A DNA stretch of 64,000 nt from Nakamurella deserti (GTDB lineage: Bacteria > Actinomycetota > Actinomycetes > Mycobacteriales > Nakamurellaceae), in assembly GCF_003260015.1 (NCBI RefSeq), contig NZ_QCXS01000002.1, positions 2,108,001 through 2,172,000 of the forward strand, given 5' to 3'. The first letter of the stretch is position 1, and each line of letters opens with the position of its first letter. Shown here one piece after another: positions 1-64,000 of the stretch. A model generated the notes under the pieces. That model was given only the letters and a program-made list of their open reading frames with translations. It was not told where the DNA came from and ran no database searches. The position numbers and the translations under genes were made by a program.

Positions 1-1310
<1,310 letters not shown>

Positions 1311-1431
1311 CTACCCGCAACGGGGTCGACCGGGCGAAGAAGCATCGCGGCGGTGAGCTCCATGGTAATGACCGGCGCGCGCCGTTCGGTGCGGGCGCGG
1401 GTGCCGTCGCCCACGCGGTCGAGACCGGCAC

Positions 1432-2628
1432 TCAGCCCGCGCTGGGCTCCTCCGCCGGCTGCTGCTCGCTGCTGCTGGTGCCGCCTTCCGGCTCCTCGTC
1501 GGGCCGGATGTTGGTGGTCAGCGGTATCTCGTCCTCCGGCGGCGGGGACGTGGTGGTGGTCTCGGACGACGTGGGGTCGACGGGCGGATCGACCGGCGTC
1601 TCCACGGGGGTGGTCGGATCGACGGGCGGGGGCGGCGGCACGCTGGTCACCGGCTCCTCGGTCGTCACCGGCGGGGGTTGGACGATCACCGTGGTCGGGT
1701 CGGCCGGGGGCACGACCGGGACGGAGCCCGCGGGCGTCGTCGGGGCGGCGCCGCCGCCGTCCGAGGCCGGGTCGTTCGGAGCCGGAGCCGGAGCCGGAGC
1801 CTGAGTCGGAGCCGGAGCCTGAGTCGGCGCGGGCACCGTGGGCACGGTCCCGGAACCGGCGGGAGCGCTCGACGACGGCGTCGGGGTGACGGAGGACGAC
1901 GCCCGACTTGACTCGATCTTGGCCTGGACGCGGTCCAGGTCCGACTGCAGCGTTTCCTGCACGCTCTTGTCGGCTCCGGTGAGCGCCGCGTTGACGCTCT
2001 CGAGCGCCGCCTCGGCCTGCTCCGGGTAGCCGGCGTCGATGGCCTTCTCGGCGGCATCGATTGCCTGCCGCGCGTCGATGCTGGCCTTGACCTCGGCGGC
2101 GCGGTCCGACCACAGGATCTCGGTGACCGACCACAGCAGGGCGTTGTCGGGGGTCGCCGACCGGGCCCCGACGGCGGTGGAGCCCATCAGCAGCGCGGCG
2201 ATCGCGGCGGCGACGGCGATCGCCGGGCGCACCGAACGACGGCGCGTCGGCGCGGAGCGGATGACGGCGGCGGCGATCTGGGTGTCGACCGGCGGCGGCA
2301 GCGGCACCGCGTCGAGCTCCTCGCGCCAGGAGCGCAGTAGGGCGGCCACCTGGGCGTCGGACGCGACCTCCTGCGGGTCCCGCAGGTCCAAGAAAGCGGC
2401 GAGATCCTCGTTCGCGTCGACGGTGTCGTCGTTGGCGTCGTCGTCAGCCCCGGGGGGGACGTCGCCGGCCCCGACGGTCCGCAGCCAGCGTGTCGGCGCC
2501 TCGGCGGGATCGTCGAAGAGCGGAGTGCCGCGCAGCGCCTCGATGAGGGCGTCGTCGGCCCGGACCTGCGCCAGATCCACGGGGGTGTCGTCGCCGTCGT
2601 TCGGCGTCCGCGAGAAGAAGTCCCTCAC
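1432..2628 (-). CDS. rsdA: Anti-sigma-D factor, RsdA-like, single-pass membrane protein
   Basis: Predicted membrane-anchored anti-sigma factor that would hold SigD inactive. The 398-aa protein starts with GTG at 2628, overlapping the sigD stop in a GTGA junction, so the two are translationally coupled. The N-terminal ~130 residues are acidic and cytoplasmic and contain DDALIEALRG, similar to the sigma-binding segment of RsdA. One hydrophobic helix follows at about residues 135-153 (AIAVAAAIAALLMGSTAV). The extracytoplasmic part has a short charged helical region and then a long Pro/Ala/Thr/Glu-rich tail with PAPTQ repeats. Mycobacterial RsdA is about 300 aa, so this tail is long. Identity rests on context plus the N-terminal motif and topology; sequence conservation elsewhere is low. 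Confidence 0.8.
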   Translation of the reverse strand: MRDFFSRTPNDGDDTPVDLAQVRADDALIEALRGTPLFDDPAEAPTRWLRTVGAGDVPPGADDDANDDTVDANEDLAAFLDLRDPQEVASDAQVAALLRSWREELDAVPLPPPVDTQIAAAVIRSAPTRRRSVRPAIAVAAAIAALLMGSTAVGARSATPDNALLWSVTEILWSDRAAEVKASIDARQAIDAAEKAIDAGYPEQAEAALESVNAALTGADKSVQETLQSDLDRVQAKIESSRASSSVTPTPSSSAPAGSGTVPTVPAPTQAPAPTQAPAPAPAPNDPASDGGGAAPTTPAGSVPVVPPADPTTVIVQPPPVTTEEPVTSVPPPPPVDPTTPVETPVDPPVDPTSSETTTTSPPPEDEIPLTTNIRPDEEPEGGTSSSEQQPAEEPSAG

Positions 2629-3212
2629 AGCAGCTGCTCCGCGAGTCCGTCGTCACCGGCGACGATGGTGCGCAGCTTCGCCAGCGCGCGGTGCTGGGCG
2701 ACCCGCACGGCGCCGGCCGAGGTACCCAGGGCCTGGGCGGTCTCGTCCGCGGACATGCCGGCACCGACCCGCATGAGGAGGATCTCGCGCTGCGTGGCCG
2801 GCAACTCCCGGAGCAGCTCGTGCATCCGGGTGGCCACCGCGGCGTCGACGGCGACCTGCTCCGGGTTGGGATCGCCCGAGATCACGTCGGGAAAGTCGGC
2901 GACCGGGTTGCTCTTGGACCGGCCGGCGGCCCGGTGCGCGTCGACGATCTTGTTCGACGCGATGCCGTAGACGAAAGCGAGGAACGGGCGGCCCTCGCGC
3001 CGGTACGTGGGCAGGGCGTTGAGCACAGCCATGCACACCTCCTGCGCAATGTCGTCTGCCGTCATCAGAGAGCGGTGCCCGCCCGAGAGCCGGGCACGGC
3101 AGTAGCGGACGATCATCGGGTGGATACGTCCCAGGAGGGCCCCCACTGCGACGGTGTCGCCAGCCACCGCACGGTCGACGATGACGTCGAACTCGTCCGC
3201 TGCTGGATCCAT
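2625..3212 (-). CDS. sigD: ECF-type RNA polymerase sigma factor SigD
   Basis: Extracytoplasmic-function sigma factor of 195 aa. Region 2 is recognisable in IAQEVCMAVLNALPTYR and the following FVYGIASNKIVDAHRA; region 4 in LPATQREILLMRVGAGMSA plus the helix-turn-helix AQALGTSAGAVRVAQHR. Its 3' end overlaps the anti-sigma gene by four bases. In Streptomyces the gene in this position beside bldM and guaB is the sigma factor ShbA; in mycobacteria it is SigD. The start is the ATG at 3212 (MDPAADEFDVIVDRA). Promoter specificity cannot be read from sequence. Confidence 0.93.
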   Translation of the reverse strand: MDPAADEFDVIVDRAVAGDTVAVGALLGRIHPMIVRYCRARLSGGHRSLMTADDIAQEVCMAVLNALPTYRREGRPFLAFVYGIASNKIVDAHRAAGRSKSNPVADFPDVISGDPNPEQVAVDAAVATRMHELLRELPATQREILLMRVGAGMSADETAQALGTSAGAVRVAQHRALAKLRTIVAGDDGLAEQLL

Positions 3213-3730
3213 CGCTTGCGGGCACTCTCTCGTTACACCCAGTTCACACCGGGTCCGGGTCGGCGTTCTGTCACACGCGGATCCGCCGGCGGCCCCACTC
3301 CTTCGGGTGGTCCCGAGGGGCGTCGGGTCACGTCCGGCGAACTGTGCCTGATCTTTGTATCAGTGCGGCGCCGTCGATCTGGCCCGTTCGAACGAATCTG
3401 CAGAACGCCCCCCGGCTACGGCCGGCGGAGAAACCGCAGGTCATCGTGATCATGGACCGGGAGCCGCCGACAGCCGCCCGCGGTCCCGCATCCGCCACGG
3501 ACGCCGACGCGCCGACACCCGAACGGTGAGGCCCGGGCGCGTCCCGACGAGCCCGGCGGACCCGTGAGCGGCGCCGCTCCCCCGTCGTGACGACGGAGCG
3601 GCCCGGCCCTGTGACAGAGGCGACACCGGCGGCAACCCGCCACGCGGAGGGCGACGCCACCGGACCGCCGCACCGATGGCCCGGCGTGCCGCCGCGCGGC
3701 TCCCACCCGGGGGCGCGCCGGCGAGAGGAG
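3213..3730. other. Intergenic DNA upstream of sigD
   Basis: About 520 bp without a convincing gene. It begins upstream of sigD and contains a locally AT-richer patch near 3350-3365 (TTTGTATCAG on the plus strand) that could hold the sigD promoter, but I could not place a well-spaced pair of hexamers. Open frames here lack start signals and family resemblance. Confidence 0.5.
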
Positions 3731-4060
3731 GCCCTCGACAACGTCGTCACCACCGGACGGCCCCACGGTCACGGGCCGGACGGCACCCGACGACCACCCC
3801 GCGGGTGACGGGACGCCCTCGACGGCGTCTCGCCTCCCTGTCGGCCTGCCGTCAGACCCCGGACGGCACCCGACGACCCACCCCACGAGCGACGGGACAC
3901 CCTCGACAGCGTCATCGCCACCCGACGGTCCCGTCCGACGCCGGACGGCACCCGACGACCCACCCCACGAGCGACAGGACACCCTCGACGGCGTCGTCGC
4001 CACCCGACGGCCCGCCGTCCGACGCCGGCCGAAACCCGACGACGACCCCCCGGCCCGGTG
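3731..4060. repeat. Imperfect ~83-bp tandem repeat array
   Basis: Three clear units begin with GGACGGCACCCGACGACC at 3778, 3861 and 3943. A decayed fourth starts near 4027, and a partial unit precedes the array from about 3731. Spacings are 83, 82 and 84 bp. Shared internal blocks include ACCCTCGAC and GTCGCCACCCGACGG. Because the period is not a multiple of three and drifts by single bases, the array is unlikely to encode a repeated peptide, although long open frames cross it. It sits just beyond the 3' end of the response-regulator gene and upstream of sigD. Confidence 0.8.
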
Positions 4061-4103
4061 GGCGACGACGAACGACCGACCTGCGTCAGGCGATCCACCA
4101 GCG

Positions 4104-4700
4104 TCAGGCGACCAACCCGCGACGGAACCCGACCGCGACGGCCTGCGCCCGGTCGCGGGCACCGAGCTTGCGGAACAACCGGCGCGCGTGGGTCTTGACC
4201 GTGTCCTCGGACAGGAACAGCTCCCGGCCGATCTCGCCGTTGGACTGGCCCTGACTCATCCCGCGCAGCACCTGCAGCTCGCGCTCGGTGAGGTTGACCT
4301 GGCTGTCGTCGGCCGCCCTCGGCGACGGCAGCCGTGGGGAGGAGACGGTGTCGGCCAGGGCGGCGATGATCTCCGGCTGGGTGGCGTCCCAGCGGAGGAA
4401 GCCGCGGGCACCGCAGGCGATGGCGGCGGCGATGGACGCGGTGTCGTCGGGCGAGCCGAAGACGATGACCACCCCGTTGGGGTGCACCGCGAGCAGCCGC
4501 CGGGTGGCCTCGATGCCGCCGGTGAGGGCGCGCTGAGTGCCGATGAGCACGATGTCGGCACTCTCCCGCCCGTACCGGGCGAGCAGCTCGTCGCCGTCGG
4601 CGACACAGTCGATGGAACCGATGGACGGCAGGGCCGCCATCACACGGGTCAGGCCGTCACGGGCGCTTCGCCGTTCGTCGCAGATCAACACGCTGGTCAC
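4104..4700 (-). CDS. Orphan NarL/LuxR-type response regulator, BldM-like, degenerate receiver
   Basis: DNA-binding regulator of 198 aa. The N-terminal ~115 residues have the fold of a receiver (MTSVLICDE...), and the C-terminus is a LuxR helix-turn-helix with LTERELQVLRGMSQG, GRELFLSEDTVKTHARRLF and GARDRAQAVAVG. The helix-turn-helix and the position next to whiB, sigD and guaB match Streptomyces bldM, an orphan regulator of development. The receiver looks non-phosphorylatable: residue 54, where BldM has its Asp, is Gly (ADIVLIG), and the usual Thr and Lys of the switch are also absent (VFGSP, LRWDA). No histidine kinase is nearby. It is divergent from the whiB gene across a ~490-bp gap. BldM orthology is inferred from motif and synteny. 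Confidence 0.88.
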   Translation of the reverse strand: MTSVLICDERRSARDGLTRVMAALPSIGSIDCVADGDELLARYGRESADIVLIGTQRALTGGIEATRRLLAVHPNGVVIVFGSPDDTASIAAAIACGARGFLRWDATQPEIIAALADTVSSPRLPSPRAADDSQVNLTERELQVLRGMSQGQSNGEIGRELFLSEDTVKTHARRLFRKLGARDRAQAVAVGFRRGLVA

Positions 4701-5008
4701 TGCAACCTTCTTTCTCTGGGGATGTGCTGCAAACGGAGGAAGACAGCACGGGGTGATACGGCACGGGGTTCGACGGCGGCGCGGAACGGCATTTCCGCGG
4801 TGGCGTCGGCGGCATTTCCGGGTGAACCCGGGTCCGTCGACAGAGCAATCGCGACGGCCGTCATTCCGACCCGTTCGGCGGTACCGCGACGGGCGGTCGA
4901 CGGTGGGTGAATCCGCACCGGAAACCGATTCAGCACCTGTCCCCGACCGGACCGGGCGTCACGGCCGGACCCCTCGTGAACAGCGGCGGAAATGATTTGA
5001 TCTTGGTC

Positions 5009-5037
5009 TTGATGGTGACGGCCACGGACTCTAGGGT
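5009..5037 (+). promoter_or_regulatory. Candidate sigma-70-type promoter for whiB-family gene
   Basis: TTGATG at 5009-5014 and TAGGGT at 5032-5037 are separated by 17 bp, upstream of the WhiB-family start at 5195. This would leave a leader of about 150 nt. The gap 4701-5194 is also the control region of the divergent BldM-like gene, for which I see no clear promoter. Confidence 0.4.
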
Positions 5038-5194
5038 CAGTCGTGCGGGTCGTTCCGAGAGGTGGCCGGACCGCGTATTGCCGATCAGTTGCACAACGAC
5101 GTCTGGGCTCTGCACCAGCGTGCCGCTGAGGTGCCGCGTCCTGCGCGCGCCTTGCGCCACTCCGGTCAGCCCCGTGACCAGAGGAGTGAGTCGA

Positions 5195-5482
5195 ATGGCA
5201 GATACGCGACGCTTGCCCGGGCCGAATGCGGACCGGTGGGACTGGCAGCTGGATGCGGCGTGCCGGGGTATGGCCAGTTCGTTCTTCTTCCACCCCGAGG
5301 GGGAACGCGGCCCCGCCCGCGCCCGCCGGGAAGCCAACGCCAAGGCCGTCTGCATGGAGTGCCCGGCGATGCTGGCCTGCCGTCGGCACGCGATCGAGGT
5401 GCACGAGCCCTACGGCATCTGGGGCGGGCTGTCCGAGGGCGAGCGTCACCACCTCCAGGCGCTGGCGGTCGCGCGCTCCTGA
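5195..5482 (+). CDS. WhiB-family iron-sulfur transcriptional regulator
   Basis: A 95-aa Wbl protein. Four cysteines are arranged as in the family: one in AACRG, then the cluster CMECPAMLAC, which would ligate a [4Fe-4S] cluster. The signature turn GIWGG follows, then a basic or helical tail. Wbl proteins bind sigma-factor region 4 and control development, redox or virulence genes. The ATG at 5195 is chosen because GAGGAG lies 8 nt upstream and the protein then has normal length; the frame is open further upstream but without family similarity. Its place beside the BldM-like gene and sigD matches mycobacterial whiB3 and the equivalent Streptomyces gene, so a WhiB3-type identity is likely but not proven. 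Confidence 0.92.
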   Translation: MADTRRLPGPNADRWDWQLDAACRGMASSFFFHPEGERGPARARREANAKAVCMECPAMLACRRHAIEVHEPYGIWGGLSEGERHHLQALAVARS

Positions 5483-6190
5483 CCGCAACGGCGCCCGTGA
5501 CGGATCCGGGGGCCGATCCGCCTGCGAAAGATCCCCGCCCCGCGCCCGCGGCGCGGCGACGGGCGGCGTCAGCTGAAGGGGATGGGCGACGCCGATCCAC
5601 CCGCGCGGCATGGCGACCGCGGGAGGACGAGCGCGACGGGTTCGCGGATGGCCGCGTCCAGCACCGCCGGTCCGGCGAGCCGCGGTGTCCACGGACGACC
5701 GGACGTGCACCCGTACGGGAGCGCCACCGGTCGAAGCGAACATGGCCGTCAGCCTAACTGATGAAAACGCCGCCGTCACTCCATCGCGCTTGAAACCGCG
5801 TCACCCGACGGTGTCTGTGCCCTCGATCCGGCCCAAGATCGGCGTTCTCGCACCGTTCGGTGCAACATTTCCCCGTCTGAGCCACGGTGTGACCTCCTCC
5901 GGGTGCGCCCTGACGAGTTCCGAAGTCGCCGCGACACCGCTGGGCCGAATGGGACGACGCAGCGTCCGATCGGTGACGCTGGGCACCGATCGCCTGGGTT
6001 CGCCCCGCCCAGCCGGTCATCCGGGTGACCGACGTGTCGGCGTGCTGACCCTCGGTGGCAGCGACCACCGGCTGGTTCCGGACTGCTGCGGTGGTCAGCG
6101 GCGATCGGCGGCCGTTCGGCGGCCACCTGCGACCCGCGCCGGCCACCTGTGACCACCCGGGCCGCCCTGCGGCCACCGGGTCCGGAAACA
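5483..6190. other. Intergenic region between convergent whiB and groEL genes
   Basis: About 700 bp, somewhat less GC-rich than its neighbours. Open frames exist on both strands but none has a Shine-Dalgarno sequence, compositional bias or family resemblance that I can support. I see no repeat structure here. Confidence 0.5.
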
Positions 6191-6234
6191 CCGCACCCCG
6201 CGGCCCCGGCCGGAGCCGGGAACGCGGGGTGCGG
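6191..6234 (-). terminator. Hairpin terminator after groEL
   Basis: CCGCACCCCGCG at 6191-6202 is perfectly complementary to CGCGGGGTGCGG at 6223-6234, a 12-bp stem about 30 nt past the groEL stop. No U-tract follows, which is common for actinobacterial terminators. Confidence 0.75.
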
Positions 6235-6265
6235 GTGAGCCGGGCGGGCCGCAGGCCCGATCCGG

Positions 6266-8018
<1,753 letters not shown>

Positions 8019-8048
8019 GGACGTCAGCGATGGTTCATCGCTCGGGGA

Positions 8049-8348
8049 CTACTTGGTGACCTTGGCCAGCACGTCACGCGCGGACAGGATCAGGTACTCC
8101 TCGCCGCTGTACTTGACCTCGGTGCCGCCGTACTTCGAGTAGATGACGATGTCACCCTCGGCGACGTCGACGGGGACGCGGTTGCCCTTGTCGTCGATAC
8201 GGCCCGGCCCGACGGCCTTGACGGTGCCTTCCTGAGGCTTCTCCTTGGCCGTGTCCGGGATGACGATGCCGGAGGCGGTCGTCGTCTCGGCCTGGTTGGC
8301 CTGGACGAGGATCTTGTCCTCGAGCGGCTGGATCTTCACGCTCGCCAC
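8049..8348 (-). CDS. groES: Co-chaperonin GroES (10 kDa)
   Basis: The 99-aa lid of the GroEL chamber. It shows the family blocks [11 protein letters not shown], the mobile loop around [13 protein letters not shown], and [14 protein letters not shown]. The GTG at 8348 is chosen: AAGGGGGA stands at proper spacing before it, and the protein then begins [12 protein letters not shown] like other actinobacterial GroES. An upstream in-frame ATG at 8384 would add 12 non-conserved residues. A CIRCE operator and promoter lie about 110 bp upstream. Confidence 0.95.
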
Positions 8349-8456
8349 GATGTGGTCCCCCTTCTGGGGTGTTTCGGTTGCCATGTGCGGAAAACTGCTG
8401 GGCTCCGGTCGTGGTGACCCCGTCGTCGCGGGTGCCGGGATCGCCACCGTCGCCTG

Positions 8457-8483
8457 TTAGCACTCTAGCCTCGCGAGTGCCAG
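8457..8483 (-). promoter_or_regulatory. CIRCE operator (HrcA binding site)
   Basis: TTAGCACTC at 8457-8465, a 9-bp spacer, then GAGTGCCAG at 8475-8483. The left half is a perfect match and the right half matches 7 of 9 bases of the consensus TTAGCACTC-N9-GAGTGCTAA. It predicts heat-shock control of groES-groEL by HrcA; hrcA itself is not in the window. Confidence 0.9.
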
Positions 8484-8491
8484 ATTCTCAA
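8462..8491 (-). promoter_or_regulatory. groES promoter overlapping CIRCE
   Basis: Reading the minus strand, TTGAGA (8491-8486) and TAGAGT (8467-8462) are separated by 18 bp. The -10 hexamer lies inside the left CIRCE half, so bound HrcA would block RNA polymerase directly. Confidence 0.55.
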
Positions 8492-8597
8492 CCGGGGTGA
8501 CCGGGTCCGGCCGTTGCTCCCGGGTGTTTCCCCGGCGGTCACCGCAGCGCTGTCCGGCGGTCGCCGGACGGCCGCGGGCCCGACACCGGACCCGCCG

Positions 8598-9674
8598 TCA
8601 GGCCGCCACGACCCGGGCCACCGGCATCCCCGGATCGCCGCCCAGCGTGGGCGCCGACGGCGCCACACCGGCGGCGTAGACGTGCGCGCCGAGGGCGGCG
8701 ATCATCGCGCCGTTGTCGGTGCACAGGCCCGGCCGCGGCACCCGCAGCGTCACTCCGGCGGCGGCACAGCGTTCGCCGGCCAGGGCCCGCAGCCGACCGT
8801 TGGCCGCGACTCCCCCGGCGATGACCACGGTGCGGGAGCCCAGCTCCGTGGCGGCGCGGACGGTCTTGGCGGTGAGCACGTCGACCACCGCCTCCTGGAA
8901 CGAGGCGCACACGTCGGCGACGGGGACCTCGCGGCCGTCCCGGCGGGCGGTCTCGACCCAGCGGGCCACCGCGGTCTTCAAGCCCGAGAAGGAGAAGTTG
9001 TAGGGATCGTCCGACGCACCTGTGAGACCGCGCGGGAACCGGATAGCCGTCGGATCACCGTCGGCGGCCAGCCGGTCGATGACCGGACCGCCCGGGTACC
9101 CGAGGTCCAGCAGCCGGGCGACCTTGTCGTAGGCCTCGCCGGCGGCGTCGTCGATGGTGGTACCGATCTCGACGACGTCACCGGCCAGCGAGCCGATCCG
9201 CAACAGCTGCGTGTGGCCGCCGGACACCAGCAGCGCCAGCGTGTCGGCGGGCAGCGGGCCGTGTTCGAGGGTGTCGGCGGCGACGTGGCCGGGCAGATGG
9301 TTGACGCCGATCAGCGGCACGTCCCAGGCGGCGGCGTAGGCCTTGGCCGCCGCGACGCCGACGAGGAGCGCGCCGGCCAGACCGGGGCCACTGGTCACCG
9401 CGACCGCGTCGACGTCGGCGGGGCGCAGCCCCGCCGCGGTGAAGGCGCCGTGCATCGTGGCGGTCATCGACTCCAGATGGGCCCGGGAGGCGATCTCGGG
9501 GACCACGCCGCCGAAGCGGGAGTGCTGGTCCTGCGAGGAGGCCACCGACTGGCCGAGGAGTTCGACCCCGCCACCGTCGGTGAGCCGGACCAGCCCGACG
9601 CCGGTCTCGTCGCACGAGGACTCCAGCCCGAGCACCACCGCGCCGGGTCCGAGGGTGACGGTGCCGTCGGTCAT
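8598..9674 (-). CDS. tsaD: tRNA N6-adenosine threonylcarbamoyltransferase TsaD
   Basis: Transfers the threonylcarbamoyl group to A37 of ANN-decoding tRNAs (t6A), working with TsaB and TsaE. The 358-aa protein has the ASKHA fold: [13 protein letters not shown] at the N-terminus, the metal-binding HLPGH, and the ATP-binding [10 protein letters not shown]. The ATG at 9674 overlaps the rimI stop by one base, so it is translated from the rimI message. It is the last gene of the tsaB-rimI-tsaD group. Confidence 0.96.
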
Positions 9675-10123
9675 CAGGGCCTTCCCATCGTGTACGCGTC
9701 GGCGCCGCTGGGCTGGTAGTACCGCTTGCGGACGCCCTGGATCTCGAAGCCGAACGAGTGGTACAGCGCGATCGCCGGCTCGTTGTCGGTGCGCACCTCG
9801 AGGTGGATCGGCCGGCCGCGGGCCTCGCTGATCAGCGCGGTCATCAGGCGGCGGCCGATCCCGGCGCCCTGGTGGCGGCGCTGCACCCCGATGGTCTGCA
9901 CGTCGGCACCGTCGGGGTGCACGGCCAGCCCGGCGTAGCCGACCAGCTCGGAACCGTCGAAGACGGCCAGGTAGGTGTGGCCCTGCGCGAGCTCGGACCA
10001 GAACATCGCCTCCGTCCACGGCGAGTCACCGGCGAAGAGGTCCTCCTCGAGCGCGGCGACCGCGCCGAGGTCCCACCACCGCAACGGCTCCATCGCGAGG
10101 TCGGGGTACAGCGGCGCCGTCAT
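9674..10123 (-). CDS. rimI: Ribosomal protein S18-alanine N-acetyltransferase RimI
   Basis: GNAT-family N-acetyltransferase of 149 aa. The acetyl-CoA loop is seen in [17 protein letters not shown], and the C-terminal [20 protein letters not shown] is typical of RimI. The ATG at 10123 overlaps the tsaB stop in an ATGA junction; a second in-frame ATG at 10093 is possible. Position between tsaB and tsaD is conserved in actinobacteria. S18 as substrate is inferred from the family. Confidence 0.9.
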
Positions 10124-10785
10124 CGGCCGAGCACCGACTTGCGCACCGCGGACGGCTCGGTGGCGTCGGGTCGACGCAGGTAGAGCGGCACCGGTGGCAC
10201 CGGGGCCGCGGTGAGGTCGACGGCCCCGACGAGGCCGGCGGTCAGCGGCAGCGCGGGCGCGGCCACCGGCAGCAGCCCGTCCAGCAGTGCGACGCCGGGT
10301 CCGGTCATCACCGTCGGAACGGCGCCGGCGTCGGCCAGCCATCCGGGGACGGCGGCCGGCGCGACGGGCGCCGGCCCGGCGACGACGACGCCGTCGGCGT
10401 GGACGGAGACGTAGACCTCGCGGCGGCGGGCGTCGGTGACGACGAGGACGGTGCCGGGCAGGCCGGCGGCCAGCCCGTCGTGCGAGCCGGTGCCGAAGAC
10501 GGGGATCCCGAGCCCGTCGGCCAGGGCCGCGCCGGTGGCGATGCCGACACGCAGACCGGTGAACGGGCCGGGCCCGAGCCCGGTGACGACCGCGTCGAGC
10601 TCGGACAGGGTGCGGCCCGCGTCGGCCAGCGCGGCCCGGACCAGCGGCATCAGTTCCTCGGCGTGCGCGAAGGCGTCGGTGAGCGTGCGCTCGGCGAGCA
10701 CGGTCACGCCGGCCGTGCCCTCACCGGAGCGGGCCACCCCGGCGGTGAGGACGGGGGTCGAGGAGTCCAGCGCGAGCACGAGCAC
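10120..10785 (-). CDS. tsaB: tRNA threonylcarbamoyladenosine biosynthesis protein TsaB
   Basis: A 221-aa scaffold partner of TsaD in t6A synthesis. It has an ASKHA-like N-terminal half with VLALDSSTP, the FAHAEELMPLV helix that contacts TsaD, and the hallmark GLGPGPFTGLRVG. The GTG at 10785 is chosen because it begins the first beta strand; another GTG lies two codons on. It is first in the tsaB-rimI-tsaD operon. Its control region is shared with the divergent LacI-type gene. Confidence 0.93.
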   Translation of the reverse strand: MLVLALDSSTPVLTAGVARSGEGTAGVTVLAERTLTDAFAHAEELMPLVRAALADAGRTLSELDAVVTGLGPGPFTGLRVGIATGAALADGLGIPVFGTGSHDGLAAGLPGTVLVVTDARRREVYVSVHADGVVVAGPAPVAPAAVPGWLADAGAVPTVMTGPGVALLDGLLPVAAPALPLTAGLVGAVDLTAAPVPPVPLYLRRPDATEPSAVRKSVLGR

Positions 10786-10822
10786 GCGTCGATGGTACGA
10801 GTCCGCGGCGGGACCACCGACC

Positions 10823-10839
10823 GCCGCCGGACCGGCGGC
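10823..10839. promoter_or_regulatory. Palindrome in tsaB/LacI divergent control region
   Basis: GCCGCCGG, one base, CCGGCGGC: a perfect 17-bp dyad between the tsaB start (10785) and the LacI start (10904). LacI-family regulators often bind such dyads near their own gene, so this may be an operator. It could also be chance in GC-rich DNA. Confidence 0.3.
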
Positions 10840-10903
10840 TCTTCGCCGGGCCGCGCCGACCTGCGACGATGGGCACCGGACACGGGGACGTGAGGAGGTC
10901 GGG

Positions 10904-11923
10904 ATGGGCACACAGGCGACCCTGGCCGACGTGGCCACGCTGGCCGGGGTGTCGTTGGCGACCGCGAGCCGGGCGCTGAGCCCGACCAAGGGCAGTGCCG
11001 TCGGGCCGGAGCTGCGGGCCCGGGTGCGGGCCGCGGCGGCCGAACTCAGCTACGCGCCGAACGCCCACGCGCAGGCCATGCGCAGCCCGACGGCGAGCAG
11101 CGCCGGGCTCATCGTGCACGACATCGCCGATCCGGTGGCGGCGGCGATCGCGTCCGGGGTGCTGGCCGCGGCGGCCGACCAGAACCTCATCGTCACCATC
11201 GGCGCCAGCGGCGGGGACGCGGAGGCGGAGGTGCGGCTGGTGGAGACGCTCCGCCGGCAGCGCGCCCGCGGCATCATCCTGGCCGGCTCGCGGTTCGCCG
11301 ACTCCTCGGCGCAGCGTTGGCTCGCCGACGAGGTCTCGGCGATCCGGGCGGGCGGCGGGCGGGTCGTCACCATCGGTCAGCACACCCCCGGCACCCACGC
11401 CGTCGTCGTCGACGACCGTGCCGGGGCCGACGGTCTCGCCCGGGCTCTGTGGGCGCGGGGCTACCGCCGCTTCGCCGTCCTGGCGGGGCCGGAGTTCCTG
11501 ATCACGTCCGAGGACCGGGTGGGCGGGTTCCGCGACGCGGTCACCGCCCTGGGCGGCGAGCTGCCCGAGGAGCAGGTGCTGGCCAGCCAGATGAGCCGCG
11601 ACGGCGGGTACACCTCGCTGCGGGACCTCCTCGACCACGGCGTCGAGGTGGACTGCGTGTTCGCCGTGGACGACTCGATGGCGATGGGTGCGGTGGCGGC
11701 GCTGCGCGATTCCGGGCTGCGGGTGCCCGACGACGTGGCGGTGGCCGGCTTCGGCGACATCGCCGCCCTGCGCGACGTGGTTCCGGGGCTGACCACCGTC
11801 CGGCTGCCGCTGGCCCAGATGGGCCGTACCGCACTGCAACTGGCCTTCGACAGCCGGGACGAGGCGCAGCTGCGGCACGTCACCGGGACGGTCGTGCTGC
11901 GGGACAGCACACCCGCGCGCTGA
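10904..11923 (+). CDS. LacI-family transcriptional regulator
   Basis: Sugar-responsive-type repressor or activator, 339 aa. The N-terminal helix-turn-helix is TLADVATLAGVSLATASRAL with hinge ELSYAPNAHAQAMRS. A periplasmic-binding-protein-like sensor domain follows, including VDCVFAVDDSMAMGAVAALR and DDVAVAGFGDIA. The ATG at 10904 has GAGGAGG about 5 nt upstream. It runs against its neighbours, separating tsaB from tsaE, which are usually contiguous. The ligand is unknown; the only obvious carbohydrate gene nearby is the GH1 glucosidase about 10 kb away, and I did not find a shared operator. Confidence 0.92.
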   Translation: MGTQATLADVATLAGVSLATASRALSPTKGSAVGPELRARVRAAAAELSYAPNAHAQAMRSPTASSAGLIVHDIADPVAAAIASGVLAAAADQNLIVTIGASGGDAEAEVRLVETLRRQRARGIILAGSRFADSSAQRWLADEVSAIRAGGGRVVTIGQHTPGTHAVVVDDRAGADGLARALWARGYRRFAVLAGPEFLITSEDRVGGFRDAVTALGGELPEEQVLASQMSRDGGYTSLRDLLDHGVEVDCVFAVDDSMAMGAVAALRDSGLRVPDDVAVAGFGDIAALRDVVPGLTTVRLPLAQMGRTALQLAFDSRDEAQLRHVTGTVVLRDSTPAR

Positions 11924-11945
11924 CCGGCGTCGCCGGCAGACAGGC

Positions 11946-12422
11946 TCAGACCGGGTGCGGACCCAGCAGGAACGTGAGCCGCTCGGCCCAGCGCCCACCG
12001 CGCGGGTGCAGCACCGCGGTGCGGGTGTCGTCCGGGTGCCGCTGCAGCTCGATGAGGAGGTGGTCGTCGGCGAGCTGCTCGGCGACGCCCACGCCCCACT
12101 CCACCACGACGGCCGCGCGGGCCAGGTCGGTGTCCAGGTCCAGGTCGTCGAGCTCGACGCGGCCGTCGAGCCGGTAGGCGTCGACGTGCACGAGCCCCGG
12201 GTGCGGCGGGGTCGCCCGGTGCGAGCGCGCGATCACGAAGGTCGGCGAGGTGATGAGGTCATCGATGCGCATCCCGGCGGCGATGCCCTTGGTCAGGGCC
12301 GTCTTGCCCGCACCGAGGTCACCGGCGAGCAGCACGACGTCACCCGCCTCCAGCACGGCGCCGAGCCGCCGCCCGAAGTCGTCGGTCGCCGCGGGGGTGG
12401 GCAGGGTGACGGTGCGGGTCAT
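11946..12422 (-). CDS. tsaE: tRNA threonylcarbamoyladenosine biosynthesis ATPase TsaE
   Basis: Small P-loop ATPase of the t6A complex, 158 aa. The Walker A motif is GDLGAGKTALTKG. SPTFVIARSH is the conserved switch segment, followed by VHVDAYRL and VVVEWG. Its ATG at 12422 overlaps the hydrolase stop (ATGA), placing it at the 3' end of the alr operon. Only 22 bp separate it from the convergent LacI-type gene. Confidence 0.94.
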   Translation of the reverse strand: MTRTVTLPTPAATDDFGRRLGAVLEAGDVVLLAGDLGAGKTALTKGIAAGMRIDDLITSPTFVIARSHRATPPHPGLVHVDAYRLDGRVELDDLDLDTDLARAAVVVEWGVGVAEQLADDHLLIELQRHPDDTRTAVLHPRGGRWAERLTFLLGPHPV

Positions 12423-13609
12423 GCGGTGCTCCGGGACGGGGTGAGGGGGTCCTGCTGGGCTTCCATCCGCCGCACGTAGGCCTGGGCGCGGTGCAGCAGC
12501 CGGCGTAGCGCGTCGTTGGTCTCCTCCGGCGCCTCCATCATGGCGAGGTGCCCGGCCCGCTCGACGAGGACGAACTCGGCGTCGGGCAGGGCGTCGGCGA
12601 GGAAGCGGGACTGGGCCGGCGGGGTGATGCGGTCGCTGTCCCCGCAGAGCACCAGCGCCGGGATGCCCGCGAGCGCGGGCAGCGCCGCGGTCTGGTCGTG
12701 GGCGAGCACACCGGGCACGAAATCGGCGATGACCTCGATCGGGGTGTCGCTGAGCATCTCATCGAGGTAGTCGACCAGTGACACCGGGACGTCCTTGCGG
12801 GCGAAGCCGATCAGCCGGGTGACCAGCCAGACCGCGTCCCGGGCGACCGGGCGGCTGCGCTCCAGGACGGTGGAGTAGCGGGCCGCGACGTTGCTGACCA
12901 CCTTGACCACCGGGTTGGACCCGCGCAGGAAGATGCGGCCGATCTCGGCGGTCGGCGTCTGGGTCGCCGAGGTGCTGAGCAGACCGACGCCGGCGACCCG
13001 GGCGGCCATGTAGGTGGGGTCGGCACCGGCGAGCGCGAGCACCGACATCCCTCCCATCGAGTGCCCGACGAGCACGACCGGGCCGTGCGGCACCGCGGTG
13101 GCCAGCACCGCGGCGAGGTCCTGGCCGAGCATCTCCACCGAGGGGTGCGGTTCCGGGCCGCGGCTGGAGCGGCCGTGCGAGCGCTGGTCGTAGAAGACCA
13201 GCCGGACGGGGACGGCCGGCGCCGACGCGGTCGACGCGGTGGCGGCCACCGTCTCCGCGCCCACCTCGACGGCGGCCGGCGGGGTCGCGGCGCCGAAGTC
13301 CGGGCCGGTGAGACCGCGGCGCTGGTAGTACCAGGAGCCCATCCGCAGCGCCCAGCCGTGCACCAGAACGACGGTCAGCGGCGCGTCCAGCGGACCGACC
13401 TCCTCCACCTGCAGGGCGGCCCCGTCGGCGGCGACGACCGAGTAGTTGCGGTCGGCGTCGATGCTGTCGTAGGTCTCGCCGCCGTTGTCCACCGGTTTGT
13501 GGGCACGTCTGACCGCCACCTTCTGCGCCGTGACCCCGCCGAGGGCGACGGCACCGACGACGCCGCCGACCACCCCCGCGGCACCGAGCACTCTGGTCAG
13601 GACGCTCAC
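12419..13609 (-). CDS. Alpha/beta-fold hydrolase between alr and tsaE
   Basis: Predicted serine hydrolase of 396 aa. The nucleophile elbow is VGHSMGGMS (Ser about 184), the oxyanion segment VLVHGWALRMGSW, the acid LCGDSDRITPP, and the His in ERAGHLAMMEAP. The N-terminal ~30 residues are hydrophobic (LGAAGVVGGVVGAVALGG), suggesting a signal anchor. The GTG at 13609 overlaps the alr stop (GTGA). A hydrolase at this position between alr and tsaE is common in actinobacteria, but its substrate is not known to me. Esterase or lipase activity is an inference. Confidence 0.88.
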   Translation of the reverse strand: MSVLTRVLGAAGVVGGVVGAVALGGVTAQKVAVRRAHKPVDNGGETYDSIDADRNYSVVAADGAALQVEEVGPLDAPLTVVLVHGWALRMGSWYYQRRGLTGPDFGAATPPAAVEVGAETVAATASTASAPAVPVRLVFYDQRSHGRSSRGPEPHPSVEMLGQDLAAVLATAVPHGPVVLVGHSMGGMSVLALAGADPTYMAARVAGVGLLSTSATQTPTAEIGRIFLRGSNPVVKVVSNVAARYSTVLERSRPVARDAVWLVTRLIGFARKDVPVSLVDYLDEMLSDTPIEVIADFVPGVLAHDQTAALPALAGIPALVLCGDSDRITPPAQSRFLADALPDAEFVLVERAGHLAMMEAPEETNDALRRLLHRAQAYVRRMEAQQDPLTPSRSTA

Positions 13610-14724
13610 CGCACGCCCCCGAGGTGGACGCGCGGCACCCGGGCGCCGATCCGGGTGACGATCTCGTAGTCGATGGTGTCGCACGCCGTGGCCCACTCCG
13701 CCGCGGTCGGCTCACCGCGACGGCCGTCGCCGAAGAGCGTCACCTGGTCACCCGCCCGCACCTCGTCGTCCCCCACGTCGATCACCACCTGGTCCATGGC
13801 CACCCGGCCGGCGATCCGGTACCGCCGGCCGCCGACGGCAACCTCGGCCCGGGAACTCGCCGCCCGCGGCACACCGTCGGCGTACCCGATCGGCACCAGG
13901 GCCAGCGTCGACTCGGTGGCCGTGCGGTAGGAGAAACCGTAGGAGACGCCGGACCCGGCGGGGACGCGTTTGGTCAACGCCACCGTGGCCCGCAGGGTCA
14001 TCGCGGGCCGGAGGCCGTGGGTGTCCCGCAGGCCGACGCCGTCGAGGGGGTCCAGCCCGTAGATGCCGATGCCCACCCGGACCAGGTCGTACCGGGTGTC
14101 CGGGGTGCCGATCGCGGCGGCGGTGTTGGCCAGGTGCCGGTACCGCGGGGTCAACCCGGCGTCGGCGGCCGTGGCCAGGGCCGCCTCGAACGTCGCGCGC
14201 TGCTCGCCGATGCTCCGGTCGCCGATCACCTCGGAGCTGCCCAGGTGGCTCATCACCCCCTGGACGGTGAGCTCGCCGGCGTGCTGGGCGGCCGCCGCGG
14301 CCCGGCACAGCGCCGCCCAGTCGGCCGGCCCCGCGCCGCCGCGGCCCAGGCCGGTGTCGACCTTGAGGTGCACCGTGGTGCCGGGGACACGGGCGGCGCG
14401 GACGCGGTCGAGCTGGGCCAGGGAGGAGACGCCGAGCATCGTGCCGGCGGCGAGCGCCGGGGCCACGTCCTCGTCGGGGGTCCACAGCCAGGCCAGTACC
14501 GGTGCGTCGACTCCGGCCCGCCGCAGCGTGAGCGCCTCGACCGGGTAGGCCACACCGAGCAGGTCGGCGCCACCGGCCAGCGCGGCCCGGGCCACCGGGA
14601 CGGCGCCGTGCCCGTAGCCGTCGGCCTTCACCACGGCCATCGTGGCGGTCCCGGCGAGCGCCTTGAGGGTGGCGACGTTGGCGGTGACGGCGCCCAGGTC
14701 GACCTCGGCGACGGCCCGGGTCAT
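13606..14724 (-). CDS. alr: Alanine racemase
   Basis: PLP enzyme that makes D-alanine for peptidoglycan, 372 aa. The PLP lysine lies in AVVKADGYGHGAVPVA. The second catalytic residue region reads VSYGFSYRTATES followed by VPIGYADGVPR. The ATG at 14724 overlaps the nnr stop (ATGA), and its own stop overlaps the hydrolase start. It is part of the acpS-nnr-alr-hydrolase-tsaE run. Confidence 0.96.
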   Translation of the reverse strand: MTRAVAEVDLGAVTANVATLKALAGTATMAVVKADGYGHGAVPVARAALAGGADLLGVAYPVEALTLRRAGVDAPVLAWLWTPDEDVAPALAAGTMLGVSSLAQLDRVRAARVPGTTVHLKVDTGLGRGGAGPADWAALCRAAAAAQHAGELTVQGVMSHLGSSEVIGDRSIGEQRATFEAALATAADAGLTPRYRHLANTAAAIGTPDTRYDLVRVGIGIYGLDPLDGVGLRDTHGLRPAMTLRATVALTKRVPAGSGVSYGFSYRTATESTLALVPIGYADGVPRAASSRAEVAVGGRRYRIAGRVAMDQVVIDVGDDEVRAGDQVTLFGDGRRGEPTAAEWATACDTIDYEIVTRIGARVPRVHLGGVR

Positions 14725-16121
14725 CGCAGGTGCTCCCACAGGGCCTGCGCCCCGGCGTGGCCGGCGGCCTCGGCCTTCTCCCCGGCGCGGCCGTGCACGA
14801 AGGCGCCGAGCGCGGCCGCGGTGAACGGGTCGAGGCCGGCGGCCAGCAATGATCCGGTGACCCCGCTGAGGACGTCGCCGGAGCCCGCGGACGCGAGCCA
14901 TCCGGAACCGGACAGCGTGATCGCGGTCCGGCCGTCGGGGGCGGCGACGACGGTGTGATGTCCCTTGAGCAGGACGAACGCCCCCGATCGGGCCGCGGCG
15001 GTGCGGGCCGCGTGCAGCCGGCGGGCGGGGTCGAGGTCGGGGAAGAGGGCGCTGAACTCGCCGGCGTGCGGGGTCAGCACGGTCGGGTGTGTGCGGCGCG
15101 CCAGCAGCTCGGGACGCTCGGCGAGCAGCCGCAGCCCGTCCGCGTCGACCAGCACCGGCACGTCGGCGGCGAGCACCTCGGCCAGGACGGCCCGGCCGGT
15201 GTCGTCGCCGCCCAGCCCCGGACCGACCACCCACGCCTGCACGCGGCCCGCCTCGGCGACGGTGGCGGTGGCGACGACCTCGGGCCACCGGGTGACCACG
15301 GCGTGATGGCTGCCGCCGGCGAAGCGCACCATGCCGGGTCGCAGCCGCACCGCTCCCCCGGCGCACATCACCGCCGCGCCCGGGTACTGCGTCGAGCCGG
15401 CGGCGATCCCCACGACCCCGTTGCTGTACTTGGAGTTCGCCACCCCGGAGCGCGGCAGCAGTGCCGCGGCGTCGGCGTCGTCGAGGATCAGGGCGTCGAA
15501 CGGCGCCCCGGCCAGCGGGAAGTCCAGCGGCTGCACCTCGACGACCCCGGCGTGGTCGCCGACCAGCAGACCGGTCTTGGCGCCGCCGAAGGTGACGGTG
15601 TGGTCGGCGGCGAGGACCGGCCCGTCGGTGGTGCCGTCGTCGGGGTCGAGGCCGCTGGGGAGGTCCACCGCGAGCCTGGCGGCGTTCGCGGCGTTCGCCA
15701 GTTCCACCAGGCGGGCCGCGGGAGGCCGCAGCGGCGGCCGGGCGCCGATGCCGACCAGCCCGTCGACGATCAGGTCGGCGTGCCCGAGCAGGGCGGGCGC
15801 GTCGTCGGTGGTGGCGACCCGTCCACCGGCCCGCCGGAAGGCGTCCAGCGCGGCGGCGTGGGCCCGGTCGACGTCGGTGCAGACGGCGTCCACCCGGAGG
15901 CCGCGGCGGGCGAGGTTCGCGCCGGCGAACAGCGCATCGCCGCCGTTGTTGCCCCCTCCCACCAGCAGCACCACCCGGCGGCCGCGCAGCGGTGTGCCGA
16001 GTGCGCGGACCGCGGCCAGCGCGACGGCGGTGGCCGCCCGCCTCATCAGCGGGAGCTGCCCCTGTGCGGCGAGCGCGGCGTCCTCGGCGGCGAGCACCTG
16101 CGCGACCGTGTAGCTGTGCAT
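14721..16121 (-). CDS. nnr: Bifunctional NAD(P)HX epimerase/dehydratase
   Basis: Repairs hydrated NAD(P)H. The 466-aa fusion has an N-terminal YjeF-type epimerase domain (to about residue 200) with LVGGGNNGGDALFAG and VDLPSGLDPDDG. The C-terminal ADP/ATP-dependent dehydratase domain has YSNGVVGIAAGSTQYPGAA, VLTPHAGEF and AGSGDVLSGVTGSL. The ATG at 16121 shares a base with the acpS stop. Fused forms are normal in bacteria. Confidence 0.95.
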   Translation of the reverse strand: MHSYTVAQVLAAEDAALAAQGQLPLMRRAATAVALAAVRALGTPLRGRRVVLLVGGGNNGGDALFAGANLARRGLRVDAVCTDVDRAHAAALDAFRRAGGRVATTDDAPALLGHADLIVDGLVGIGARPPLRPPAARLVELANAANAARLAVDLPSGLDPDDGTTDGPVLAADHTVTFGGAKTGLLVGDHAGVVEVQPLDFPLAGAPFDALILDDADAAALLPRSGVANSKYSNGVVGIAAGSTQYPGAAVMCAGGAVRLRPGMVRFAGGSHHAVVTRWPEVVATATVAEAGRVQAWVVGPGLGGDDTGRAVLAEVLAADVPVLVDADGLRLLAERPELLARRTHPTVLTPHAGEFSALFPDLDPARRLHAARTAAARSGAFVLLKGHHTVVAAPDGRTAITLSGSGWLASAGSGDVLSGVTGSLLAAGLDPFTAAALGAFVHGRAGEKAEAAGHAGAQALWEHLR

Positions 16122-16522
16122 CACGCGCCCAGGGCGATCACCACGGCCGCGGCGATACCGGCGTCGTGGGAGATGGACAGCTGCCAGCCGGTCACCCCGG
16201 CGGCGGCGGCGGCGGTCGCGACGGTGCCCACCACCGCGAGTTCGGGGCGTCCCGACGGCAACGTGATCACCGAACAATCGTGCCAGTCCATGCCGCGGGG
16301 TACCCCGATCGCCTTGGCCACCGCCTCCTTGACCGCGAACCGCGCGGCCAGCGAGGCCGCCGACCGGGGGGCGCCGGCCGGGGTGGTCGCCTCGGCGGCG
16401 GTGAACAGCCGGTGCCGCAGCGCCGGGGTGCGCGCGAGCGACGCGACGAACCGGTCGATGGCGACCACGTCGATACCGACTCCGACCACCCGCGCGCCGG
16501 ACGGAACGTCGGGGAAGGACAC
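16121..16522 (-). CDS. acpS: Holo-[acyl-carrier-protein] synthase
   Basis: Transfers 4'-phosphopantetheine from CoA to a Ser of ACP; 133 aa. Motifs are [12 protein letters not shown] (metal-binding Asp), [13 protein letters not shown] (catalytic Glu and Lys) and the C-terminal [12 protein letters not shown]. It lies seven bases after the glmS stop and feeds directly into nnr. Confidence 0.94.
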
Positions 16523-16529
16523 GGCGGCG

Positions 16530-18383
16530 CTACTCGACGGTGACGGACTTGGCCAGGTTGCGCGGCTTGTCGATGTCGTAGCCGCGGGTGCGGGCGATCT
16601 CGGCGGCCAGCACCTGCAGCGGCACCGTGGCGACCAGGGGCTGCAGCAGCACCGGCACCGGCGGCAGCTCGATGAGCGTGTCGGCGAACGGCGCGACGAT
16701 GTCGTCGCCGTCCTCGCAGATGACGATGGTGCGGGCGCCGCGGGCCTGGATCTCGCGGATGTTGCTCAGCAGCTTCGAGTGCAGCAGCGGCCGCAGCTTC
16801 GGCGACGGGGTGACCACCACGACCGGCAGCCCCTCCTCGATCAGCGCGATCGGGCCGTGCTTGAGCTCGCCGGCGGCGAAGCCCTCGGCGTGCATGTAGG
16901 CGAGTTCCTTGAGCTTGAGCGCACCCTCCAACGCCACCGGGTACCCGACGTGCCGGCCGAGGAACAGCACCGCGCGGGAGTCGGAGATCTCCTTGCCCAG
17001 TGCGCGGACCCTGTCCATCCGGGTCAGCGTCTCGCTGATCGCCGCCGGCATCTTCTCCAGAGCGGCGAACTCGCGGCCGATCTCGTCGGCGTACATCAAC
17101 CCGCGGGCCTGCGCCAGCGCCAACCCGACCAGGTAGTTCGCCACCACCATGCCGAGGAAGGCCTTGGTGGAGGCCACCCCGATCTCGGGACCGGCGTGCA
17201 TGTAGACGACGGCGTCGGACTCCCGCGGGATCTGCGAGCCGTTGGTGTTGCAGACGGCCAGCACCCGGGCCTTCTGCTCGCGGGCGTGCCGGACGGCCTC
17301 CAGGGTGTCGGCGGTCTCGCCGGACTGGGAGACGGCGACGACGAGGGTGTCGCGGGTCAGCACCGGGTCGCGGTAGCGGAACTCGCTGGCCAGTTCGACC
17401 TCGACGGGCAACCGCGTCCAGTGCTCGATCGCGTACTTGGCGAGCATCCCGGAGTTGTAGGCGGTGCCGCAGCCGACGACGACGACCTTGTCGACGGTGC
17501 GCAGCTCCTCGTCGCCGAGGCGCTGCTCGTCCAGGACGATGCGGCTGCCGTCGAAGTGGCCCAGGAGGGTGTCGGCGACCGCCTGCGGCTGCTCGGCGAT
17601 CTCCTTGTCCATGAAGAACTCGAAGCCGCCCTTCTCGGCGGCGTCGGTGTCCCAGTCGACGTGGAAGGTGCGGAAGTCCGCGGAGCCGCCACTGAACGAG
17701 CTGACGTCGTACCCCTGCGCGGTGATCGACACCAGCTGGTCCTGGCCCAGCTCGACGGCCTCGCGGGTGTGGGCGATGAACGCGGCGACGTCGCTGGCGA
17801 CGAACATCTCACCGTCGCCGACGCCGACCACCAGCGGCGAGTTGCGGCGGGCGGCGACCAGCTGGCCGGGGGCGTCGGCGTGCACCGCGACCAGCGTGAA
17901 CGCGCCGTGCAGCCGGCGGCAGACCGCGCCCATCGCGGCGGCCAGGTCACCCGGCCGGGCGTCGTACTGGGCGGCCAGCAGGTGTGCGACGACCTCGGTG
18001 TCGGTGTCGCTGGTCAGTTCGACCCCGGCGCTCTCCAGTTCGGCCCGCAGCGGCGCGAAGTTCTCGATGATGCCGTTGTGGATGACCGCGACCCGCCCGG
18101 TCACGTCACGGTGCGGGTGGGCGTTGCGGTCGGTGGGGCCGCCGTGGGTGGCCCAGCGGGTGTGTCCGATGCCGGTGCTGCCGGGCAGCTTCAGGTCGTC
18201 GTCGAGGATCAACTTCTCGAGGTTGGCCAGCACCCCGGCCTTGCGGGCCACGCCCACCGCCCCGAGATCGTCCTGCACGGCCACCCCGGCGGAGTCGTAG
18301 CCGCGGTACTCCATGCGGCGGAGTCCGTCCATCACGAGCGGCAGAGCCTGCTGGGGACCGACGTATCCGATGATTCCGCACAT
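16530..18383 (-). CDS. glmS: Glutamine-fructose-6-phosphate aminotransferase (isomerizing)
   Basis: Makes glucosamine-6-phosphate from fructose-6-phosphate and glutamine, first step to UDP-GlcNAc; 617 aa. The start MCGIIGYVG exposes the catalytic Cys at position 2. HTRWATHG and the NGIIEN loop belong to the glutaminase domain. Two SIS domains follow, with [20 protein letters not shown] and the C-terminal [17 protein letters not shown] hexamer ends 9 nt before the ATG, which would suit a leaderless transcript, though no good -35 is seen. Its pathway partner glmM is 7 kb away in the window. Confidence 0.97.
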
Positions 18384-18459
18384 GGGGTTCGAGCCTAGCC
18401 GCCGTGGAGGCCGCGACGGCCGACCCGCGGACCCGGCGTGGTGGCGGCGCGCCGGGTGG

Positions 18460-20109
18460 TCAGACCTCCACGGGACGGCCGCCACGCTGCAGCGCGGCGG
18501 CGGGATCGGTCACCGGTGCGGTGGCCGGCGGGACCACCGTGTACCCGGTGCGGTCGGCGACGGTCGAGGCCGACACCGCCCGCAGTGAGGCCCAGGAGCG
18601 CAGCGCCGCGATGTCCTCGGCCTGGGTCACCGACAGCGGCACGGTGGTCGCGATGGCGTGCCGGAGGTCGTCCACCGCGAGCGGCCGCCGCCCGTCGAAG
18701 GCGTCGAAGCAGGCCGACACCACGGCCTGCTCGATCTCCGAACCGGTGAACCCCTCGGTGGCGTCGGCGAGTTCGGCCAGCAGCGCGTCACCGACGTCGA
18801 AGGCCCCGAGATCGGGGCCGGCCGCGAGCCGCAGCCGCAGGTGCAGCCCGAAGATGTCCACGCGCTCCGCCCGGGTCGGCAGGTCGATGAAGAAGATCTC
18901 GTCGAACCGGCCCTTGCGCATGAACTCCGGTGGCAGCCGGGAGATGTCGTTGGCGGTGGCGATGACGAAGACCGGCTCGACGCGCTCCTGCATCCAGGTC
19001 AGGAACGATCCGAAGACGCGGGCACTGGTACCCGAGTCGCGCTCCCCCGAGGCCGACGCGAAGCCCTTCTCGATCTCGTCGATCCACAGCACACAGGGCG
19101 CGATCGCCTCGGCGGTGTCCAGCGCCTTGCGCATGTTCTCCTCCGACGCCCCGACGAGGCCGGCGAAGATCTTGCCGATGTCGAGCCGGATCAGCGGGAT
19201 GGACCACGCCGACGCCATCGCCTTGGCCGTCATGGACTTGCCGCAGCCCGGGACACCGGTCACCAGCGCGCCTTTCGGTGCGGGCAGGCCGTACCGGGCG
19301 GCGTCGGCGGTCCACGCCCCGGTGCGCTTGACCAGCCACGCCTTGAGGTTGGCCAGCCCACCGATGTCGGACAGCGCCAGCGTCGAGGTGACCACCTCGA
19401 GCACCCCGGAGCGGCGGATGATCTGCCGCTTCTCGTTCAGCACCACCGGGATATCGTCGGTGTCGAGCCGGTTGTCGTCGGCCATGGCGCGGGCGAAGGC
19501 GTTCTCCGCCTCGGCCAGGGTGAGCCCCAGGGCGCCGCGGGCCAGCGCGTCGATCACCGCGTCGGGGCCGTCGCCGAGATCGATGGTGACCGACTTCGAG
19601 GCGCGGTTGGCCTCGATCATCCCGACCAGCAGCTCCCGCAGCCGGGCCTGGTCGGGAAGCGGGAAATCGACCACGGTGACGGTGTTCTCGAGCTCGGTGG
19701 GGATCCGCAGCACCGGCGACACCAGGATCAGCATCCGCGGCTGGCCGCCGTCGCGGTACTGCCGGGCGAGGTCGCGCAGCTGCCGGACGAGCTGGGGGTC
19801 GGCGGGCTGGTTGGCGGTGCCCAGCCACGGGTGCAGGTCGAAGAACACCACCACGGACGCGAGGTCGAGCTTGGCGGCGGCGGCCAGCGCGGAGCCGGGG
19901 TTGCGGGTCTCCGGTGAGCCGGCGTCGCCGAGCAGGGCCAGCCCGTTGGTGAACGTCCACGTGTAGATCTCCCGGCGGCGCACCGAGGGATCCGCGACGG
20001 CGGCGACCACCGCCTGCAACGCCCGGGTCTCCTCGGGGGTCTGCAGGTAGAGCAACGGGAACCGGGCCCGGATCAGTTGTCGCAGGTCGTGCTCGAAGGT
20101 CTCGGCCAC
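18460..20109 (-). CDS. AAA+ ATPase, Ycf46-like
   Basis: A 549-aa ATPase. The N-terminal part (LRQLIRARFPLLYLQTPEE) resembles the Ycf46 family of cyanobacteria and plastids. The AAA+ core has Walker A VTGVPGCGKSMTAKAM, Walker B CVLWIDEIEKG, a sensor in VIATANDISRLPPEF, and the arginine-finger region RKGRFDEIFFIDLP. The GTG at 20109 with AGAGG upstream is preferred; longer frames add non-conserved sequence. Substrate is unknown. It is divergent from the next gene across 176 bp. Confidence 0.85.
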   Translation of the reverse strand: MAETFEHDLRQLIRARFPLLYLQTPEETRALQAVVAAVADPSVRRREIYTWTFTNGLALLGDAGSPETRNPGSALAAAAKLDLASVVVFFDLHPWLGTANQPADPQLVRQLRDLARQYRDGGQPRMLILVSPVLRIPTELENTVTVVDFPLPDQARLRELLVGMIEANRASKSVTIDLGDGPDAVIDALARGALGLTLAEAENAFARAMADDNRLDTDDIPVVLNEKRQIIRRSGVLEVVTSTLALSDIGGLANLKAWLVKRTGAWTADAARYGLPAPKGALVTGVPGCGKSMTAKAMASAWSIPLIRLDIGKIFAGLVGASEENMRKALDTAEAIAPCVLWIDEIEKGFASASGERDSGTSARVFGSFLTWMQERVEPVFVIATANDISRLPPEFMRKGRFDEIFFIDLPTRAERVDIFGLHLRLRLAAGPDLGAFDVGDALLAELADATEGFTGSEIEQAVVSACFDAFDGRRPLAVDDLRHAIATTVPLSVTQAEDIAALRSWASLRAVSASTVADRTGYTVVPPATAPVTDPAAALQRGGRPVEV

Positions 20110-20285
20110 CGGGGTGCACCTCTTCTGGTCGGCAGTGCGGCGGAACCGGGTGAGCAGCTGGCGGACGCGGGGCCCCGGGTGCAGAACCGTTAGTCTACGA
20201 ACGCACCGGGCACCGTCGTGACGACCACCCGTGCGAGCACACCGCCCGAAGACTGCGTGATGAGACCGGAAGCGAGGGCTGCGGC

Positions 20286-21095
20286 ATGGCCGGCTCACCG
20301 AGCATCTCCAAGCCCACGATGGACTACCTGACCCACCTGGGCCCGTACCGCGTGGCCGTGGGCGAACTGGCGCTGGCGGGTCTGCCCGGCGTCATCGTCG
20401 CCCCGGTCAGCGGGCAGGACCTGCCCGCCGTCGCGTTCGGCCACCACTGGCTGCAGCCCGCGTCGCGCTACCTAGGGACGCTGCGGTACTTCGCGTCGTG
20501 GGGCATCGTCGCGGTCGCCCCGACCACGGAGAAGGGCCCGCTGCCGTCGCACCGTGGGCTCGGCCAGGACCTCTCGACCGCGCTGCAGCTGGTGGCGCAC
20601 TCCCGGCTGGCCGACCGCGCGGTCAGCGTGGACCCGGCGAAGCTCGGCGTCGCCGGACACGGGACCGGCGGCGGCTCGGCCGTGCTGGCCGCCGCCGACG
20701 ACGACCGGATCAAGGCGGTGGCGACGGTCAACGCCGCCAACACCCGCCCGTCCTCGGTGACGGCGGCCGGTCTGGTGCTGGCCCCCGGTCTGCACCTGGC
20801 CGGTGGCCGCGACGACTACACGCCGCTGCGCAGCAACGCCGAGCTGATCGCCCAGGGCTGGGCCGGCAAGGTGCAGCTGCGGACGATCACCAAGGGTGAG
20901 CACCTCGGGATGGCCGAGGGGCCGCACTGGACCTCGACCGTCTACGGCAGCAGCCCGCAGCGCAAGACCCAGTCGGTGGCCCGGGCGCTGATGACGGCGT
21001 TCTTCCTGCGCTACCTCGACGACCAGGACCAACTCGCCGACGAGCTGGACGACAGGATCGCCGGCACCGTCCGGGCCGACTTCTCCACGATCTGA
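20286..21095 (+). CDS. Alpha/beta-hydrolase-like protein lacking catalytic Ser
   Basis: A 269-aa protein with the layout of a dienelactone-hydrolase or cutinase-like alpha/beta fold: LPAVAFGHHWLQPA near the oxyanion region, then YFASWGIVAVAP. At the nucleophile elbow it reads GVAGHGTGGGSA: residue 126, normally Ser in G-x-S-x-G, is Gly. A plausible His site is KGEHLGMAEG. I therefore expect either a non-catalytic binding role or use of a different residue such as Thr127. The ATG at 20286 has GAGGG upstream. Similar proteins occur near glmS in other actinobacteria; function unknown. Confidence 0.75.
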   Translation: MAGSPSISKPTMDYLTHLGPYRVAVGELALAGLPGVIVAPVSGQDLPAVAFGHHWLQPASRYLGTLRYFASWGIVAVAPTTEKGPLPSHRGLGQDLSTALQLVAHSRLADRAVSVDPAKLGVAGHGTGGGSAVLAAADDDRIKAVATVNAANTRPSSVTAAGLVLAPGLHLAGGRDDYTPLRSNAELIAQGWAGKVQLRTITKGEHLGMAEGPHWTSTVYGSSPQRKTQSVARALMTAFFLRYLDDQDQLADELDDRIAGTVRADFSTI

Positions 21096-21327
21096 CCGCC
21101 GCCGGGGGACGCACGGTGTGCCGGAGCCACACGGCGGCGGCACGCACGAACAGCTTAATCGGGCCCGGTATCGTTCCCGCGGTGCGCCGCCGGCCGCGCC
21201 CCGCCGGTCGGTGGGCCAGGATCGACGTGACACCGCCGGTCCCGGCGGCACCACCCACGGCCGCCGACCCTGTGGCCGACGCCCGAGCCGCCGACGGTGG
21301 CTCCCGACACCTGAGGTCCTGACGCCG

Positions 21328-22761
21328 ATGTCGCTGTTGTCCGATCGCTCCCGTTCCTTCCCCTCCGACTTCGTGTGGGGCTCCGCCACCGCGAGCTACC
21401 AGATCGAGGGGGCCGCACAGGAGGACGGCCGCGGCCCCTCCATCTGGGACACCTTCAGCCACACTCCGGGCAAGGTGGAGGGCGGTGACACCGGCGACGT
21501 CGCCGACGACCACTACCACCGCTACGTCGAGGACCTGGACCACATCAAGGGTCTCGGTCTGGACGCCTACCGGTTCTCCATCGCGTGGCCGCGGGTGCAG
21601 CCGGGCGGCGCCGGCGCGCTGAACGACAAGGGCGTCGACTTCTACAAGCGCCTGCTCGACGGGCTGCTGGAGCGCGGTGTCCGGCCGGTGGCCACGCTCT
21701 ACCACTGGGACCTCCCGCAGGAGCTCGAGGACGCGGGCGGCTGGCCGGTCCGTGACACCGCCCTGCGCTTCGCCGACTACGCGACCGCGATCGTCGGGGC
21801 GCTCGGTGACCGGGTGCACACCTGGACCACGTTCAACGAGCCGTACTGCACCGCCTACCTCGGGTACGCCTCGGGTGTGCACGCCCCGGGCCGGACGAAC
21901 GGCGCCGACGCACTGGCCGCGGTGCACCACCTGAACCTGGCGCACGGGTTGGCCGGCCGGATCGTCCGAGACCTGGCGCCGACGGCCGAACTGTCGGTCA
22001 CGCTGAACCTCGCGGTGATCCGGCCGGCGTCGGATTCGGCCGAGGACGCGGCGGCCGTGCGCAAGCTCGACAACATCGCCAACGGCGCCTTCCTCGGGCC
22101 GATGCTCGAGGGGAAGTACCCGGCCGACCTGCTCACCCAGACCGCGCACGTCACCGACTGGGCGTTCGTGCAGGACGGTGACCTCGCGACCGCCCGGGTG
22201 CCGATCGACGTACTGGGGATCAACTACTACTCGACGATCCTGGCCGGCCACTGGGACGGCACCGGCGAGCGCCAGCAGGCCGACGGTCACGGCGACTCCG
22301 CGGCGACCCCGTGGGTCGGCGTGGACGACGTGAACTTCCTGCTGCAGCCCGGCCCGTACACCGCGATGGGCTGGAACATCGAGCCGCAGGGGATGACCGA
22401 TCTGCTGCTGCGGATCAGCCGCGAGTACCCGGATCAGCCGATGATGATCACCGAGAACGGTGCCGCCTTCGACGACGAGGTCTCCCCCGACGGCCGGGTG
22501 CACGACCCGCTGCGGGTGGACTACCTGTACCGGCACATCGACGCGGTCGGCGCCGCGATGGAGGCGGGCGCCGACGTCCGCGGGTACTTCCTGTGGTCGC
22601 TGCTGGACAACTTCGAATGGGCCTACGGCTACTCCAAGCGGTTCGGAATCATCCGGGTCGACTACAACACCCTCGAGCGCACCTGGAAGGACAGCGCGAT
22701 CTGGTACTCGAAGCTGATCGCCACCGACCAGCTGCCGGACGTGACCTCCGCGGCCGAGTAG
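21328..22761 (+). CDS. Beta-glucosidase, glycoside hydrolase family 1
   Basis: Retaining beta-glycosidase of 477 aa. The N-terminus FVWGSATASYQIEGA is the GH1 signature. The acid/base Glu is residue 171 in TFNEP, and the nucleophile is Glu376 in MITENGAAFDD. GYFLWSLLDNFEWAYGYSKRFG near the C-terminus is also diagnostic. No signal peptide is visible, so it is probably cytoplasmic and acts on imported disaccharides. The ATG at 21328 follows GAGG by 11 nt. The 230-bp gap upstream holds no gene. No transporter accompanies it. Confidence 0.95.
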   Translation: MSLLSDRSRSFPSDFVWGSATASYQIEGAAQEDGRGPSIWDTFSHTPGKVEGGDTGDVADDHYHRYVEDLDHIKGLGLDAYRFSIAWPRVQPGGAGALNDKGVDFYKRLLDGLLERGVRPVATLYHWDLPQELEDAGGWPVRDTALRFADYATAIVGALGDRVHTWTTFNEPYCTAYLGYASGVHAPGRTNGADALAAVHHLNLAHGLAGRIVRDLAPTAELSVTLNLAVIRPASDSAEDAAAVRKLDNIANGAFLGPMLEGKYPADLLTQTAHVTDWAFVQDGDLATARVPIDVLGINYYSTILAGHWDGTGERQQADGHGDSAATPWVGVDDVNFLLQPGPYTAMGWNIEPQGMTDLLLRISREYPDQPMMITENGAAFDDEVSPDGRVHDPLRVDYLYRHIDAVGAAMEAGADVRGYFLWSLLDNFEWAYGYSKRFGIIRVDYNTLERTWKDSAIWYSKLIATDQLPDVTSAAE

Positions 22762-22769
22762 GACCCGCC

Positions 22770-23700
22770 ACCCGGCCGGGCCTGGCGACCTTCGTCCGTT
22801 GTCCGGCCGGGGAGGAACCGCGCTCCGGCTCGGCCTCCACGGCCGAGCCGGGCCAGGCGACACCTGCCCAGGCTCCCTCTGTTGGCGGTCCAGACGGCGA
22901 GGTACCGCCGTCTGGCCTGCGGCGCTGACTTCCGTCGGCGGCCCGGCCGGGTTTCACCGGCCAGGGCTCGGCCTCCGCGGCCTGGCCCCGGCAGGGCGAG
23001 ACCTGCCCGGGCTCGCCCTGGCTACCTCCGTCGGCGGCCCAGCCGGGTCGAACCGCCAGCCGGCCTGCGGCGCAGGCTTCCGTCGGCGGCCCAGCCGGGT
23101 CGAACCGCCAGCCGGCCTGCGGCGCAGGCTTCCGTCGGCGGCCCGCCGGGGAGGAACCGCCAGCCGACCTGTGGCACTGACCTTCGTCGGGGGCCCGGCC
23201 GGGTCGGAGCGGCCAGGGCTCGGCCTCCACGTCCGGTCCCGGCCACGCGAGACCTGCCCAGGCTCGCCCTGGCGACCTCCGTCGCCGCCCCGGCCGGAGA
23301 GGAACCGCCAGCCGACCTGTGGCGCCGACCTCCATCGGGGGCCCGGCCGGGGAGGAACCGCCAGCCGACCTGTGGCGCCGACCTTCGTCGGCGGCCCGGC
23401 CAGAGATGAGCCGACTCCGGCTCGGCCTCTACGGCGGGGCCCCGACCAGGCGAGGCCTGCCCAGGGCTCGCCCTGGCGACCTCCGTCGGCGGCCCAGCCG
23501 GGGAAAACCCGCGAGCCGGCCTGCGGCGTCAACCTGCGGCGCCGACCTCCGTCGGTGGCCCGGCCGGACATGAAACGCGCCCCGGCTCGGCCGCCACGGC
23601 CGAGTCGACGTGTCCCACCGCCCGATCTCGACGGCCTGGTAGGACCCGCCGGCCGGCCTGCCCCGTCGACCTCCGTCGGCGGCCCGGCCGGTGGGACCGG
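22770..23700. repeat. Composite imperfect tandem repeat field (~52-53 bp units)
   Basis: Nearly the whole gap after the GH1 gene is made of degenerate units. The clearest run has CGTCGGCGGCCC-type blocks at 23029, 23081, 23133 and 23185, exactly 52 bp apart, and again at about 23280, 23333 and 23386 (53 bp). Each unit contains AACCGCCAGCCGRCCTG. Longer units carry an insertion built from GGCTCGGCCTC and GAGACCTGCCCAGGCTCG blocks. The period is not a multiple of three and open frames cross it in several frames on both strands, so I regard it as non-coding. Confidence 0.8.
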
Positions 23701-23791
23701 TCATCCTGCCGGGCGTCGACTCTCGCCGGCGGCTCGGACGTCGTCGTCCGCGGGCGGTCCGTCGCGTGCCGGTCACCGCCGCGCCCACCGG

Positions 23792-24562
23792 TCAGTGGCG
23801 TGACAACGCCGGCCGTCGCGACCGTCGCCTGGTCGGTGTGGTCAGCCGGCGCTCGTAGCGGCGGTAGACCGGACGGCTGACCAGCTTGATGCCCCACATC
23901 GCAGCGGGCTCCAGCCTGGTCATGTCGGCCATCTCCTCCGGCGACATCTGGCGGTAGATCATGCCGCCCTCGAGGAGCAGATGGTACGGACGGGTCGCCT
24001 TCGTGGCGTAGGTGCTGAAGGCGTTCCACTCCTCGACGCTGAGATACCGCTGGAGGAGCGGCAGCAGGTGCTGCTCCTCGTCGTCGAGGTGCTCGTTCAG
24101 TGCCGCGCACAGCGCGTCGAGCCGGTCCGCGAGCGGCTCGCCGGTCGCGGGCTGCGGGTCGTCCTGGAACGCGTCCCACGCCGTCGGGAGGGCGGCGAGA
24201 TGCTGGGCCACCCTCGCGTGCTGCGTCTCCATGCGGTGCGCCAGGGCGGCGTCGGCCGGCGCCCGTTCCACGATCGTGGGCCAGATGTGTTCGTCCTCGT
24301 AGCCGTGGTGGCGGTCCAACGAGGACGACACCATGTCGTAGTGGCGGCGCAGCCGTCGGGCGTGGTCGCGGTCTCCGGGACGGACCGAGCGGACCAGTGC
24401 GGGTAGCACACCCAGGCCGGTCCGGAAGATGCGGTGCGAGATGGTCATGCCGTGGACGTACGGCACGCCAGGGGTGTAACGCTGGATCATCGGGAGCGGG
24501 TCGGCGGCCGGCTCGTCGGGAGTGGGTCGCTCAGCGTCTGCGGACATCGCGTCGCCTTTCAC
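23792..24562 (-). CDS. Hemerythrin-domain protein
   Basis: A 256-aa predicted di-iron hemerythrin-like protein. The helical bundle carries the expected ligands: His43 (TISHRIF), His85-xxx-Glu89 in DRHHGYEDEHIWP, His115 in METQHARV, and the cluster NEHLDDEEQHLLPLL (His158, Glu162, His165). About 70 C-terminal residues follow, ending in a basic tail TRRRSRRPALSRH. Such proteins bind O2 or NO or act in iron and redox sensing. The start may be GTG 24562 or ATG 24547 (MSADAERP); neither has a strong ribosome site. No obvious partner; both flanks are repeat-rich gaps. Confidence 0.85.
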   Translation of the reverse strand: MKGDAMSADAERPTPDEPAADPLPMIQRYTPGVPYVHGMTISHRIFRTGLGVLPALVRSVRPGDRDHARRLRRHYDMVSSSLDRHHGYEDEHIWPTIVERAPADAALAHRMETQHARVAQHLAALPTAWDAFQDDPQPATGEPLADRLDALCAALNEHLDDEEQHLLPLLQRYLSVEEWNAFSTYATKATRPYHLLLEGGMIYRQMSPEEMADMTRLEPAAMWGIKLVSRPVYRRYERRLTTPTRRRSRRPALSRH

Positions 24563-25129
24563 GTCGTTGTGAGGAGCGGGTCGAGGCGATCGTAGGACGC
24601 GAGGTCCGGCCCGTCATCGACCGCGGAGGGTGATCGAGGGCCGTCGGCTGCAGACCTGGAGCCTGCATCGGAGGCGTGACCCGGCACCCGGGCGGACCTG
24701 CGCGGACGGGTCAGGGGCGACCCGTCCGGAGGTCCTGCACAGCCCGCAGGTGCCACGTCGGTCCGTCCAGGGCGGTCGGCGTCGGGCAGGACGCCGACCG
24801 GTGGGAAGGTCCGGGCGGGATGGCGGTACCGATGGGACCCGGTCCCGGGCGGCGCACACGGCAGTGGGCGGGTCGACAGAGCGAGCGGACTCACGTTTGC
24901 GGGTGCCGCGCGGGTCTTCCTCTCCCCGCCTCTTCTTGCTAACTTTCAGTTGTACACCGGTTACGCAATGTCCATTCGCGCAGCTCAGCACACGCTGCTG
25001 CTGCCTGGGGTCATGGTCGGTCGGGATGCGTGCGACTGGAGGGGTACGCACGGACCCCGACCGACCACTCCCCCGGTCGGAGCATGGCGGCGCCGACGGC
25101 GGCGACACACCGTCCGCACGGCGGCTCGG
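24563..25129. other. Intergenic region upstream of hemerythrin gene
   Basis: About 570 bp without a supported gene. It holds a strikingly AT-richer island at roughly 24935-24975 (TTGCTAACTTTCAG and TTGTACACCGGTTACG) in otherwise very GC-rich DNA, a plausible promoter region. I could not assign hexamers with good spacing on either strand. Confidence 0.45.
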
Positions 25130-25569
25130 CCCTCCGGTCGACCGACGCACGACCGTCCGGCGCGGGCCTCCGAGGGACCGGTCGCACGTGTGGTAACTAA
25201 CGGCCGGTCTCAGGTCCGCCGGAACCCCGTCACTGACGCACGACCGTCGGCCCCGGACCCGTCGTCCGCGCGGCGCGGACCTCCGACAATCGGTCCCACG
25301 TGTGGACCGCCGGCCCGGCCTCAGGTCCGCCGGAACCCCGTCACTGACGCACGACCGTCGGGCCCGGACCCGTCGTCCCCGCGGCGCGGACCTCCGAAAA
25401 ACCGGTTTCACGTGTGGACCGCCGGCCCGGCCTCAGGTCCGCCGGAACCCCGTCACTGACGCACGACCATCCGGCCCGGACCCGTCGTCCCCGCGGCGCG
25501 GACCTCCGAAAAACCGGTGGCACGAGGGAAACCCACCGGCGAGGCCTCAAATCCGCCGGAACCCCGTCA
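25130..25569. repeat. Imperfect ~112-bp tandem array reaching glmM stop codon
   Basis: TCAGGTCCGCCGGAACCCCG-type blocks start at 25210, 25321, 25433 and 25547, spacings 111, 112 and 114 bp, with a decayed partial unit from about 25130. Units share GACGCACGACC, CCCGGACCCGTCGTCC, GGCGCGGACCTCCGA and, in most, a CACGTG. The last unit runs into the glmM stop: CCGGAACCCCGTCACTG is identical in the array and across the glmM 3' end. Single-base drift of the period argues against a coding repeat. Confidence 0.85.
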
Positions 25570-26916
25570 CTGCCGGCCGACCACCGCGGCGAGGCGTTCG
25601 GCGATTCCCGACGCTGCTTCCGCGGTCGGCGCTTCGACCATCACCCGCACCAGAGCCTCGGTGCCGGAGGGACGCAGCAGTACCCGCCCAGAGTTCCCGA
25701 GCTCGACCTCGGCGGCCTCCACGGCCTCGGCGACCTGGACCGAGGACGCGACGGCGGCCTTGTCGGCCACGCGGACGTTGAGCAGCACCTGCGGGAACTT
25801 GGTGACCACGGAGGCCAGCTCGGCGAGTGACGTGCCCGTCTGCGCCATCTGGGCCATCAGGTAGAGGGCGGTCAGCAGCCCGTCGCCGGTGGTGGCGTGC
25901 TGGGCGAGCACGATGTGACCGGATTGCTCGCCGCCGAGGCTGTAGTTGCCGGCGCGCATCTCCTCGAGCACGTAACGGTCACCCACACCGGTGGTTCGGA
26001 CCCGGATCCCCTCGGCCCGCATGGCCTGGTGGAAACCGAGGTTGGCCATCACGGTGGTGACGACCGTGGCGTCGGCGAGTTCACCGCGGCTGTGCATGGC
26101 GGTGGCGAGGATGGCCAGGATCGGGTCACCGTCGACGACGTTGCCGGTCGCATCGACGGCGAGGCAGCGGTCGGCGTCACCGTCGTGGGCGATGCCGAGG
26201 TCGGCGCCGTGAGCGACGACAGCGGCTCGGAGGTGGTCGAGGTGGGTGGAGCCGACGCCGTCGTTGATGTTCAGACCGTCGGGCTCCCCGGCGATCACGA
26301 TGACGGTGGCACCGGCTCGCCGGTACGCCTCGGGCGCGACCGTGGAGGCGGCGCCGTGGGCGCAGTCGACCACCACGGTCAGACCGGCCAACGGATGCGG
26401 GGTGACCAGCAGCAGGTGGTCGAGGTAGCGCCGGGCCGGCTCGTCCGCCGTGGTGATGCGGCCGATCCCGGCGCCCACGGGCAGCGGGTGACCGGATCCC
26501 ATGCCGGCCTCGATCGCGTCCTCGACGGCGTCGGGCAGCTTGACCCCGCCGGCACCGAAGATCTTGATGCCGTTGTCCGGCATCGCATTGTGCGACGCGG
26601 AGATGACCACCCCGAGGTCGGCCCCGAGGTGGTCGGTGAGGAACGCGACCGCGGGCGTCGGCAGAACGCCGAGCAGAATCACGTCGGTGCCGGCCGAGGC
26701 CAGGCCGGCGGCGACCGCCGCCTCCAACATCTCGCCGCTGGCCCGGGGGTCGCGACCGACGACGGCCGTGGCCCGTGTCCCTGACGCCAAACGGCCCTGC
26801 GCCCGGGCCTCGGACAGCACGAATGCCGCCGAGGTCGCGAGGCGCAGGGCCGTTTCGGGCGTCAGTTCGACGTTGGCCAGACCGCGTACTCCGTCTGTGC
26901 CGAACAGTCTCGCCAT
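25567..26916 (-). CDS. glmM: Phosphoglucosamine mutase
   Basis: Interconverts glucosamine-6-phosphate and glucosamine-1-phosphate for UDP-GlcNAc synthesis; 449 aa. [15 protein letters not shown] is the family N-terminus. The phosphoserine loop is [15 protein letters not shown], the metal loop [11 protein letters not shown], the sugar loop GGEQSGHI, and the phosphate-binding loop [13 protein letters not shown]. It lies 10 bp after rpsI, so it is probably co-transcribed with rplM-rpsI. Its stop codon is embedded in the last unit of a tandem repeat array. Confidence 0.97.
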
Positions 26917-26926
26917 GAGGCCTGAA

Positions 26927-27502
26927 TTACCGCTTCGAGTACTGCGGAGCCTTACGGGCCTTCTTGAGACCGTACTTCTTCCGCTCCTTGACGCGGGCGT
27001 CGCGGCTCAGGAAGCCGGCCTTCTTCAGCGGGGGGCGGTCGTTGACGTCGAGGTCGATCAGCGCACGCGCGATCGCCAGACGCAGCGCGCCGGCCTGTCC
27101 GGTGATGCCGCCACCGACGAGCGTGGCGTGGATGTCGAAGGATTCCGCCTTCTCCAGGGTGACCAGCGGCTCCTTGATCAGCTGCTGGTGCACCTTGTTC
27201 GGGAAGTACGAATCCAGGGTGCGGCCGTTGAGCGTGAACTCGCCGGTGCCGGAGGTCAGGCGGACCCGGACCACGGCTTCCTTGCGACGACCGACGGTCT
27301 GGATCGGACGGTCGACGACGATGCGGAGCGGGGCCGAGGTGACCGACGGCGGGGCGTCGGTGTCGCCGTCGACGGGGCCCTCCGTGCCTTCCAGACCCAG
27401 GTGGCTGAGGTCGATGTCGGCGGTCAGTTCGCCGTCAGGGGTGAACGCATCGGTCACGGTGTCGTCGTCTTTCGGGTCGGTGCCGGAGGTGGGCTGGCTC
27501 AC
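26927..27502 (-). CDS. rpsI: 30S ribosomal protein S9 with acidic N-terminal extension
   Basis: S9 of the small subunit head. The conserved part starts near residue 65 ([16 protein letters not shown]) and ends in the hallmark [11 protein letters not shown], whose tail reaches the P site. At 191 aa it exceeds the usual 130-170 because of an acidic N-terminus rich in Asp, Glu, Thr and Pro. GTG at 27502 overlaps the rplM stop (GTGA), supporting the long form as the translated start. Confidence 0.95.
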
Positions 27503-27942
27503 TGGGAGACCTGGCTGATCTCGAAGGGCGCGGGCTTCTGCGCGGCGTGCGGGTGGTTCGGGCCGGCGTAGACCTTCAGCTTGCTCGAGAGGCTGCGGCC
27601 GAGCGGACCGTGCGGGAGCATGCCGGTGATGGCCTTCTCCACGAGACGCTCGGGCTTGGTCTCGAGCATCTGGCCGACGGTGCGCTGGCTCAGACCACCC
27701 GGGTAACCGGAGTGCGTGTAGAGGATCTTGGTGTTCTTCTTGTTACCCGACACCGCGACCTTGTCCGCGTTGATGATGACGACGAAGTCACCGGTGTCGA
27801 CGTGGGGCGCGAAGATCGCCTTGTGCTTGCCACGCAGGAGCTGCGCCGCCTGGCTGGCCAGTCGGCCGAGAACGACGTCGGTGGCGTCGATGACGTGCCA
27901 GGCGCGGGTGATGTCACCGGGCTTCGGGCTGAACGTACGCAT
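27499..27942 (-). CDS. rplM: 50S ribosomal protein L13
   Basis: L13, 147 aa, an early-binding large-subunit protein. Features: [33 protein letters not shown] and the [12 protein letters not shown] block. The ATG at 27942 has AAAGGA about 10 nt upstream. First gene of rplM-rpsI-glmM; a strong promoter candidate lies about 330 bp upstream. Confidence 0.97.
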
Positions 27943-28273
27943 GCCTCTTCTTTGTCCTTTGTGCTGGGTTTTCGGTGGTGGGTCCGCTCCCCGGGGGAAC
28001 CAGCGTGACCAGCACACCACCAGGTAACACACAGTCGTGAACGCCCGTCGCCTGGAGTGGACCCCCGGGTCACCCCGGGACTGCATCTCCGACCGACGAG
28101 CGGTCCTACTCCACATGTCGAGGTCCATGGCGTTCCGGTGTCGCGGCCGGTACGACCGAGGTCGCTCCATGCTGCTGCACCGACCCGATCCGGGCCTGTA
28201 CTGCCGTACTGCTGTTGATGCTCGAGGTGACGCTTCGTCCGCGCGGACAGTTCGTCCTTGCGCACGACGATCG

Positions 28274-28303
28274 AGAATACCGCGCCAGGGGGCGGCGGGT
28301 CAA
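28274..28303 (-). promoter_or_regulatory. Promoter of the rplM-rpsI-glmM operon
   Basis: On the minus strand TTGACC (28303-28298) and TATTCT (28279-28274) are separated by 18 bp, the best sigma-70-like pair in this part of the window. It predicts a start near 28267 and a leader of about 325 nt before rplM. Confidence 0.55.
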
Positions 28304-28470
28304 AGTGAGCCGTGACGGACCGGGACGCCGAGCCCACCGGCGGCGCCGGTGACGGCCCAGCGCACGGACGGTAGCCACGGTATCGAACGTCGCCGGGCTG
28401 CTGCACCGCCCGACGCGACTCTGGACCGGGAGTCAGAGAGTCCTCGATGCAGCCGGAATACGGGGTAACG
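28304..28470. other. Intergenic DNA between rplM promoter and repeat array
   Basis: GC-rich, no gene or clear regulatory motif seen; short open frames only. Confidence 0.4.
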
Positions 28471-28800
28471 ACGGCGGACGGCACTGCGGTGCCGGGCCAC
28501 CGCCCTACGACCGGGCGTCCCACCGGGTGGGCCGCGGACCCGCCACCGCTGTCCAGTCCGGTGCCGGTGCCTGAGCACGACGACGGCGCTCGACCTTGCG
28601 GTGCCGGGGCCACCCCCCTGCGCCCGGCGTCCCACCGGGTGGCGCAGCGGACCCGCCCCCGATGCTTGGTGCCGGTGACCACGACGGCAGACGGCACTGC
28701 GCTACCGGACCGTCGCTCCCGCCTCGGCGTCCGACCGGGTGCGCAGCGGTCCGCCCGGCCGGCGCCCGCCGCCCTGGCGGTAGCGGACACCGGACCACAC
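28471..28800. repeat. Imperfect ~100-113-bp tandem array between rplM and ESX genes
   Basis: ACGGC(R)GACGGCACTGCG-like unit starts occur at about 28471, 28582 and 28684, and the block CGTCCCACCGGGTG (third copy CGTCCGACCGGGTG) recurs at 28515, 28628 and 28728. A further decayed unit may follow. Units also share GGTGCCGGKGCCAC and GCGGACCCGCC. Spacing varies (111/102 and 113/100), so it is not a codon-phased repeat. The remaining DNA to 29256 shows no gene. Confidence 0.7.
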
Positions 28801-29256
28801 GGCGCGACGTCCGCACGCGCCGTGCGGCGCCGGCCCGACCGCCGACCGTTGCCGCTCCCCGTCCGCAGGCCGGCGGACCTTTCCTCACAAGCCGAGTGCG
28901 ACTGGTCGGTCGCCGCCGTGCTCAGTGCCCTCCAGGAATGACAGGCCCACGCCGACAGGCGGCTATCGCCTCCGGACGACGGCCCCGGCCACGCCCGCTG
29001 TGCCGTACCGCCCCGGGCCCGGTGCTGATCCCTGCTGTGGCCGCACCGCTCGGGGCCCGGTGCCGGCCACCCCCCGCTGTGGCCGGCACCGACCCGACGC
29101 CCGGAATCCCTCCCGTCCCGGCTGCCGCCCGTCGGACGGATCCGGGCGACGCGACGCGTGGTCGCCGCTGATCGCGGCCGGCAGCTTCCTGGTTCCCGTC
29201 AGCCGCCCCTCACCCGCCGGCGCCGCTGCGCCGCGGTCCGCCCCACGCGGACGGGG

Positions 29257-29559
29257 TCAGAGACCGGACCAAGCGGCGGCCACCCGCTGGTCGGTGGCCA
29301 GGTACCGGCGGTTGGCCTCGCCGACCGTGACGTGCACCGCAGCGAGCGTGCGGTTCAGCTCGTCGGCCGCGGCGTTCCATTTCGTCTGCTGCCGCAGGTA
29401 GGCCTGCTTGCCGTCGCCCTCCCAGGTGGCGAGCAGCGGCGCGAGGTCGCTGTCGAGTTCGGCGAGTGCGGCGGCGATCTGCCGCTGGGACGCCGCCATG
29501 GCGACCTCCGCAGCGGTCAACTGGTTGTAGTCGACCAGGATGGGTGAGCCACTGGACAT
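29257..29559 (-). CDS. WXG100-family ESX secreted protein (EsxT/EsxU-type), first copy
   Basis: A 100-aa helical-hairpin protein of the ESAT-6/CFP-10 family. The turn motif is TWEGDG (W-x-G) at mid-length, and the C-terminal secretion signal YxxxD appears in RRYLATDQRV. The ATG at 29559 (MSSGSPILVDYNQL) gives the usual length. It is probably an export substrate of the adjacent EccC machine and heterodimer partner of the WXG100 protein 150 bp upstream. Position between rplM and eccC corresponds to esxT/esxU of mycobacterial ESX-4; I cannot tell which copy is which. Confidence 0.9.
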   Translation of the reverse strand: MSSGSPILVDYNQLTAAEVAMAASQRQIAAALAELDSDLAPLLATWEGDGKQAYLRQQTKWNAAADELNRTLAAVHVTVGEANRRYLATDQRVAAAWSGL

Positions 29560-29709
29560 GGATGTGTTCCTCTCGTGTCGAGACAGGCGTCTCGGTGGTG
29601 TGGGTGGGTGCGGTTCACGGCGTGGTGCCGGTGCGCAGGTGGTGGAGCCCGGCACCGGCGCCCGGCGGCGGCAAGTGCCGGACGGCCGGGCCGGGCCGGG
29701 CCGGGAACG

Positions 29710-30021
29710 TCACATGCGCAGACCGCCGCCGGCTCCCAGCAGGGCGGTACCGGCGTTGTCGTCCTCGATGCCGTAGGCCTTGGCCTGCTCGGCCAACATC
29801 GACTCGAAGGTCGCGATGGCCTTCTGCAGCGCCCGGGCGTGGCGGTCGTACCCGACCATCAGTGCGCGCAACGTGTTGCCGCCGTTGCCCTTCCAGCTCT
29901 TGAGCGTCCCCTCCGCGGTGATGCCGATCTCGTTGATCTGGCGGTCGATGGTGCTCTTCGCCGCGGCCATGTCGGCCACCGCCTGCTGCATGACGGCGAC
30001 GCTGGTGCTGAATGTCCCCAT
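29710..30021 (-). CDS. WXG100-family ESX secreted protein, second copy
   Basis: A 103-aa WXG100 protein. The turn is LKSWKGNGGNTL, and the tail has YGIED, matching the YxxxD/E export signal, followed by a Gly-rich end. The ATG at 30021 is preceded by AAGGGGGA at good spacing. It lies downstream of eccC and upstream of the other WXG100 gene on the same strand, so the pair is likely co-expressed and forms a heterodimer. A GGCCG-type short reiteration occupies part of the 150-bp spacer between them. Confidence 0.9.
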   Translation of the reverse strand: MGTFSTSVAVMQQAVADMAAAKSTIDRQINEIGITAEGTLKSWKGNGGNTLRALMVGYDRHARALQKAIATFESMLAEQAKAYGIEDDNAGTALLGAGGGLRM

Positions 30022-30163
30022 GGAATTCCCCCTTGGATGCACAGCGCCGGACGGTCCGGCGCTCGGTAGAGCGGTCCTGCGGTCATGGCGGGAGGTGCGG
30101 CGGGCGGTGCGGGGCCCGCCACGGCCTCCCGAGCCCGGTGGTCGGGTGGCCTGTCGAGGTGGG

Positions 30164-33100
30164 TCAGTCGTCGGCCAGGGCGAGCTGGATCAGCTCCGAC
30201 GAGGTGCGGGTGACGAAGAACCCCCGGCCGGGTGGTTGTGGAGCGGCACGCCGGTCGCCGTGCAGCGGGCCCTCGTCGGGCGGTCCGGACAGTACGAGTC
30301 CACTCGCCCCCAACTCACGCATCTGCTGCAGCAGCGGGTCGTAGAGAGCGCGGCCGCCTCCGGCGGCGCGTCGACAGACCACGATGTGCAGACCGATGTC
30401 CCGCGCGTGGGGCAGCAGGTCCAGCAGGGGCAGCAGTGGATTGGCCCCCGCCGCCACGAGGTCGTAGTCGTCCACGAGCACGAAGAGGTCAGCGCCCGTC
30501 CACCAACCGCGGTCACGGAGCTGCTCGGCGCGGACGTCGCCGGACGGCAGGCGGCCGGTCAAGAGCTCGACCGCGTCGGCGATGAGTCCCGCGGTGGCGC
30601 GGGGTGCGGTGGAATGACCGGCGAGCCACGGCTCGGGCAGGCGTCCCAGCAGGGTCCGGCGGTGGTCGACGATCAGGAATCGTGCCTGCGTCGGGGACCA
30701 CCGGGCCGCGACCGTCGTGGCGAAGGTCCGGAGGAACGAGGTCCGGCCGCTGCCACCGTCTCCCCAGACCAGCAGGAACGGTTCGGCGGCGACATCGACG
30801 CCCACGGTGCGGAGGTCGGACTCCGCGACTCCGATGGGTACGCCCGCGACAGCCTCCGCCCGGGGGCGGGGCAGGTCCCGGACCGCGACCGTCGCCGGCA
30901 GCAGCCGGATCGGCGGAACACCGGCGCCCGGCCACCGGGTCCGGCGCTGGCTGATCAGCTCCTCGACCGCCTCCCGGGCGCCGAGCGGACCAGGCGGCGC
31001 CACCAGGAAGTGCAACCCGTCGGCGGTGAGGCCGCGGCCCGGTGTCCGCGCAGGCACGCCCGCCGCGCGCCGCCGGTCGATCTCCGACTCGGCCGGATCG
31101 CCGAGCCGCAGCTCGAAACGCAGCGTCATCAGGTCCCTCATCGCGGGACGGACGTCCGCCCAGCGCGCCGTGGCCAGGATGACGTGGATGCCGTGGGCCA
31201 ACCCCCGTTGCACCAGAGCGGTGACCGTGGGCTCGAGCTCCTCGAACGCGGCACGGAACGTCGCCCAGCCGTCGATGACCAGGAAGACGTCGGGACGGTC
31301 GTGGCCACCCGACTCCCCCGTCCCGGACGCCTCGCGGTCTCCCAGCTCGGCCGCGAGTTGGGCCAGCATCCGGTGCACCAGCCGGGGGTCACCACGGCGA
31401 CCGACGGAGCCGACCTGCGGCAGTCCGGCCAACGGCGTGAGTCCGCCGCCACCGAGATCCAAGACGTGGCAATGGATACGGTCCGGTCCGTGCCCGCGAC
31501 TGAGGGCCAGCAGCATCGACGTCAGCAGGGTCGTCTTGCCCGACCGGGCGCCACCCACGACGAGAGCGTGCCCGGTGCTGCCGGTGAAATCGGCCCACAA
31601 CAGGTCACGCCGCTGATCGAAGGGCCGGTCGATGAGTCCGACGGGGACCCGCAGGTCGAGGGGATCCGTCCCGACCGCCAGATCGTCGATCGGAGGAGCC
31701 TTGTCGAGGGGCGGGAGCCAGATGGCGGTGGCCCGGGGGCCGTGTGCCAGCAGACGCGACACCCAGAATTGGAGCAGGGAGGGCGTTCCCGGATCGGCCG
31801 CAGTCGGCGGAGCGGGCGGCGCGTCGTCGGCGGGTCGCCCGGCGCGCGGCACCGCACCGAAGAGCCGCACGGCCGCGGCCACCGACCGCACGCGCGCGGG
31901 CTCCGGGGCCGCGACCGCACCGGAGACGAAGGCGGCGGTGAAACGGTATGCCGTCTCCGCGCCGTCCTTGAGGTAGCCGACACCCGGAGTGGTCGGCAAC
32001 CGGTACGCCGCGTCGTCGCCCAGCACGGCCCGTGAATCGGCGGCGGAGAACGTCTTCAGCGCGATGCGGAACGACAGGTGCGCATCGAGCCCCCGCATCC
32101 GCCCCTCCTCGAGCCGTTGCGACGCCAGGATCAGGTGGACTCCCAGAGACCGCCCGAGACGACCGAGTGCGACGAAGGTCTCGGCGAGATCGGGCTGTTG
32201 GACGAGCAGTTCGGTGAACTCGTCACAGACCACCACGAGTGTCGGCAGCGCCGGCAGTGCAGGCGTGTACGTGCGGATCCGCTGGTACTCGACGGTCGAC
32301 GACGCACCCGCGGTGCGCAACAACTGCTGCCGTCGGCGCAGCTCGCCGTTCAGCGCATCTCGCATCCGCTCGACCAGCACCGCCTCGTCAGCCAGGTTCG
32401 TGATCACCGCTGCGACGTGCGGCAGTCCTTCGAGACCGAGAAACGCCGCCCCACCTTTGAAGTCGATCAGAACCACGTTCAGGGTGGCGGGGCCGTGCGT
32501 GACCACCAGAGCCAGCACGATCGTCCGCAGGAGCTCCGACTTACCGGATCCGGTCGCGCCGATCACGAGTCCGTGCGGTCCCATGCCGCCGAGCGCGGCT
32601 TCCTTGAGGTCGAGATGCACCGGCGTACCGGCATCGTCGGTGCCGATGGGGATCCGCAGGAGGTCGCGGCCGGCGGCGGTCTGGTGGGTTTCGGGCCGGT
32701 GGTCCGCAGCCGCCCGCAGACCGAGCAGCGCCACCAGATCGGGTACCGGGTGCCCGCCTCCGGACATGCCACCGGGAGGCGCAGCGTGCGGCGGACCGGC
32801 GAGCGCGCGCGCCGCGACGTCGGCCATGGCGGCTCCCACGAGATCCGGTGTGCCCCAACGGACGAGCCCGCCACTGCGCTGGCGGTACAGAGCGGTGGCG
32901 GTGGCATGCAGTGCGACAGCACCGGGGACCGTCGAGGTGCCGAGCCCGTCGACGACGACGGCCACGACCGGGAGCCGATCCGCGACGGCGAGCATCTCGA
33001 CGATCCCGGCCGGCGGTGACACCAGCACCACCACCGTCCGAGCGGCCCTGCCTGGTCGGTCGATCCACCGGAGGAGCCGGCCGACGTCAGCGGTCCGCAA

Positions 33101-33856
33101 CGGCTGATCGTGGTCGACGCCGCCGCGGTGGTGCGGAAGCCACTTGAGCCAGTCCCACCCGGTGACGTCGTCGGCGACGAACACCGCGATACGGCAGTCG
33201 GTCGGCCCGGCGGCCCGCGCGCACCGCAGCACCATCCCACGCACCAGATCCGCTGCGCGCGAACCGGACACGGACACGACGACGCCGGGGCGCAGGTCGA
33301 CGGTCAGCGGCATGTCCGGAGTTTCGGCCCGCGCTTCGAGGAACCACCGGCGGGCGAGAACCGCGAAGGGCTCGGGTTCGGTGTCCGGGTCGTCGGCGGG
33401 CCGGACACACGACACCACCGCCGGAACCGCCCCGGTGCCCACCCGGACGGCCGAGCGTGGCGCACCTGCACCGCCGCCGGCGACGACCAACGCGTCGGCG
33501 TGCGGATGCCGACGGCGGTCGGTCGCACGGTGCTCGGCCTCGGCGGCGTCGACCGCGGCGCGGGACCGCTCCAGTCGCCGCAGGAAGCGGTCACGTTCGG
33601 CGGCCACGGTCGCGGCGGGCTGTGTCTGCCGCCCCCCGCCGGCGATCATCATGCCCACCAGCGACACGACCATCAGACCGCCCATGAGCAGGGAGGTGGT
33701 CCCGCCGCCACCGATGACGAGGAAGCCGACGGTGCCGGCGAGCATCACCGCCGGGAGGATCACGACGAAGACACTGCGCGGTGCCGGGGGCTCCAGGACA
33801 GGAAGCGGCGGCACGGTGACATCCGTTGCTTCCTTGACCTTTTCGGCGTCGCTCAT
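30164..33856 (-). CDS. eccC: Type VII secretion ATPase EccC (ESX-4 type), unsplit
   Basis: Membrane-bound motor of the ESX system, 1230 aa. Two transmembrane helices lie at about residues 29-49 and 53-73. Three FtsK/SpoIIIE-type ATPase domains follow: D1 with GATGSGKSELL (Lys near 439) and LVVVCDEFTELL, D2 with GGARSGKTTLL (Lys near 774) and VFLVIDGW, D3 with WGDGGSGRTSFL (Arg near 1038 instead of Lys) and FVLVDDYD. The length matches unsplit EccC4 (about 1236 aa in M. tuberculosis). The ATG at 33856 follows GGGGGAGGG. The D3 Lys-to-Arg change suggests weak hydrolysis there. Confidence 0.95.
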   Translation of the reverse strand: MSDAEKVKEATDVTVPPLPVLEPPAPRSVFVVILPAVMLAGTVGFLVIGGGGTTSLLMGGLMVVSLVGMMIAGGGRQTQPAATVAAERDRFLRRLERSRAAVDAAEAEHRATDRRRHPHADALVVAGGGAGAPRSAVRVGTGAVPAVVSCVRPADDPDTEPEPFAVLARRWFLEARAETPDMPLTVDLRPGVVVSVSGSRAADLVRGMVLRCARAAGPTDCRIAVFVADDVTGWDWLKWLPHHRGGVDHDQPLRTADVGRLLRWIDRPGRAARTVVVLVSPPAGIVEMLAVADRLPVVAVVVDGLGTSTVPGAVALHATATALYRQRSGGLVRWGTPDLVGAAMADVAARALAGPPHAAPPGGMSGGGHPVPDLVALLGLRAAADHRPETHQTAAGRDLLRIPIGTDDAGTPVHLDLKEAALGGMGPHGLVIGATGSGKSELLRTIVLALVVTHGPATLNVVLIDFKGGAAFLGLEGLPHVAAVITNLADEAVLVERMRDALNGELRRRQQLLRTAGASSTVEYQRIRTYTPALPALPTLVVVCDEFTELLVQQPDLAETFVALGRLGRSLGVHLILASQRLEEGRMRGLDAHLSFRIALKTFSAADSRAVLGDDAAYRLPTTPGVGYLKDGAETAYRFTAAFVSGAVAAPEPARVRSVAAAVRLFGAVPRAGRPADDAPPAPPTAADPGTPSLLQFWVSRLLAHGPRATAIWLPPLDKAPPIDDLAVGTDPLDLRVPVGLIDRPFDQRRDLLWADFTGSTGHALVVGGARSGKTTLLTSMLLALSRGHGPDRIHCHVLDLGGGGLTPLAGLPQVGSVGRRGDPRLVHRMLAQLAAELGDREASGTGESGGHDRPDVFLVIDGWATFRAAFEELEPTVTALVQRGLAHGIHVILATARWADVRPAMRDLMTLRFELRLGDPAESEIDRRRAAGVPARTPGRGLTADGLHFLVAPPGPLGAREAVEELISQRRTRWPGAGVPPIRLLPATVAVRDLPRPRAEAVAGVPIGVAESDLRTVGVDVAAEPFLLVWGDGGSGRTSFLRTFATTVAARWSPTQARFLIVDHRRTLLGRLPEPWLAGHSTAPRATAGLIADAVELLTGRLPSGDVRAEQLRDRGWWTGADLFVLVDDYDLVAAGANPLLPLLDLLPHARDIGLHIVVCRRAAGGGRALYDPLLQQMRELGASGLVLSGPPDEGPLHGDRRAAPQPPGRGFFVTRTSSELIQLALADD

Positions 33857-34021
33857 GGTTCCCTCCCCCCGGAGAACGTGGCGGTGGACAACTCCACCGG
33901 GCCATCGAGCGGCAACCATACGATGGCGGCGCGATGCCTCCGGGCGTCTGTCCACATCCCGTCCGGGCGGTTCCACGAGCACCGGTGATCCCGCCGCGAC
34001 ACCCCAGAAACGAGCCCGCCC

Positions 34022-35335
34022 ATGCACGACGCCACCTCGACGACGCACCGCCGTGTCGCGGTCATGGTTCCGACGGGGAGGGTCGATCTGGTGGTTCCGG
34101 CGGAGCTCACGGTTGCCGATCTGGTGCCGGTCGTGCTCGAACTCGGTCGGGTCGCCGCCGACACCAGCGGGCACGGCTGGCACCTCGGACGGGTCGGCCG
34201 TCCGGCACTGGACCCAGAACGGTCGCTACCCGCTGCGGGCGTCCGGGACGGCGACCTGCTCGACCTGCGGCCGTCGACCCTCAGCGGGGTGGCGCCCGTT
34301 TTCGACGAGATCACCGATGCAGCGGCGGCTGTCGCCGCCGACAGCATCCACGCCCGGCGCAGCTTCGCTCGGCCGTCGGCGCTCGCCACCGCAGCGCTGC
34401 TGCTGGCGTTGTCCGTCGTGCAGGCCTGGACCGGCGGCAGCGCCGCCTCCAGCGCCGCCGTGGCCGTCGTCCTGCTGGTCGCGGCCTGCCGCGTCGCCCG
34501 GCGGATGCGGGACCACCCGGTCGCTGTCGTCCTCGGGTCCGCGGCGGTGGGTTTCAGTGCGGCGGCGGTCGCGGTGTGGGCACCGGGACCGGACGTTGCG
34601 ACGGCGGTCGCCGCGACGGTGGCCGGCGTCGCTCTCGTGGCGACGCGGCTAGTGGCCGCGGGTCGGCCCGTGTTCGTGGCGCTGGCCGGAACCGGCCTGA
34701 TGGTGAGCGCCGGACGTGCTGCGTCGCAATTACTCTCGTGGTCGTCGACCGAGGCCGCCGCGATCGCCGTCGTGGTGGCCGTGGCGGTGCTACCGCTGGT
34801 GCCGCGGGTCGCATCACGGGCCACCGGTCTGCGGCGGGCGGCCTGGTCGGGGCGAGCCGGCGTGTCCGGTGACGGGTTGCCCGCGGTGATGGCGTCGGCC
34901 CGTCGCGCGGTGGACACGGTGGCGGGTCTGTACGCCGCGGTCTCCGTGCTCGGGTGCGGCGCCGGTACCGTCCTCACCGGTGCGGGCGGCCTGGCTGTGG
35001 TGCTGGGGGTGGTCGTTCCGCTGGTGTTCCTGCTGCGGACGCGGTCGGTCGCCGTTCCCACGCAGGCGGCGGCGCTGGGTCTGCCGGCGGTCCTGTCCCT
35101 GCTGGTGGGCGGCGCGCTGATCGTCCGGCAGCTGTCGGTGTCGCCGGGGGTCATGACGGTGGGTGGCGTCATCGTGGCGTGCATGCTGCTCGCGGTCGGG
35201 CGGCACGAGGCGGGGCACCACCGGCCGCCGTCGTGGGGTCGGGTCCCGCGGTTCGTGGAGGGGGTATCGGTGCTGTCGGTGGTTCCACTGGCGGTGGCCG
35301 TCGTGGACGGCTACCGCGCGGTCCGTCACTGGTGA
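34022..35335 (+). CDS. eccD: Type VII secretion channel protein EccD (ESX-4 type)
   Basis: Polytopic core of the ESX membrane complex, 437 aa. An N-terminal ubiquitin-like domain of about 85 residues (RVAVMVPTGRVDLVVPAEL ... GDLLDLRP) is followed by about 11 hydrophobic helices, the family topology. It is divergent from eccC across 165 bp and convergent with eccB, whose stop is 7 bp away. The start at 34022 has a weak ribosome site. In mycobacterial ESX-4, mycP follows eccD; here it does not. Confidence 0.9.
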   Translation: MHDATSTTHRRVAVMVPTGRVDLVVPAELTVADLVPVVLELGRVAADTSGHGWHLGRVGRPALDPERSLPAAGVRDGDLLDLRPSTLSGVAPVFDEITDAAAAVAADSIHARRSFARPSALATAALLLALSVVQAWTGGSAASSAAVAVVLLVAACRVARRMRDHPVAVVLGSAAVGFSAAAVAVWAPGPDVATAVAATVAGVALVATRLVAAGRPVFVALAGTGLMVSAGRAASQLLSWSSTEAAAIAVVVAVAVLPLVPRVASRATGLRRAAWSGRAGVSGDGLPAVMASARRAVDTVAGLYAAVSVLGCGAGTVLTGAGGLAVVLGVVVPLVFLLRTRSVAVPTQAAALGLPAVLSLLVGGALIVRQLSVSPGVMTVGGVIVACMLLAVGRHEAGHHRPPSWGRVPRFVEGVSVLSVVPLAVAVVDGYRAVRHW

Positions 35336-35342
35336 GTGCCGG

Positions 35343-36803
35343 TCAGGGTCCTTCCGCGGGTTGCGGGGACGGCCCCGTGGTGGGCGCGGCCGTCGGCACG
35401 CCCGTGATCTCACCGGGATCCCACGCGACACCCGCACTCTCCACAGTCAGCGGCGGTCCCGCCGAGAGCAGGCCGACGAGGGCGGCGGGAACCGCTGGAG
35501 GCGTCGCGCCGTCGTCGGTCAGGCCCAACCGCGTGGCCACCTCCGCGCCGAGTGGGTACACCACCCCGGCTCCGGTGATCAGGCGGTCGACCGGATCGGC
35601 GTCCCCGGCGGCGTCGACGACCCGCACGACCGCGCCGGCGCCCGGCGGCATCAGGATGCGGTCCACCCGGCTGCCGGGCGCGCTGACGGACGTGCCCTCG
35701 AGCGCACCTCCGGCGCTGAGGCCCCAACCAGCGGTGGTGCCCTGCCACGTCGCACAGAGGGAGTCGTCCGCCGGGACGAGCCGGGGGGCCGTCGGGGGAA
35801 GCGCCGTGGTGACCGTCGGCGGCTCCTGGGTGTCGGGCAGCGCGGCGACCTGCCATCCCTGGACGGGGACCACACCGGAGCCGATCCGGGCGGCCGCGAG
35901 GTCGGCCACCACCGGTGTCAGGGATTCCACACCGTCCCGGTGCAGCAGATGCAGCGTCATGCGCCCGTCCGCCTGTTCAGTACGCAGCACCGCTCCGACC
36001 GGGACGGGATCACCGGCTGCATCGGTGATCTCGACGTCGGCGCGGCCGCCGGCGCCGCTCGGCACGGGGGCCGTGGGCGCGGCGACGGCGGGCAGTACCG
36101 ACGTCAGGGCGCCATCCACCGGTCGTGGAGATGCCCCGGTGACGCCGAGCGCGTCGGTCAGCGCGCGGTCGGTCGGGTCGACCGGGATGCTGCGGCCCGC
36201 CCAGATCAGGTGATCCGCCGATCCGCCGGCGCGGTCGTCAGTCCTCACCAGTGCGGCAGTGCTCGCCGGCATCGAGATCCCCGGCGCGGGGGCCCCGAAG
36301 ACTGCCGTGGTCGAGCTCGACCCGTCAGCGGCCGACTGCACGCACAGCGTCCACCCGGTGGTGATCAACCGGTCCCTCGTCGGCAGTTCCGCAGGGGCCC
36401 CCGCGATGCCGATCAGCGGCCCGCGGGGCACACCCTCGATGTCGGCGCCCGACACCTGCAGGGGCTCCGGCGCGACGGGTGTGTCTGCCGCCAGGAGCGC
36501 CGACACCAGGTTCAGCGCGGGGTGCAGGACTCCGTCGCGGTTGAGATACACCGCTCCCGAGCCGGTGTCGACCAGCACTTCCGCGGCGGACCAGTCCGGT
36601 GCCGGACGGACCGCGGCGATCACCCCGGCACCGGCCAACAAGGCGAGGGCCAGGCCGAACGACGCCACCGTGCTCCGCCGGGCGAGGCGGCCGGGATCGA
36701 CCGTGGGTGATGTCGTGCCCACGGTCAACGCGAGGTCCATCCGGCGCCGCGCGTAGCGGTGTGCCCGCAGTTGTGCGGGTCCGATCACGCCGCCTCGTTC
36801 CAC
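35343..36803 (-). CDS. eccB: Type VII secretion protein EccB (ESX-4 type)
   Basis: Single-pass membrane protein with a large periplasmic repeat domain, 486 aa. The cytoplasmic N-terminus RAHRYARRRMDLALTVG and one helix around residues 48-66 (STVASFGLALALLAGAGVI) are typical, followed by VDTGSGAVYLNRDG and the Cys-containing segments (LCVQSA, LCATWQG). The GTG at 36803 has a near-perfect AGGAGGTG 5 nt before it. It ends Pro/Thr-rich. The protein belongs to the same membrane complex as EccC, EccD and EccE. Confidence 0.93.
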   Translation of the reverse strand: MERGGVIGPAQLRAHRYARRRMDLALTVGTTSPTVDPGRLARRSTVASFGLALALLAGAGVIAAVRPAPDWSAAEVLVDTGSGAVYLNRDGVLHPALNLVSALLAADTPVAPEPLQVSGADIEGVPRGPLIGIAGAPAELPTRDRLITTGWTLCVQSAADGSSSTTAVFGAPAPGISMPASTAALVRTDDRAGGSADHLIWAGRSIPVDPTDRALTDALGVTGASPRPVDGALTSVLPAVAAPTAPVPSGAGGRADVEITDAAGDPVPVGAVLRTEQADGRMTLHLLHRDGVESLTPVVADLAAARIGSGVVPVQGWQVAALPDTQEPPTVTTALPPTAPRLVPADDSLCATWQGTTAGWGLSAGGALEGTSVSAPGSRVDRILMPPGAGAVVRVVDAAGDADPVDRLITGAGVVYPLGAEVATRLGLTDDGATPPAVPAALVGLLSAGPPLTVESAGVAWDPGEITGVPTAAPTTGPSPQPAEGP

Positions 36804-37012
36804 CGTGTCACCTCCTTCGTGGACGCCCGGTCCGTCGCCGACGAGGACGGATGCCCGGCGACGCTAGCGAGTCGCGGGTGGTCGGCCCGCCGGTTGTCCA
36901 CAGCGCCCCGTCACCGCCCGCAGCTGTGGACAACGTCGGTGCCCGCACCGCCTGATGCCTACGGTGGGCGTTCGGTCGGCGGGTGGGGTGCGGACCGTGG
37001 GTGAGGGGGTCG

Positions 37013-38158
37013 GTGGTGTGGGGACACGACGCGGGACGGGCGCAGTCGCGCGCCTTCCGGTGGCAGGCCGCGGTGGTGGTGCCGGTCGGAGTCGCTCTCT
37101 GGCGCCCGGCGGACACGGCCATCGCCCTCGCCGCGATCGTGGTGGCGACGATGGTCGTCCTGCTGCTCACCGTTCCGGCGGCACTGCGGTGGTGCCGTTG
37201 GGCGGGTCGGGTCACCCGGCGTGGGTGGCGGATCGCGGAGGACGTGGCACCTGAACCGGGTGCGGCTCCTGGCCGAGCGGTGCTGTCCGACGCCCCGCCG
37301 CTGGACCTGGTGTTCCGCCGTGGCCGATGGGTGGTGGTGATGGAGGTCCGCGGGCCGACGGGCGGGTCCGGTGACGGCGCTCCGCTCGCGCTCCTGGCGC
37401 CGTTGCTGGAGTCGGCCGGCGTGGTGATCGAGACCATCCAGTGGCTGCAGACGTTCGTGACGACGACCCCGGCTGCCCTGCCCGACGGTGTCGCGCCGGG
37501 GCGGACGCTGCTCGTCCTGCGCATCGATCCCGCCCGCAACCTCTCGTCGCTGCAGGCTCGCGGAGGTGGTGAGGACGGTGCGCGGCGGCTCGTCGCGGTG
37601 ACGGTCGCCCGCGCGACGGCCCTGCTCGCGCCGCGGGGGCTGCGTCCGCGGCTGCTCGACGGTGCGCAGACCCGCGCGGTGTTCGCCGCGGCCGACGCCG
37701 CCCCAGGACCGTCCGACCCGGCGGCTCTGCGCTCGGCAGGCGCCGGAACGTGGGAGCGCCGCCGCGATCTGCGGCGTTCCGGCCGGCACCACCGGTTGTT
37801 GTGCTGGGCATCGGGAACCGACGATGACACCGACGTCGGCACACTGTTGACGCCGGGTCACGTGGATTCCGAGCCGGTCGCGGCTCCCGTGCACACGGCT
37901 GTGGTCGGATCGGAGTGGATCGGATCGGAGTGGATCAGGGCCGGTCCCGGCGGTCGGCGCACGGGCGTGCTGCGGCTGACGGCTTCCCGCCCGGCGGATC
38001 TGGACCTGCTGGAGCGCTGGGCCCGCCGCCGTCTCGCGGCCGGCGGGCGGGAGTCGGCAGCCGGAATCACACCCCGGGTGGGTGTCGATCAGCAGTGGCC
38101 GTTGTACCTGGCGACGCTGCCGGGTGGCCCGCCGGGCGGGCGAGGTCCGGACCGTTGA
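37013..38158 (+). CDS. eccE: Type VII secretion protein EccE-like
   Basis: A 381-aa protein with two N-terminal hydrophobic helices (WQAAVVVPVGVALW and AIALAAIVVATMVVLLLTVPAA), then a soluble domain rich in Val/Arg/Gly with LLVLRIDPARN and a C-terminal helix region LDLLERWARRRL. This topology and the place next to eccB point to EccE, which is divergent in sequence. GTG 37013 follows GAGGGGG closely; GTG 37016 or the earlier 36983 are alternatives. M. tuberculosis ESX-4 lacks eccE, while some other actinobacteria have it. Divergent from eccB. Confidence 0.72.
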   Translation: MVWGHDAGRAQSRAFRWQAAVVVPVGVALWRPADTAIALAAIVVATMVVLLLTVPAALRWCRWAGRVTRRGWRIAEDVAPEPGAAPGRAVLSDAPPLDLVFRRGRWVVVMEVRGPTGGSGDGAPLALLAPLLESAGVVIETIQWLQTFVTTTPAALPDGVAPGRTLLVLRIDPARNLSSLQARGGGEDGARRLVAVTVARATALLAPRGLRPRLLDGAQTRAVFAAADAAPGPSDPAALRSAGAGTWERRRDLRRSGRHHRLLCWASGTDDDTDVGTLLTPGHVDSEPVAAPVHTAVVGSEWIGSEWIRAGPGGRRTGVLRLTASRPADLDLLERWARRRLAAGGRESAAGITPRVGVDQQWPLYLATLPGGPPGGRGPDR

Positions 38159-38242
38159 CGCGGACGCCGCGCGCGTCGCGGTCGCCCACGTCCGAGACCC
38201 GCCGCCCGGCGCGCAGTCATGGGCCGGCCGGTTCCCGGAGGT

Positions 38243-39448
38243 TCAGGCGGCCGGCGGCCGGTCCTGGGCTCCCCCGCGGTCCGACACCGCTGCGGACCGC
38301 TCGGTGGCGGCGTCGGACGCCGCCCGCACCGCGCGCGTCAGGTCCGCCCGCTGCCGCAGCGCGGCGTCATCGGGGTAGTCGACCCCCATCAAGGTCAAGC
38401 CACGGGCCGGCGCCCCGTGGACGGCGCTGGTCCGCCGACGGGCGGCCAACAACTCGCGGGGACGTGCCACGGGCATGCGGCCGTCCCCCACCGCCAGCAA
38501 CGCACCCACCAGTGACCGGACCATCGAATGGCAGAAGGCGTCCGCGGACACGTCCACGGCGACGACACCGGGTTCGTCGGGCACCTCGCGGACGCTGAGC
38601 GCCTGCAGCTCGCGGATGGTGGTCGCGCCGTCGTGGGCGGGGGGCTTGCAGTACGCGGCGAAGTCGTCGAGCCCGATCAGCGTCTGCCCGGCCGCCGCCA
38701 TCCGGTCCACGTCCAGCGGACGCGACCAGGCCAGGGTGTCGCGCCGCCGTAGCGGGTTCACCCCGAACTCGGTGGCGGCGATGCGGTAGCGGTAGTGCCG
38801 CCGGAGAGCGGCGAATCGGGCGTCGAAACCGTCGGGCGCGACGGTGATCCGCCGGACCCGCACGTCGTCGTCGAGCAGCCCGGCCAGGCGGCGCAGCAGG
38901 CCGAAGGCGCCACGCTCCACCGGTGTCAGTCGGTCATCCTGACCGGCTGGTGACCGCCGCGCCAGGGAGATCAGCACCGCGGGGTCGACGTCGATGTGCG
39001 CGACCTGCCCCAGCGCGTGAACGCCGGCGTCGGTCCGTCCCGCGACGCCGAGGGGCACCGGGCGACGGAACAACAGTGCCAACGCCGTCGACAGCTCCCC
39101 GGCGACGGTCCGGCGGCCCGGCTGCGCCGCCCACCCGGAGAAGTCCGTGCCGTCATAGCCCAGGTCGAGCCGCAGCCGCAGCAGGCGCCCGGACTCCGGT
39201 CGCCCAGCCGACGCGGCGACCGCACCGACCGCACCCGAGACGCCCGGATCCGGGGCGTGCGTCGACGACGGATCACCAGCAGCCTCGACCGGTTCCCCGA
39301 CACCCACCGACCCGGCGGGCCCGGTGTCGCCGGAGCCGGTGGCGCCGGAGCCGGTCTTCCCTGAGCCGGCGTCCCCGGAGACGCCGACGGACCCGGCGGT
39401 GGGAGCTGTGGGCTCCACACCACCGGGTCCGTCGGTGGGGTACGTCAT
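38243..39448 (-). CDS. truA: tRNA pseudouridine(38-40) synthase TruA with low-complexity N-terminus
   Basis: Converts U38-40 of the anticodon stem to pseudouridine. The catalytic Asp lies in GRTDAGVHALGQVAH; LDLGYDGTDFSGWAAQPG marks the true domain start near residue 92, and FCHSMVRSLVGALLAVG the C-terminal part. The predicted 401 aa is longer than the usual 250-290 because of about 90 residues of Gly, Ser, Thr, Pro and Ala. Either the extension is real or translation begins nearer the domain; no strong internal ribosome site was found. Confidence 0.93.
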   Translation of the reverse strand: MTYPTDGPGGVEPTAPTAGSVGVSGDAGSGKTGSGATGSGDTGPAGSVGVGEPVEAAGDPSSTHAPDPGVSGAVGAVAASAGRPESGRLLRLRLDLGYDGTDFSGWAAQPGRRTVAGELSTALALLFRRPVPLGVAGRTDAGVHALGQVAHIDVDPAVLISLARRSPAGQDDRLTPVERGAFGLLRRLAGLLDDDVRVRRITVAPDGFDARFAALRRHYRYRIAATEFGVNPLRRRDTLAWSRPLDVDRMAAAGQTLIGLDDFAAYCKPPAHDGATTIRELQALSVREVPDEPGVVAVDVSADAFCHSMVRSLVGALLAVGDGRMPVARPRELLAARRRTSAVHGAPARGLTLMGVDYPDDAALRQRADLTRAVRAASDAATERSAAVSDRGGAQDRPPAA

Positions 39449-39478
39449 GCTGTGTGGCCGGGTGGCCGCACCCGAGAA

Positions 39479-40126
39479 CTACTTGGTGTTCTCGGTGCCG
39501 TCGGCCGGGGCCTCGGTGCTCTCGGTTGCCGGAGCCACGGAGATCTCCTCGGCGACGGCCTCCTGAGCGGCCGCCTCGGTGGTGACGTCGGCGGCCGGGG
39601 CCTCCGTCGTCGCGTCGGCGGTCACGGTCTCGTCGGTCACGGTCTCGTCCGCGACGGTCCCGTCGGCGGGCGCGGCAACGGCTGCGCCGCCCTTGGCCTG
39701 CTTGGGGCGGTCGGCGTTGTTGGACGTCGCCGCACGACGGGCGACCCGCGAAGCGGCCGAGGTCACGGTCTCCTCGGTGATGATCTCGATGATCGCCATC
39801 GGGGCGTTGTCGCCCTTGCGGGGCAGCACCTTGACGATGCGGGTGTAGCCACCCGCACGGTTGGCCACCGCCGGCGCGATGTCGGCGAACAGGGTGTGCA
39901 CGACGTTCTTGTCCGAGATCACCTTCATGACCTCACGACGCGAGTGCAGGGTGCCCCGCTTGGCCGAGGTGATGAGCTTCTCGGCCAGCGGACGGAGCCG
40001 CTTCGCCTTGGCCTCGGTGGTGGTGATCTTGCCGTGCTCGAAAAGGGACTGCGCCAGGTTGGCCAGGATCAGTCGCTCGTGGGCCGGCGATCCGCCGAGG
40101 CGGGGACCCTTCGTGGGGGTGGGCAT
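39479..40126 (-). CDS. rplQ: 50S ribosomal protein L17 with acidic C-terminal tail
   Basis: L17, 215 aa. The conserved domain is residues 1 to about 125 ([54 protein letters not shown]). About 90 further residues are Ala/Thr/Glu/Asp-rich low complexity, longer than most L17. It is the distal gene of the alpha operon, separated from rpoA by 194 bp with a strong hairpin. Confidence 0.96.
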
Positions 40127-40182
40127 CAGGTGCTCCTGCAGTCGTTCCGCGGGAGGTGGTTCCCGCTGTCTGGGCGATCGGA

Positions 40183-40206
40183 GCGGAGCCGGTCTCCCGG
40201 CTCCGC
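40183..40206 (-). terminator. Hairpin between rpoA and rplQ
   Basis: GCGGAGCCGG at 40183-40192 and CCGGCTCCGC at 40197-40206 form a perfect 10-bp stem with a 4-nt loop. It could partly terminate or process the rpoA-rplQ message. Confidence 0.6.
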
Positions 40207-40320
40207 CCGATCAGGGCGTGGTGGTGGTCCCGCCGAGGCGGCACCGGGTCCGTCCCCGAGAGGCCGGACCCTGGTCGTGCGGCAGGTCCCGGCCGTCTCC
40301 GGCGCGGGACGAGCAGATCG

Positions 40321-41361
40321 TCAGATCTGCTCCGTCTCGGCGTAGTCGGTCTCGGTGGTCTCTTCGTCGTCCGACCAGTCGTCGTTGGCGTAGGCCAACG
40401 CGGCGGTCGCCGGGTCGAACCCGACCGGGGAGTCCTTGAGCGAGAGGTTGAGACCGGCGAGCTTGATCTTGACCTCGTCGATCGACTTCTGACCGAAGTT
40501 GCGGATGTCGAGCAGGTCCGCCTCCGTGCGGCCCACGAGCTCACCCACGGTGTGGATGCCCTCGCGCTTGAGGCAGTTGTACGAGCGGACGGTGAGGTCC
40601 ATCTCCTCGATCGGCAACGAGAACGCGGCGATGTGATCCGCCTCGGCCGGCGACGGCCCGATCTCGATGCCCTCGGCGGCCGTGTTGAGCTCGCGGGCGA
40701 GCCCGAACAGCTCCACCAGGGTGGTACCGGCCGACGCGAGCGCGTCACGCGGGGAGATGGAGGACTTGGTCTCCACATCCAGCACGAGACGGTCGAAGTC
40801 GGTGCGCTGCTCGACTCGGGTGGCCTCGACGCGGTAGGTCACCTTGAGCACCGGGGAGTAGATGGAGTCGACCGGGATGCGGCCGATCTCGGCACCGACG
40901 ACCTTGTTCGGGGCGGCGGGGACGTATCCACGACCGCGCTCGACGACGAGCTCGATCTCCAGCCGGCCCTTGCTGGTGAGGGTGGCCAGGTGCAGGTCGG
41001 GGTTGTGCACGACGACCCCGGCCGGCGGAGCGATGTCCTCGGCGGTGACCTCACCCGGGCCCTGCTTGCGCAGGTACATGGTGACGGGCTCGTCCTCCTC
41101 GGAGGAGACGACGAGTTCCTTGAGGTTCAGGATGAGCTCGGTGACGTCCTCCTTCACCCCCGGGACGGTGGTGAACTCGTGCAGCACGCCGTCGATGCGG
41201 ATGCTGGTGACCGAGGCACCCGGGATCGACGACAGCAGGGTGCGTCGAAGCGAGTTGCCGAGGGTGTAGCCGAAGCCGGGCTCGAGCGGCTCGATGACGA
41301 AGCGCGAGCGGCTGCCCGAGATCGTCTCTTCGGTGAGTACGGGGCGCTGGGAGATCAGCAC
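40321..41361 (-). CDS. rpoA: DNA-directed RNA polymerase alpha subunit
   Basis: Alpha subunit, 346 aa. The N-terminal dimerisation domain has [22 protein letters not shown], and the C-terminal domain has the helix-hairpin-helix [25 protein letters not shown] that contacts UP elements and activators. The GTG at 41361 is preceded by AAGGAGG at good spacing. It lies between rpsD and rplQ as in other actinobacteria, but has 135 bp of leader with its own direct repeats and an upstream hairpin, so extra control is likely. Confidence 0.97.
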
Positions 41362-41385
41362 AGGGGTCCTCCTTGATCGGTGGCA

Positions 41386-41432
41386 TCCGCTATATGACGC
41401 CACGTTGTGACGGGCTCGGTCCGCCATATGAC
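41386..41432 (-). promoter_or_regulatory. Direct repeats in rpoA leader
   Basis: TCCGCTATATGAC at 41386-41398 and TCCGCCATATGAC at 41420-41432 are 13-bp copies with one mismatch, 34 bp apart, 25 and 59 bp upstream of the rpoA start. They could be regulator half-sites or -10-like elements; the AT-rich cores stand out locally. Confidence 0.5.
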
Positions 41433-41457
41433 CGGGCCCGGTACCGCGGACACACCA

Positions 41458-41488
41458 CCGCACCCACCCCCGGAGGGGGCGGGTGCGG
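41458..41488 (-). terminator. Hairpin after rpsD
   Basis: CCGCACCC at 41458-41465 pairs with GGGTGCGG at 41481-41488, with further G-C pairing inside. It lies 9 bp beyond the rpsD stop, and probably terminates or attenuates transcription from rpsM-rpsK-rpsD into rpoA. Confidence 0.7.
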
Positions 41489-41496
41489 CAGGTGGC

Positions 41497-42102
41497 TTAC
41501 TTCGAGTAGAACTCGACGATCAGCTGCTCGCTGATCTGGGTGTCGATCTGCTGCCGGATCGGCAGGGAGTGGATCAGCACGCGGAGCGAGTTCGGCACGA
41601 CCTGCAGCCAGGCCGGGGTCGGACGCTCACCGTAGGACTGGCGGGCCAGCTCGATCGGGAACTTCTCCACCGACTGCTTGCGCACGTCGATGATGTCGTA
41701 CTGGCTGACGCGGTAGGACGGGACGTCCACGCGCTGGCCGTTGACGGTGAAGTGGCCGTGGCTGACCAGCTGGCGCGAGTGCCGACGCGTGCGGGCCAGG
41801 CCGGCACGGTAGATCACATTGTCCAGACGCGACTCGAGGATCTGCAGCAGGGTCTCGCCGGTCTTGCCGGGGCGGGACGCGGCTTCCTCGTAGTAGCGAC
41901 GGAACTGCTTCTCCATCACGCCGTAGCTGAAGCGGGCCTTCTGCTTCTCCTGCAGCTGCGACAGGTATTCCTTCTCCTTCGAGCGCGCACGACCGTGCTG
42001 CCCGGGAGGGAACGGACGCTTCTCGAAAGCCGCGTCGCCGCCGACCAGGTCGGTCTTGAGGCGACGGGACTTCTTGGTCATGGGACCGGTGTAACGAGCC
42101 AT
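41497..42102 (-). CDS. rpsD: 30S ribosomal protein S4
   Basis: Primary 16S-binding protein, 201 aa. MARYTGPMTKKSRRLKTDL at the start and the S4 RNA-binding domain SRQLVSHGHFTVNGQRVD are diagnostic. It lacks the N-terminal zinc cysteines, so it is the zinc-free form. Part of infA-rpmJ-rpsM-rpsK-rpsD. Confidence 0.97.
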   Translation of the reverse strand: MARYTGPMTKKSRRLKTDLVGGDAAFEKRPFPPGQHGRARSKEKEYLSQLQEKQKARFSYGVMEKQFRRYYEEAASRPGKTGETLLQILESRLDNVIYRAGLARTRRHSRQLVSHGHFTVNGQRVDVPSYRVSQYDIIDVRKQSVEKFPIELARQSYGERPTPAWLQVVPNSLRVLIHSLPIRQQIDTQISEQLIVEFYSK

Positions 42103-42119
42103 ATCTCAATCTCCCCGTA

Positions 42120-42530
42120 TCAGACCCGGCGCCGCTTGGGCGGCCGCGTCCCGTTGTGTGCCTGCGGGGTGACGTCGGAAATCGCACCGACCTCGAGTCC
42201 AGCGGCCTGCAGCGAACGAATTGCCGTCTCGCGACCCGAACCCGGGCCCTTGACGAACACGTCGACCTTCTTCATGCCGTGCTCGATCGCCTTGCGGGCG
42301 GCGCTCTCGGCCGCCATCTGCGCGGCGAACGGGGTGGACTTACGCGAGCCCTTGAAGCCGACATGGCCGGCGGAGGCCCACGAGATGACCGCACCGGTCG
42401 GATCGCTGATCGAGACGATGGTGTTGTTGAACGTGCTCTTGATGTGAGCGTGGCCGTGGGCCACGTTCTTCTTCTCCTTGCGCCGGATCTTCTTCGGGGC
42501 TCCAGCGCCCTGGCGAGTCTTGGGGGGCAC
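42120..42530 (-). CDS. rpsK: 30S ribosomal protein S11
   Basis: Platform protein of 136 aa. [36 protein letters not shown] and [13 protein letters not shown]-like tail ([13 protein letters not shown]) identify it. The start is GTG at 42530, 5 bp after the rpsM stop. Confidence 0.97.
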
Positions 42531-42535
42531 TGTGC

Positions 42536-42910
42536 TTACCTAGCCTTCTTCTTGCCGGCGATGGTCTTCTTCGGACCCTTACGGGTACGGGCGTTGGTCT
42601 TGGTGCGCTGACCGCGGACCGGCAGGTGGCGGCGGTGACGGATGCCCTGGTAGGACCCGATCTCCATCTTGCGACGGATGTCGGCCTGCACCTCGCGGCG
42701 CAGGTCACCCTCGACCCGGTAGTTGGCCTCGATCTGATCGCGGAGGGCGAGGACGTCCTCGTCGGTCAGATCCTTGCTGCGCAGGTCCGGGCTGATGCCG
42801 GTGGCCGTGAGCAGCTCGAGCGCGCGGGTGCGCCCGATTCCGTAGATGTAGGTGAGTGCGATCGCCATCCGCTTGTCGCGGGGGAGATCGACACCGGCGA
42901 GACGTGCCAT
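42536..42910 (-). CDS. rpsM: 30S ribosomal protein S13
   Basis: Head protein at the subunit interface, 124 aa. [32 protein letters not shown] and the basic tail [18 protein letters not shown] are typical. Directly upstream of rpsK. Confidence 0.97.
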
Positions 42911-42956
42911 CTGGCGAACGCTCCTTCGGTACTCGGAGGTGTCGGTCGTGATCCGT

Positions 42957-42972
42957 CCCTGATCGATCAGGG
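42957..42972. other. Perfect 16-bp palindrome between rpmJ and rpsM
   Basis: CCCTGATCGATCAGGG is self-complementary. It lies 47 bp before the rpsM start, in the 166-bp gap that also has a hairpin at 43041-43063. Role unknown; protein binding or RNA structure are both possible. Confidence 0.5.
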
Positions 42973-43040
42973 CCCCGGCCTCCGACCGGGGGTGTCCGTC
43001 CTCGACTGCCGGACGGTTGGAATCACGATGCTTCTGGACG

Positions 43041-43063
43041 GCCCGTCCACTTCTCGGACGGGC
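43041..43063 (-). terminator. Hairpin after rpmJ
   Basis: GCCCGTCC (43041-43048) pairs with GGACGGGC (43056-43063), an 8-bp stem about 14 nt past the rpmJ stop. It may be a partial terminator between infA-rpmJ and rpsM. Confidence 0.5.
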
Positions 43064-43076
43064 GCAGCCCCGGGGC

Positions 43077-43190
43077 TCAGCCCTGGCGCTGCTTGTGACG
43101 AACGTTCTCGCAGATGACCATGACGCGGCTGTGGCGACGGATCACCTTGCACTTGTCACAGATCTTCTTGACGCTCGGCTGGACCTTCAT
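43077..43190 (-). CDS. rpmJ: 50S ribosomal protein L36
   Basis: The smallest ribosomal protein, 37 aa, ending in RHKQRQG. It starts [19 protein letters not shown] and contains the zinc ligands CDKC, then C in [10 protein letters not shown] and the following His. This is the zinc-binding form. ATG at 43190, 42 bp after the infA stop. Confidence 0.97.
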
Positions 43191-43232
43191 GGGGCACTTC
43201 TTCCTGCAGGCACGTGCCTGCTGTAGCGCTGC

Positions 43233-43454
43233 TTACTTGTAGCGGTACACGATCCGTCCCCGCGACAGGTCATAGGTGGAGAGCTCCACCACGACCCGGT
43301 CCTCGGGGAGGATACGGATGTAGTGCTGCCGCATCTTGCCGCTGATATGGGCCAGAACCCGGTGGCCGTTCTCGAGTTCCACCCGGAACGACGCGTTGGG
43401 CAGTGCCTCCACGACCCGGCCCTCGACCTCGATGGCTCCGTCTTTCTTCGCCAT
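43233..43454 (-). CDS. infA: Translation initiation factor IF-1
   Basis: OB-fold factor that binds the 30S A site, 73 aa. [39 protein letters not shown] and [13 protein letters not shown] match the family throughout. First gene of the infA-rpmJ-rpsM-rpsK-rpsD run, with a long leader upstream. Confidence 0.98.
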
Positions 43455-43788
43455 ATCCTCCGCAATCCGCTGACGTATCCGTTGGTCTTACTGGTACTGC
43501 CCGACCGGAACCGCCCGGTCGGTACCGCCCTGCTGGTGCACAACCATTGCCGGCCGGCACGGCCGCGTCCGGGCGAACCGCACGGGTCCTCCGGACACAG
43601 CACAAACCAACCAGTTCGGGACGACCCGGCTGGCTGGCTCGGCAATCCTGGGGCACGTCGTACGGTGGTGTTCCCGGCTGTTGCACCGCTCCGGACCACC
43701 GCACTGTCGACGCCGATCACCCGCTCCCACCCGGTGGGGACACCGGAACGAGAGGGACATGACGCAGCGCCGGACATGCCGACTACTC

Positions 43789-43818
43789 AGTGTACGTCCG
43801 GGAGGCCTCGACGGCCAA
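43789..43818 (-). promoter_or_regulatory. Candidate infA operon promoter
   Basis: TTGGCC (43818-43813) and TACACT (43794-43789) on the minus strand, 18 bp apart. The -35 is weak. It would give a leader of about 330 nt; the gap 43455-43942 holds no gene. Confidence 0.3.
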
Positions 43819-43942
43819 CTTCACGGCCGGGTCCGGGCGCGACGGCCGTCACGCACCGTGGTGACCACCCGGCGTCGGCGCTGCGACCGCACCGTCGACG
43901 GGAACCGCCGACCGCGACTGCCGCGCCGGCTACACCGACGGC

Positions 43943-44629
43943 TCAGCCGGCCTGCGCGACCGGCCGGTAGAGGGCTTCCGGACGACCGGCGCTGCGGTGA
44001 CGCAGGCTGCGGGCCAGTACCCCGGCGTCGGCCAGGTAGTCCAGGTACCGCCGGACGGTGAGCCGGGAGGCACCGATCGCCGACGCCACCGCCGATGCCG
44101 ACAGCCCCGGTACCTCGTCGGCGGGCGGGGCGCAGCACTCGCGGACGACGACGGTGATCGCGTCGAGAGTGTCGGGACGCATGCCGAGCGGCAGCCCCGA
44201 CCGGGCGGCACGGGAGCGACGCGTGGGCACCGGCCCCGTGTCGTCGATGGGCGCCCGCTCGGCGGCCCAGGACTGCAGGACGTCGCGGACGAGTTCGAAG
44301 CTGAACGGCCGCACCAGCTCGCCCGCGACCCCGGCGGGGAGCGGGCCGGCGGCGGCCACGCGGTCCGCCGCAGCGGTGGTCAGCAGCACGTCACCCCGGA
44401 AGCCCTGTTCCCGCAGTCGTGCGGCGAGCTCGACCCCGTCGGCGTCGGGCAACCTGCGGTCCAGCAGCACCAGGTGGACGTCCCCCTTGGCGAGCCGCCG
44501 CAGCCCGGCCGCGGCGCTGCCGACGGTGGCCGTGGCGCGGAATCCGGGCAACCGGTTCACCAGCGCGGCCTCGGCCCGTGCAGCCGTCCGGTCGTCCGCG
44601 ACGACCAGCACGTTGACCACTGTGGACAC
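43943..44629 (-). CDS. CitB/DcuR-type response regulator, orphan
   Basis: Two-component regulator of 228 aa. The receiver has the acidic pair VVADD, phospho-acceptor Asp57 in VHLVLLDRRLPDADG and Thr84/85, but the usual switch Lys is Arg107 (LVRPFS). The C-terminal helix-turn-helix (LSASAVASAIGASRLTVRRYLDYLADAGVL) is of the CitB type. The GTG at 44629 follows GGAG and begins the first receiver strand; the frame is open further up. No sensor kinase is nearby. It separates infA from map, which are normally adjacent, and would need its own promoter. Confidence 0.87.
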   Translation of the reverse strand: MSTVVNVLVVADDRTAARAEAALVNRLPGFRATATVGSAAAGLRRLAKGDVHLVLLDRRLPDADGVELAARLREQGFRGDVLLTTAAADRVAAAGPLPAGVAGELVRPFSFELVRDVLQSWAAERAPIDDTGPVPTRRSRAARSGLPLGMRPDTLDAITVVVRECCAPPADEVPGLSASAVASAIGASRLTVRRYLDYLADAGVLARSLRHRSAGRPEALYRPVAQAG

Positions 44630-44911
44630 GCCGATCTCCGTTCCGATCGAGAACTCCCAGGTGACCCGACGGGTCGCGTCCGGCGCATCGACGGCCCGGG
44701 CGGTACCGGCGGGCGTGACCCGACCGGCACTCACGAATGGTGACACACACACCCGTTGAGCCCAAGGTGTTCACACACACGATCACTTCTGCTCGACCGT
44801 TCATCACCGTGCGCGACGACGATGGACGATCCCTCGTCCCGATCAGGGGACGACGGAACGCCACGCCGCCGGTCGGACTCGGGCGGCGTCGGAGGGCTCG
44901 GGCGTGACGGA

Positions 44912-45745
44912 TCAGTCCAGGCTGACGGGCACCACGCCGAACGGCGCCAGACCCGCCACTCCCCCGTCTGCGGCGCTCAGCACGCAGATCCCGTCGTCGG
45001 TGATGGCGATGCTGTGCTCGACGTGCGCCGCGCGCGAACCGTCCTTGGTCACGACCGTCCAGTGGTCGTCGAGTTCGCGGGAGGCCGACGTACCCAGGGT
45101 GAGCATCGGTTCGATGGCCAGGGCCGTGCCCGGAGGCAGCTTGAGACCCTTGCCCTGCCGGCCGTGGTTGGGCACGAACGGATCCATGTGCATGGCGGTC
45201 CCGATGCCGTGACCCCCGTAGCCGTCCACCTCGCCGTAGCGCCGGCCGTCGTTGGCGCCGCTCTTGCGCACACTCGACTCGATGGCAGCGGTGATGGCAC
45301 CCAACCTGCCGTTCGGCCGGGCGGCGGCGATACCGGCCCACATGGCGTCGTTGGCGGCGGCGATGAGGTCGACCTCGTCCATCGAGGGCGGCTCACCGAC
45401 GTGGACCGACACCGCCGAGTCGGAGTGCCAGCCGTCCAGGATGCACCCGCAGTCGATGGAGAGCAGGTCGCCCTCCCGCAGGACCCGGTCGGCGGAGGGG
45501 ATGCCGTGCACGATCTCGGCGTTCACCGAGGCGCAGATCGTGCCCGGGAAGCCGTGGTAGCCCTTGAAATTGGACGTGGCCCCGGCGTCGGCGATGACCT
45601 GAGCGCCGATGGCGTCGACGTCGGCGGTGGTCATGCCCGGCGCGACCGCCGCGGTCATCGCAGCGATGGCCCGGGCCAGGATGACCCCCGACGCACGCAT
45701 CGCCTGCAGTTCATCGCGGGTCTTGAGTTCGATGCCCTTCGACAC
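44912..45745 (-). CDS. map: Methionine aminopeptidase, type I
   Basis: Removes the initiator Met; 277 aa. The five metal ligands are visible: Asp in SIDCG, Asp in WHSDSAVS, His in GGHGIGTAMH, Glu in AIEPMLT, and Glu in HVEHSIAI. Start GTG 45745, 3 bp after the adk stop. Distal gene of secY-adk-map. Confidence 0.96.
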   Translation of the reverse strand: MSKGIELKTRDELQAMRASGVILARAIAAMTAAVAPGMTTADVDAIGAQVIADAGATSNFKGYHGFPGTICASVNAEIVHGIPSADRVLREGDLLSIDCGCILDGWHSDSAVSVHVGEPPSMDEVDLIAAANDAMWAGIAAARPNGRLGAITAAIESSVRKSGANDGRRYGEVDGYGGHGIGTAMHMDPFVPNHGRQGKGLKLPPGTALAIEPMLTLGTSASRELDDHWTVVTKDGSRAAHVEHSIAITDDGICVLSAADGGVAGLAPFGVVPVSLD

Positions 45746-45748
45746 GGT

Positions 45749-46312
45749 TCAGCCGTGTTCCAGGTCGCTGCGGCCGAGCGCACGCAGGATGCGGTGCTGA
45801 ACCTCGCTGATCTCGCCGACACCGTCGACCTCCAGCACCAGGTCGCCGTAGAACTCGACCAGCGGCACCGTCTCCGCGTGGTAGATCGCCAGCCGCCGCT
45901 GGATCGCGTCCGCGGTGTCGTCGGCACGACCCCGGGCCATCATGCGTTCCATCAGGATCTCGTCCGGGGCGTCGATCACCAGCACGCTGGTCAGTGCCGA
46001 CCCGCGTTCGGCCAGCAACTCACCCAGCCACTTGGCCTGGGACAGGTTGCGGGGGAAGCCGTCGAGGATCCAGCCGTTGACCATGTCCTCGTCCTCGAGA
46101 CGGGCCGCCACCATGGCGCTGGTGACCTCGTCCGGGACGAGTTCACCCTTGTCCATGTAGGTCTGCACCGTCTTGCCCAGCGCGGTGCCGTGGCCGATGT
46201 TGAGTCGGAACAGATCGCCGGTGGAGACGTGCGGCACTCCGAGGTTCTCGGCCAGCAACGTGGCCTGCGTGCCCTTGCCCGCTCCCTGCGGACCGACGAT
46301 CAGCACTCGCAT
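45749..46312 (-). CDS. adk: Adenylate kinase
   Basis: Converts AMP and ATP to two ADP; 187 aa, short-lid form. P-loop GPQGAGKGTQA, AMP site HVSTGDLFR and DGFPRNLSQA, and the lid Arg region MARGRADDTADAIQRRL. The ATG at 46312 shares a base with the secY stop. Confidence 0.97.
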   Translation of the reverse strand: MRVLIVGPQGAGKGTQATLLAENLGVPHVSTGDLFRLNIGHGTALGKTVQTYMDKGELVPDEVTSAMVAARLEDEDMVNGWILDGFPRNLSQAKWLGELLAERGSALTSVLVIDAPDEILMERMMARGRADDTADAIQRRLAIYHAETVPLVEFYGDLVLEVDGVGEISEVQHRILRALGRSDLEHG

Positions 46313-47649
46313 CAGCGCAGGAACCCTTCGTAGTTGCGTTGCATCAGCTGGGTCTCGATCTGCTTCACCGTGTCGAGACCGACGCCGACCATGATGAGCA
46401 CCGCGGTGCCACCGAAGGGGAAGTTCTGGTTGTTGCCGTCACCGGTGACGTCGAGGAAGAGGTTGGGCAGGATCGCCACGATACCGAGGTACAGCGACCC
46501 GGGCAGGGTGATGCGGCTCAGCACGAACTGCAGGTACTCCGCGGTCGGCCGGCCGGGCCGGATTCCGGGGATGAACCCGCCGTACTTCTTCAGGTCGTCC
46601 GCACGTTCGGTCGGGTTGAAGTTGATGCCGACGTAGAAGTAGGTGAAGAAGATGATGAGTGCGAAGTACAGCGCGATGTGCGACCAGGTCCCCTGCGCGA
46701 TGATGTTCTGCTGCACCCACAGCTGCCAGCCGCCGGTGAAGTTGCCCTCGGCGTCGACGGTGGGGTTGCCCACGAGCTGGATCAGCAGCGTGGGGATGTA
46801 GAGCAGCGACGTCGCGAAGATGACGGGGATGACGCCGGCCTGGTTCACCTTCAGCGGCAGGTAGGTGGTGGTCCCGCCGTACTGCTTGCGGCCGATCATC
46901 CGCTTCGCGTACTGCACGGGCAGCCGCCGCTGACCCTGCTCGACGAACACGACGGCGGCGATGACCAGCAGCGCGATCAGGATGAAGATCGCCAGGATGA
47001 CGCCGTTGGAGTTGGTGAGGATCGTGCTGCCCTCGCTCGGGATCCGCGCCGCGATCGAGGAGAAGATCAGCAGCGACATGCCGTTGCCGATCCCCCGGTC
47101 GGTGATCATCTCGCCCATCCACATGATGACGGCGGTGCCGGCGGTCATGGTGAGGACCAGCACCAGCAGCGCCAGCGGCGACTGGTCGGGGATGATCTGG
47201 TCGCCGACGCTGCAGCCGGCGAACATGGTGCCGTTGAGGGCGAGCGCGAGGAACGCCGCCGACTGCAACAGGCCCAGCCCGATGGTCAGGTAGCGGGTGT
47301 ACTGCGTCATCTTCGCCTGGCCGGCCTGGCCCTGCCGCTTGAGCTGCTCGAAGCGCGGGATCACCACGGTCAGCAGTTGCACGATGATGCTCGCGGTGAT
47401 GTAGGGCATGATGCCCAGCGCGAACACGCTGAGGCGCAACAGTGCGCCACCGGAGAACAGGTTCAGCAGGGTGTAGACGTCCGACGTCCCGCCCGACGTC
47501 TCCTGGATGCACTGGTCGACGACGGCGTACGACACCCCCGGGGACGGGATGGCCGCACCCAGCCGGTAGATGGCGATCATGGCCAGCGAGAAGAGGATCT
47601 TCTTACGCAGGTCGGGCGTCTTGAGCGCCGACACGAACGCGGTGAGCAA
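46312..47649 (-). CDS. secY: Protein translocase subunit SecY
   Basis: Ten-helix channel of the Sec translocon, 445 aa from the chosen start. Signature segments include FSGGALLRLSVFALGIMPYI, MWMGEMITDRGIGNGMSLLI and the C-terminal MQRNYEGFLR. I choose TTG at 47649: AGGAGG stands 4 nt upstream, and the product then begins LLTAFVSALKTPDLRKKILF in register with mycobacterial SecY. A GTG at 47670 would place this ribosome site inside the gene. The 550-bp upstream gap to rplO carries a 19-bp tandem repeat and probably a separate promoter. Confidence 0.96.
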   Translation of the reverse strand: MLTAFVSALKTPDLRKKILFSLAMIAIYRLGAAIPSPGVSYAVVDQCIQETSGGTSDVYTLLNLFSGGALLRLSVFALGIMPYITASIIVQLLTVVIPRFEQLKRQGQAGQAKMTQYTRYLTIGLGLLQSAAFLALALNGTMFAGCSVGDQIIPDQSPLALLVLVLTMTAGTAVIMWMGEMITDRGIGNGMSLLIFSSIAARIPSEGSTILTNSNGVILAIFILIALLVIAAVVFVEQGQRRLPVQYAKRMIGRKQYGGTTTYLPLKVNQAGVIPVIFATSLLYIPTLLIQLVGNPTVDAEGNFTGGWQLWVQQNIIAQGTWSHIALYFALIIFFTYFYVGINFNPTERADDLKKYGGFIPGIRPGRPTAEYLQFVLSRITLPGSLYLGIVAILPNLFLDVTGDGNNQNFPFGGTAVLIMVGVGLDTVKQIETQLMQRNYEGFLR

Positions 47650-47800
47650 TGATCCTCCTGGCTTTGCCACCGCCGAGCACTCCGTGCGGTGGTGACGTTT
47701 CGCGCAGCGGGCCGCGCGTCGAGATGTGGTGACGGACTACGGGTACGTACCGGGTACTGCCTGCTTCGTGCACTGCTTCGTCGCTGTGCCGCTCACTGCG

Positions 47801-47876
47801 TAGTGCTGATGTCGCTGCGTAGTGCTGGTGTCGCTGCGTAGTGCTGGTGTCGCTGCGTACTGCTGCTCGTACTGCG
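47801..47876. repeat. Four 19-bp tandem repeats upstream of secY
   Basis: TAGTGCTGATGTCGCTGCG at 47801, TAGTGCTGGTGTCGCTGCG at 47820 and 47839, and a diverged copy TACTGCTGCTCGTACTGCG at 47858. The second and third are identical. It lies 150-230 bp upstream of secY, in what should be its control region. Confidence 0.9.
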
Positions 47877-48160
47877 TCCTGCTGTTCTCACCGCCTACTG
47901 CCGGTCGATCCGACCGCCGTACTGGTTGCCGCACTGACCGCCACGACGCCGGACGGGCACCGACGGCGCCGACGGACACCCGACCGCAGAACGCGCAGGG
48001 ATGCCCGACCCCAAACTCTAACCCACCCGGGACGGTGAACGGCCCGGTTGACCCACGGACCGCGGACTCCCCCGCGCGCGCGGCCGTCCGCGGCCACCGG
48101 CCGCCCGGACCGCCTGCCGCCGAACGGTTCCCGGCGGTGGCGAGCCGCCCCGGAACGCCA

Positions 48161-48190
48161 CATGCCCCCCGGCGTGAGCCGGGGGGCATG
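48161..48190 (-). terminator. Strong hairpin terminator after rplO
   Basis: CATGCCCCCCGGC (48161-48173) and GCCGGGGGGCATG (48178-48190) form a perfect 13-bp stem with a 4-nt loop, 13 bp beyond the rplO stop. It marks the end of the spc operon before secY. Confidence 0.85.
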
Positions 48191-48203
48191 GGAGCGGTAC
48201 GGA

Positions 48204-48647
48204 CTACAGCGCGGTGGCGCTGCCGCCGGCCGAGGCCAGCTTGTCCTTCGCCGAGCCGGAGAACGCGTGTGCGCTCACCTGCAGCGACACCCCGGCGATG
48301 TCGCCGTCGCCGAGCACCTTGACCAGCTGGCCGCTGCGGACAGCGCCCTTGCCGACCAGGTCCTCGACGGACACGGAGCCACCCTGGGGGAACAGCGTCG
48401 CCAGCTGGCCGACGTTGACCACCTGGTAGGTGGTCCCGAAGCGGTTCTTGAAGCCCTTGAGCTTCGGGAGCCGCATGTGGATCGGGACCTGGCCACCCTC
48501 GAAACCGGCGGGGGTGTTCTTGCGGGCGCCGGTGCCCTTGGTGCCACGACCGGCGGTCTTGCCCTTGGAGCCCTCACCGCGGCCGAGACGGGTCTTGGCC
48601 GTCTTGGCGCCGGGGGCGGGCCGCAGGTGATGCAGCTTGATCGTCAT
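48204..48647 (-). CDS. rplO: 50S ribosomal protein L15
   Basis: L15, 147 aa. [41 protein letters not shown]-type Gly/Lys N-terminus and [18 protein letters not shown] identify it. ATG 48647 overlaps the rpmD stop (ATGA). Last gene before the terminator. Confidence 0.97.
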
Positions 48648-48841
48648 TCGGAACCACCCACTTCTGAAACTTCCTCGACCTCGATCAGGTGCCGCACGGT
48701 GTGCAGGTAACCGCGGTTCACCGCGTTGTCCGGCACGACCACCGTGTGGTTGATCCTCTTCAGACCGAGCGAGCGGACGGTCTCCCGCTGGTTCGGCTTG
48801 ACTCCGATGATGGAGCGCTTCTGCGTGACCTGGAAAGCCAT
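48644..48841 (-). CDS. rpmD: 50S ribosomal protein L30
   Basis: L30, 65 aa. [20 protein letters not shown] and [15 protein letters not shown] are diagnostic; the last residues [10 protein letters not shown] form an acidic tail. ATG at 48841, 2 bp after the rpsE stop. Longer upstream frame overlaps rpsE and is not real. Confidence 0.95.
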
Positions 48842-48843
48842 GG

Positions 48844-49491
48844 TCAGACCCCCACTCGCGCCGAGAGGGCGTTGGCCTGGGCCAGCAGCATCTTGTGCGG
48901 AGCGACGTCCTCGACCGGGAGACCGCGGCGGGCCGCGACCTCTTCCGGACGGACCAGACCCTTCAGACCCGCGATCGTGGCGTGCACGATGTTGATCGGG
49001 TTGTCCGAGCCCAGCGACTTGCTGAGGATGTCGTGGATCCCCGCGCACTCCAGGACGGCACGCACCGGGCCACCGGCGATGACGCCGGTACCCGGGGAGG
49101 CCGGACGCAGCAGGACGACGCCGGCTGCGGCCTCCCCCTGGATCGGGTGCGGGATGGTGTCGCCGATGCGCGGCACCTTGAACATGCTCTTCTTGGCCTC
49201 TTCGACGCCCTTGGCGATGGCCGCGGGGATCTCCTTGGCCTTGCCGTAGCCGACGCCGACCGAGCCGTTGCCGTCGCCGACGACGACCAGGGCGGTGAAG
49301 CTGAAGCGACGACCACCCTTGACGACCTTGGCGACACGGTTCGTCGCCACGATGCGCTCGAGCAGCGGGTTCTTCTCTACCGGTGCGTCACGGCGGCCGT
49401 CGCGACGGCCTCCGTCACGACGGTCACGACGGTCACCGTCGCGAGCGCCGCCACCGGCGGCGTTGTTGTCGCGCCGTGCGGGTCCGGGCAT
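48844..49491 (-). CDS. rpsE: 30S ribosomal protein S5 with Arg/Asp-rich N-terminus
   Basis: S5, 215 aa. The core starts near [20 protein letters not shown] and includes the RNA-binding loop and [12 protein letters not shown]. The first ~38 residues contain reiterated [16 protein letters not shown], a low-complexity extension. Confidence 0.96.
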
Positions 49492-49533
49492 CAGATGTCC
49501 CTCTCGATCTTCAAAACGTGCGGTGCAGTCATG

Positions 49534-49941
49534 TCAGAACTCCAGTCCGGCGCCGCGGGCGGCGTCGGCCAGAGCGGCGATCCGGCCGTGGTACTTGTCG
49601 CCACCACGGTCGAAGACCACGGTGGTGACGCCGGCGGCCTTGGCGCGGTCGGCGACGAGCTCGCCCACGCGCTTGGCCTTGGCGGTCTTGTCGGCGGTCA
49701 GCCCACGCAGATCGGCTTCCAGGCTCGAGGCCGACGCCAGGGTGTGACCCTGGGCGTCGTCGACGATCTGGGCGACGATGTGGCGCGCGGAGCGGGTGAC
49801 CACGAGACGCGGCCGCGCGGCGTCGCCGACGACCTTCTTGCGCAGACGGAAGTGGCGGGTGGCCCGGGCCGTGGCCCGCTTCTGCGAGATGTTCTTGCCG
49901 GCGCGGACGCCGATCTCGGTGTTGCCTGTCTTGATAGCCAT
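49534..49941 (-). CDS. rplR: 50S ribosomal protein L18
   Basis: 5S rRNA-binding L18, 135 aa. [33 protein letters not shown] and [20 protein letters not shown] are typical. ATG at 49941, 3 bp after rplF. Confidence 0.96.
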
Positions 49942-49944
49942 CGC

Positions 49945-50484
49945 TTACTTACCCGTCTTCCCGACCTTGCGCCGGACGACCTCGCCGGCGTACCGCACAC
50001 CCTTGCCCTTGTACGGGTCGGGACGGCGCAACTTGCGGATGTTCGCGGCGACCTCGCCGACCAGCTGCTTGTCGATGCCCTCGACGCGGAAGCGGGTCGG
50101 GCTCTCGACCACGAACGTGATGCCCTCGGGCGCGGTGACCGGCACCGGGTGCGAGTAACCGAGGGAGAACACGAGGTTGCGACCCTCGGCGGCGACGCGG
50201 TAACCGACGCCGACGATCTCCATCGGCTTGACGTAGCCGGTGGTGACACCGACGACCATGTTGTTGACCAGCGTGCGGGTCAGGCCGTGACGGGCCCGGG
50301 AATCGCGCTCGTCGTCGGGACGGGTGACCGACAGCGTGCCGTCGGACTCCTTCGTCACCGAGATGGGCTCGACCACGACGTGGCTGAGGGCGCCCTTGGG
50401 GCCCTTGACCGCGACGGACGAACCGTTGATGTTGACCTCGACGCCCGCGGGAACGGGGATCGGGAGCCTACCGATACGAGACAT
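49945..50484 (-). CDS. rplF: 50S ribosomal protein L6
   Basis: L6, 179 aa. [19 protein letters not shown] and the C-terminal [19 protein letters not shown] are diagnostic. Confidence 0.97.
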
Positions 50485-50495
50485 GAGACCCTCCC

Positions 50496-50894
50496 CTACC
50501 AGACGTAGGCGAGGACTTCCCCGCCTACCTTCTTCTTGTGGGCCTGACGATCGGTCAGCAGACCGTCGGAGGTCGAGATGATGGCGATACCGAGACCGCC
50601 GAGGACCTTGGGGAGCTCGGTCGAGCGCGTGTAGATGCGCAGCCCGGGCTTGGAGACGCGCTTGATGCCGGCGAGCGAGCGCTCACGGCTGGGCCCGTAC
50701 TTGAGGGTGATCTTGAGGGTCTTGCCGACCGTGGCGTCCTCGGTGGTCCAGGAGCCGATGTAGCCCTCCTTGACCAGGATGTCGGCGATGTGCCCCTTCA
50801 GCTTCGAGAAGGGCATCGTCACCTCATCGTGGAACGCCGAGTTGGCGTTGCGGATGCGCGTGAGCATGTCCGCGATGGGATCCGTCATTGACAT
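50496..50894 (-). CDS. rpsH: 30S ribosomal protein S8
   Basis: S8, 132 aa. [35 protein letters not shown] and the C-terminal GGEVLAYVW match the family. ATG at 50894 or the ATG two codons later. The 200-bp gap to rpsN upstream carries no gene. Confidence 0.97.
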
Positions 50895-51094
50895 AGCAGG
50901 TGTACTACCTCTCTCGCCCTGGTTCCCCGCCGGGGATTCCGGGTCGGGCCTGGGGCGAAGTGCGTCCCGGCCGGAGCCGGGACTGCCGATGCATCCGGCG
51001 GGCGGCCGGGTGCGGATGGGTGGTGCGGATGATGCGGAACGGCGTCCAGCCGGACCCGGGACGCCTCGCGGCTACCGGGCCCGGCTGGGACCGA

Positions 51095-51280
51095 CTACCA
51101 GGAGGACTTGGTGATACCGGGCAGTTCGCCGGCGTGCGCCATGTCCCGCAGGCAGATGCGGCACAGACCGAACTTCTTGTACACCGAGTGCGGACGACCG
51201 CACTTGTTGCAGCGGGTGTACCCACGGACCTTGAACTTCGGGGTCTTCTTGGCCTTGTTGATCAGGGACGTCTTGGCCAT
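51095..51280 (-). CDS. rpsN: 30S ribosomal protein S14, type Z (zinc-binding)
   Basis: S14, 61 aa, with four zinc cysteines in CNKC and [24 protein letters not shown] and [11 protein letters not shown] identify the short type Z form, the housekeeping version in actinobacteria. Confidence 0.97.
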
Positions 51281-51282
51281 GG

Positions 51283-51873
51283 TCAGTTCTCCTTGAAGGG
51301 GAAGCCGAGCTGCTTGAGCAGCGCACGGCCTTCGTCGTCGGTCGCGGCCGAGGTCACGACGGTGATGTCCATACCGCGCGGCCGGTCGATCCGGTCGATG
51401 TCGATCTCGTGGAACATCGACTGCTCGTTCAGACCGAACGTGTAGTTGCCGTTCCCGTCGAACTGGGTGGCCGACAGACCGCGGAAGTCACGGATACGCG
51501 GCAGCGCGATGGTCAGCAGCCGGTCCAGGAACTCCCACATCCGGTCGCCGCGCAGGGTGACCTTCGCGCCGATCGGCATGCCCTCACGGAGCTTGAACTG
51601 CGCGATCGACTTGCGGGCCTTGCGGACCAGCGGCTTCTGCCCGGTGATGGCCGAGAGGTCGCGGACGGCACCCTCGATCAGCTTCGAGTCACGCGCGGCC
51701 TCGCCGACGCCCATGTTGACGACGACCTTGACCACACCGGGGATCTGCATGATGTTGGCGTAGCTGAACTGCTCGTTCAGGCCGCTGCGGATCTCGTCGT
51801 TGTAGCGCTGCTTCAGCCGCGGGACCGGACGGGCGAACTCGTTGGTCGGGACACTGTTGATAGCGGTGGTCAT
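51283..51873 (-). CDS. rplE: 50S ribosomal protein L5
   Basis: 5S rRNA-binding L5, 196 aa. [40 protein letters not shown] and the C-terminal [19 protein letters not shown] are typical. The ATG shares a base with the rplX TAA stop. Confidence 0.97.
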
Positions 51874-52199
51874 TACAGCTCCTTCCCGGTCTTGCGCGAG
51901 AAGCGGATGCGACGGGACTCGTCGCCCTCCGTGCCCCGCTTGCCGACGCGCGTCGGCTTGCCGTCGTTGTCCACGACCATCACGTTGGAGATGTGGATCG
52001 CGGCTTCCTGGGTGACGATGCCGCCGGACTTCGCGCCACGCTCGGTGCTGGACACCTTGGTGTGCTTCTTGATCCGGTTGACGCCCTCGACGAGGACGCG
52101 CTGGGTGTCCGGGTAGGCCTGGATGACCTTGCCCTTGGCGCCCTTGTCCTTACCTGCGATCACCAGAACGGTGTCGCCCTTCTTCACCTTCATGGCCAT
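51873..52199 (-). CDS. rplX: 50S ribosomal protein L24
   Basis: KOW-domain L24, 108 aa. [20 protein letters not shown] is the KOW motif and [11 protein letters not shown] the following strand. ATG at 52199 with GGAGG 10 nt upstream; ATG 52193 is an alternative. Confidence 0.96.
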
Positions 52200-52201
52200 G
52201 T

Positions 52202-52570
52202 TCAGAGCACCTCCGGTGCCAGCGAGATGATCTTCATGTAGCGCTTGTCGCGCAGTTCCCGGCCGACCGGCCCGAAGATGCGGGTACCACGGGGATCGCC
52301 GTCGGCCTTGATCAGCACAGCGGCGTTCTCGTCGAACTTGATGTAGGAGCCGTCCTGACGACGCTTCTCCTTGACGGTGCGGACGATGACGGCCTTGACC
52401 ACATCGCCCTTCTTCACTCCGGCGCCGGGGATGGCGTCCTTCACGGTGGCGACGATGATGTCGCCGATGCCGGCGTAACGCCGCCCCGAGCCGCCGAGCA
52501 CGCGGATGCACAGAATCTCCTTGGCGCCGGTGTTGTCAGCCACCCGGAGCCTGGACTCTTGCTGAATCAC
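52202..52570 (-). CDS. rplN: 50S ribosomal protein L14
   Basis: L14, 122 aa. [20 protein letters not shown] and [17 protein letters not shown] are diagnostic. The start is GTG at 52570. First gene of the spc operon here, since the opposite-strand msrA separates it from rpsQ; it therefore needs its own promoter. Confidence 0.97.
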
Positions 52571-52592
52571 AGCAGCCCAACCTTCTCGTCTC

Positions 52593-52612
52593 TCCCGCGG
52601 CGTGCCGCGGGA
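52593..52612 (-). promoter_or_regulatory. Hairpin just upstream of rplN
   Basis: TCCCGCGG (52593-52600) and CCGCGGGA (52605-52612) form an 8-bp stem with a 4-nt loop, 22 nt before the rplN start, so it could affect ribosome access. Confidence 0.5.
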
Positions 52613-52690
52613 ACGTACGCACTGGTCTCGCCCTGAACCGCGGATCCGCCCTCGCGGTGCTCACCCTCGGGTGACCGGCCGCATGACACA

Positions 52691-52740
52691 CGAAAAGACA
52701 AGAGGAAGTTCGAGCAGACGCTCGACTTTTCGCTCTTGTC
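52691..52740 (-). promoter_or_regulatory. Structured rplN leader element with competing stems
   Basis: Read on the minus strand, this AT-rich 50-nt segment has a central hairpin TCGAGC-GTCT-GCTCGA. It can be enclosed by either GACAAGAG with CTCTTGTC (52740-52733 with 52704-52697) or CGAAAAG with CTTTTCG (52732-52726 with 52697-52691). The two outer stems are in crossed order, so they exclude each other or form a pseudoknot. It lies 120-170 nt upstream of rplN. Confidence 0.5.
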
Positions 52741-52879
52741 CGTCGGCGTGACGCCGAACCACCCCGGACGGACCGGTGTGGTCAGAAGGCACAGATTCGG
52801 GAACTGACGACGTCCTGGCAGAATTTCCGACCCTGCCAGGCCAGAGGCAGGATGCTCGCGCACCCACACCCAAGGGTCC

Positions 52880-52908
52880 AGAGTACCGACGACACACCGG
52901 TTCACCAA
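52880..52908 (-). promoter_or_regulatory. Candidate spc operon promoter
   Basis: TTGGTG (52908-52903) and TACTCT (52885-52880) on the minus strand are separated by 17 bp. It would drive rplN with a leader of about 300 nt. Needed because msrA interrupts read-through from the S10 operon. Confidence 0.4.
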
Positions 52909-53032
52909 ATCTGCGCAGGTGGGAGTGCTCACCGCCCGCCGCGGCGACCGTCCCCGTCCCGGAATCTTCTCCGCCACCCGGTCGTTGACCACAGAGCCGG
53001 GTCGTTCCGGCCGCGACGATGGAGGAGAGACG

Positions 53033-53545
53033 ATGACGACGCAGCGCGCGGTACTCGCCGGTGGGTGCTTCTGGGGCATGCAGGACCTGATCCGCAAGCA
53101 GCCGGGAGTGGTGTCCACCCGGGTCGGCTACACCGGTGGTCACACGCCGAACGCGACCTACCGCAACCACGGCAACCACGCCGAGGCGATCGAGATCGAG
53201 TACGACCCGGCGGTGACGACGTACCGGGATCTGCTGGAGTTCTTCTTCCAGATCCACGACCCGTCCACCCGCAACCGACAGGGCAACGACGTGGGCGCCA
53301 GCTACCGCTCCGCGATCTTCTACCTCGACGACGAGCAGCTGGCGACGGCGAAGGACACCATCGCCGACGTGGACGCATCCGGTCTGTGGCCGGGCAAGGT
53401 CGTGACCGAGGTGGTGCCGGCCGAGGAGTTCTGGGAGGCCGAGCCCGAGCACCAGGACTACCTCGAGCGGATGCCGTGGGGCTACACCTGCCACTTCCCC
53501 CGGCCGAACTGGAAGCTCCCGCGACGGGCCACCGTCAGCAGCTGA
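53033..53545 (+). CDS. msrA: Peptide-methionine (S)-S-oxide reductase MsrA
   Basis: Repairs oxidised methionine; 170 aa. The catalytic Cys lies in [34 protein letters not shown] and the FFQIHDP block complete the family signature. The ATG at 53033 follows GGAGGAGAG. It is on the plus strand, within the otherwise continuous minus-strand S10-spc cluster, and is bounded by its own hairpin terminator. Confidence 0.96.
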
Positions 53546-53556
53546 CCCACCGCGAC

Positions 53557-53590
53557 GAGCCCCGCTCCGGAACCTCTCGGGGCGGGGCTC
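53557..53590 (+). terminator. Hairpin terminator after msrA
   Basis: GAGCCCCGC (53557-53565) pairs with GCGGGGCTC (53582-53590), then TTCC, 12 bp past the msrA stop. Confidence 0.75.
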
Positions 53591-53788
53591 TTCCGTCTCC
53601 GGTCCGCGGTCGGCGACCGATGCGCCCGCACCTCGCTCCCCCACCACGGGACCGATACGGTCACCGTGACGAAACCACGCCGGCCCCCCACACCCCCCTC
53701 TGACCCGGCGCGGAGCGCCACACCCCTGCGAGGACGAGCCGGAGGCGGTGACACCGTCGCCTGCCGACGCACCCACCCGCGGACAGCA

Positions 53789-53824
53789 GAAAGCCCCGCC
53801 CGGACGAACCGGAGCGGGGCTTTC
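53789..53824 (-). terminator. Hairpin terminator after rpsQ (possibly bidirectional)
   Basis: GAAAGCCCCGC (53789-53799) pairs with GCGGGGCTTTC (53814-53824). Being symmetrical with A/T ends on both sides, it can stop the S10 operon and also msrA read-through. Confidence 0.8.
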
Positions 53825-53837
53825 CCGTGATGCAGAC

Positions 53838-54137
53838 CTACTTGGCCTTCTCGAGCACCTCGACGAGGCGCCAGCGCTTGGTCGCCGACAGCGGCCGGGT
53901 CTCCATCAGCAGCACGCGGTCGCCGATACCGGCGATGCCGTTCTCGTCGTGCGCCTTGACCTTGGAGGTCCGGCGGATGACCTTGGAGTACCGCGGGTGC
54001 TTGACCCGGTCCTCCAGCGCCACCACGATCGTCTTGTCCATCTTGTCCGAGACGACGAGGCCCTCGCGGACCTTGCGGTCGTTGCGCTTCACGGCCGCCT
54101 CAGCAGTCTCGGCTGCCACTTCCTGCGACTCGCTCAT
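53838..54137 (-). CDS. rpsQ: 30S ribosomal protein S17
   Basis: S17, 99 aa. [20 protein letters not shown] and [19 protein letters not shown] are diagnostic; the first ~18 residues are an acidic extension. ATG 54137 overlaps the rpmC stop. Last gene of the S10 operon. Confidence 0.96.
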
Positions 54138-54364
54138 GCGGTCACGCCCTTTCCGTCCGGCCCGACCGACAGGCCGAGTTCACGTTCGCGCATCACGGTG
54201 TAGATCCGCGCGATGTCGTGCTTCACCGTGCGCAACCGGCGGTTGTTGTCCATCTGGCCGGTGGCCATCTGGAACCGCAGGTTGAACAGCTCTTCCTTGG
54301 ACTCGCGGAGCTTGATCAACAGCTCGTCCGCGTTCAGTTCACGCATCTCATTGGCTCCGGCCAT
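54134..54364 (-). CDS. rpmC: 50S ribosomal protein L29
   Basis: L29, 76 aa. [20 protein letters not shown] and [19 protein letters not shown] form the two-helix hairpin of the family. Overlaps both neighbours by a few bases. Confidence 0.96.
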
Positions 54365-54783
54365 CAGGATTCACCGCCCTCACGCGTCACGATTCGGCAC
54401 TTCATCGGCAGCTTGTGGATCGCGCGGCGCAGAGCCTCGCGGGCCACCTCGTCATTCGGGTAACTCATCTCGAACAGCACGCGGCCGGGCTTGATGTTGG
54501 CCACCCACCACTCGGGCGAACCCTTACCGGAGCCCATGCGGACCTCGGCGGGCTTCTTGGTCAGCGGGCGGTCCGGGAAGATGTTGATCCAGACCTTGCC
54601 GCCACGCTTGATGTGCCGGTTGATGGCGATACGAGCGGACTCGATCTGCCGGTTGGTCACGTAGGCCGGCTCCAGAGCCTGGATGCCGTAGCTGCCGAAC
54701 GTGACCGCGGTGCCACCGGTGGCCATGCCCGTCCGGTGCGGACGGTGCTGCTTGCGGTGCTTGACCTTGCGGGGGATCAGCAT
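54364..54783 (-). CDS. rplP: 50S ribosomal protein L16
   Basis: L16, 139 aa. [19 protein letters not shown] and [20 protein letters not shown] are diagnostic. Located near the peptidyl-transferase and tRNA sites. Confidence 0.97.
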
Positions 54784-54786
54784 GGC

Positions 54787-55638
54787 TCAGGCCTCCGTCT
54801 CTGCGGGAACGGGCGTGGCCGCAGCCGCGACACTGCCGGCCTCGGGTGTGCCCTCGGCGGCGGCGCGACCGGCGTCGGTCGACGTCGGCGTGGTGCCCGA
54901 GGCACCCGAACGACGGCCACGCGGACGCTCGGCACGGTCGCCGCCACGGGCCGGACCACCGGCGGCGCGGGACGCGGCCGCAGCGGCCTCGGCCTTCTGC
55001 TCGCCGAGGGTGCCCAGCAGGTCACCCTTGTAGATCCAGACCTTGACGCCGATGCGGCCGAACGTGGTCTTGGCCTCGAAGAAGCCGTAGTCGATGTTCG
55101 CGCGGAGCGTGTGCAGCGGCACCCGACCTTCGCGGTAGAACTCCGAGCGGGACATCTCGGCCCCACCCAGACGGCCGGAGCACTTGACCCGGATGCCCTT
55201 GACGGCGCCCGAGCGCAGCGCGCTCTGCATGGACTTGCGCATCGCGCGACGGAAGCTGACGCGGTTAGACAGCTGCTCCGCGACGCCCTGGGCGACCAGC
55301 TGCGCATCCGACTCGGGGTTGCGGACCTCGAGGATGTTCAGCTGCACCTGCTTGCCGGTCAACTTCTCCAGCTGGGTGCGGATGCGGTCGGCCTCGGCGC
55401 CACGGCGGCCGATGACGATGCCGGGGCGGGCCGTGTGGATGTCCACCCGGACCCGGTCACGGGTGCGCTCGATCTCGACCTTGGAGATGCCGGCGCGGTC
55501 CATGCCCTTGGCCATCAGCTTGCGGATGGCGACGTCCTCGGCCACGTACTCGGCGTAGGCCTTGTCGGCGTACCAGCGCGAGCTCCAGTCGGTGGTGATA
55601 CCGAGTCGGAAACCGTGCGGGTTGATCTTCTGACCCAC
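54787..55638 (-). CDS. rpsC: 30S ribosomal protein S3
   Basis: S3, 283 aa. [18 protein letters not shown], the KH motif [13 protein letters not shown], and [18 protein letters not shown] are typical. The last ~65 residues are Ala/Arg/Gly/Thr/Pro-rich low complexity, longer than E. coli S3 (233 aa). GTG start overlapping the rplV stop. Confidence 0.96.
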
Positions 55639-56093
55639 TAGGAGGTCCTGCCCTTCTGGTTCTGCGCGGTGCCCTGGGCCCTGCGGGCCCGGTTGGACCC
55701 GCCGGTGTCCGCACCGGACACCGAGACGACTTCGATGGTGATGTGGCTGGAGCGCTTGCGGATCCGGAACGCGCGACCCTGGGCCCGCGGCTGGAAACGC
55801 TTGGCGGTCGGACCCTCGTCCACCGTCGCGGTCGCGATGACCAACGTGCTCCGGTCGAGACCGGCGTTGTTCTCGGCGTTGGCGGCGGCAGAGGCGATGA
55901 CCTTCGACACCGGCTCGGCGGCGGCCTGCGGGGCGAACTTCAGGATCGTCAGTGCGTCCTCGACCGAGCGGCCGCGGACGAGGTCGACAACGCGCCTGAC
56001 CTTCATCGGCGTCATGCGCACGTACCGCGCCTGCGCCCGGGCACCCTGGAGCGGTGCTCCCTGGGTGGCCCTTGTATCTGGGCGAGCATTCAT
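55638..56093 (-). CDS. rplV: 50S ribosomal protein L22
   Basis: L22, 151 aa, lining the exit tunnel. [20 protein letters not shown] and [20 protein letters not shown] identify it. The C-terminal ~20 residues are a Gly/Arg/Gln extension. Confidence 0.96.
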
Positions 56094-56141
56094 TGGCTAA
56101 TTCCTCGAATGATTTGTATTTCGGAAACGGATACGTGCGAA

Positions 56142-56423
56142 CTAGCCGCGACGGGCGCGACGGTCTTCCTTGACGTGGCCCTTGAAGGTCCGCGTCGGGG
56201 CGAATTCGCCCAGCTTGTGACCGACCATCGACTCAGTGACGAACACCGGGACGTGCTTGCGGCCGTCGTGCACCGCGATCGTGTGTCCCAGCATGTCCGG
56301 GATGATCGTGGAGCGGCGTGACCAGGTCTTGATCACGGCCTTGGAGTTCTTGTCGTTGGCGACGTCCACCTTCTTGAGCAGGTGGTCGTCGACGAACGGG
56401 CCCTTCTTGAGGCTGCGTGGCAT
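56142..56423 (-). CDS. rpsS: 30S ribosomal protein S19
   Basis: S19, 93 aa. [20 protein letters not shown] and [20 protein letters not shown] match throughout. Confidence 0.97.
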
Positions 56424-56447
56424 CGTGGTTTTCCTCCTACTCGGGTG

Positions 56448-57287
56448 TTAGCGCTTCTTACCGGACTTGCGCCGGCGGCGGACGATGAGGGCATCGCTGG
56501 CCTTGTTCGGCCGACGGGTGCGGCCTTCGGGCTTACCGGCCGGGTTGACCGGGTGGCGGCCACCGGAGGTCTTGCCCTCACCACCACCGTGCGGGTGGTC
56601 GACCGGGTTCATGGCGACACCACGGACGGAGGGGCGCTTGCCCTTCCAGCGCATACGGCCGGCCTTGCCCCAGTTGATGTTGCTCTGCTCGGCGTTGCCG
56701 ACCTCGCCGATGGTGGCGCGGCAGCGGATGTCGACGTTGCGGACCTCACCCGACGGCAACCGGAGCTGCGCGTAGGGGCCGTCCTTGGCGACGAGCTGCA
56801 CCTTCGACCCGGCGGAGCGGGCCATCTTGGCGCCGCCACCGGGGCGGAGCTCGATCGCGTGGATCACGGTGCCGACCGGGATGTTGCGCAGCGGGAGGTT
56901 GTTGCCGGGCTTGATGTCGGCCCCGGCCCCGGTCTCGACCTGCGCGCCCTGGACCAGCTTCTCCGGGGCGATGATGTAGCGCTTCTCGCCGTCCGCGAAG
57001 TGCAGCAGCGCGATGCGCGCGGTGCGGTTCGGGTCGTACTCGATGTGAGCGACCTTGGCCGGCACGCCGTCCTTGTCCGCGCGACGGAAGTCGATCAGAC
57101 GGTAGGCGCGCTTGTGACCGCCACCCTGGTGCCGGGCGGTGACCCGACCGTGGACGTTGCGGCCGCCCTTGCTGTGCAGCGGCGCGATGAGGGACTTCTC
57201 GGGGGTCGTGCGGGTGATCTCGGAGAAATCCGCCACCGAGGAACCGCGACGACCCGGAGTCGTCGGCTTGTACTTACGAATGCCCAT
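56448..57287 (-). CDS. rplB: 50S ribosomal protein L2
   Basis: L2, 279 aa, needed for peptidyl-transferase activity. [20 protein letters not shown] and the C-terminal [20 protein letters not shown] with its conserved His are diagnostic. Confidence 0.98.
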
Positions 57288-57312
57288 GTTGGTCTGTCTT
57301 CCCTATCCCGGC

Positions 57313-57609
57313 TCAGGCGCCCGTGAAGATCTCGATCGGCTTGCTGTCCGGGGACAGCGAGACGATCGCGCGCTTGGTCGACTTGCGGCTGCCGAAGCCG
57401 GCGCGGGTGCGCTTGCGCTTGCCCGTACGGTTCAGCGTGTTCACCGAGACGACCCGGACGGAGAAGATCTGCTCGATGGCGATCTTGATCTGCGTCTTGT
57501 TGGCGTCGGGGTGGACCTCGAAGGTGTACCGGCCGGACTCGAGAAGGCTGTAGCTCTTCTCCGAGACGACCGGCTTGAGGATGATGTCGCGAGGATCGGT
57601 GACGCTCAC
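57313..57609 (-). CDS. rplW: 50S ribosomal protein L23
   Basis: L23, 98 aa, docking site for trigger factor and SRP at the tunnel exit. [19 protein letters not shown] and [20 protein letters not shown] are typical. GTG 57609 overlaps the rplD stop (GTGA). Confidence 0.97.
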
Positions 57610-58334
57610 TTCTCCTCCTCCTTCTCTGCGGCGGGGGCCTTGGCCAGGCTGACCTCGGCGTCGTCGGCGGCGGTGAGCTCGGTGAGCTCGGCGGCGGTGA
57701 CGACGGAGACCTGCTGGAACGCGAGGAACTCGTCGAGCGCGGACTTGGTGAAGACCACGTCGTCGGAGAGCAGCACGTCGTAGGTGTTGAGCTGGTCGGC
57801 GAAGAGCAGGTGCGTCTCCGGCAGGTTGCGCAGGCTCAGCCAGCCGGCCTCGTCGGTGCGCGACAGCACGATCAGCACGTTCTTGGACGTGGCCACCGCA
57901 GCGAGAGCGGCCCGGGCCGTCTTGGTGGACGGCGTGGTGCCCTCGACCAGCGACGACAGCACGTGCACGTTCCCGCCACGGGCCCGGTCGGAGAGGGCGC
58001 CGCGCAGCGCGGCGGCCTTCATCTTCTTCGGGACCTTCTGCGTGTAGTCACGCGGCTGCGGGCCGTGCGAGATGCCACCGCCGACGAACTGCGGCGAGCG
58101 GGTCGAGCCCTGGCGGGCGCGGCCGGTGCCCTTCTGGCGGTACGGCTTCTTGCCGCCACCGGAGACCTCGGCGCGCGTCTTCGTGGAGTGCGTGCCCTGG
58201 CGACCGGCGTTGAGCTGGGCCGTGACGACCTGGTGCATCAGCGGGATGCTGGCCTGGACGTCGAAGATGGTGTCCGGCAGCTCGACGGTGCCGGTGGCCT
58301 CGCCGGCCGGCGAGGTGATGGAGACGGTGGTCAT
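57606..58334 (-). CDS. rplD: 50S ribosomal protein L4
   Basis: L4, 242 aa. [20 protein letters not shown] is the tunnel-lining loop. ATG 58334 shares a base with the rplC stop. The C-terminus ends acidic and Lys-rich ([10 protein letters not shown]). In E. coli L4 represses the S10 operon; whether it does so here cannot be read from the leader. Confidence 0.97.
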
Positions 58335-58990
58335 CAGGCGCCCTTTCCAGCCTTGACAGCGGAACGGACCAGCAGCAGCCCGCCCTTGGGGCCGGGGACG
58401 GCACCCTTGATGAGCAGCAGGTTCTTGTCGGCGTCGACAGCGTGCACGGTGAGGTTCTGCGTCGTCACCTTGCTGTTGCCGTGGCGACCGGCCATCCGCA
58501 TGCCCTTGAACACGCGACCGGGGGTCGAGCAACCGCCGATGGAGCCGGGCGAGCGGTGCTTGCGGTGCACACCGTGACCGGCGCCGAGGCCCTTGAAGCC
58601 GTGACGCTTCATGACACCCGCGGTGCCCTTGCCCTTGCTGGTGCCGGTGACGTCGACGGACACGCCCGCCTGGAACACCTCGGCCGCGGTGAGCTCCTGG
58701 CCCACCTCGTAGCCCGAGACGTCCTCGGTGCGCAGCTCGACGACGTGGCGACGCGGGGTCACACCGGCCTTGCTGAAGTGCCCGGTCTCGGGCTTGTTGA
58801 CCTTGCGCGGGTCGATGGCGCCGAAGGCGAGCTGGACCGCGCTGTAGCCGTCCTTCTCCACCGTGCGCACCGCGGTGACGAGCACCGGGCCGGCGGCGAC
58901 GACGGAGACCGGGACGACCCGGTTGTTCGCGTCGAAGACCTGGGTCATCCCGAGCTTGTGGCCCAGGATCCCCTTGATCGAGTCAGTCAT
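58334..58990 (-). CDS. rplC: 50S ribosomal protein L3
   Basis: L3, 218 aa. [20 protein letters not shown] and [20 protein letters not shown], with the RSPGSIG loop, are diagnostic. Confidence 0.97.
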
Positions 58991-59040
58991 TGGTTGAAAC
59001 CTTTTCTCCTCGAGAGCACCCGAGGGGTCCGTGAGAATCC

Positions 59041-59346
59041 CTACTGGATGTTGACGTCGACCGACGCCGGCAGATCGATGCGCATCAGGGCGTCAACGGT
59101 CTTCGGGGTCGGATCGAGGATGTCAATCAGACGCTTGTGCGTACGCATCTCGAAGTGCTCGCGCGAGTCCTTGTACTTGTGCGGCGAGCGGATGACGCAG
59201 TACACGTTCTTCTCCGTCGGCAACGGCACCGGACCGACGACACGAGCACCCGTACGGGTCACTGTCTCGACGATCTTGCGCGCGGACGCGTCGATCGCCT
59301 CGTGGTCATAGGCCTTGAGCCTGATGCGGATCTTCTGTCCCGCCAC
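59041..59346 (-). CDS. rpsJ: 30S ribosomal protein S10
   Basis: S10, 101 aa. The GTG at 59346 gives [19 protein letters not shown], in register with mycobacterial S10, and GAAGGA lies about 9 nt upstream; an ATG six codons earlier is less likely. [20 protein letters not shown] and the C-terminal [13 protein letters not shown] are diagnostic. First gene of the S10 operon. Confidence 0.97.
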
Positions 59347-59767
59347 GCTTGCCGTCCTTCTCATCTAGCTGCTCTGGTCGTTGTGGCGCGCATGCGCACG
59401 CCACTGCTGTTGGGCGGCCCCTCGGGGCCTTCCCGCCGCGGGCAAGACTCACCCGCCGCCACTATGGAGATGTCCAGGTCCTCCGGTCCACGCGGTCGGG
59501 CGTGTCGCCTTCGGCGCACACGGTTCAACCCTGCTCGGGCGGAACCCCCCGGTTGACCGGGGACCTTCCCCACGTCGGAGCCGGATGCGCTCGCGAGGAG
59601 CGCGACGGTACCGGTGTGGTCATCGCACATCGACTGTTGATCGGGCGACGCCGTCTGATGTAACCCTCGAGGACCGGCCCGGGCGAACCCGGACCCCCGC
59701 TCCGACATCGGAGCGCACCGCGGGGCTGACAGCACACAGCATCGACCTGGCAACAGGCAACCTGACA
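59347..59767 (-). other. Leader region of the S10 operon
   Basis: About 420 nt between the candidate promoter and rpsJ. It contains small hairpins, for example GGCCCC-TC-GGGGCC at 59416-59429 and CCCCGG-TTGA-CCGGGG at 59547-59562, but no single dominant structure that I can name. No gene. Confidence 0.45.
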
Positions 59768-59796
59768 AGTATGCCTCAGCGGCCCGGGGAGATCAA
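59768..59796 (-). promoter_or_regulatory. Candidate S10 operon promoter
   Basis: TTGATC (59796-59791) and CATACT (59773-59768) on the minus strand with 17-bp spacing. It is the best pair in the gap and would give a leader of about 415 nt. Confidence 0.5.
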
Positions 59797-59836
59797 ATCA
59801 CCGTGACGTCGTCGCGGCCGCGGCCGCGTCCGGCTC

Positions 59837-60679
59837 TCAGGTCTGCTTGACGTGCCGGGACCACGCGAAGCAGTACACGCCGAAGCAGGCGATGCCCAGC
59901 GCCAGCGCGGTGAGCAGGTACGGCCCGTACGGCTGCCCGTTCAGCGTGCGCAGGGCGGTGTCCAGACCGCCGGCCCGGTCGGGACTGTAGGTCAGGGCCG
60001 CGAGGAGGAAGAGCGCTCCGACGATGGCCAGCACGACTCCCTTGGCCGCGTACCCCACCTGACCGAGCCGCACGACGCCCTGCCCCACTCCCCCGGCGAG
60101 GTCGCGGGTGAACTTGCGGGACAGGCCGCGGTAGACGAGCCGACCGCCGGCCACGATCACCACGACCCCCAGGGCGATGACCAGGATGCGGCCGGTGCTG
60201 CTGCCCATCAGCGAGGCGGTCATCTCCTTCTGGGTGTCGCCGGACGACGACGAACCGGTGACCACGCGCACGGCACTGACCCCCAGCGCGACGTAGAGCA
60301 CCACCTTGCCGGCGGATCCGACGCGTTTCACCGTGCGCTTGCGGCCCTCCTCGCGGTCGCGATGGCCCCAGAGCGCTTCGAACAACTGCCACACGGCGAG
60401 GGCGAAGAGGCCGACGGCGACCACCCACAGGGTGATCCGGCCGAGGGTGGTGGACGCGAGCTCCTGGAAGGCACCCTGCTGCGAGGCCTCCTCCTGCCGC
60501 CCGAACCAGGCCAGCTGCACGGCCAGCCAGGCGACGACCAGGTGGACCACCCCGTAGGAGATCAACCCGACCCTGACCAGCAGGCGGAAGGCGTCACTGC
60601 TCTGCACGTCCCGCCCGGCCCGCTCGGCCTGGTCCGAGGCGCGCCCGGCGGCCCGGCGGGTGTTGTCGGCTGCGGTCAC
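59837..60679 (-). CDS. DUF1206 family membrane protein
   Basis: Multi-pass membrane protein of 280 aa from the GTG at 60679, which has AGAAGG 5 nt upstream; an ATG at 60745 would add 22 residues. About six hydrophobic helices form three similar helix pairs, each followed by a Gly-rich turn and an Arg-containing loop, e.g. LLVRVGLISYGVVHLVVAW, VGSAGKVVLYVALGVSAVR and GQVGYAAKGVVLAIVGALFL. This triple repeat is the DUF1206 pattern. Function is unknown. It follows the S10 promoter region on the same strand. Confidence 0.85.
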   Translation of the reverse strand: MTAADNTRRAAGRASDQAERAGRDVQSSDAFRLLVRVGLISYGVVHLVVAWLAVQLAWFGRQEEASQQGAFQELASTTLGRITLWVVAVGLFALAVWQLFEALWGHRDREEGRKRTVKRVGSAGKVVLYVALGVSAVRVVTGSSSSGDTQKEMTASLMGSSTGRILVIALGVVVIVAGGRLVYRGLSRKFTRDLAGGVGQGVVRLGQVGYAAKGVVLAIVGALFLLAALTYSPDRAGGLDTALRTLNGQPYGPYLLTALALGIACFGVYCFAWSRHVKQT

Positions 60680-60775
60680 TGCGACCTTCTCTCGGGAGGG
60701 CACCGCGGACGGCGCCGGGGGCACGGCGCGTGAGCGCCGTGGCATCGCAGGTCCCGGCGCGGCCGGGCGAGCAGG

Positions 60776-61027
60776 TCAGAGGCCGCTGATGCGGTCGTCG
60801 CGCTCGACGACGGCCTGGCGGCCCAGGGAGTCCGTCGTGACGGTGGTGCTGCGGGCGCGGCGGTTGCGCGGCATCAGGAAGGCCGCGCTGAGGATGATCA
60901 CCAGCAGGCCGCCACCCATCAGGATGTAGCCGATGGTGGTCAGGTCGAAGTCGGCCAGGTTGGCCTTGACCCCGAAGGCCAGGATGGCGCCGGCCACGAT
61001 CAGGAAAACGCCGAGTCCGATACCCAT
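60776..61027 (-). CDS. Small two-helix membrane protein, DUF6458-like
   Basis: An 83-aa protein with two hydrophobic helices (GIGLGVFLIVAGAILAFGV and TIGYILMGGGLLVIILSAAF) and a cytoplasmic basic tail with RNRRARSTTVTTDS. This is the pattern of the actinobacterial DUF6458 family. No known function. Confidence 0.8.
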   Translation of the reverse strand: MGIGLGVFLIVAGAILAFGVKANLADFDLTTIGYILMGGGLLVIILSAAFLMPRNRRARSTTVTTDSLGRQAVVERDDRISGL

Positions 61028-61228
61028 GACTTACCCCTTGATGCAGTCGGCGGGCCGGTGGGCCCGCGGATGGCCGATGCCGTACAGCGCCGGTGCGTCA
61101 GAACTATGCCCGCTCCGGAGTAGTCGCATGCGGCATTCGACGAATCGACCGCGCGGCGCGCCGCCGGTCGGCCGCGTGCGGTCCCGACGTCTGTCACCCG
61201 TATGCGCGGGCCTTGTCCTTCCGCCGGG

Positions 61229-61627
61229 TCAGCTGCCGGGCGGATGGACACGGGGTGTCGCCGCGTGTCCACCGGAGGAGGAGATGCCGTCGGTGGGGAT
61301 CCGCGGATCGGCGGCGGTGCGCTGCCGCGGAAGCCGGAACTCGTCGCGCGGGGCGGCGGTCGTCCCCGGTGGGGCCGGCGGCACCGGCCGCGGTCCGGCG
61401 ATGGGTCCGGTCCGCACGCGGCGCCCGGTGCCGGGGGTGGGCACGGTGCCGGTGCCGGTCGCGGCGGACGGGCCACCCGACCCGGCGACCCCGTCGACGT
61501 CGGCGTCCACCGCCATCGCGTAGTCGTCCGTGGACGACAGCGGGCGGCGGCTGAACCAGCGGAACCACACCCGCATCAGCGCGACGACCAGCGCCAGTAC
61601 TGCCACGACGATCAACCACACGTTCAT
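61229..61627 (-). CDS. Hypothetical single-pass membrane protein
   Basis: A 132-aa protein starting with one hydrophobic helix (VWLIVVAVLALVVALMRVW) followed by RWFSRRP and a long disordered tail rich in Gly, Pro, Thr and Arg. I recognise no family. Codon bias looks coding but support is moderate; the helix and positive-inside residues favour a real gene. Confidence 0.55.
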   Translation of the reverse strand: MNVWLIVVAVLALVVALMRVWFRWFSRRPLSSTDDYAMAVDADVDGVAGSGGPSAATGTGTVPTPGTGRRVRTGPIAGPRPVPPAPPGTTAAPRDEFRLPRQRTAADPRIPTDGISSSGGHAATPRVHPPGS

Positions 61628-61877
61628 CGCGCCCCCTGCGATGCCTGCCCCGGTCGAGGTGCTGCGTTGCGGCGGCCGGGTCGCGGTTCGCGGCCGGTGA
61701 CGCCCGTGCAGTGGTGACGTATACGTGATACGCGTCCATTGTGCACCCCGGTTGACCTGCGGCGTCCACGGGAGTCACCCGACCGGGGCGGCTGCCGCGG
61801 GCGCGTGGCCGACGTCGGCCACCGGGCGCCGGGCGGCCGCGGCCGGCCCGCCGGCCACCCGCCGATCCGCCGGCCGG
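61628..61877. other. Gap between hypothetical membrane gene and pyruvyl transferase
   Basis: About 250 bp with no supported gene. The sequence GACGTATACGTGATACG near 61715 is an AT-richer patch that could hold a promoter for the hypothetical gene. Confidence 0.35.
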
Positions 61878-63011
61878 TCAGGCCGGACGGCCCGCCGCCG
61901 CCAGCGTGCCCACCACCAGCGCGCGCTGCTGCACCCGCTCGTCGGCGGTGGTCTTGAGCGCGTTCCAGAACGCCGCCGGATCGGACTCCAGGGCGGCCAC
62001 CGCGGCCAGCACGTCCGCGGGGTCCGCGGTCCGGGCGTCGAACACGTACGCCGGCAGTCCGAGATCGCCGTACGCGGCGAAACCCTTGCGTTCGTAGCTC
62101 AGGTGCACCGCGGGGACGCCGAGCAGGATCGACTCGAGGGCACCGTGCAGCCGCACCGAGGTGCACACGCCGATCCCGGCGTCGCGGACCGCGTCCAGCA
62201 GCGACAGCTCGGCCGCCACTCCGAGCCGCCGGTAGAACAGGACGTCGTTGTTGCCGCCCCGGGCGGACTGCACGATCGGCACCCAGTCCGACGCGGCCAG
62301 CAACGCCCGGGCGTTGTCCTCGTACTCACCGGCGTCGGGCAGTGCGCGCAGGATCAGGCCGCGACGGACGGGGGTGCGAGTGCCGGCCCCGTCGGCGCCG
62401 CGGCCCGTCGCGCCGCCGGTGGCGCCGATCGCCAGCACCGCCGAGTCGCCCACGCGGTGCGTGTTGGTGAGCCCGGCGAACTCCCGGACCGACTTGTCGT
62501 CGCGCAGGAACACCGCGCCGGCCCGGGCCAGCCAGCGCGAGACCAGGGTGTGCGCCACTCCGGTGAACGGCCCGATGCTCTGCGGCAGCAGCACCCACCC
62601 GGTGCGCTTCGCCAGCCGGCTGGCGTGCGCCAGCTGGGAGCCGTGCACCAGCAGGCACTTGACCAGCTCCGAGGCGAACCCGCCGCGGAGGTAGGCCCCA
62701 CCGACGGACACCAGCACGTCGGCGTCCCGCGTGGCCGCCCGGAATCTCCGCGAGAAGCCCAGCCGCCCACCGGTGATCAGCGCGATCGCCCCGCGGATCG
62801 CCACCAGCGCACCGTGGGCCGACCCGAAGGGGCTGAGAACGGTGACGGGTGAACCGAAGTCGGTGTCGTCGAACGACGCCGGGTCGTGCGCGGCGACGGT
62901 GAAGGTGGTGTCCGCGCCGTAGGCGTCGCGGCCCATCGCGACGGCGAGTTCGGCGAGCAGTCCGTCGCCACGGTTGCGGGCGCTGTAGACGTTGAGGATG
63001 ACGACGCGCAT
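61878..63011 (-). CDS. Polysaccharide pyruvyl transferase family protein
   Basis: A 377-aa enzyme of the CsaB/WcaK family that adds ketal-linked pyruvate to surface sugars. It begins MRVVILNVYSARNRGDGLLA, has LVSVGGAYLRGG, the HGSQLAHASRLAKRTG and VLLPQSIGPF blocks, and the C-terminal TSVRLHGALESILLGVPAVH with the conserved Arg and His. The ATG at 63011 starts the first strand. Lies 46 bp after a glycosyltransferase on the same strand, suggesting an exopolysaccharide operon continuing past the window. Confidence 0.88.
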   Translation of the reverse strand: MRVVILNVYSARNRGDGLLAELAVAMGRDAYGADTTFTVAAHDPASFDDTDFGSPVTVLSPFGSAHGALVAIRGAIALITGGRLGFSRRFRAATRDADVLVSVGGAYLRGGFASELVKCLLVHGSQLAHASRLAKRTGWVLLPQSIGPFTGVAHTLVSRWLARAGAVFLRDDKSVREFAGLTNTHRVGDSAVLAIGATGGATGRGADGAGTRTPVRRGLILRALPDAGEYEDNARALLAASDWVPIVQSARGGNNDVLFYRRLGVAAELSLLDAVRDAGIGVCTSVRLHGALESILLGVPAVHLSYERKGFAAYGDLGLPAYVFDARTADPADVLAAVAALESDPAAFWNALKTTADERVQQRALVVGTLAAAGRPA

Positions 63012-63057
63012 GCGGGGGCCTCTCACTGCGGGGTGCCGGTCGGACGCTGGAGGTCGG

Positions 63058-64000
63058 TCACCGCGGTGACCCGGTGCGCAGGAACGTGGTGAGCACGTCC
63101 TCGCCGTGTTCGACCGCCTGCACGGCGCGGACCGCCTCGGTGTGCAGCCGTTCACGCTCGCCGTGGTCGCCGAGGGTGCGGACCGCGGCGGCCAGCTCGT
63201 CGCCGTCGTCGGCGAACAGCACCGGCCCCTGCGCGGCGAGGTCGACGAAGACGTCCAGCCGGGTCGCCACCACCGGCTTGCCGCGCTGCCAGGCCTCCCA
63301 GACCAGCATCGGGTTGAGCTCCTGACGGCTGGGCATCAGCACCGCGTCGCAGGCGTCGATCTCGTCGGTGAGATCACCGACGTGGCCGAGGAAGTCGACG
63401 CGGTGCCGGTCGGGCAGCGCGGTCATCGACGCCCGGAGGGCGGTTTCCTGCGAGCCCTGGCCGGCGATGCGGAGCTCGACCGGGGTGGTCACCGCGGCGA
63501 GCCAGTCGGGCAACCGGTCCATGCCTTTCTGGTCCTCCAGGCGGCCGGCGCACAGCAGGCGCCCACCAGGGCCGGGCGTCACCGGCAGGGCGACGCCGAC
63601 CCGCTTGAGCCGGTTGGGCACGTACCGCGTCCGGTCGGGGTGGGACAGCCCGAAGGTCCGCAGCTGGTCCACCGCCCGGTGCGACGGGCTGGTGACCAGC
63701 GACGCCTGCCGGGTCGCCCGTCGCAGCGCCATCTCCTCGAGCCGCCAGACCGGCCCGGACCGGTCGTCCACCGGCAGCATGTGGAAGCTCATCGCCAGCC
63801 GTTGCACGTCGGACAGTCCGGGCACCAGGCCGATGACGACGTTGCTGGCCCGCATCAGCGAGTACACCCGGTGCGAGTGCCGCAGGTGGGGGCGCAGCTT
63901 GACCGCGGCCCGCAGCACACTGACCGGGTTGCGTCGGTCGGCACCGAGTTCGACCACCTCGTCGAACTTGTCCAGGACCGCGCCGTGGTTGCGCGAGCCG
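63058..64000 (-). CDS. Glycosyltransferase, GT4-type (5' end outside window)
   Basis: The frame remains open to the right edge, so the N-terminus is missing; a GTG at 63957 is in frame but internal (FDEVVELGADR). The visible ~314 residues show a GT-B fold: LLCAGRLEDQKGMDRLP starts the nucleotide-sugar domain, LRIAGQGSQETALRA and VDFLGHVGDL follow, and MPSRQELNPMLVWEAWQRG corresponds to the E-x7-E motif. Sugar and acceptor unknown; the adjacent pyruvyl transferase suggests surface polysaccharide synthesis. Confidence 0.88.
   Translation of the reverse strand, partial: GSRNHGAVLDKFDEVVELGADRRNPVSVLRAAVKLRPHLRHSHRVYSLMRASNVVIGLVPGLSDVQRLAMSFHMLPVDDRSGPVWRLEEMALRRATRQASLVTSPSHRAVDQLRTFGLSHPDRTRYVPNRLKRVGVALPVTPGPGGRLLCAGRLEDQKGMDRLPDWLAAVTTPVELRIAGQGSQETALRASMTALPDRHRVDFLGHVGDLTDEIDACDAVLMPSRQELNPMLVWEAWQRGKPVVATRLDVFVDLAAQGPVLFADDGDELAAAVRTLGDHGERERLHTEAVRAVQAVEHGEDVLTTFLRTGSPR

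Follow-up and report, generated by a model that had tools for sequence, protein, structure and literature searches.

The closest described counterparts of the sequence analysed here are the intergenic minisatellites and VNTR loci of bacteria, noncoding repeats arranged head to tail, with units of tens of base pairs, restricted to a species and made of degenerate copies. VNTR loci are defined by copy-number variation between strains. In mycobacteria, MIRUs constitute one repeat family that occupies many loci. These mycobacterial interspersed repetitive units are mostly intergenic minisatellites (PMC3635867). The tandem array that we describe, at positions 3732–4043 of a stretch of 64,000 nucleotides of the Nakamurella deserti genome (the window), shares the general features of the first group, and is at most a candidate VNTR locus, the analysis covering one genome per species. 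Like MIRUs, it is an intergenic minisatellite of an actinobacterium and adjoins regulatory genes; unlike them, it is not dispersed as a family over many intergenic loci, its full-length unit being present at a single locus, while the other sampled arrays of the genome have unrelated units. Our search of the literature for tandem repeats of Nakamurella found nothing relevant. We consider that this array is, with high probability, a lineage-specific noncoding intergenic minisatellite, born of slippage or recombination in an array-rich genome and without a detected selected function.

Tandem Repeats Finder (TRF) resolves the array, noncoding and without assigned strand, into about 3.7 degenerate copies of an 82–84 bp unit; its variant solutions have a period of 82–84 bp, or 166 bp as a dimer, with 3.2–3.7 copies, 82–86% matches and scores of 389–429. 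When the whole 891-bp gap was shuffled 200 times with its dinucleotides preserved, the best score was 72, against 429 for the array, which is therefore not a product of chance: these are tandem direct repeats in the range of about 10–100 bp, as expected of a bacterial intergenic minisatellite. In an ungapped register, blocks of the GGACGGCACCCGACGACC type recur in copies that start at 3762, 3845, 3927 and 4011 (spacings of 83, 82 and 84 bp) and blocks of the CCCTCGAC type in copies that start at 3721, 3805, 3889 and 3971 (84, 84 and 82 bp), in agreement with the unit coordinates and the drifting 83/82/84 bp period of the original prediction. Three units (unit 1, 3775–3857; unit 2, 3858–3940; unit 3, 3941–4023) are bordered by partial decayed copies at the sigD-proximal end (3721–3774) and at the bldM-proximal end (4024–4054), likewise without strand. 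The central units 2 and 3 are 93% identical across 82 bp, while those at the ends are incomplete or decayed. Because the units differ among themselves, a simple duplication introduced during assembly is an unlikely source of the array. No older direct copies were found in the flank at 3213–3720, where the best match was equalled by 94 of 200 shuffles. Over 23 nt, this sigD-proximal flank (3317–3339) is 87% complementary to an array unit (3939–3961), a weak inverted match that was equalled by 2 of 200 shuffles.

The array lies 60 bp 3′ of the stop codon of a bldM-like response regulator gene of the NarL/LuxR type (4104–4700; Response_reg and GerE domains) and about 520 bp 5′ of a sigD-like, ECF-like sigma factor gene (2625–3212; Sigma70 regions 2 and 4), both on the minus strand; the neighbours had been rightly named beforehand as a developmental-type regulator on one side and a sigma factor on the other. 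Downstream of sigD comes an RsdA-like gene (1432–2628, minus strand), with a match to PF16751 slightly below the cut-off, and on the far side of the bldM-like gene are found a WhiB-like ORF (5195–5482, plus strand), recognized from sequence and conservation, and a groEL-like ORF. The gene order whiB, bldM-like, sigD is common to most congeners. The fetched stretch of the congener whose bldM-like protein is the nearest (94%; G007, stretch L006) shows no match to whiB in the interval from the bldM-like gene to groEL.

The conserved feature of this spacer is not the array, it is a SigD-type promoter-like motif at the start of sigD. CGAT is the -10 element of SigD promoters. The motif, GTAACG-N16-CGAT, stands at 3211–3236 on the minus strand, outside the array, which is about 500 bp upstream of it; 0.05 chance occurrences are expected in the window. 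A published study mentions GTAACG, at second hand, as the mycobacterial SigD consensus (PMC8583896). We collected 94 entries of bldM-sigD gaps from the genus and from order-level relatives (92 distinct, two congeners being in both collections), and GTAACR-N16-CGAT is present at the start of sigD in 86 of them, a conservation for which the start codon may account in part, since CGAT overlaps the in-frame ATG of sigD. Exact copies of TGTAACG-N16-CGAT are found at only two further sites of the genome, G000:C2:2853377-2853403 and G000:C3:270057-270083 (L211 and L212), which are possibly further SigD targets, judging from the motif.

A DNA search for the array across the genus recovered it in 1 of 17 Nakamurella genomes, that of the source, with other matches weak and limited to 22–55 bp; in the 16 others neither the array nor a long-period counterpart was found, weak matches of 22–51 bp at most being present. 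Within the source genome the full unit is at a single locus, the remaining matches there being weak and of 29–55 bp, and a dispersed repeat family is rejected on this ground. The bldM-sigD gaps span 36–894 bp across the 94 entries; those of the relatives are mostly shorter, with a sequence unrelated to the array, and in none of the 91 other distinct gaps did TRF find an array whose period exceeds 23 bp. The 518 bp that separate the array from sigD are themselves without relative, except for short matches and the motif at the start of sigD. It had been proposed that unrelated sequence in close relatives would make the array reading wrong: this is the sequence that the relatives have, yet the array itself is plainly present and stands. 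What unrelated sequence speaks against is a conserved regulatory role, and a conserved regulatory element is rejected, since neither the rest of the genus nor any other bldM-sigD gap examined contains the array.

The array is noncoding, as the original prediction had it. The G+C content at the three codon positions is flat in the array (0.74/0.73/0.81) as in the remaining gap (0.71/0.79/0.73), against a strong bias in the flanking genes (0.89/0.48/0.74 in sigD; 0.93/0.53/0.70 in the bldM-like gene), and the spacings of the copies break the reading frame; the array is thus noncoding and intergenic between two genes, as a bacterial intergenic minisatellite should be. That it could be a coding repeat, now degenerate, from a protein that was lost or left unannotated is scarcely credible: open frames of 109–248 aa do span it on both strands, but a G+C content of 75% leads one to expect long ORFs by chance, the relatives' gaps hold no homologous frame, and the two tested frames across the array had no Pfam match, which, with the flat codon-position G+C and the non-triplet spacings, led us to reject a coding origin as strongly disfavoured.

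Three readings had been offered for the array, a structured transcript, a protein-binding array and an expanding minisatellite. In the first, read-through RNA from the bldM-like gene would fold over the array, and would stabilise the 3′ end or attenuate read-through into sigD. The bldM-like stop codon is 60 bp before the start of the array, an 8-bp dyad (consensus GCCGTCCG-N4-CGGACGGC) is present at the unit junctions, and, compared with ordinary shuffles, the 330-nt fold reaches a z of -3.2 on the minus, sense strand and of -1.8 on the plus strand. The repeat is lost in such shuffles. Compared with 100 synthetic arrays, assembled from shuffled units in which about 12% of the positions had been redrawn, z is only -1.5 on the sense strand, a value matched or passed by 6 of the 100, and -2.3 on the plus strand (0 of 100). 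Over the four junctions the dyad is disrupted in half of the cases, with 28% of cells unpaired and no pair changed on both sides, in a test that has low power as it involves only four copies and relatives without homologues for comparison; compensatory helix changes, the mark of a structured RNA, are thus absent at these junctions. The array is also missing in all relatives, sigD is served, 3′ of the array, by a promoter-like motif of its own, and the gap contains no terminator-like site. Rfam 15 gives four matches in 3000–5300; each falls far short of its gathering score, and the array contains none of them. We therefore regard a structured transcript as unlikely, the repeat-keeping control and the dyad without compensatory change weakly disfavouring a selected RNA structure. 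Folding exceeds expectation only mildly, if at all, and makes a weak case for a structure under selection; a selected hairpin is rejected, as are a known RNA family and an intrinsic terminator. The other noncoding-like arrays fold with z values from -8.3 to +2.0. The most structured of those sampled, at G000:C3:904397-904735 (L148:4397-4735), consists of 4.5 copies of 77 bp and has a plus-strand z of -8.3 against shuffles.

Alternatively, a DNA-binding regulator might occupy a series of sites in the array and act on sigD from about 500 bp upstream. Most copies do share identical blocks such as GGACGGCACCCGACGACC, and genes for regulators stand on either side, but the set of blocks was found nowhere else in the genome or genus, identity spans the whole unit and not a short site, and half of the junctions have a broken dyad; on this evidence such a protein-binding role seems highly improbable. 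It is the minisatellite that fits best, the central copies being the most alike, the ends decayed and the dyad devoid of compensatory changes. Replication slippage or unequal recombination would have duplicated a unit of some 83 bp in the bldM-like/sigD spacer, most likely once the species had split from the sampled congeners; the copies have come to differ since then by substitutions and indels of 1–2 bp. The array stands outside the conserved promoter-like element of sigD and upstream of it. The array is most likely neutral. Against neutrality may be set the minus-strand fold, at -3.2, and the plus strand, which beats all 100 shuffled-unit arrays, and a young, species-specific function would be compatible with the missing conservation; that the array is a young structured spacer proper to the species, whose copy number would adjust how much transcription from the bldM-like gene reads through into sigD, is nonetheless very unlikely. 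Of the expanding minisatellite we retain the noun: the copies have already diverged in the one genome of this species that was covered.

Taken alone, the array matters little, being one among many noncoding minisatellites in its genome; more useful are the SigD-type motif as the conserved feature of the spacer and the excess of arrays in the species. We counted as noncoding-like those arrays with a period of at least 30, a score of at least 150 and a flat codon-position G+C, a proxy under which arrays with a period divisible by three may partly be genic. Twenty stretches of 20 kb of the source genome (400 kb; 464 kb with the window) contain 11 such arrays, about 28 per Mb, and six congeners have 9 in 1.2 Mb, or 7.5 per Mb, so that the species appears to bear about four times as many as these sampled congeners. 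With the window left out, the binomial p is 0.004, a value that is indicative only, as some of the data had been inspected before the thresholds were chosen. The excess is not a matter of G+C content alone, because two congeners of similar G+C (G002 and G004) have 0 and 2 arrays per 200 kb. The sampled units are mutually unrelated, save for two neighbours and one 26-bp match. The window itself contains four noncoding-like arrays. The neighbours in question, at 23027–23206 and 23273–23413, have units of 52–53 bp and are 86% identical over 124 bp, and a further array, at 25158–25572, with 3.7 copies of 112 bp and a score of 598, outscores that at 3732–4043.

Follow-up and report, generated by a model that had tools for sequence, protein, structure and literature searches.

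Mycosins are considered core parts of ESX secretion systems. All five mycobacterial ESX systems include MycP, and a mycosin is listed only for T7SSa and not for T7SSb (PMC11217815). In M. marinum, secretion and stable complexes require MycP1 and MycP5, independently of protease activity (PMC5082899). ESX-5 complexes without MycP5 keep the EccB:C:D:E stoichiometry but lose the ordered EccB outer assembly (PMC8131196). What makes mycosins essential in mycobacteria is their structural role, not proteolysis (PMC5082899; PMC8131196). A natural system that lacks a mycosin makes this need testable outside pathogens.

The window analysed here, a 64-kb stretch of DNA, comes from a 4.63-Mb genome of the genus Nakamurella (6 contigs, 99.55% complete). 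It contains an ESX block flanked by glmM-rpsI-rplM on one side and truA-rplQ-rpoA on the other, with the following features:

25567..26916, minus strand: glmM, flanking the ESX-4 syntenic block on the left (identified from the sequence)
26927..27502, minus strand: rpsI
27499..27942, minus strand: rplM, left border, start taken at MRTFSPKPG
29257..29562 (ORF to 29655), minus strand: WXG100 protein 1, EsxT/U-like, W-E-G motif (TIGR03930 55 bits, PF06013 57 bits)
29710..30021 (ORF to 30042), minus strand: WXG100 protein 2, W-K-G motif (TIGR03930 26 bits, PF06013 24 bits, both below cut-off)
30164..33856, minus strand: eccC, 1230 aa, with two TM helices at the N terminus and three ATPase domains of FtsK type (TIGR03925, EccCb, 717 bits; TIGR03924, EccCa, 617 bits)
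34022..35335, plus strand: eccD, ubiquitin-like domain and multiple TM helices (TIGR03920 122 bits, PF08817, PF19053)
35336..35342: 7-bp tail-to-tail gap, the site of mycP in relatives
35343..36803, minus strand: eccB, one TM helix, GI-x-GAP motif kept (TIGR03919 242 bits)
36983..38158, plus strand: eccE (PF11203 39 bits, above the gathering score; TIGR03923 50 bits, partial, below cut-off)
38243..39448, minus strand: truA, right border of the block
39479..40126, minus strand: rplQ

The six genes named in the initial annotation (two WXG100 proteins, EccC, EccD, EccB and an EccE-like protein) are real at the positions it gave and match their own families. The listed reading-frame limits stood in part: the eccC and WXG100 genes are present, but their likely starts lie further in, with eccC likely beginning at the ATG at 33856 (MSDAEKVK...) rather than at the first in-frame codon, 34183, and the WXG100 genes having likelier starts inside the listed ORFs, at about 29562 and 30021. 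EccC, EccB and EccD all score above the cut-offs of their models (TIGR03924, TIGR03925, TIGR03919 and TIGR03920), and linked WXG100 substrates are present, one above cut-off and one weak. From the esx genes to truA, the genes are packed too closely to accommodate eccA, PE/PPE or espG.

The roughly 1.3 kb between rplM and the first WXG100 gene (27943-29256) holds no recognisable gene by Pfam searches of ORFs or by Rfam; none of the ORFs at 28.4-29.4 kb matches Pfam, and an Rfam search of the window from 20 to 50 kb returned no match. An intergenic tandem array of 3.7 copies of a 112-bp unit lies downstream of glmM (25158-25572), and similar GC-rich arrays occur at 3732-4043 (82-84 bp units) and 23027-23413 (52-53 bp units).

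The stop codons of eccD (plus strand, 35335) and eccB (minus strand, 35343) lie tail to tail, separated by the 7 bp first described. The reported absence of mycP from this junction extends well beyond it, as the TIGR03921 model and a six-frame genome search detected no mycosin in the locus, the 64-kb window or the whole genome; the best genome-wide TIGR03921 score is about 77.7 bits (76-78), against a cut-off of 278.75. The initial annotation had left room for a subtilisin-like mycosin, or a mycP, encoded elsewhere, and proposed either a distant protease or none. A mycP elsewhere, which it had named as the refuting result, was looked for in the genome assembly and not found, so what is left of that proposal is a system that works without a mycosin or one that is decaying, to which an unrecognised, non-homologous substitute must be added. 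Because neither the cluster nor the genome encodes a mycosin, the locus is a variant of T7SSa and not a complete member.

Two arrangements dominate in the order. Type A, which in families f7 and f14 lies at the rplM..truA site, runs esx-esx-eccC(-)-eccD(+)-mycP(+)-eccB(-); type B runs eccC(-)-eccD(+)-eccB(+)-esx(+)-esx(+)-mycP(-). The window locus is type A minus mycP, and its chromosomal site (rplM/glmM..truA/rplQ) and alternating strands are as expected of ESX-4. EccE had been taken to make the locus odd, a view that the comparison does not support: a PF11203 protein adjoins eccB in eight of ten comparable loci (L054, L058, L059, L061, L064, L181, L182 and L183), and no PF11203 match was found beside eccB in the other two, L185 and L168. 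EccE in ESX-4 loci is usual outside M. tuberculosis. Since EccE beside eccB is common in type A, it is an ordinary part of this locus, and the loss of mycP is the single departure from type A.

The rarity of this loss was gauged in 299 genomes drawn from the order. EccB, counted at E 1e-40, is present in 197, and only 4 of these 197 are without a match to the mycosin model at E 1e-58 when the lists are compared by eye: this genome, N. multipartita and two family f16 genomes with matches at about 1e-54. That threshold is imperfectly specific (Bacillus subtilis also matches), so linkage to eccD and eccB was checked as well. A mycosin lies inside all 32 annotated clusters of the order that hold eccD and eccB together, nearly all with eccC, a count that leaves out the lone-eccB loci (L053, L063, L065-L068, L184) and a locus at a contig end (L180). 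The only such clusters without one are this locus and N. multipartita L021. In other orders, 16/18 eccB clusters contain a mycosin (14 directly, 2 after flanks were added), and the remaining two are near contig ends. The absence of this core component is real, confirmed and unusual. An EccB query against genome contigs gave no matches, an EccC query returned 75 named loci, none from Nakamurella, and a literature search of partial coverage found no mention of a mycosin-less T7SSa.

A screen by the motif GTSx[AS]xP had pointed to several families without a linked mycosin; these candidates were rejected, the mycosins being present with the motif lost. Three Mumia loci (L137, L138, L164) carry eccC and eccD with no eccB or mycosin recognised within 10 kb, and are possibly another reduced or diverged T7SS. 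In six loci (L053, L063, L065-L067, L184) eccB is present, with no eccC recognisable in the roughly 9 kb to each side.

Mycosins of type B loci have lost catalytic residues. Among the 15 loci of families f3, f12, f14 and f16, 14 carry another residue in place of the catalytic Ser and all 15 in place of the oxyanion Asn; Ser and Asn are likewise lost in L187 (f2), bringing the totals to 15/16 and 16/16, and several type B mycosins are also without Asp and His. Type A and f14-g35 loci have 15 mycosins, each with all four residues (Asp, His, Asn, Ser) in place. The pseudoprotease loci are L069-L072, L169-L179 and L187, with example type B mycosin genes at:

L070, 6979-8379
L071, 11527-12870
L072, 11783-13219

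Judged by these residues, the mycosins of this widespread sister ESX type are natural pseudoproteases, and their predicted inactivity agrees with experiments in which mycosin protease activity is dispensable. No description of catalytically dead type B mycosins was found in a literature search of partial coverage.

Within the genus, the position of truA was established in each of the 17 Nakamurella genomes. Thirteen of the 16 congeners have rplM within about 0.1-4.5 kb or less of truA with no ESX genes between, and in the other three the rplM-truA stretch is not informative. EccB is confined to this genome and N. multipartita, leaving 15/16 congeners without it. From the empty site and this distribution we infer that the genus has mostly lost ESX-4, which here would be kept at its ancestral place without mycP. 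In a tree of 31 EccCs, a split (support 80/91) separates the window protein, the type A loci and L185 from all others, among long branches; the branch of the window protein, at 2.19 changes per column, is the longest of the 31, and that of the L021 EccC measures 1.69. The test does not reject a topology that unites the window and L021 as one clade (p-AU 0.235); the mycosin may therefore have been lost once or twice, and a shared origin of the two is neither shown nor rejected. Both mycosin-less systems have changes at the same four EccD positions; these were dropped as a shared signature, about two being expected by chance overlap.

Gene content, synteny, the lack of a mycosin in the genome and its presence in relatives' clusters together suggest that this is a chromosomal ESX-4 (T7SSa) at the ancestral rplM..truA site that has lost mycP and is probably still a working WXG100 exporter. 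Function without a mycosin is likely on these comparisons, and decay is possible. In such a system, the EccB/C/D/E membrane complex would assemble as in ESX-5 and EccC would drive the WXG100 pair across the membrane. The outer chamber would be built from EccB oligomers and lack the mycosin trimer by which it is stabilised in other systems. The remaining Ecc proteins may have co-evolved so that loss of this cap is tolerated, and the very long branch of EccC would fit this too. The EccB keeps 39 of the 43 columns conserved across 73 EccBs, a deviation equal to the median of the 73; Walker A and B are intact in NBD1 and NBD2 of EccC; and the GC3 of the ecc and esx genes (0.83-0.92) is like that of neighbouring genes. 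These features favour a gene set that is under selection. Several points weigh against a working system: MycP is essential in M. marinum, most congeners are without ESX-4, so that this copy too may be in the course of being lost, the Walker A lysine of NBD3 is replaced by arginine, the second WXG100 protein scores weakly, and the placement of EccC in the tree is weak because of long branches. The NBD3 change was rejected as a unique feature, since seven other EccCs share it.

The opposite reading, which we regard as unlikely, is that the complex no longer assembles after the loss of mycP and that the remaining genes are decaying, with the other Nakamurella genomes as the end state. The vacant site in 13/16 congeners, the lack of EccB in 15/16, the longest EccC branch of the 31 and the lost NBD3 lysine all fit such a relict. 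However, six ORFs remain open over about 7.9 kb with a GC3 matching that of their neighbours, and the EccB and NBD1/NBD2 motifs are conserved. A branch as long as that of EccC, in a frame that is still open, would be hard to reach without selection and argues for it.

Still a working system, but with a replacement part, is a possibility that we consider improbable. Here an unrecognised protein would take the place of the mycosin, either one of the four S8 peptidases in the genome or a non-S8 membrane-anchored protein encoded elsewhere. Sister-ESX mycosins have diverged so far that their active sites are gone, suggesting that only the fold may matter. Yet TIGR03921 gives even diverged mycosins about 180-250 bits, well above the best score here, which belongs to a 461-aa S8 protein (C2:13874) adjoining a CHAT-like gene; judged by eye, it lacks the mycosin layout, with neither an N-terminal signal nor a C-terminal TM helix. 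Each of the other three S8 proteins lies in a frame longer than 1000 aa, and none of the four is linked to the ESX-4 locus. That mycP was dropped or split in an assembly of six contigs is very improbable, as the junction lies inside a 2.9-Mb contig, eccD and eccB end properly, the six-frame genome search found no mycosin fragment near the locus, and the finished genome of N. multipartita also has no mycosin.

If the retained ESX-4 does function, a working T7SSa has dispensed with its mycosin and EccB, perhaps with EccE, has been rebuilt to hold the outer chamber. A mycosin would then be no universal structural need and, taken with the dead sister mycosins, the path would lead from protease to pseudoprotease to loss; we give this wider proposal about even chances. 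Should ESX complexes be buildable without the cap, a comparison of EccB, EccD and EccE would show how; otherwise, the locus captures a secretion system in the course of its loss. With its intact-looking machine, the Nakamurella ESX-4 offers a natural test of the requirement for a mycosin cap.

Among known systems, M. tuberculosis ESX-4 (Rv3444c-Rv3450c) has the same location (glmM-rpsI-rplM / truA-rplQ-rpoA) and gene order; unlike it, the Nakamurella locus has eccE and is without counterparts of mycP4 and Rv3446c. ESX-4 with EccE shares the order and strands (esx-esx-eccC(-)-eccD(+)-[mycP]-eccB(-)-eccE(+)-truA) at rplM..truA and all core membrane proteins, but here mycP is absent from cluster and genome, and the proteins are only about 27-48% identical. 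This form is likened to that of M. abscessus and Nocardia-like bacteria, genus names applied by analogy from the literature (PMC11217815). The N. multipartita cluster L021, from the same genus, likewise is without a mycosin, but its eccC-eccD-eccB genes lie on one strand at another genomic site, with no eccE, mycosin or WXG100 gene recognised in 20 kb. The neighbours of these three genes (L021, 3546-11002) are a lysyltransferase-like gene and a MoxR-DUF58-transglutaminase set. Type B clusters share the T7SSa core in another gene order, and they keep a mycosin whose catalytic residues are mostly lost, whereas here there is none. The T7SSb of Bacillota likewise runs without a mycosin, but shares with T7SSa only the EccC/EssC ATPase and the WXG100 proteins.
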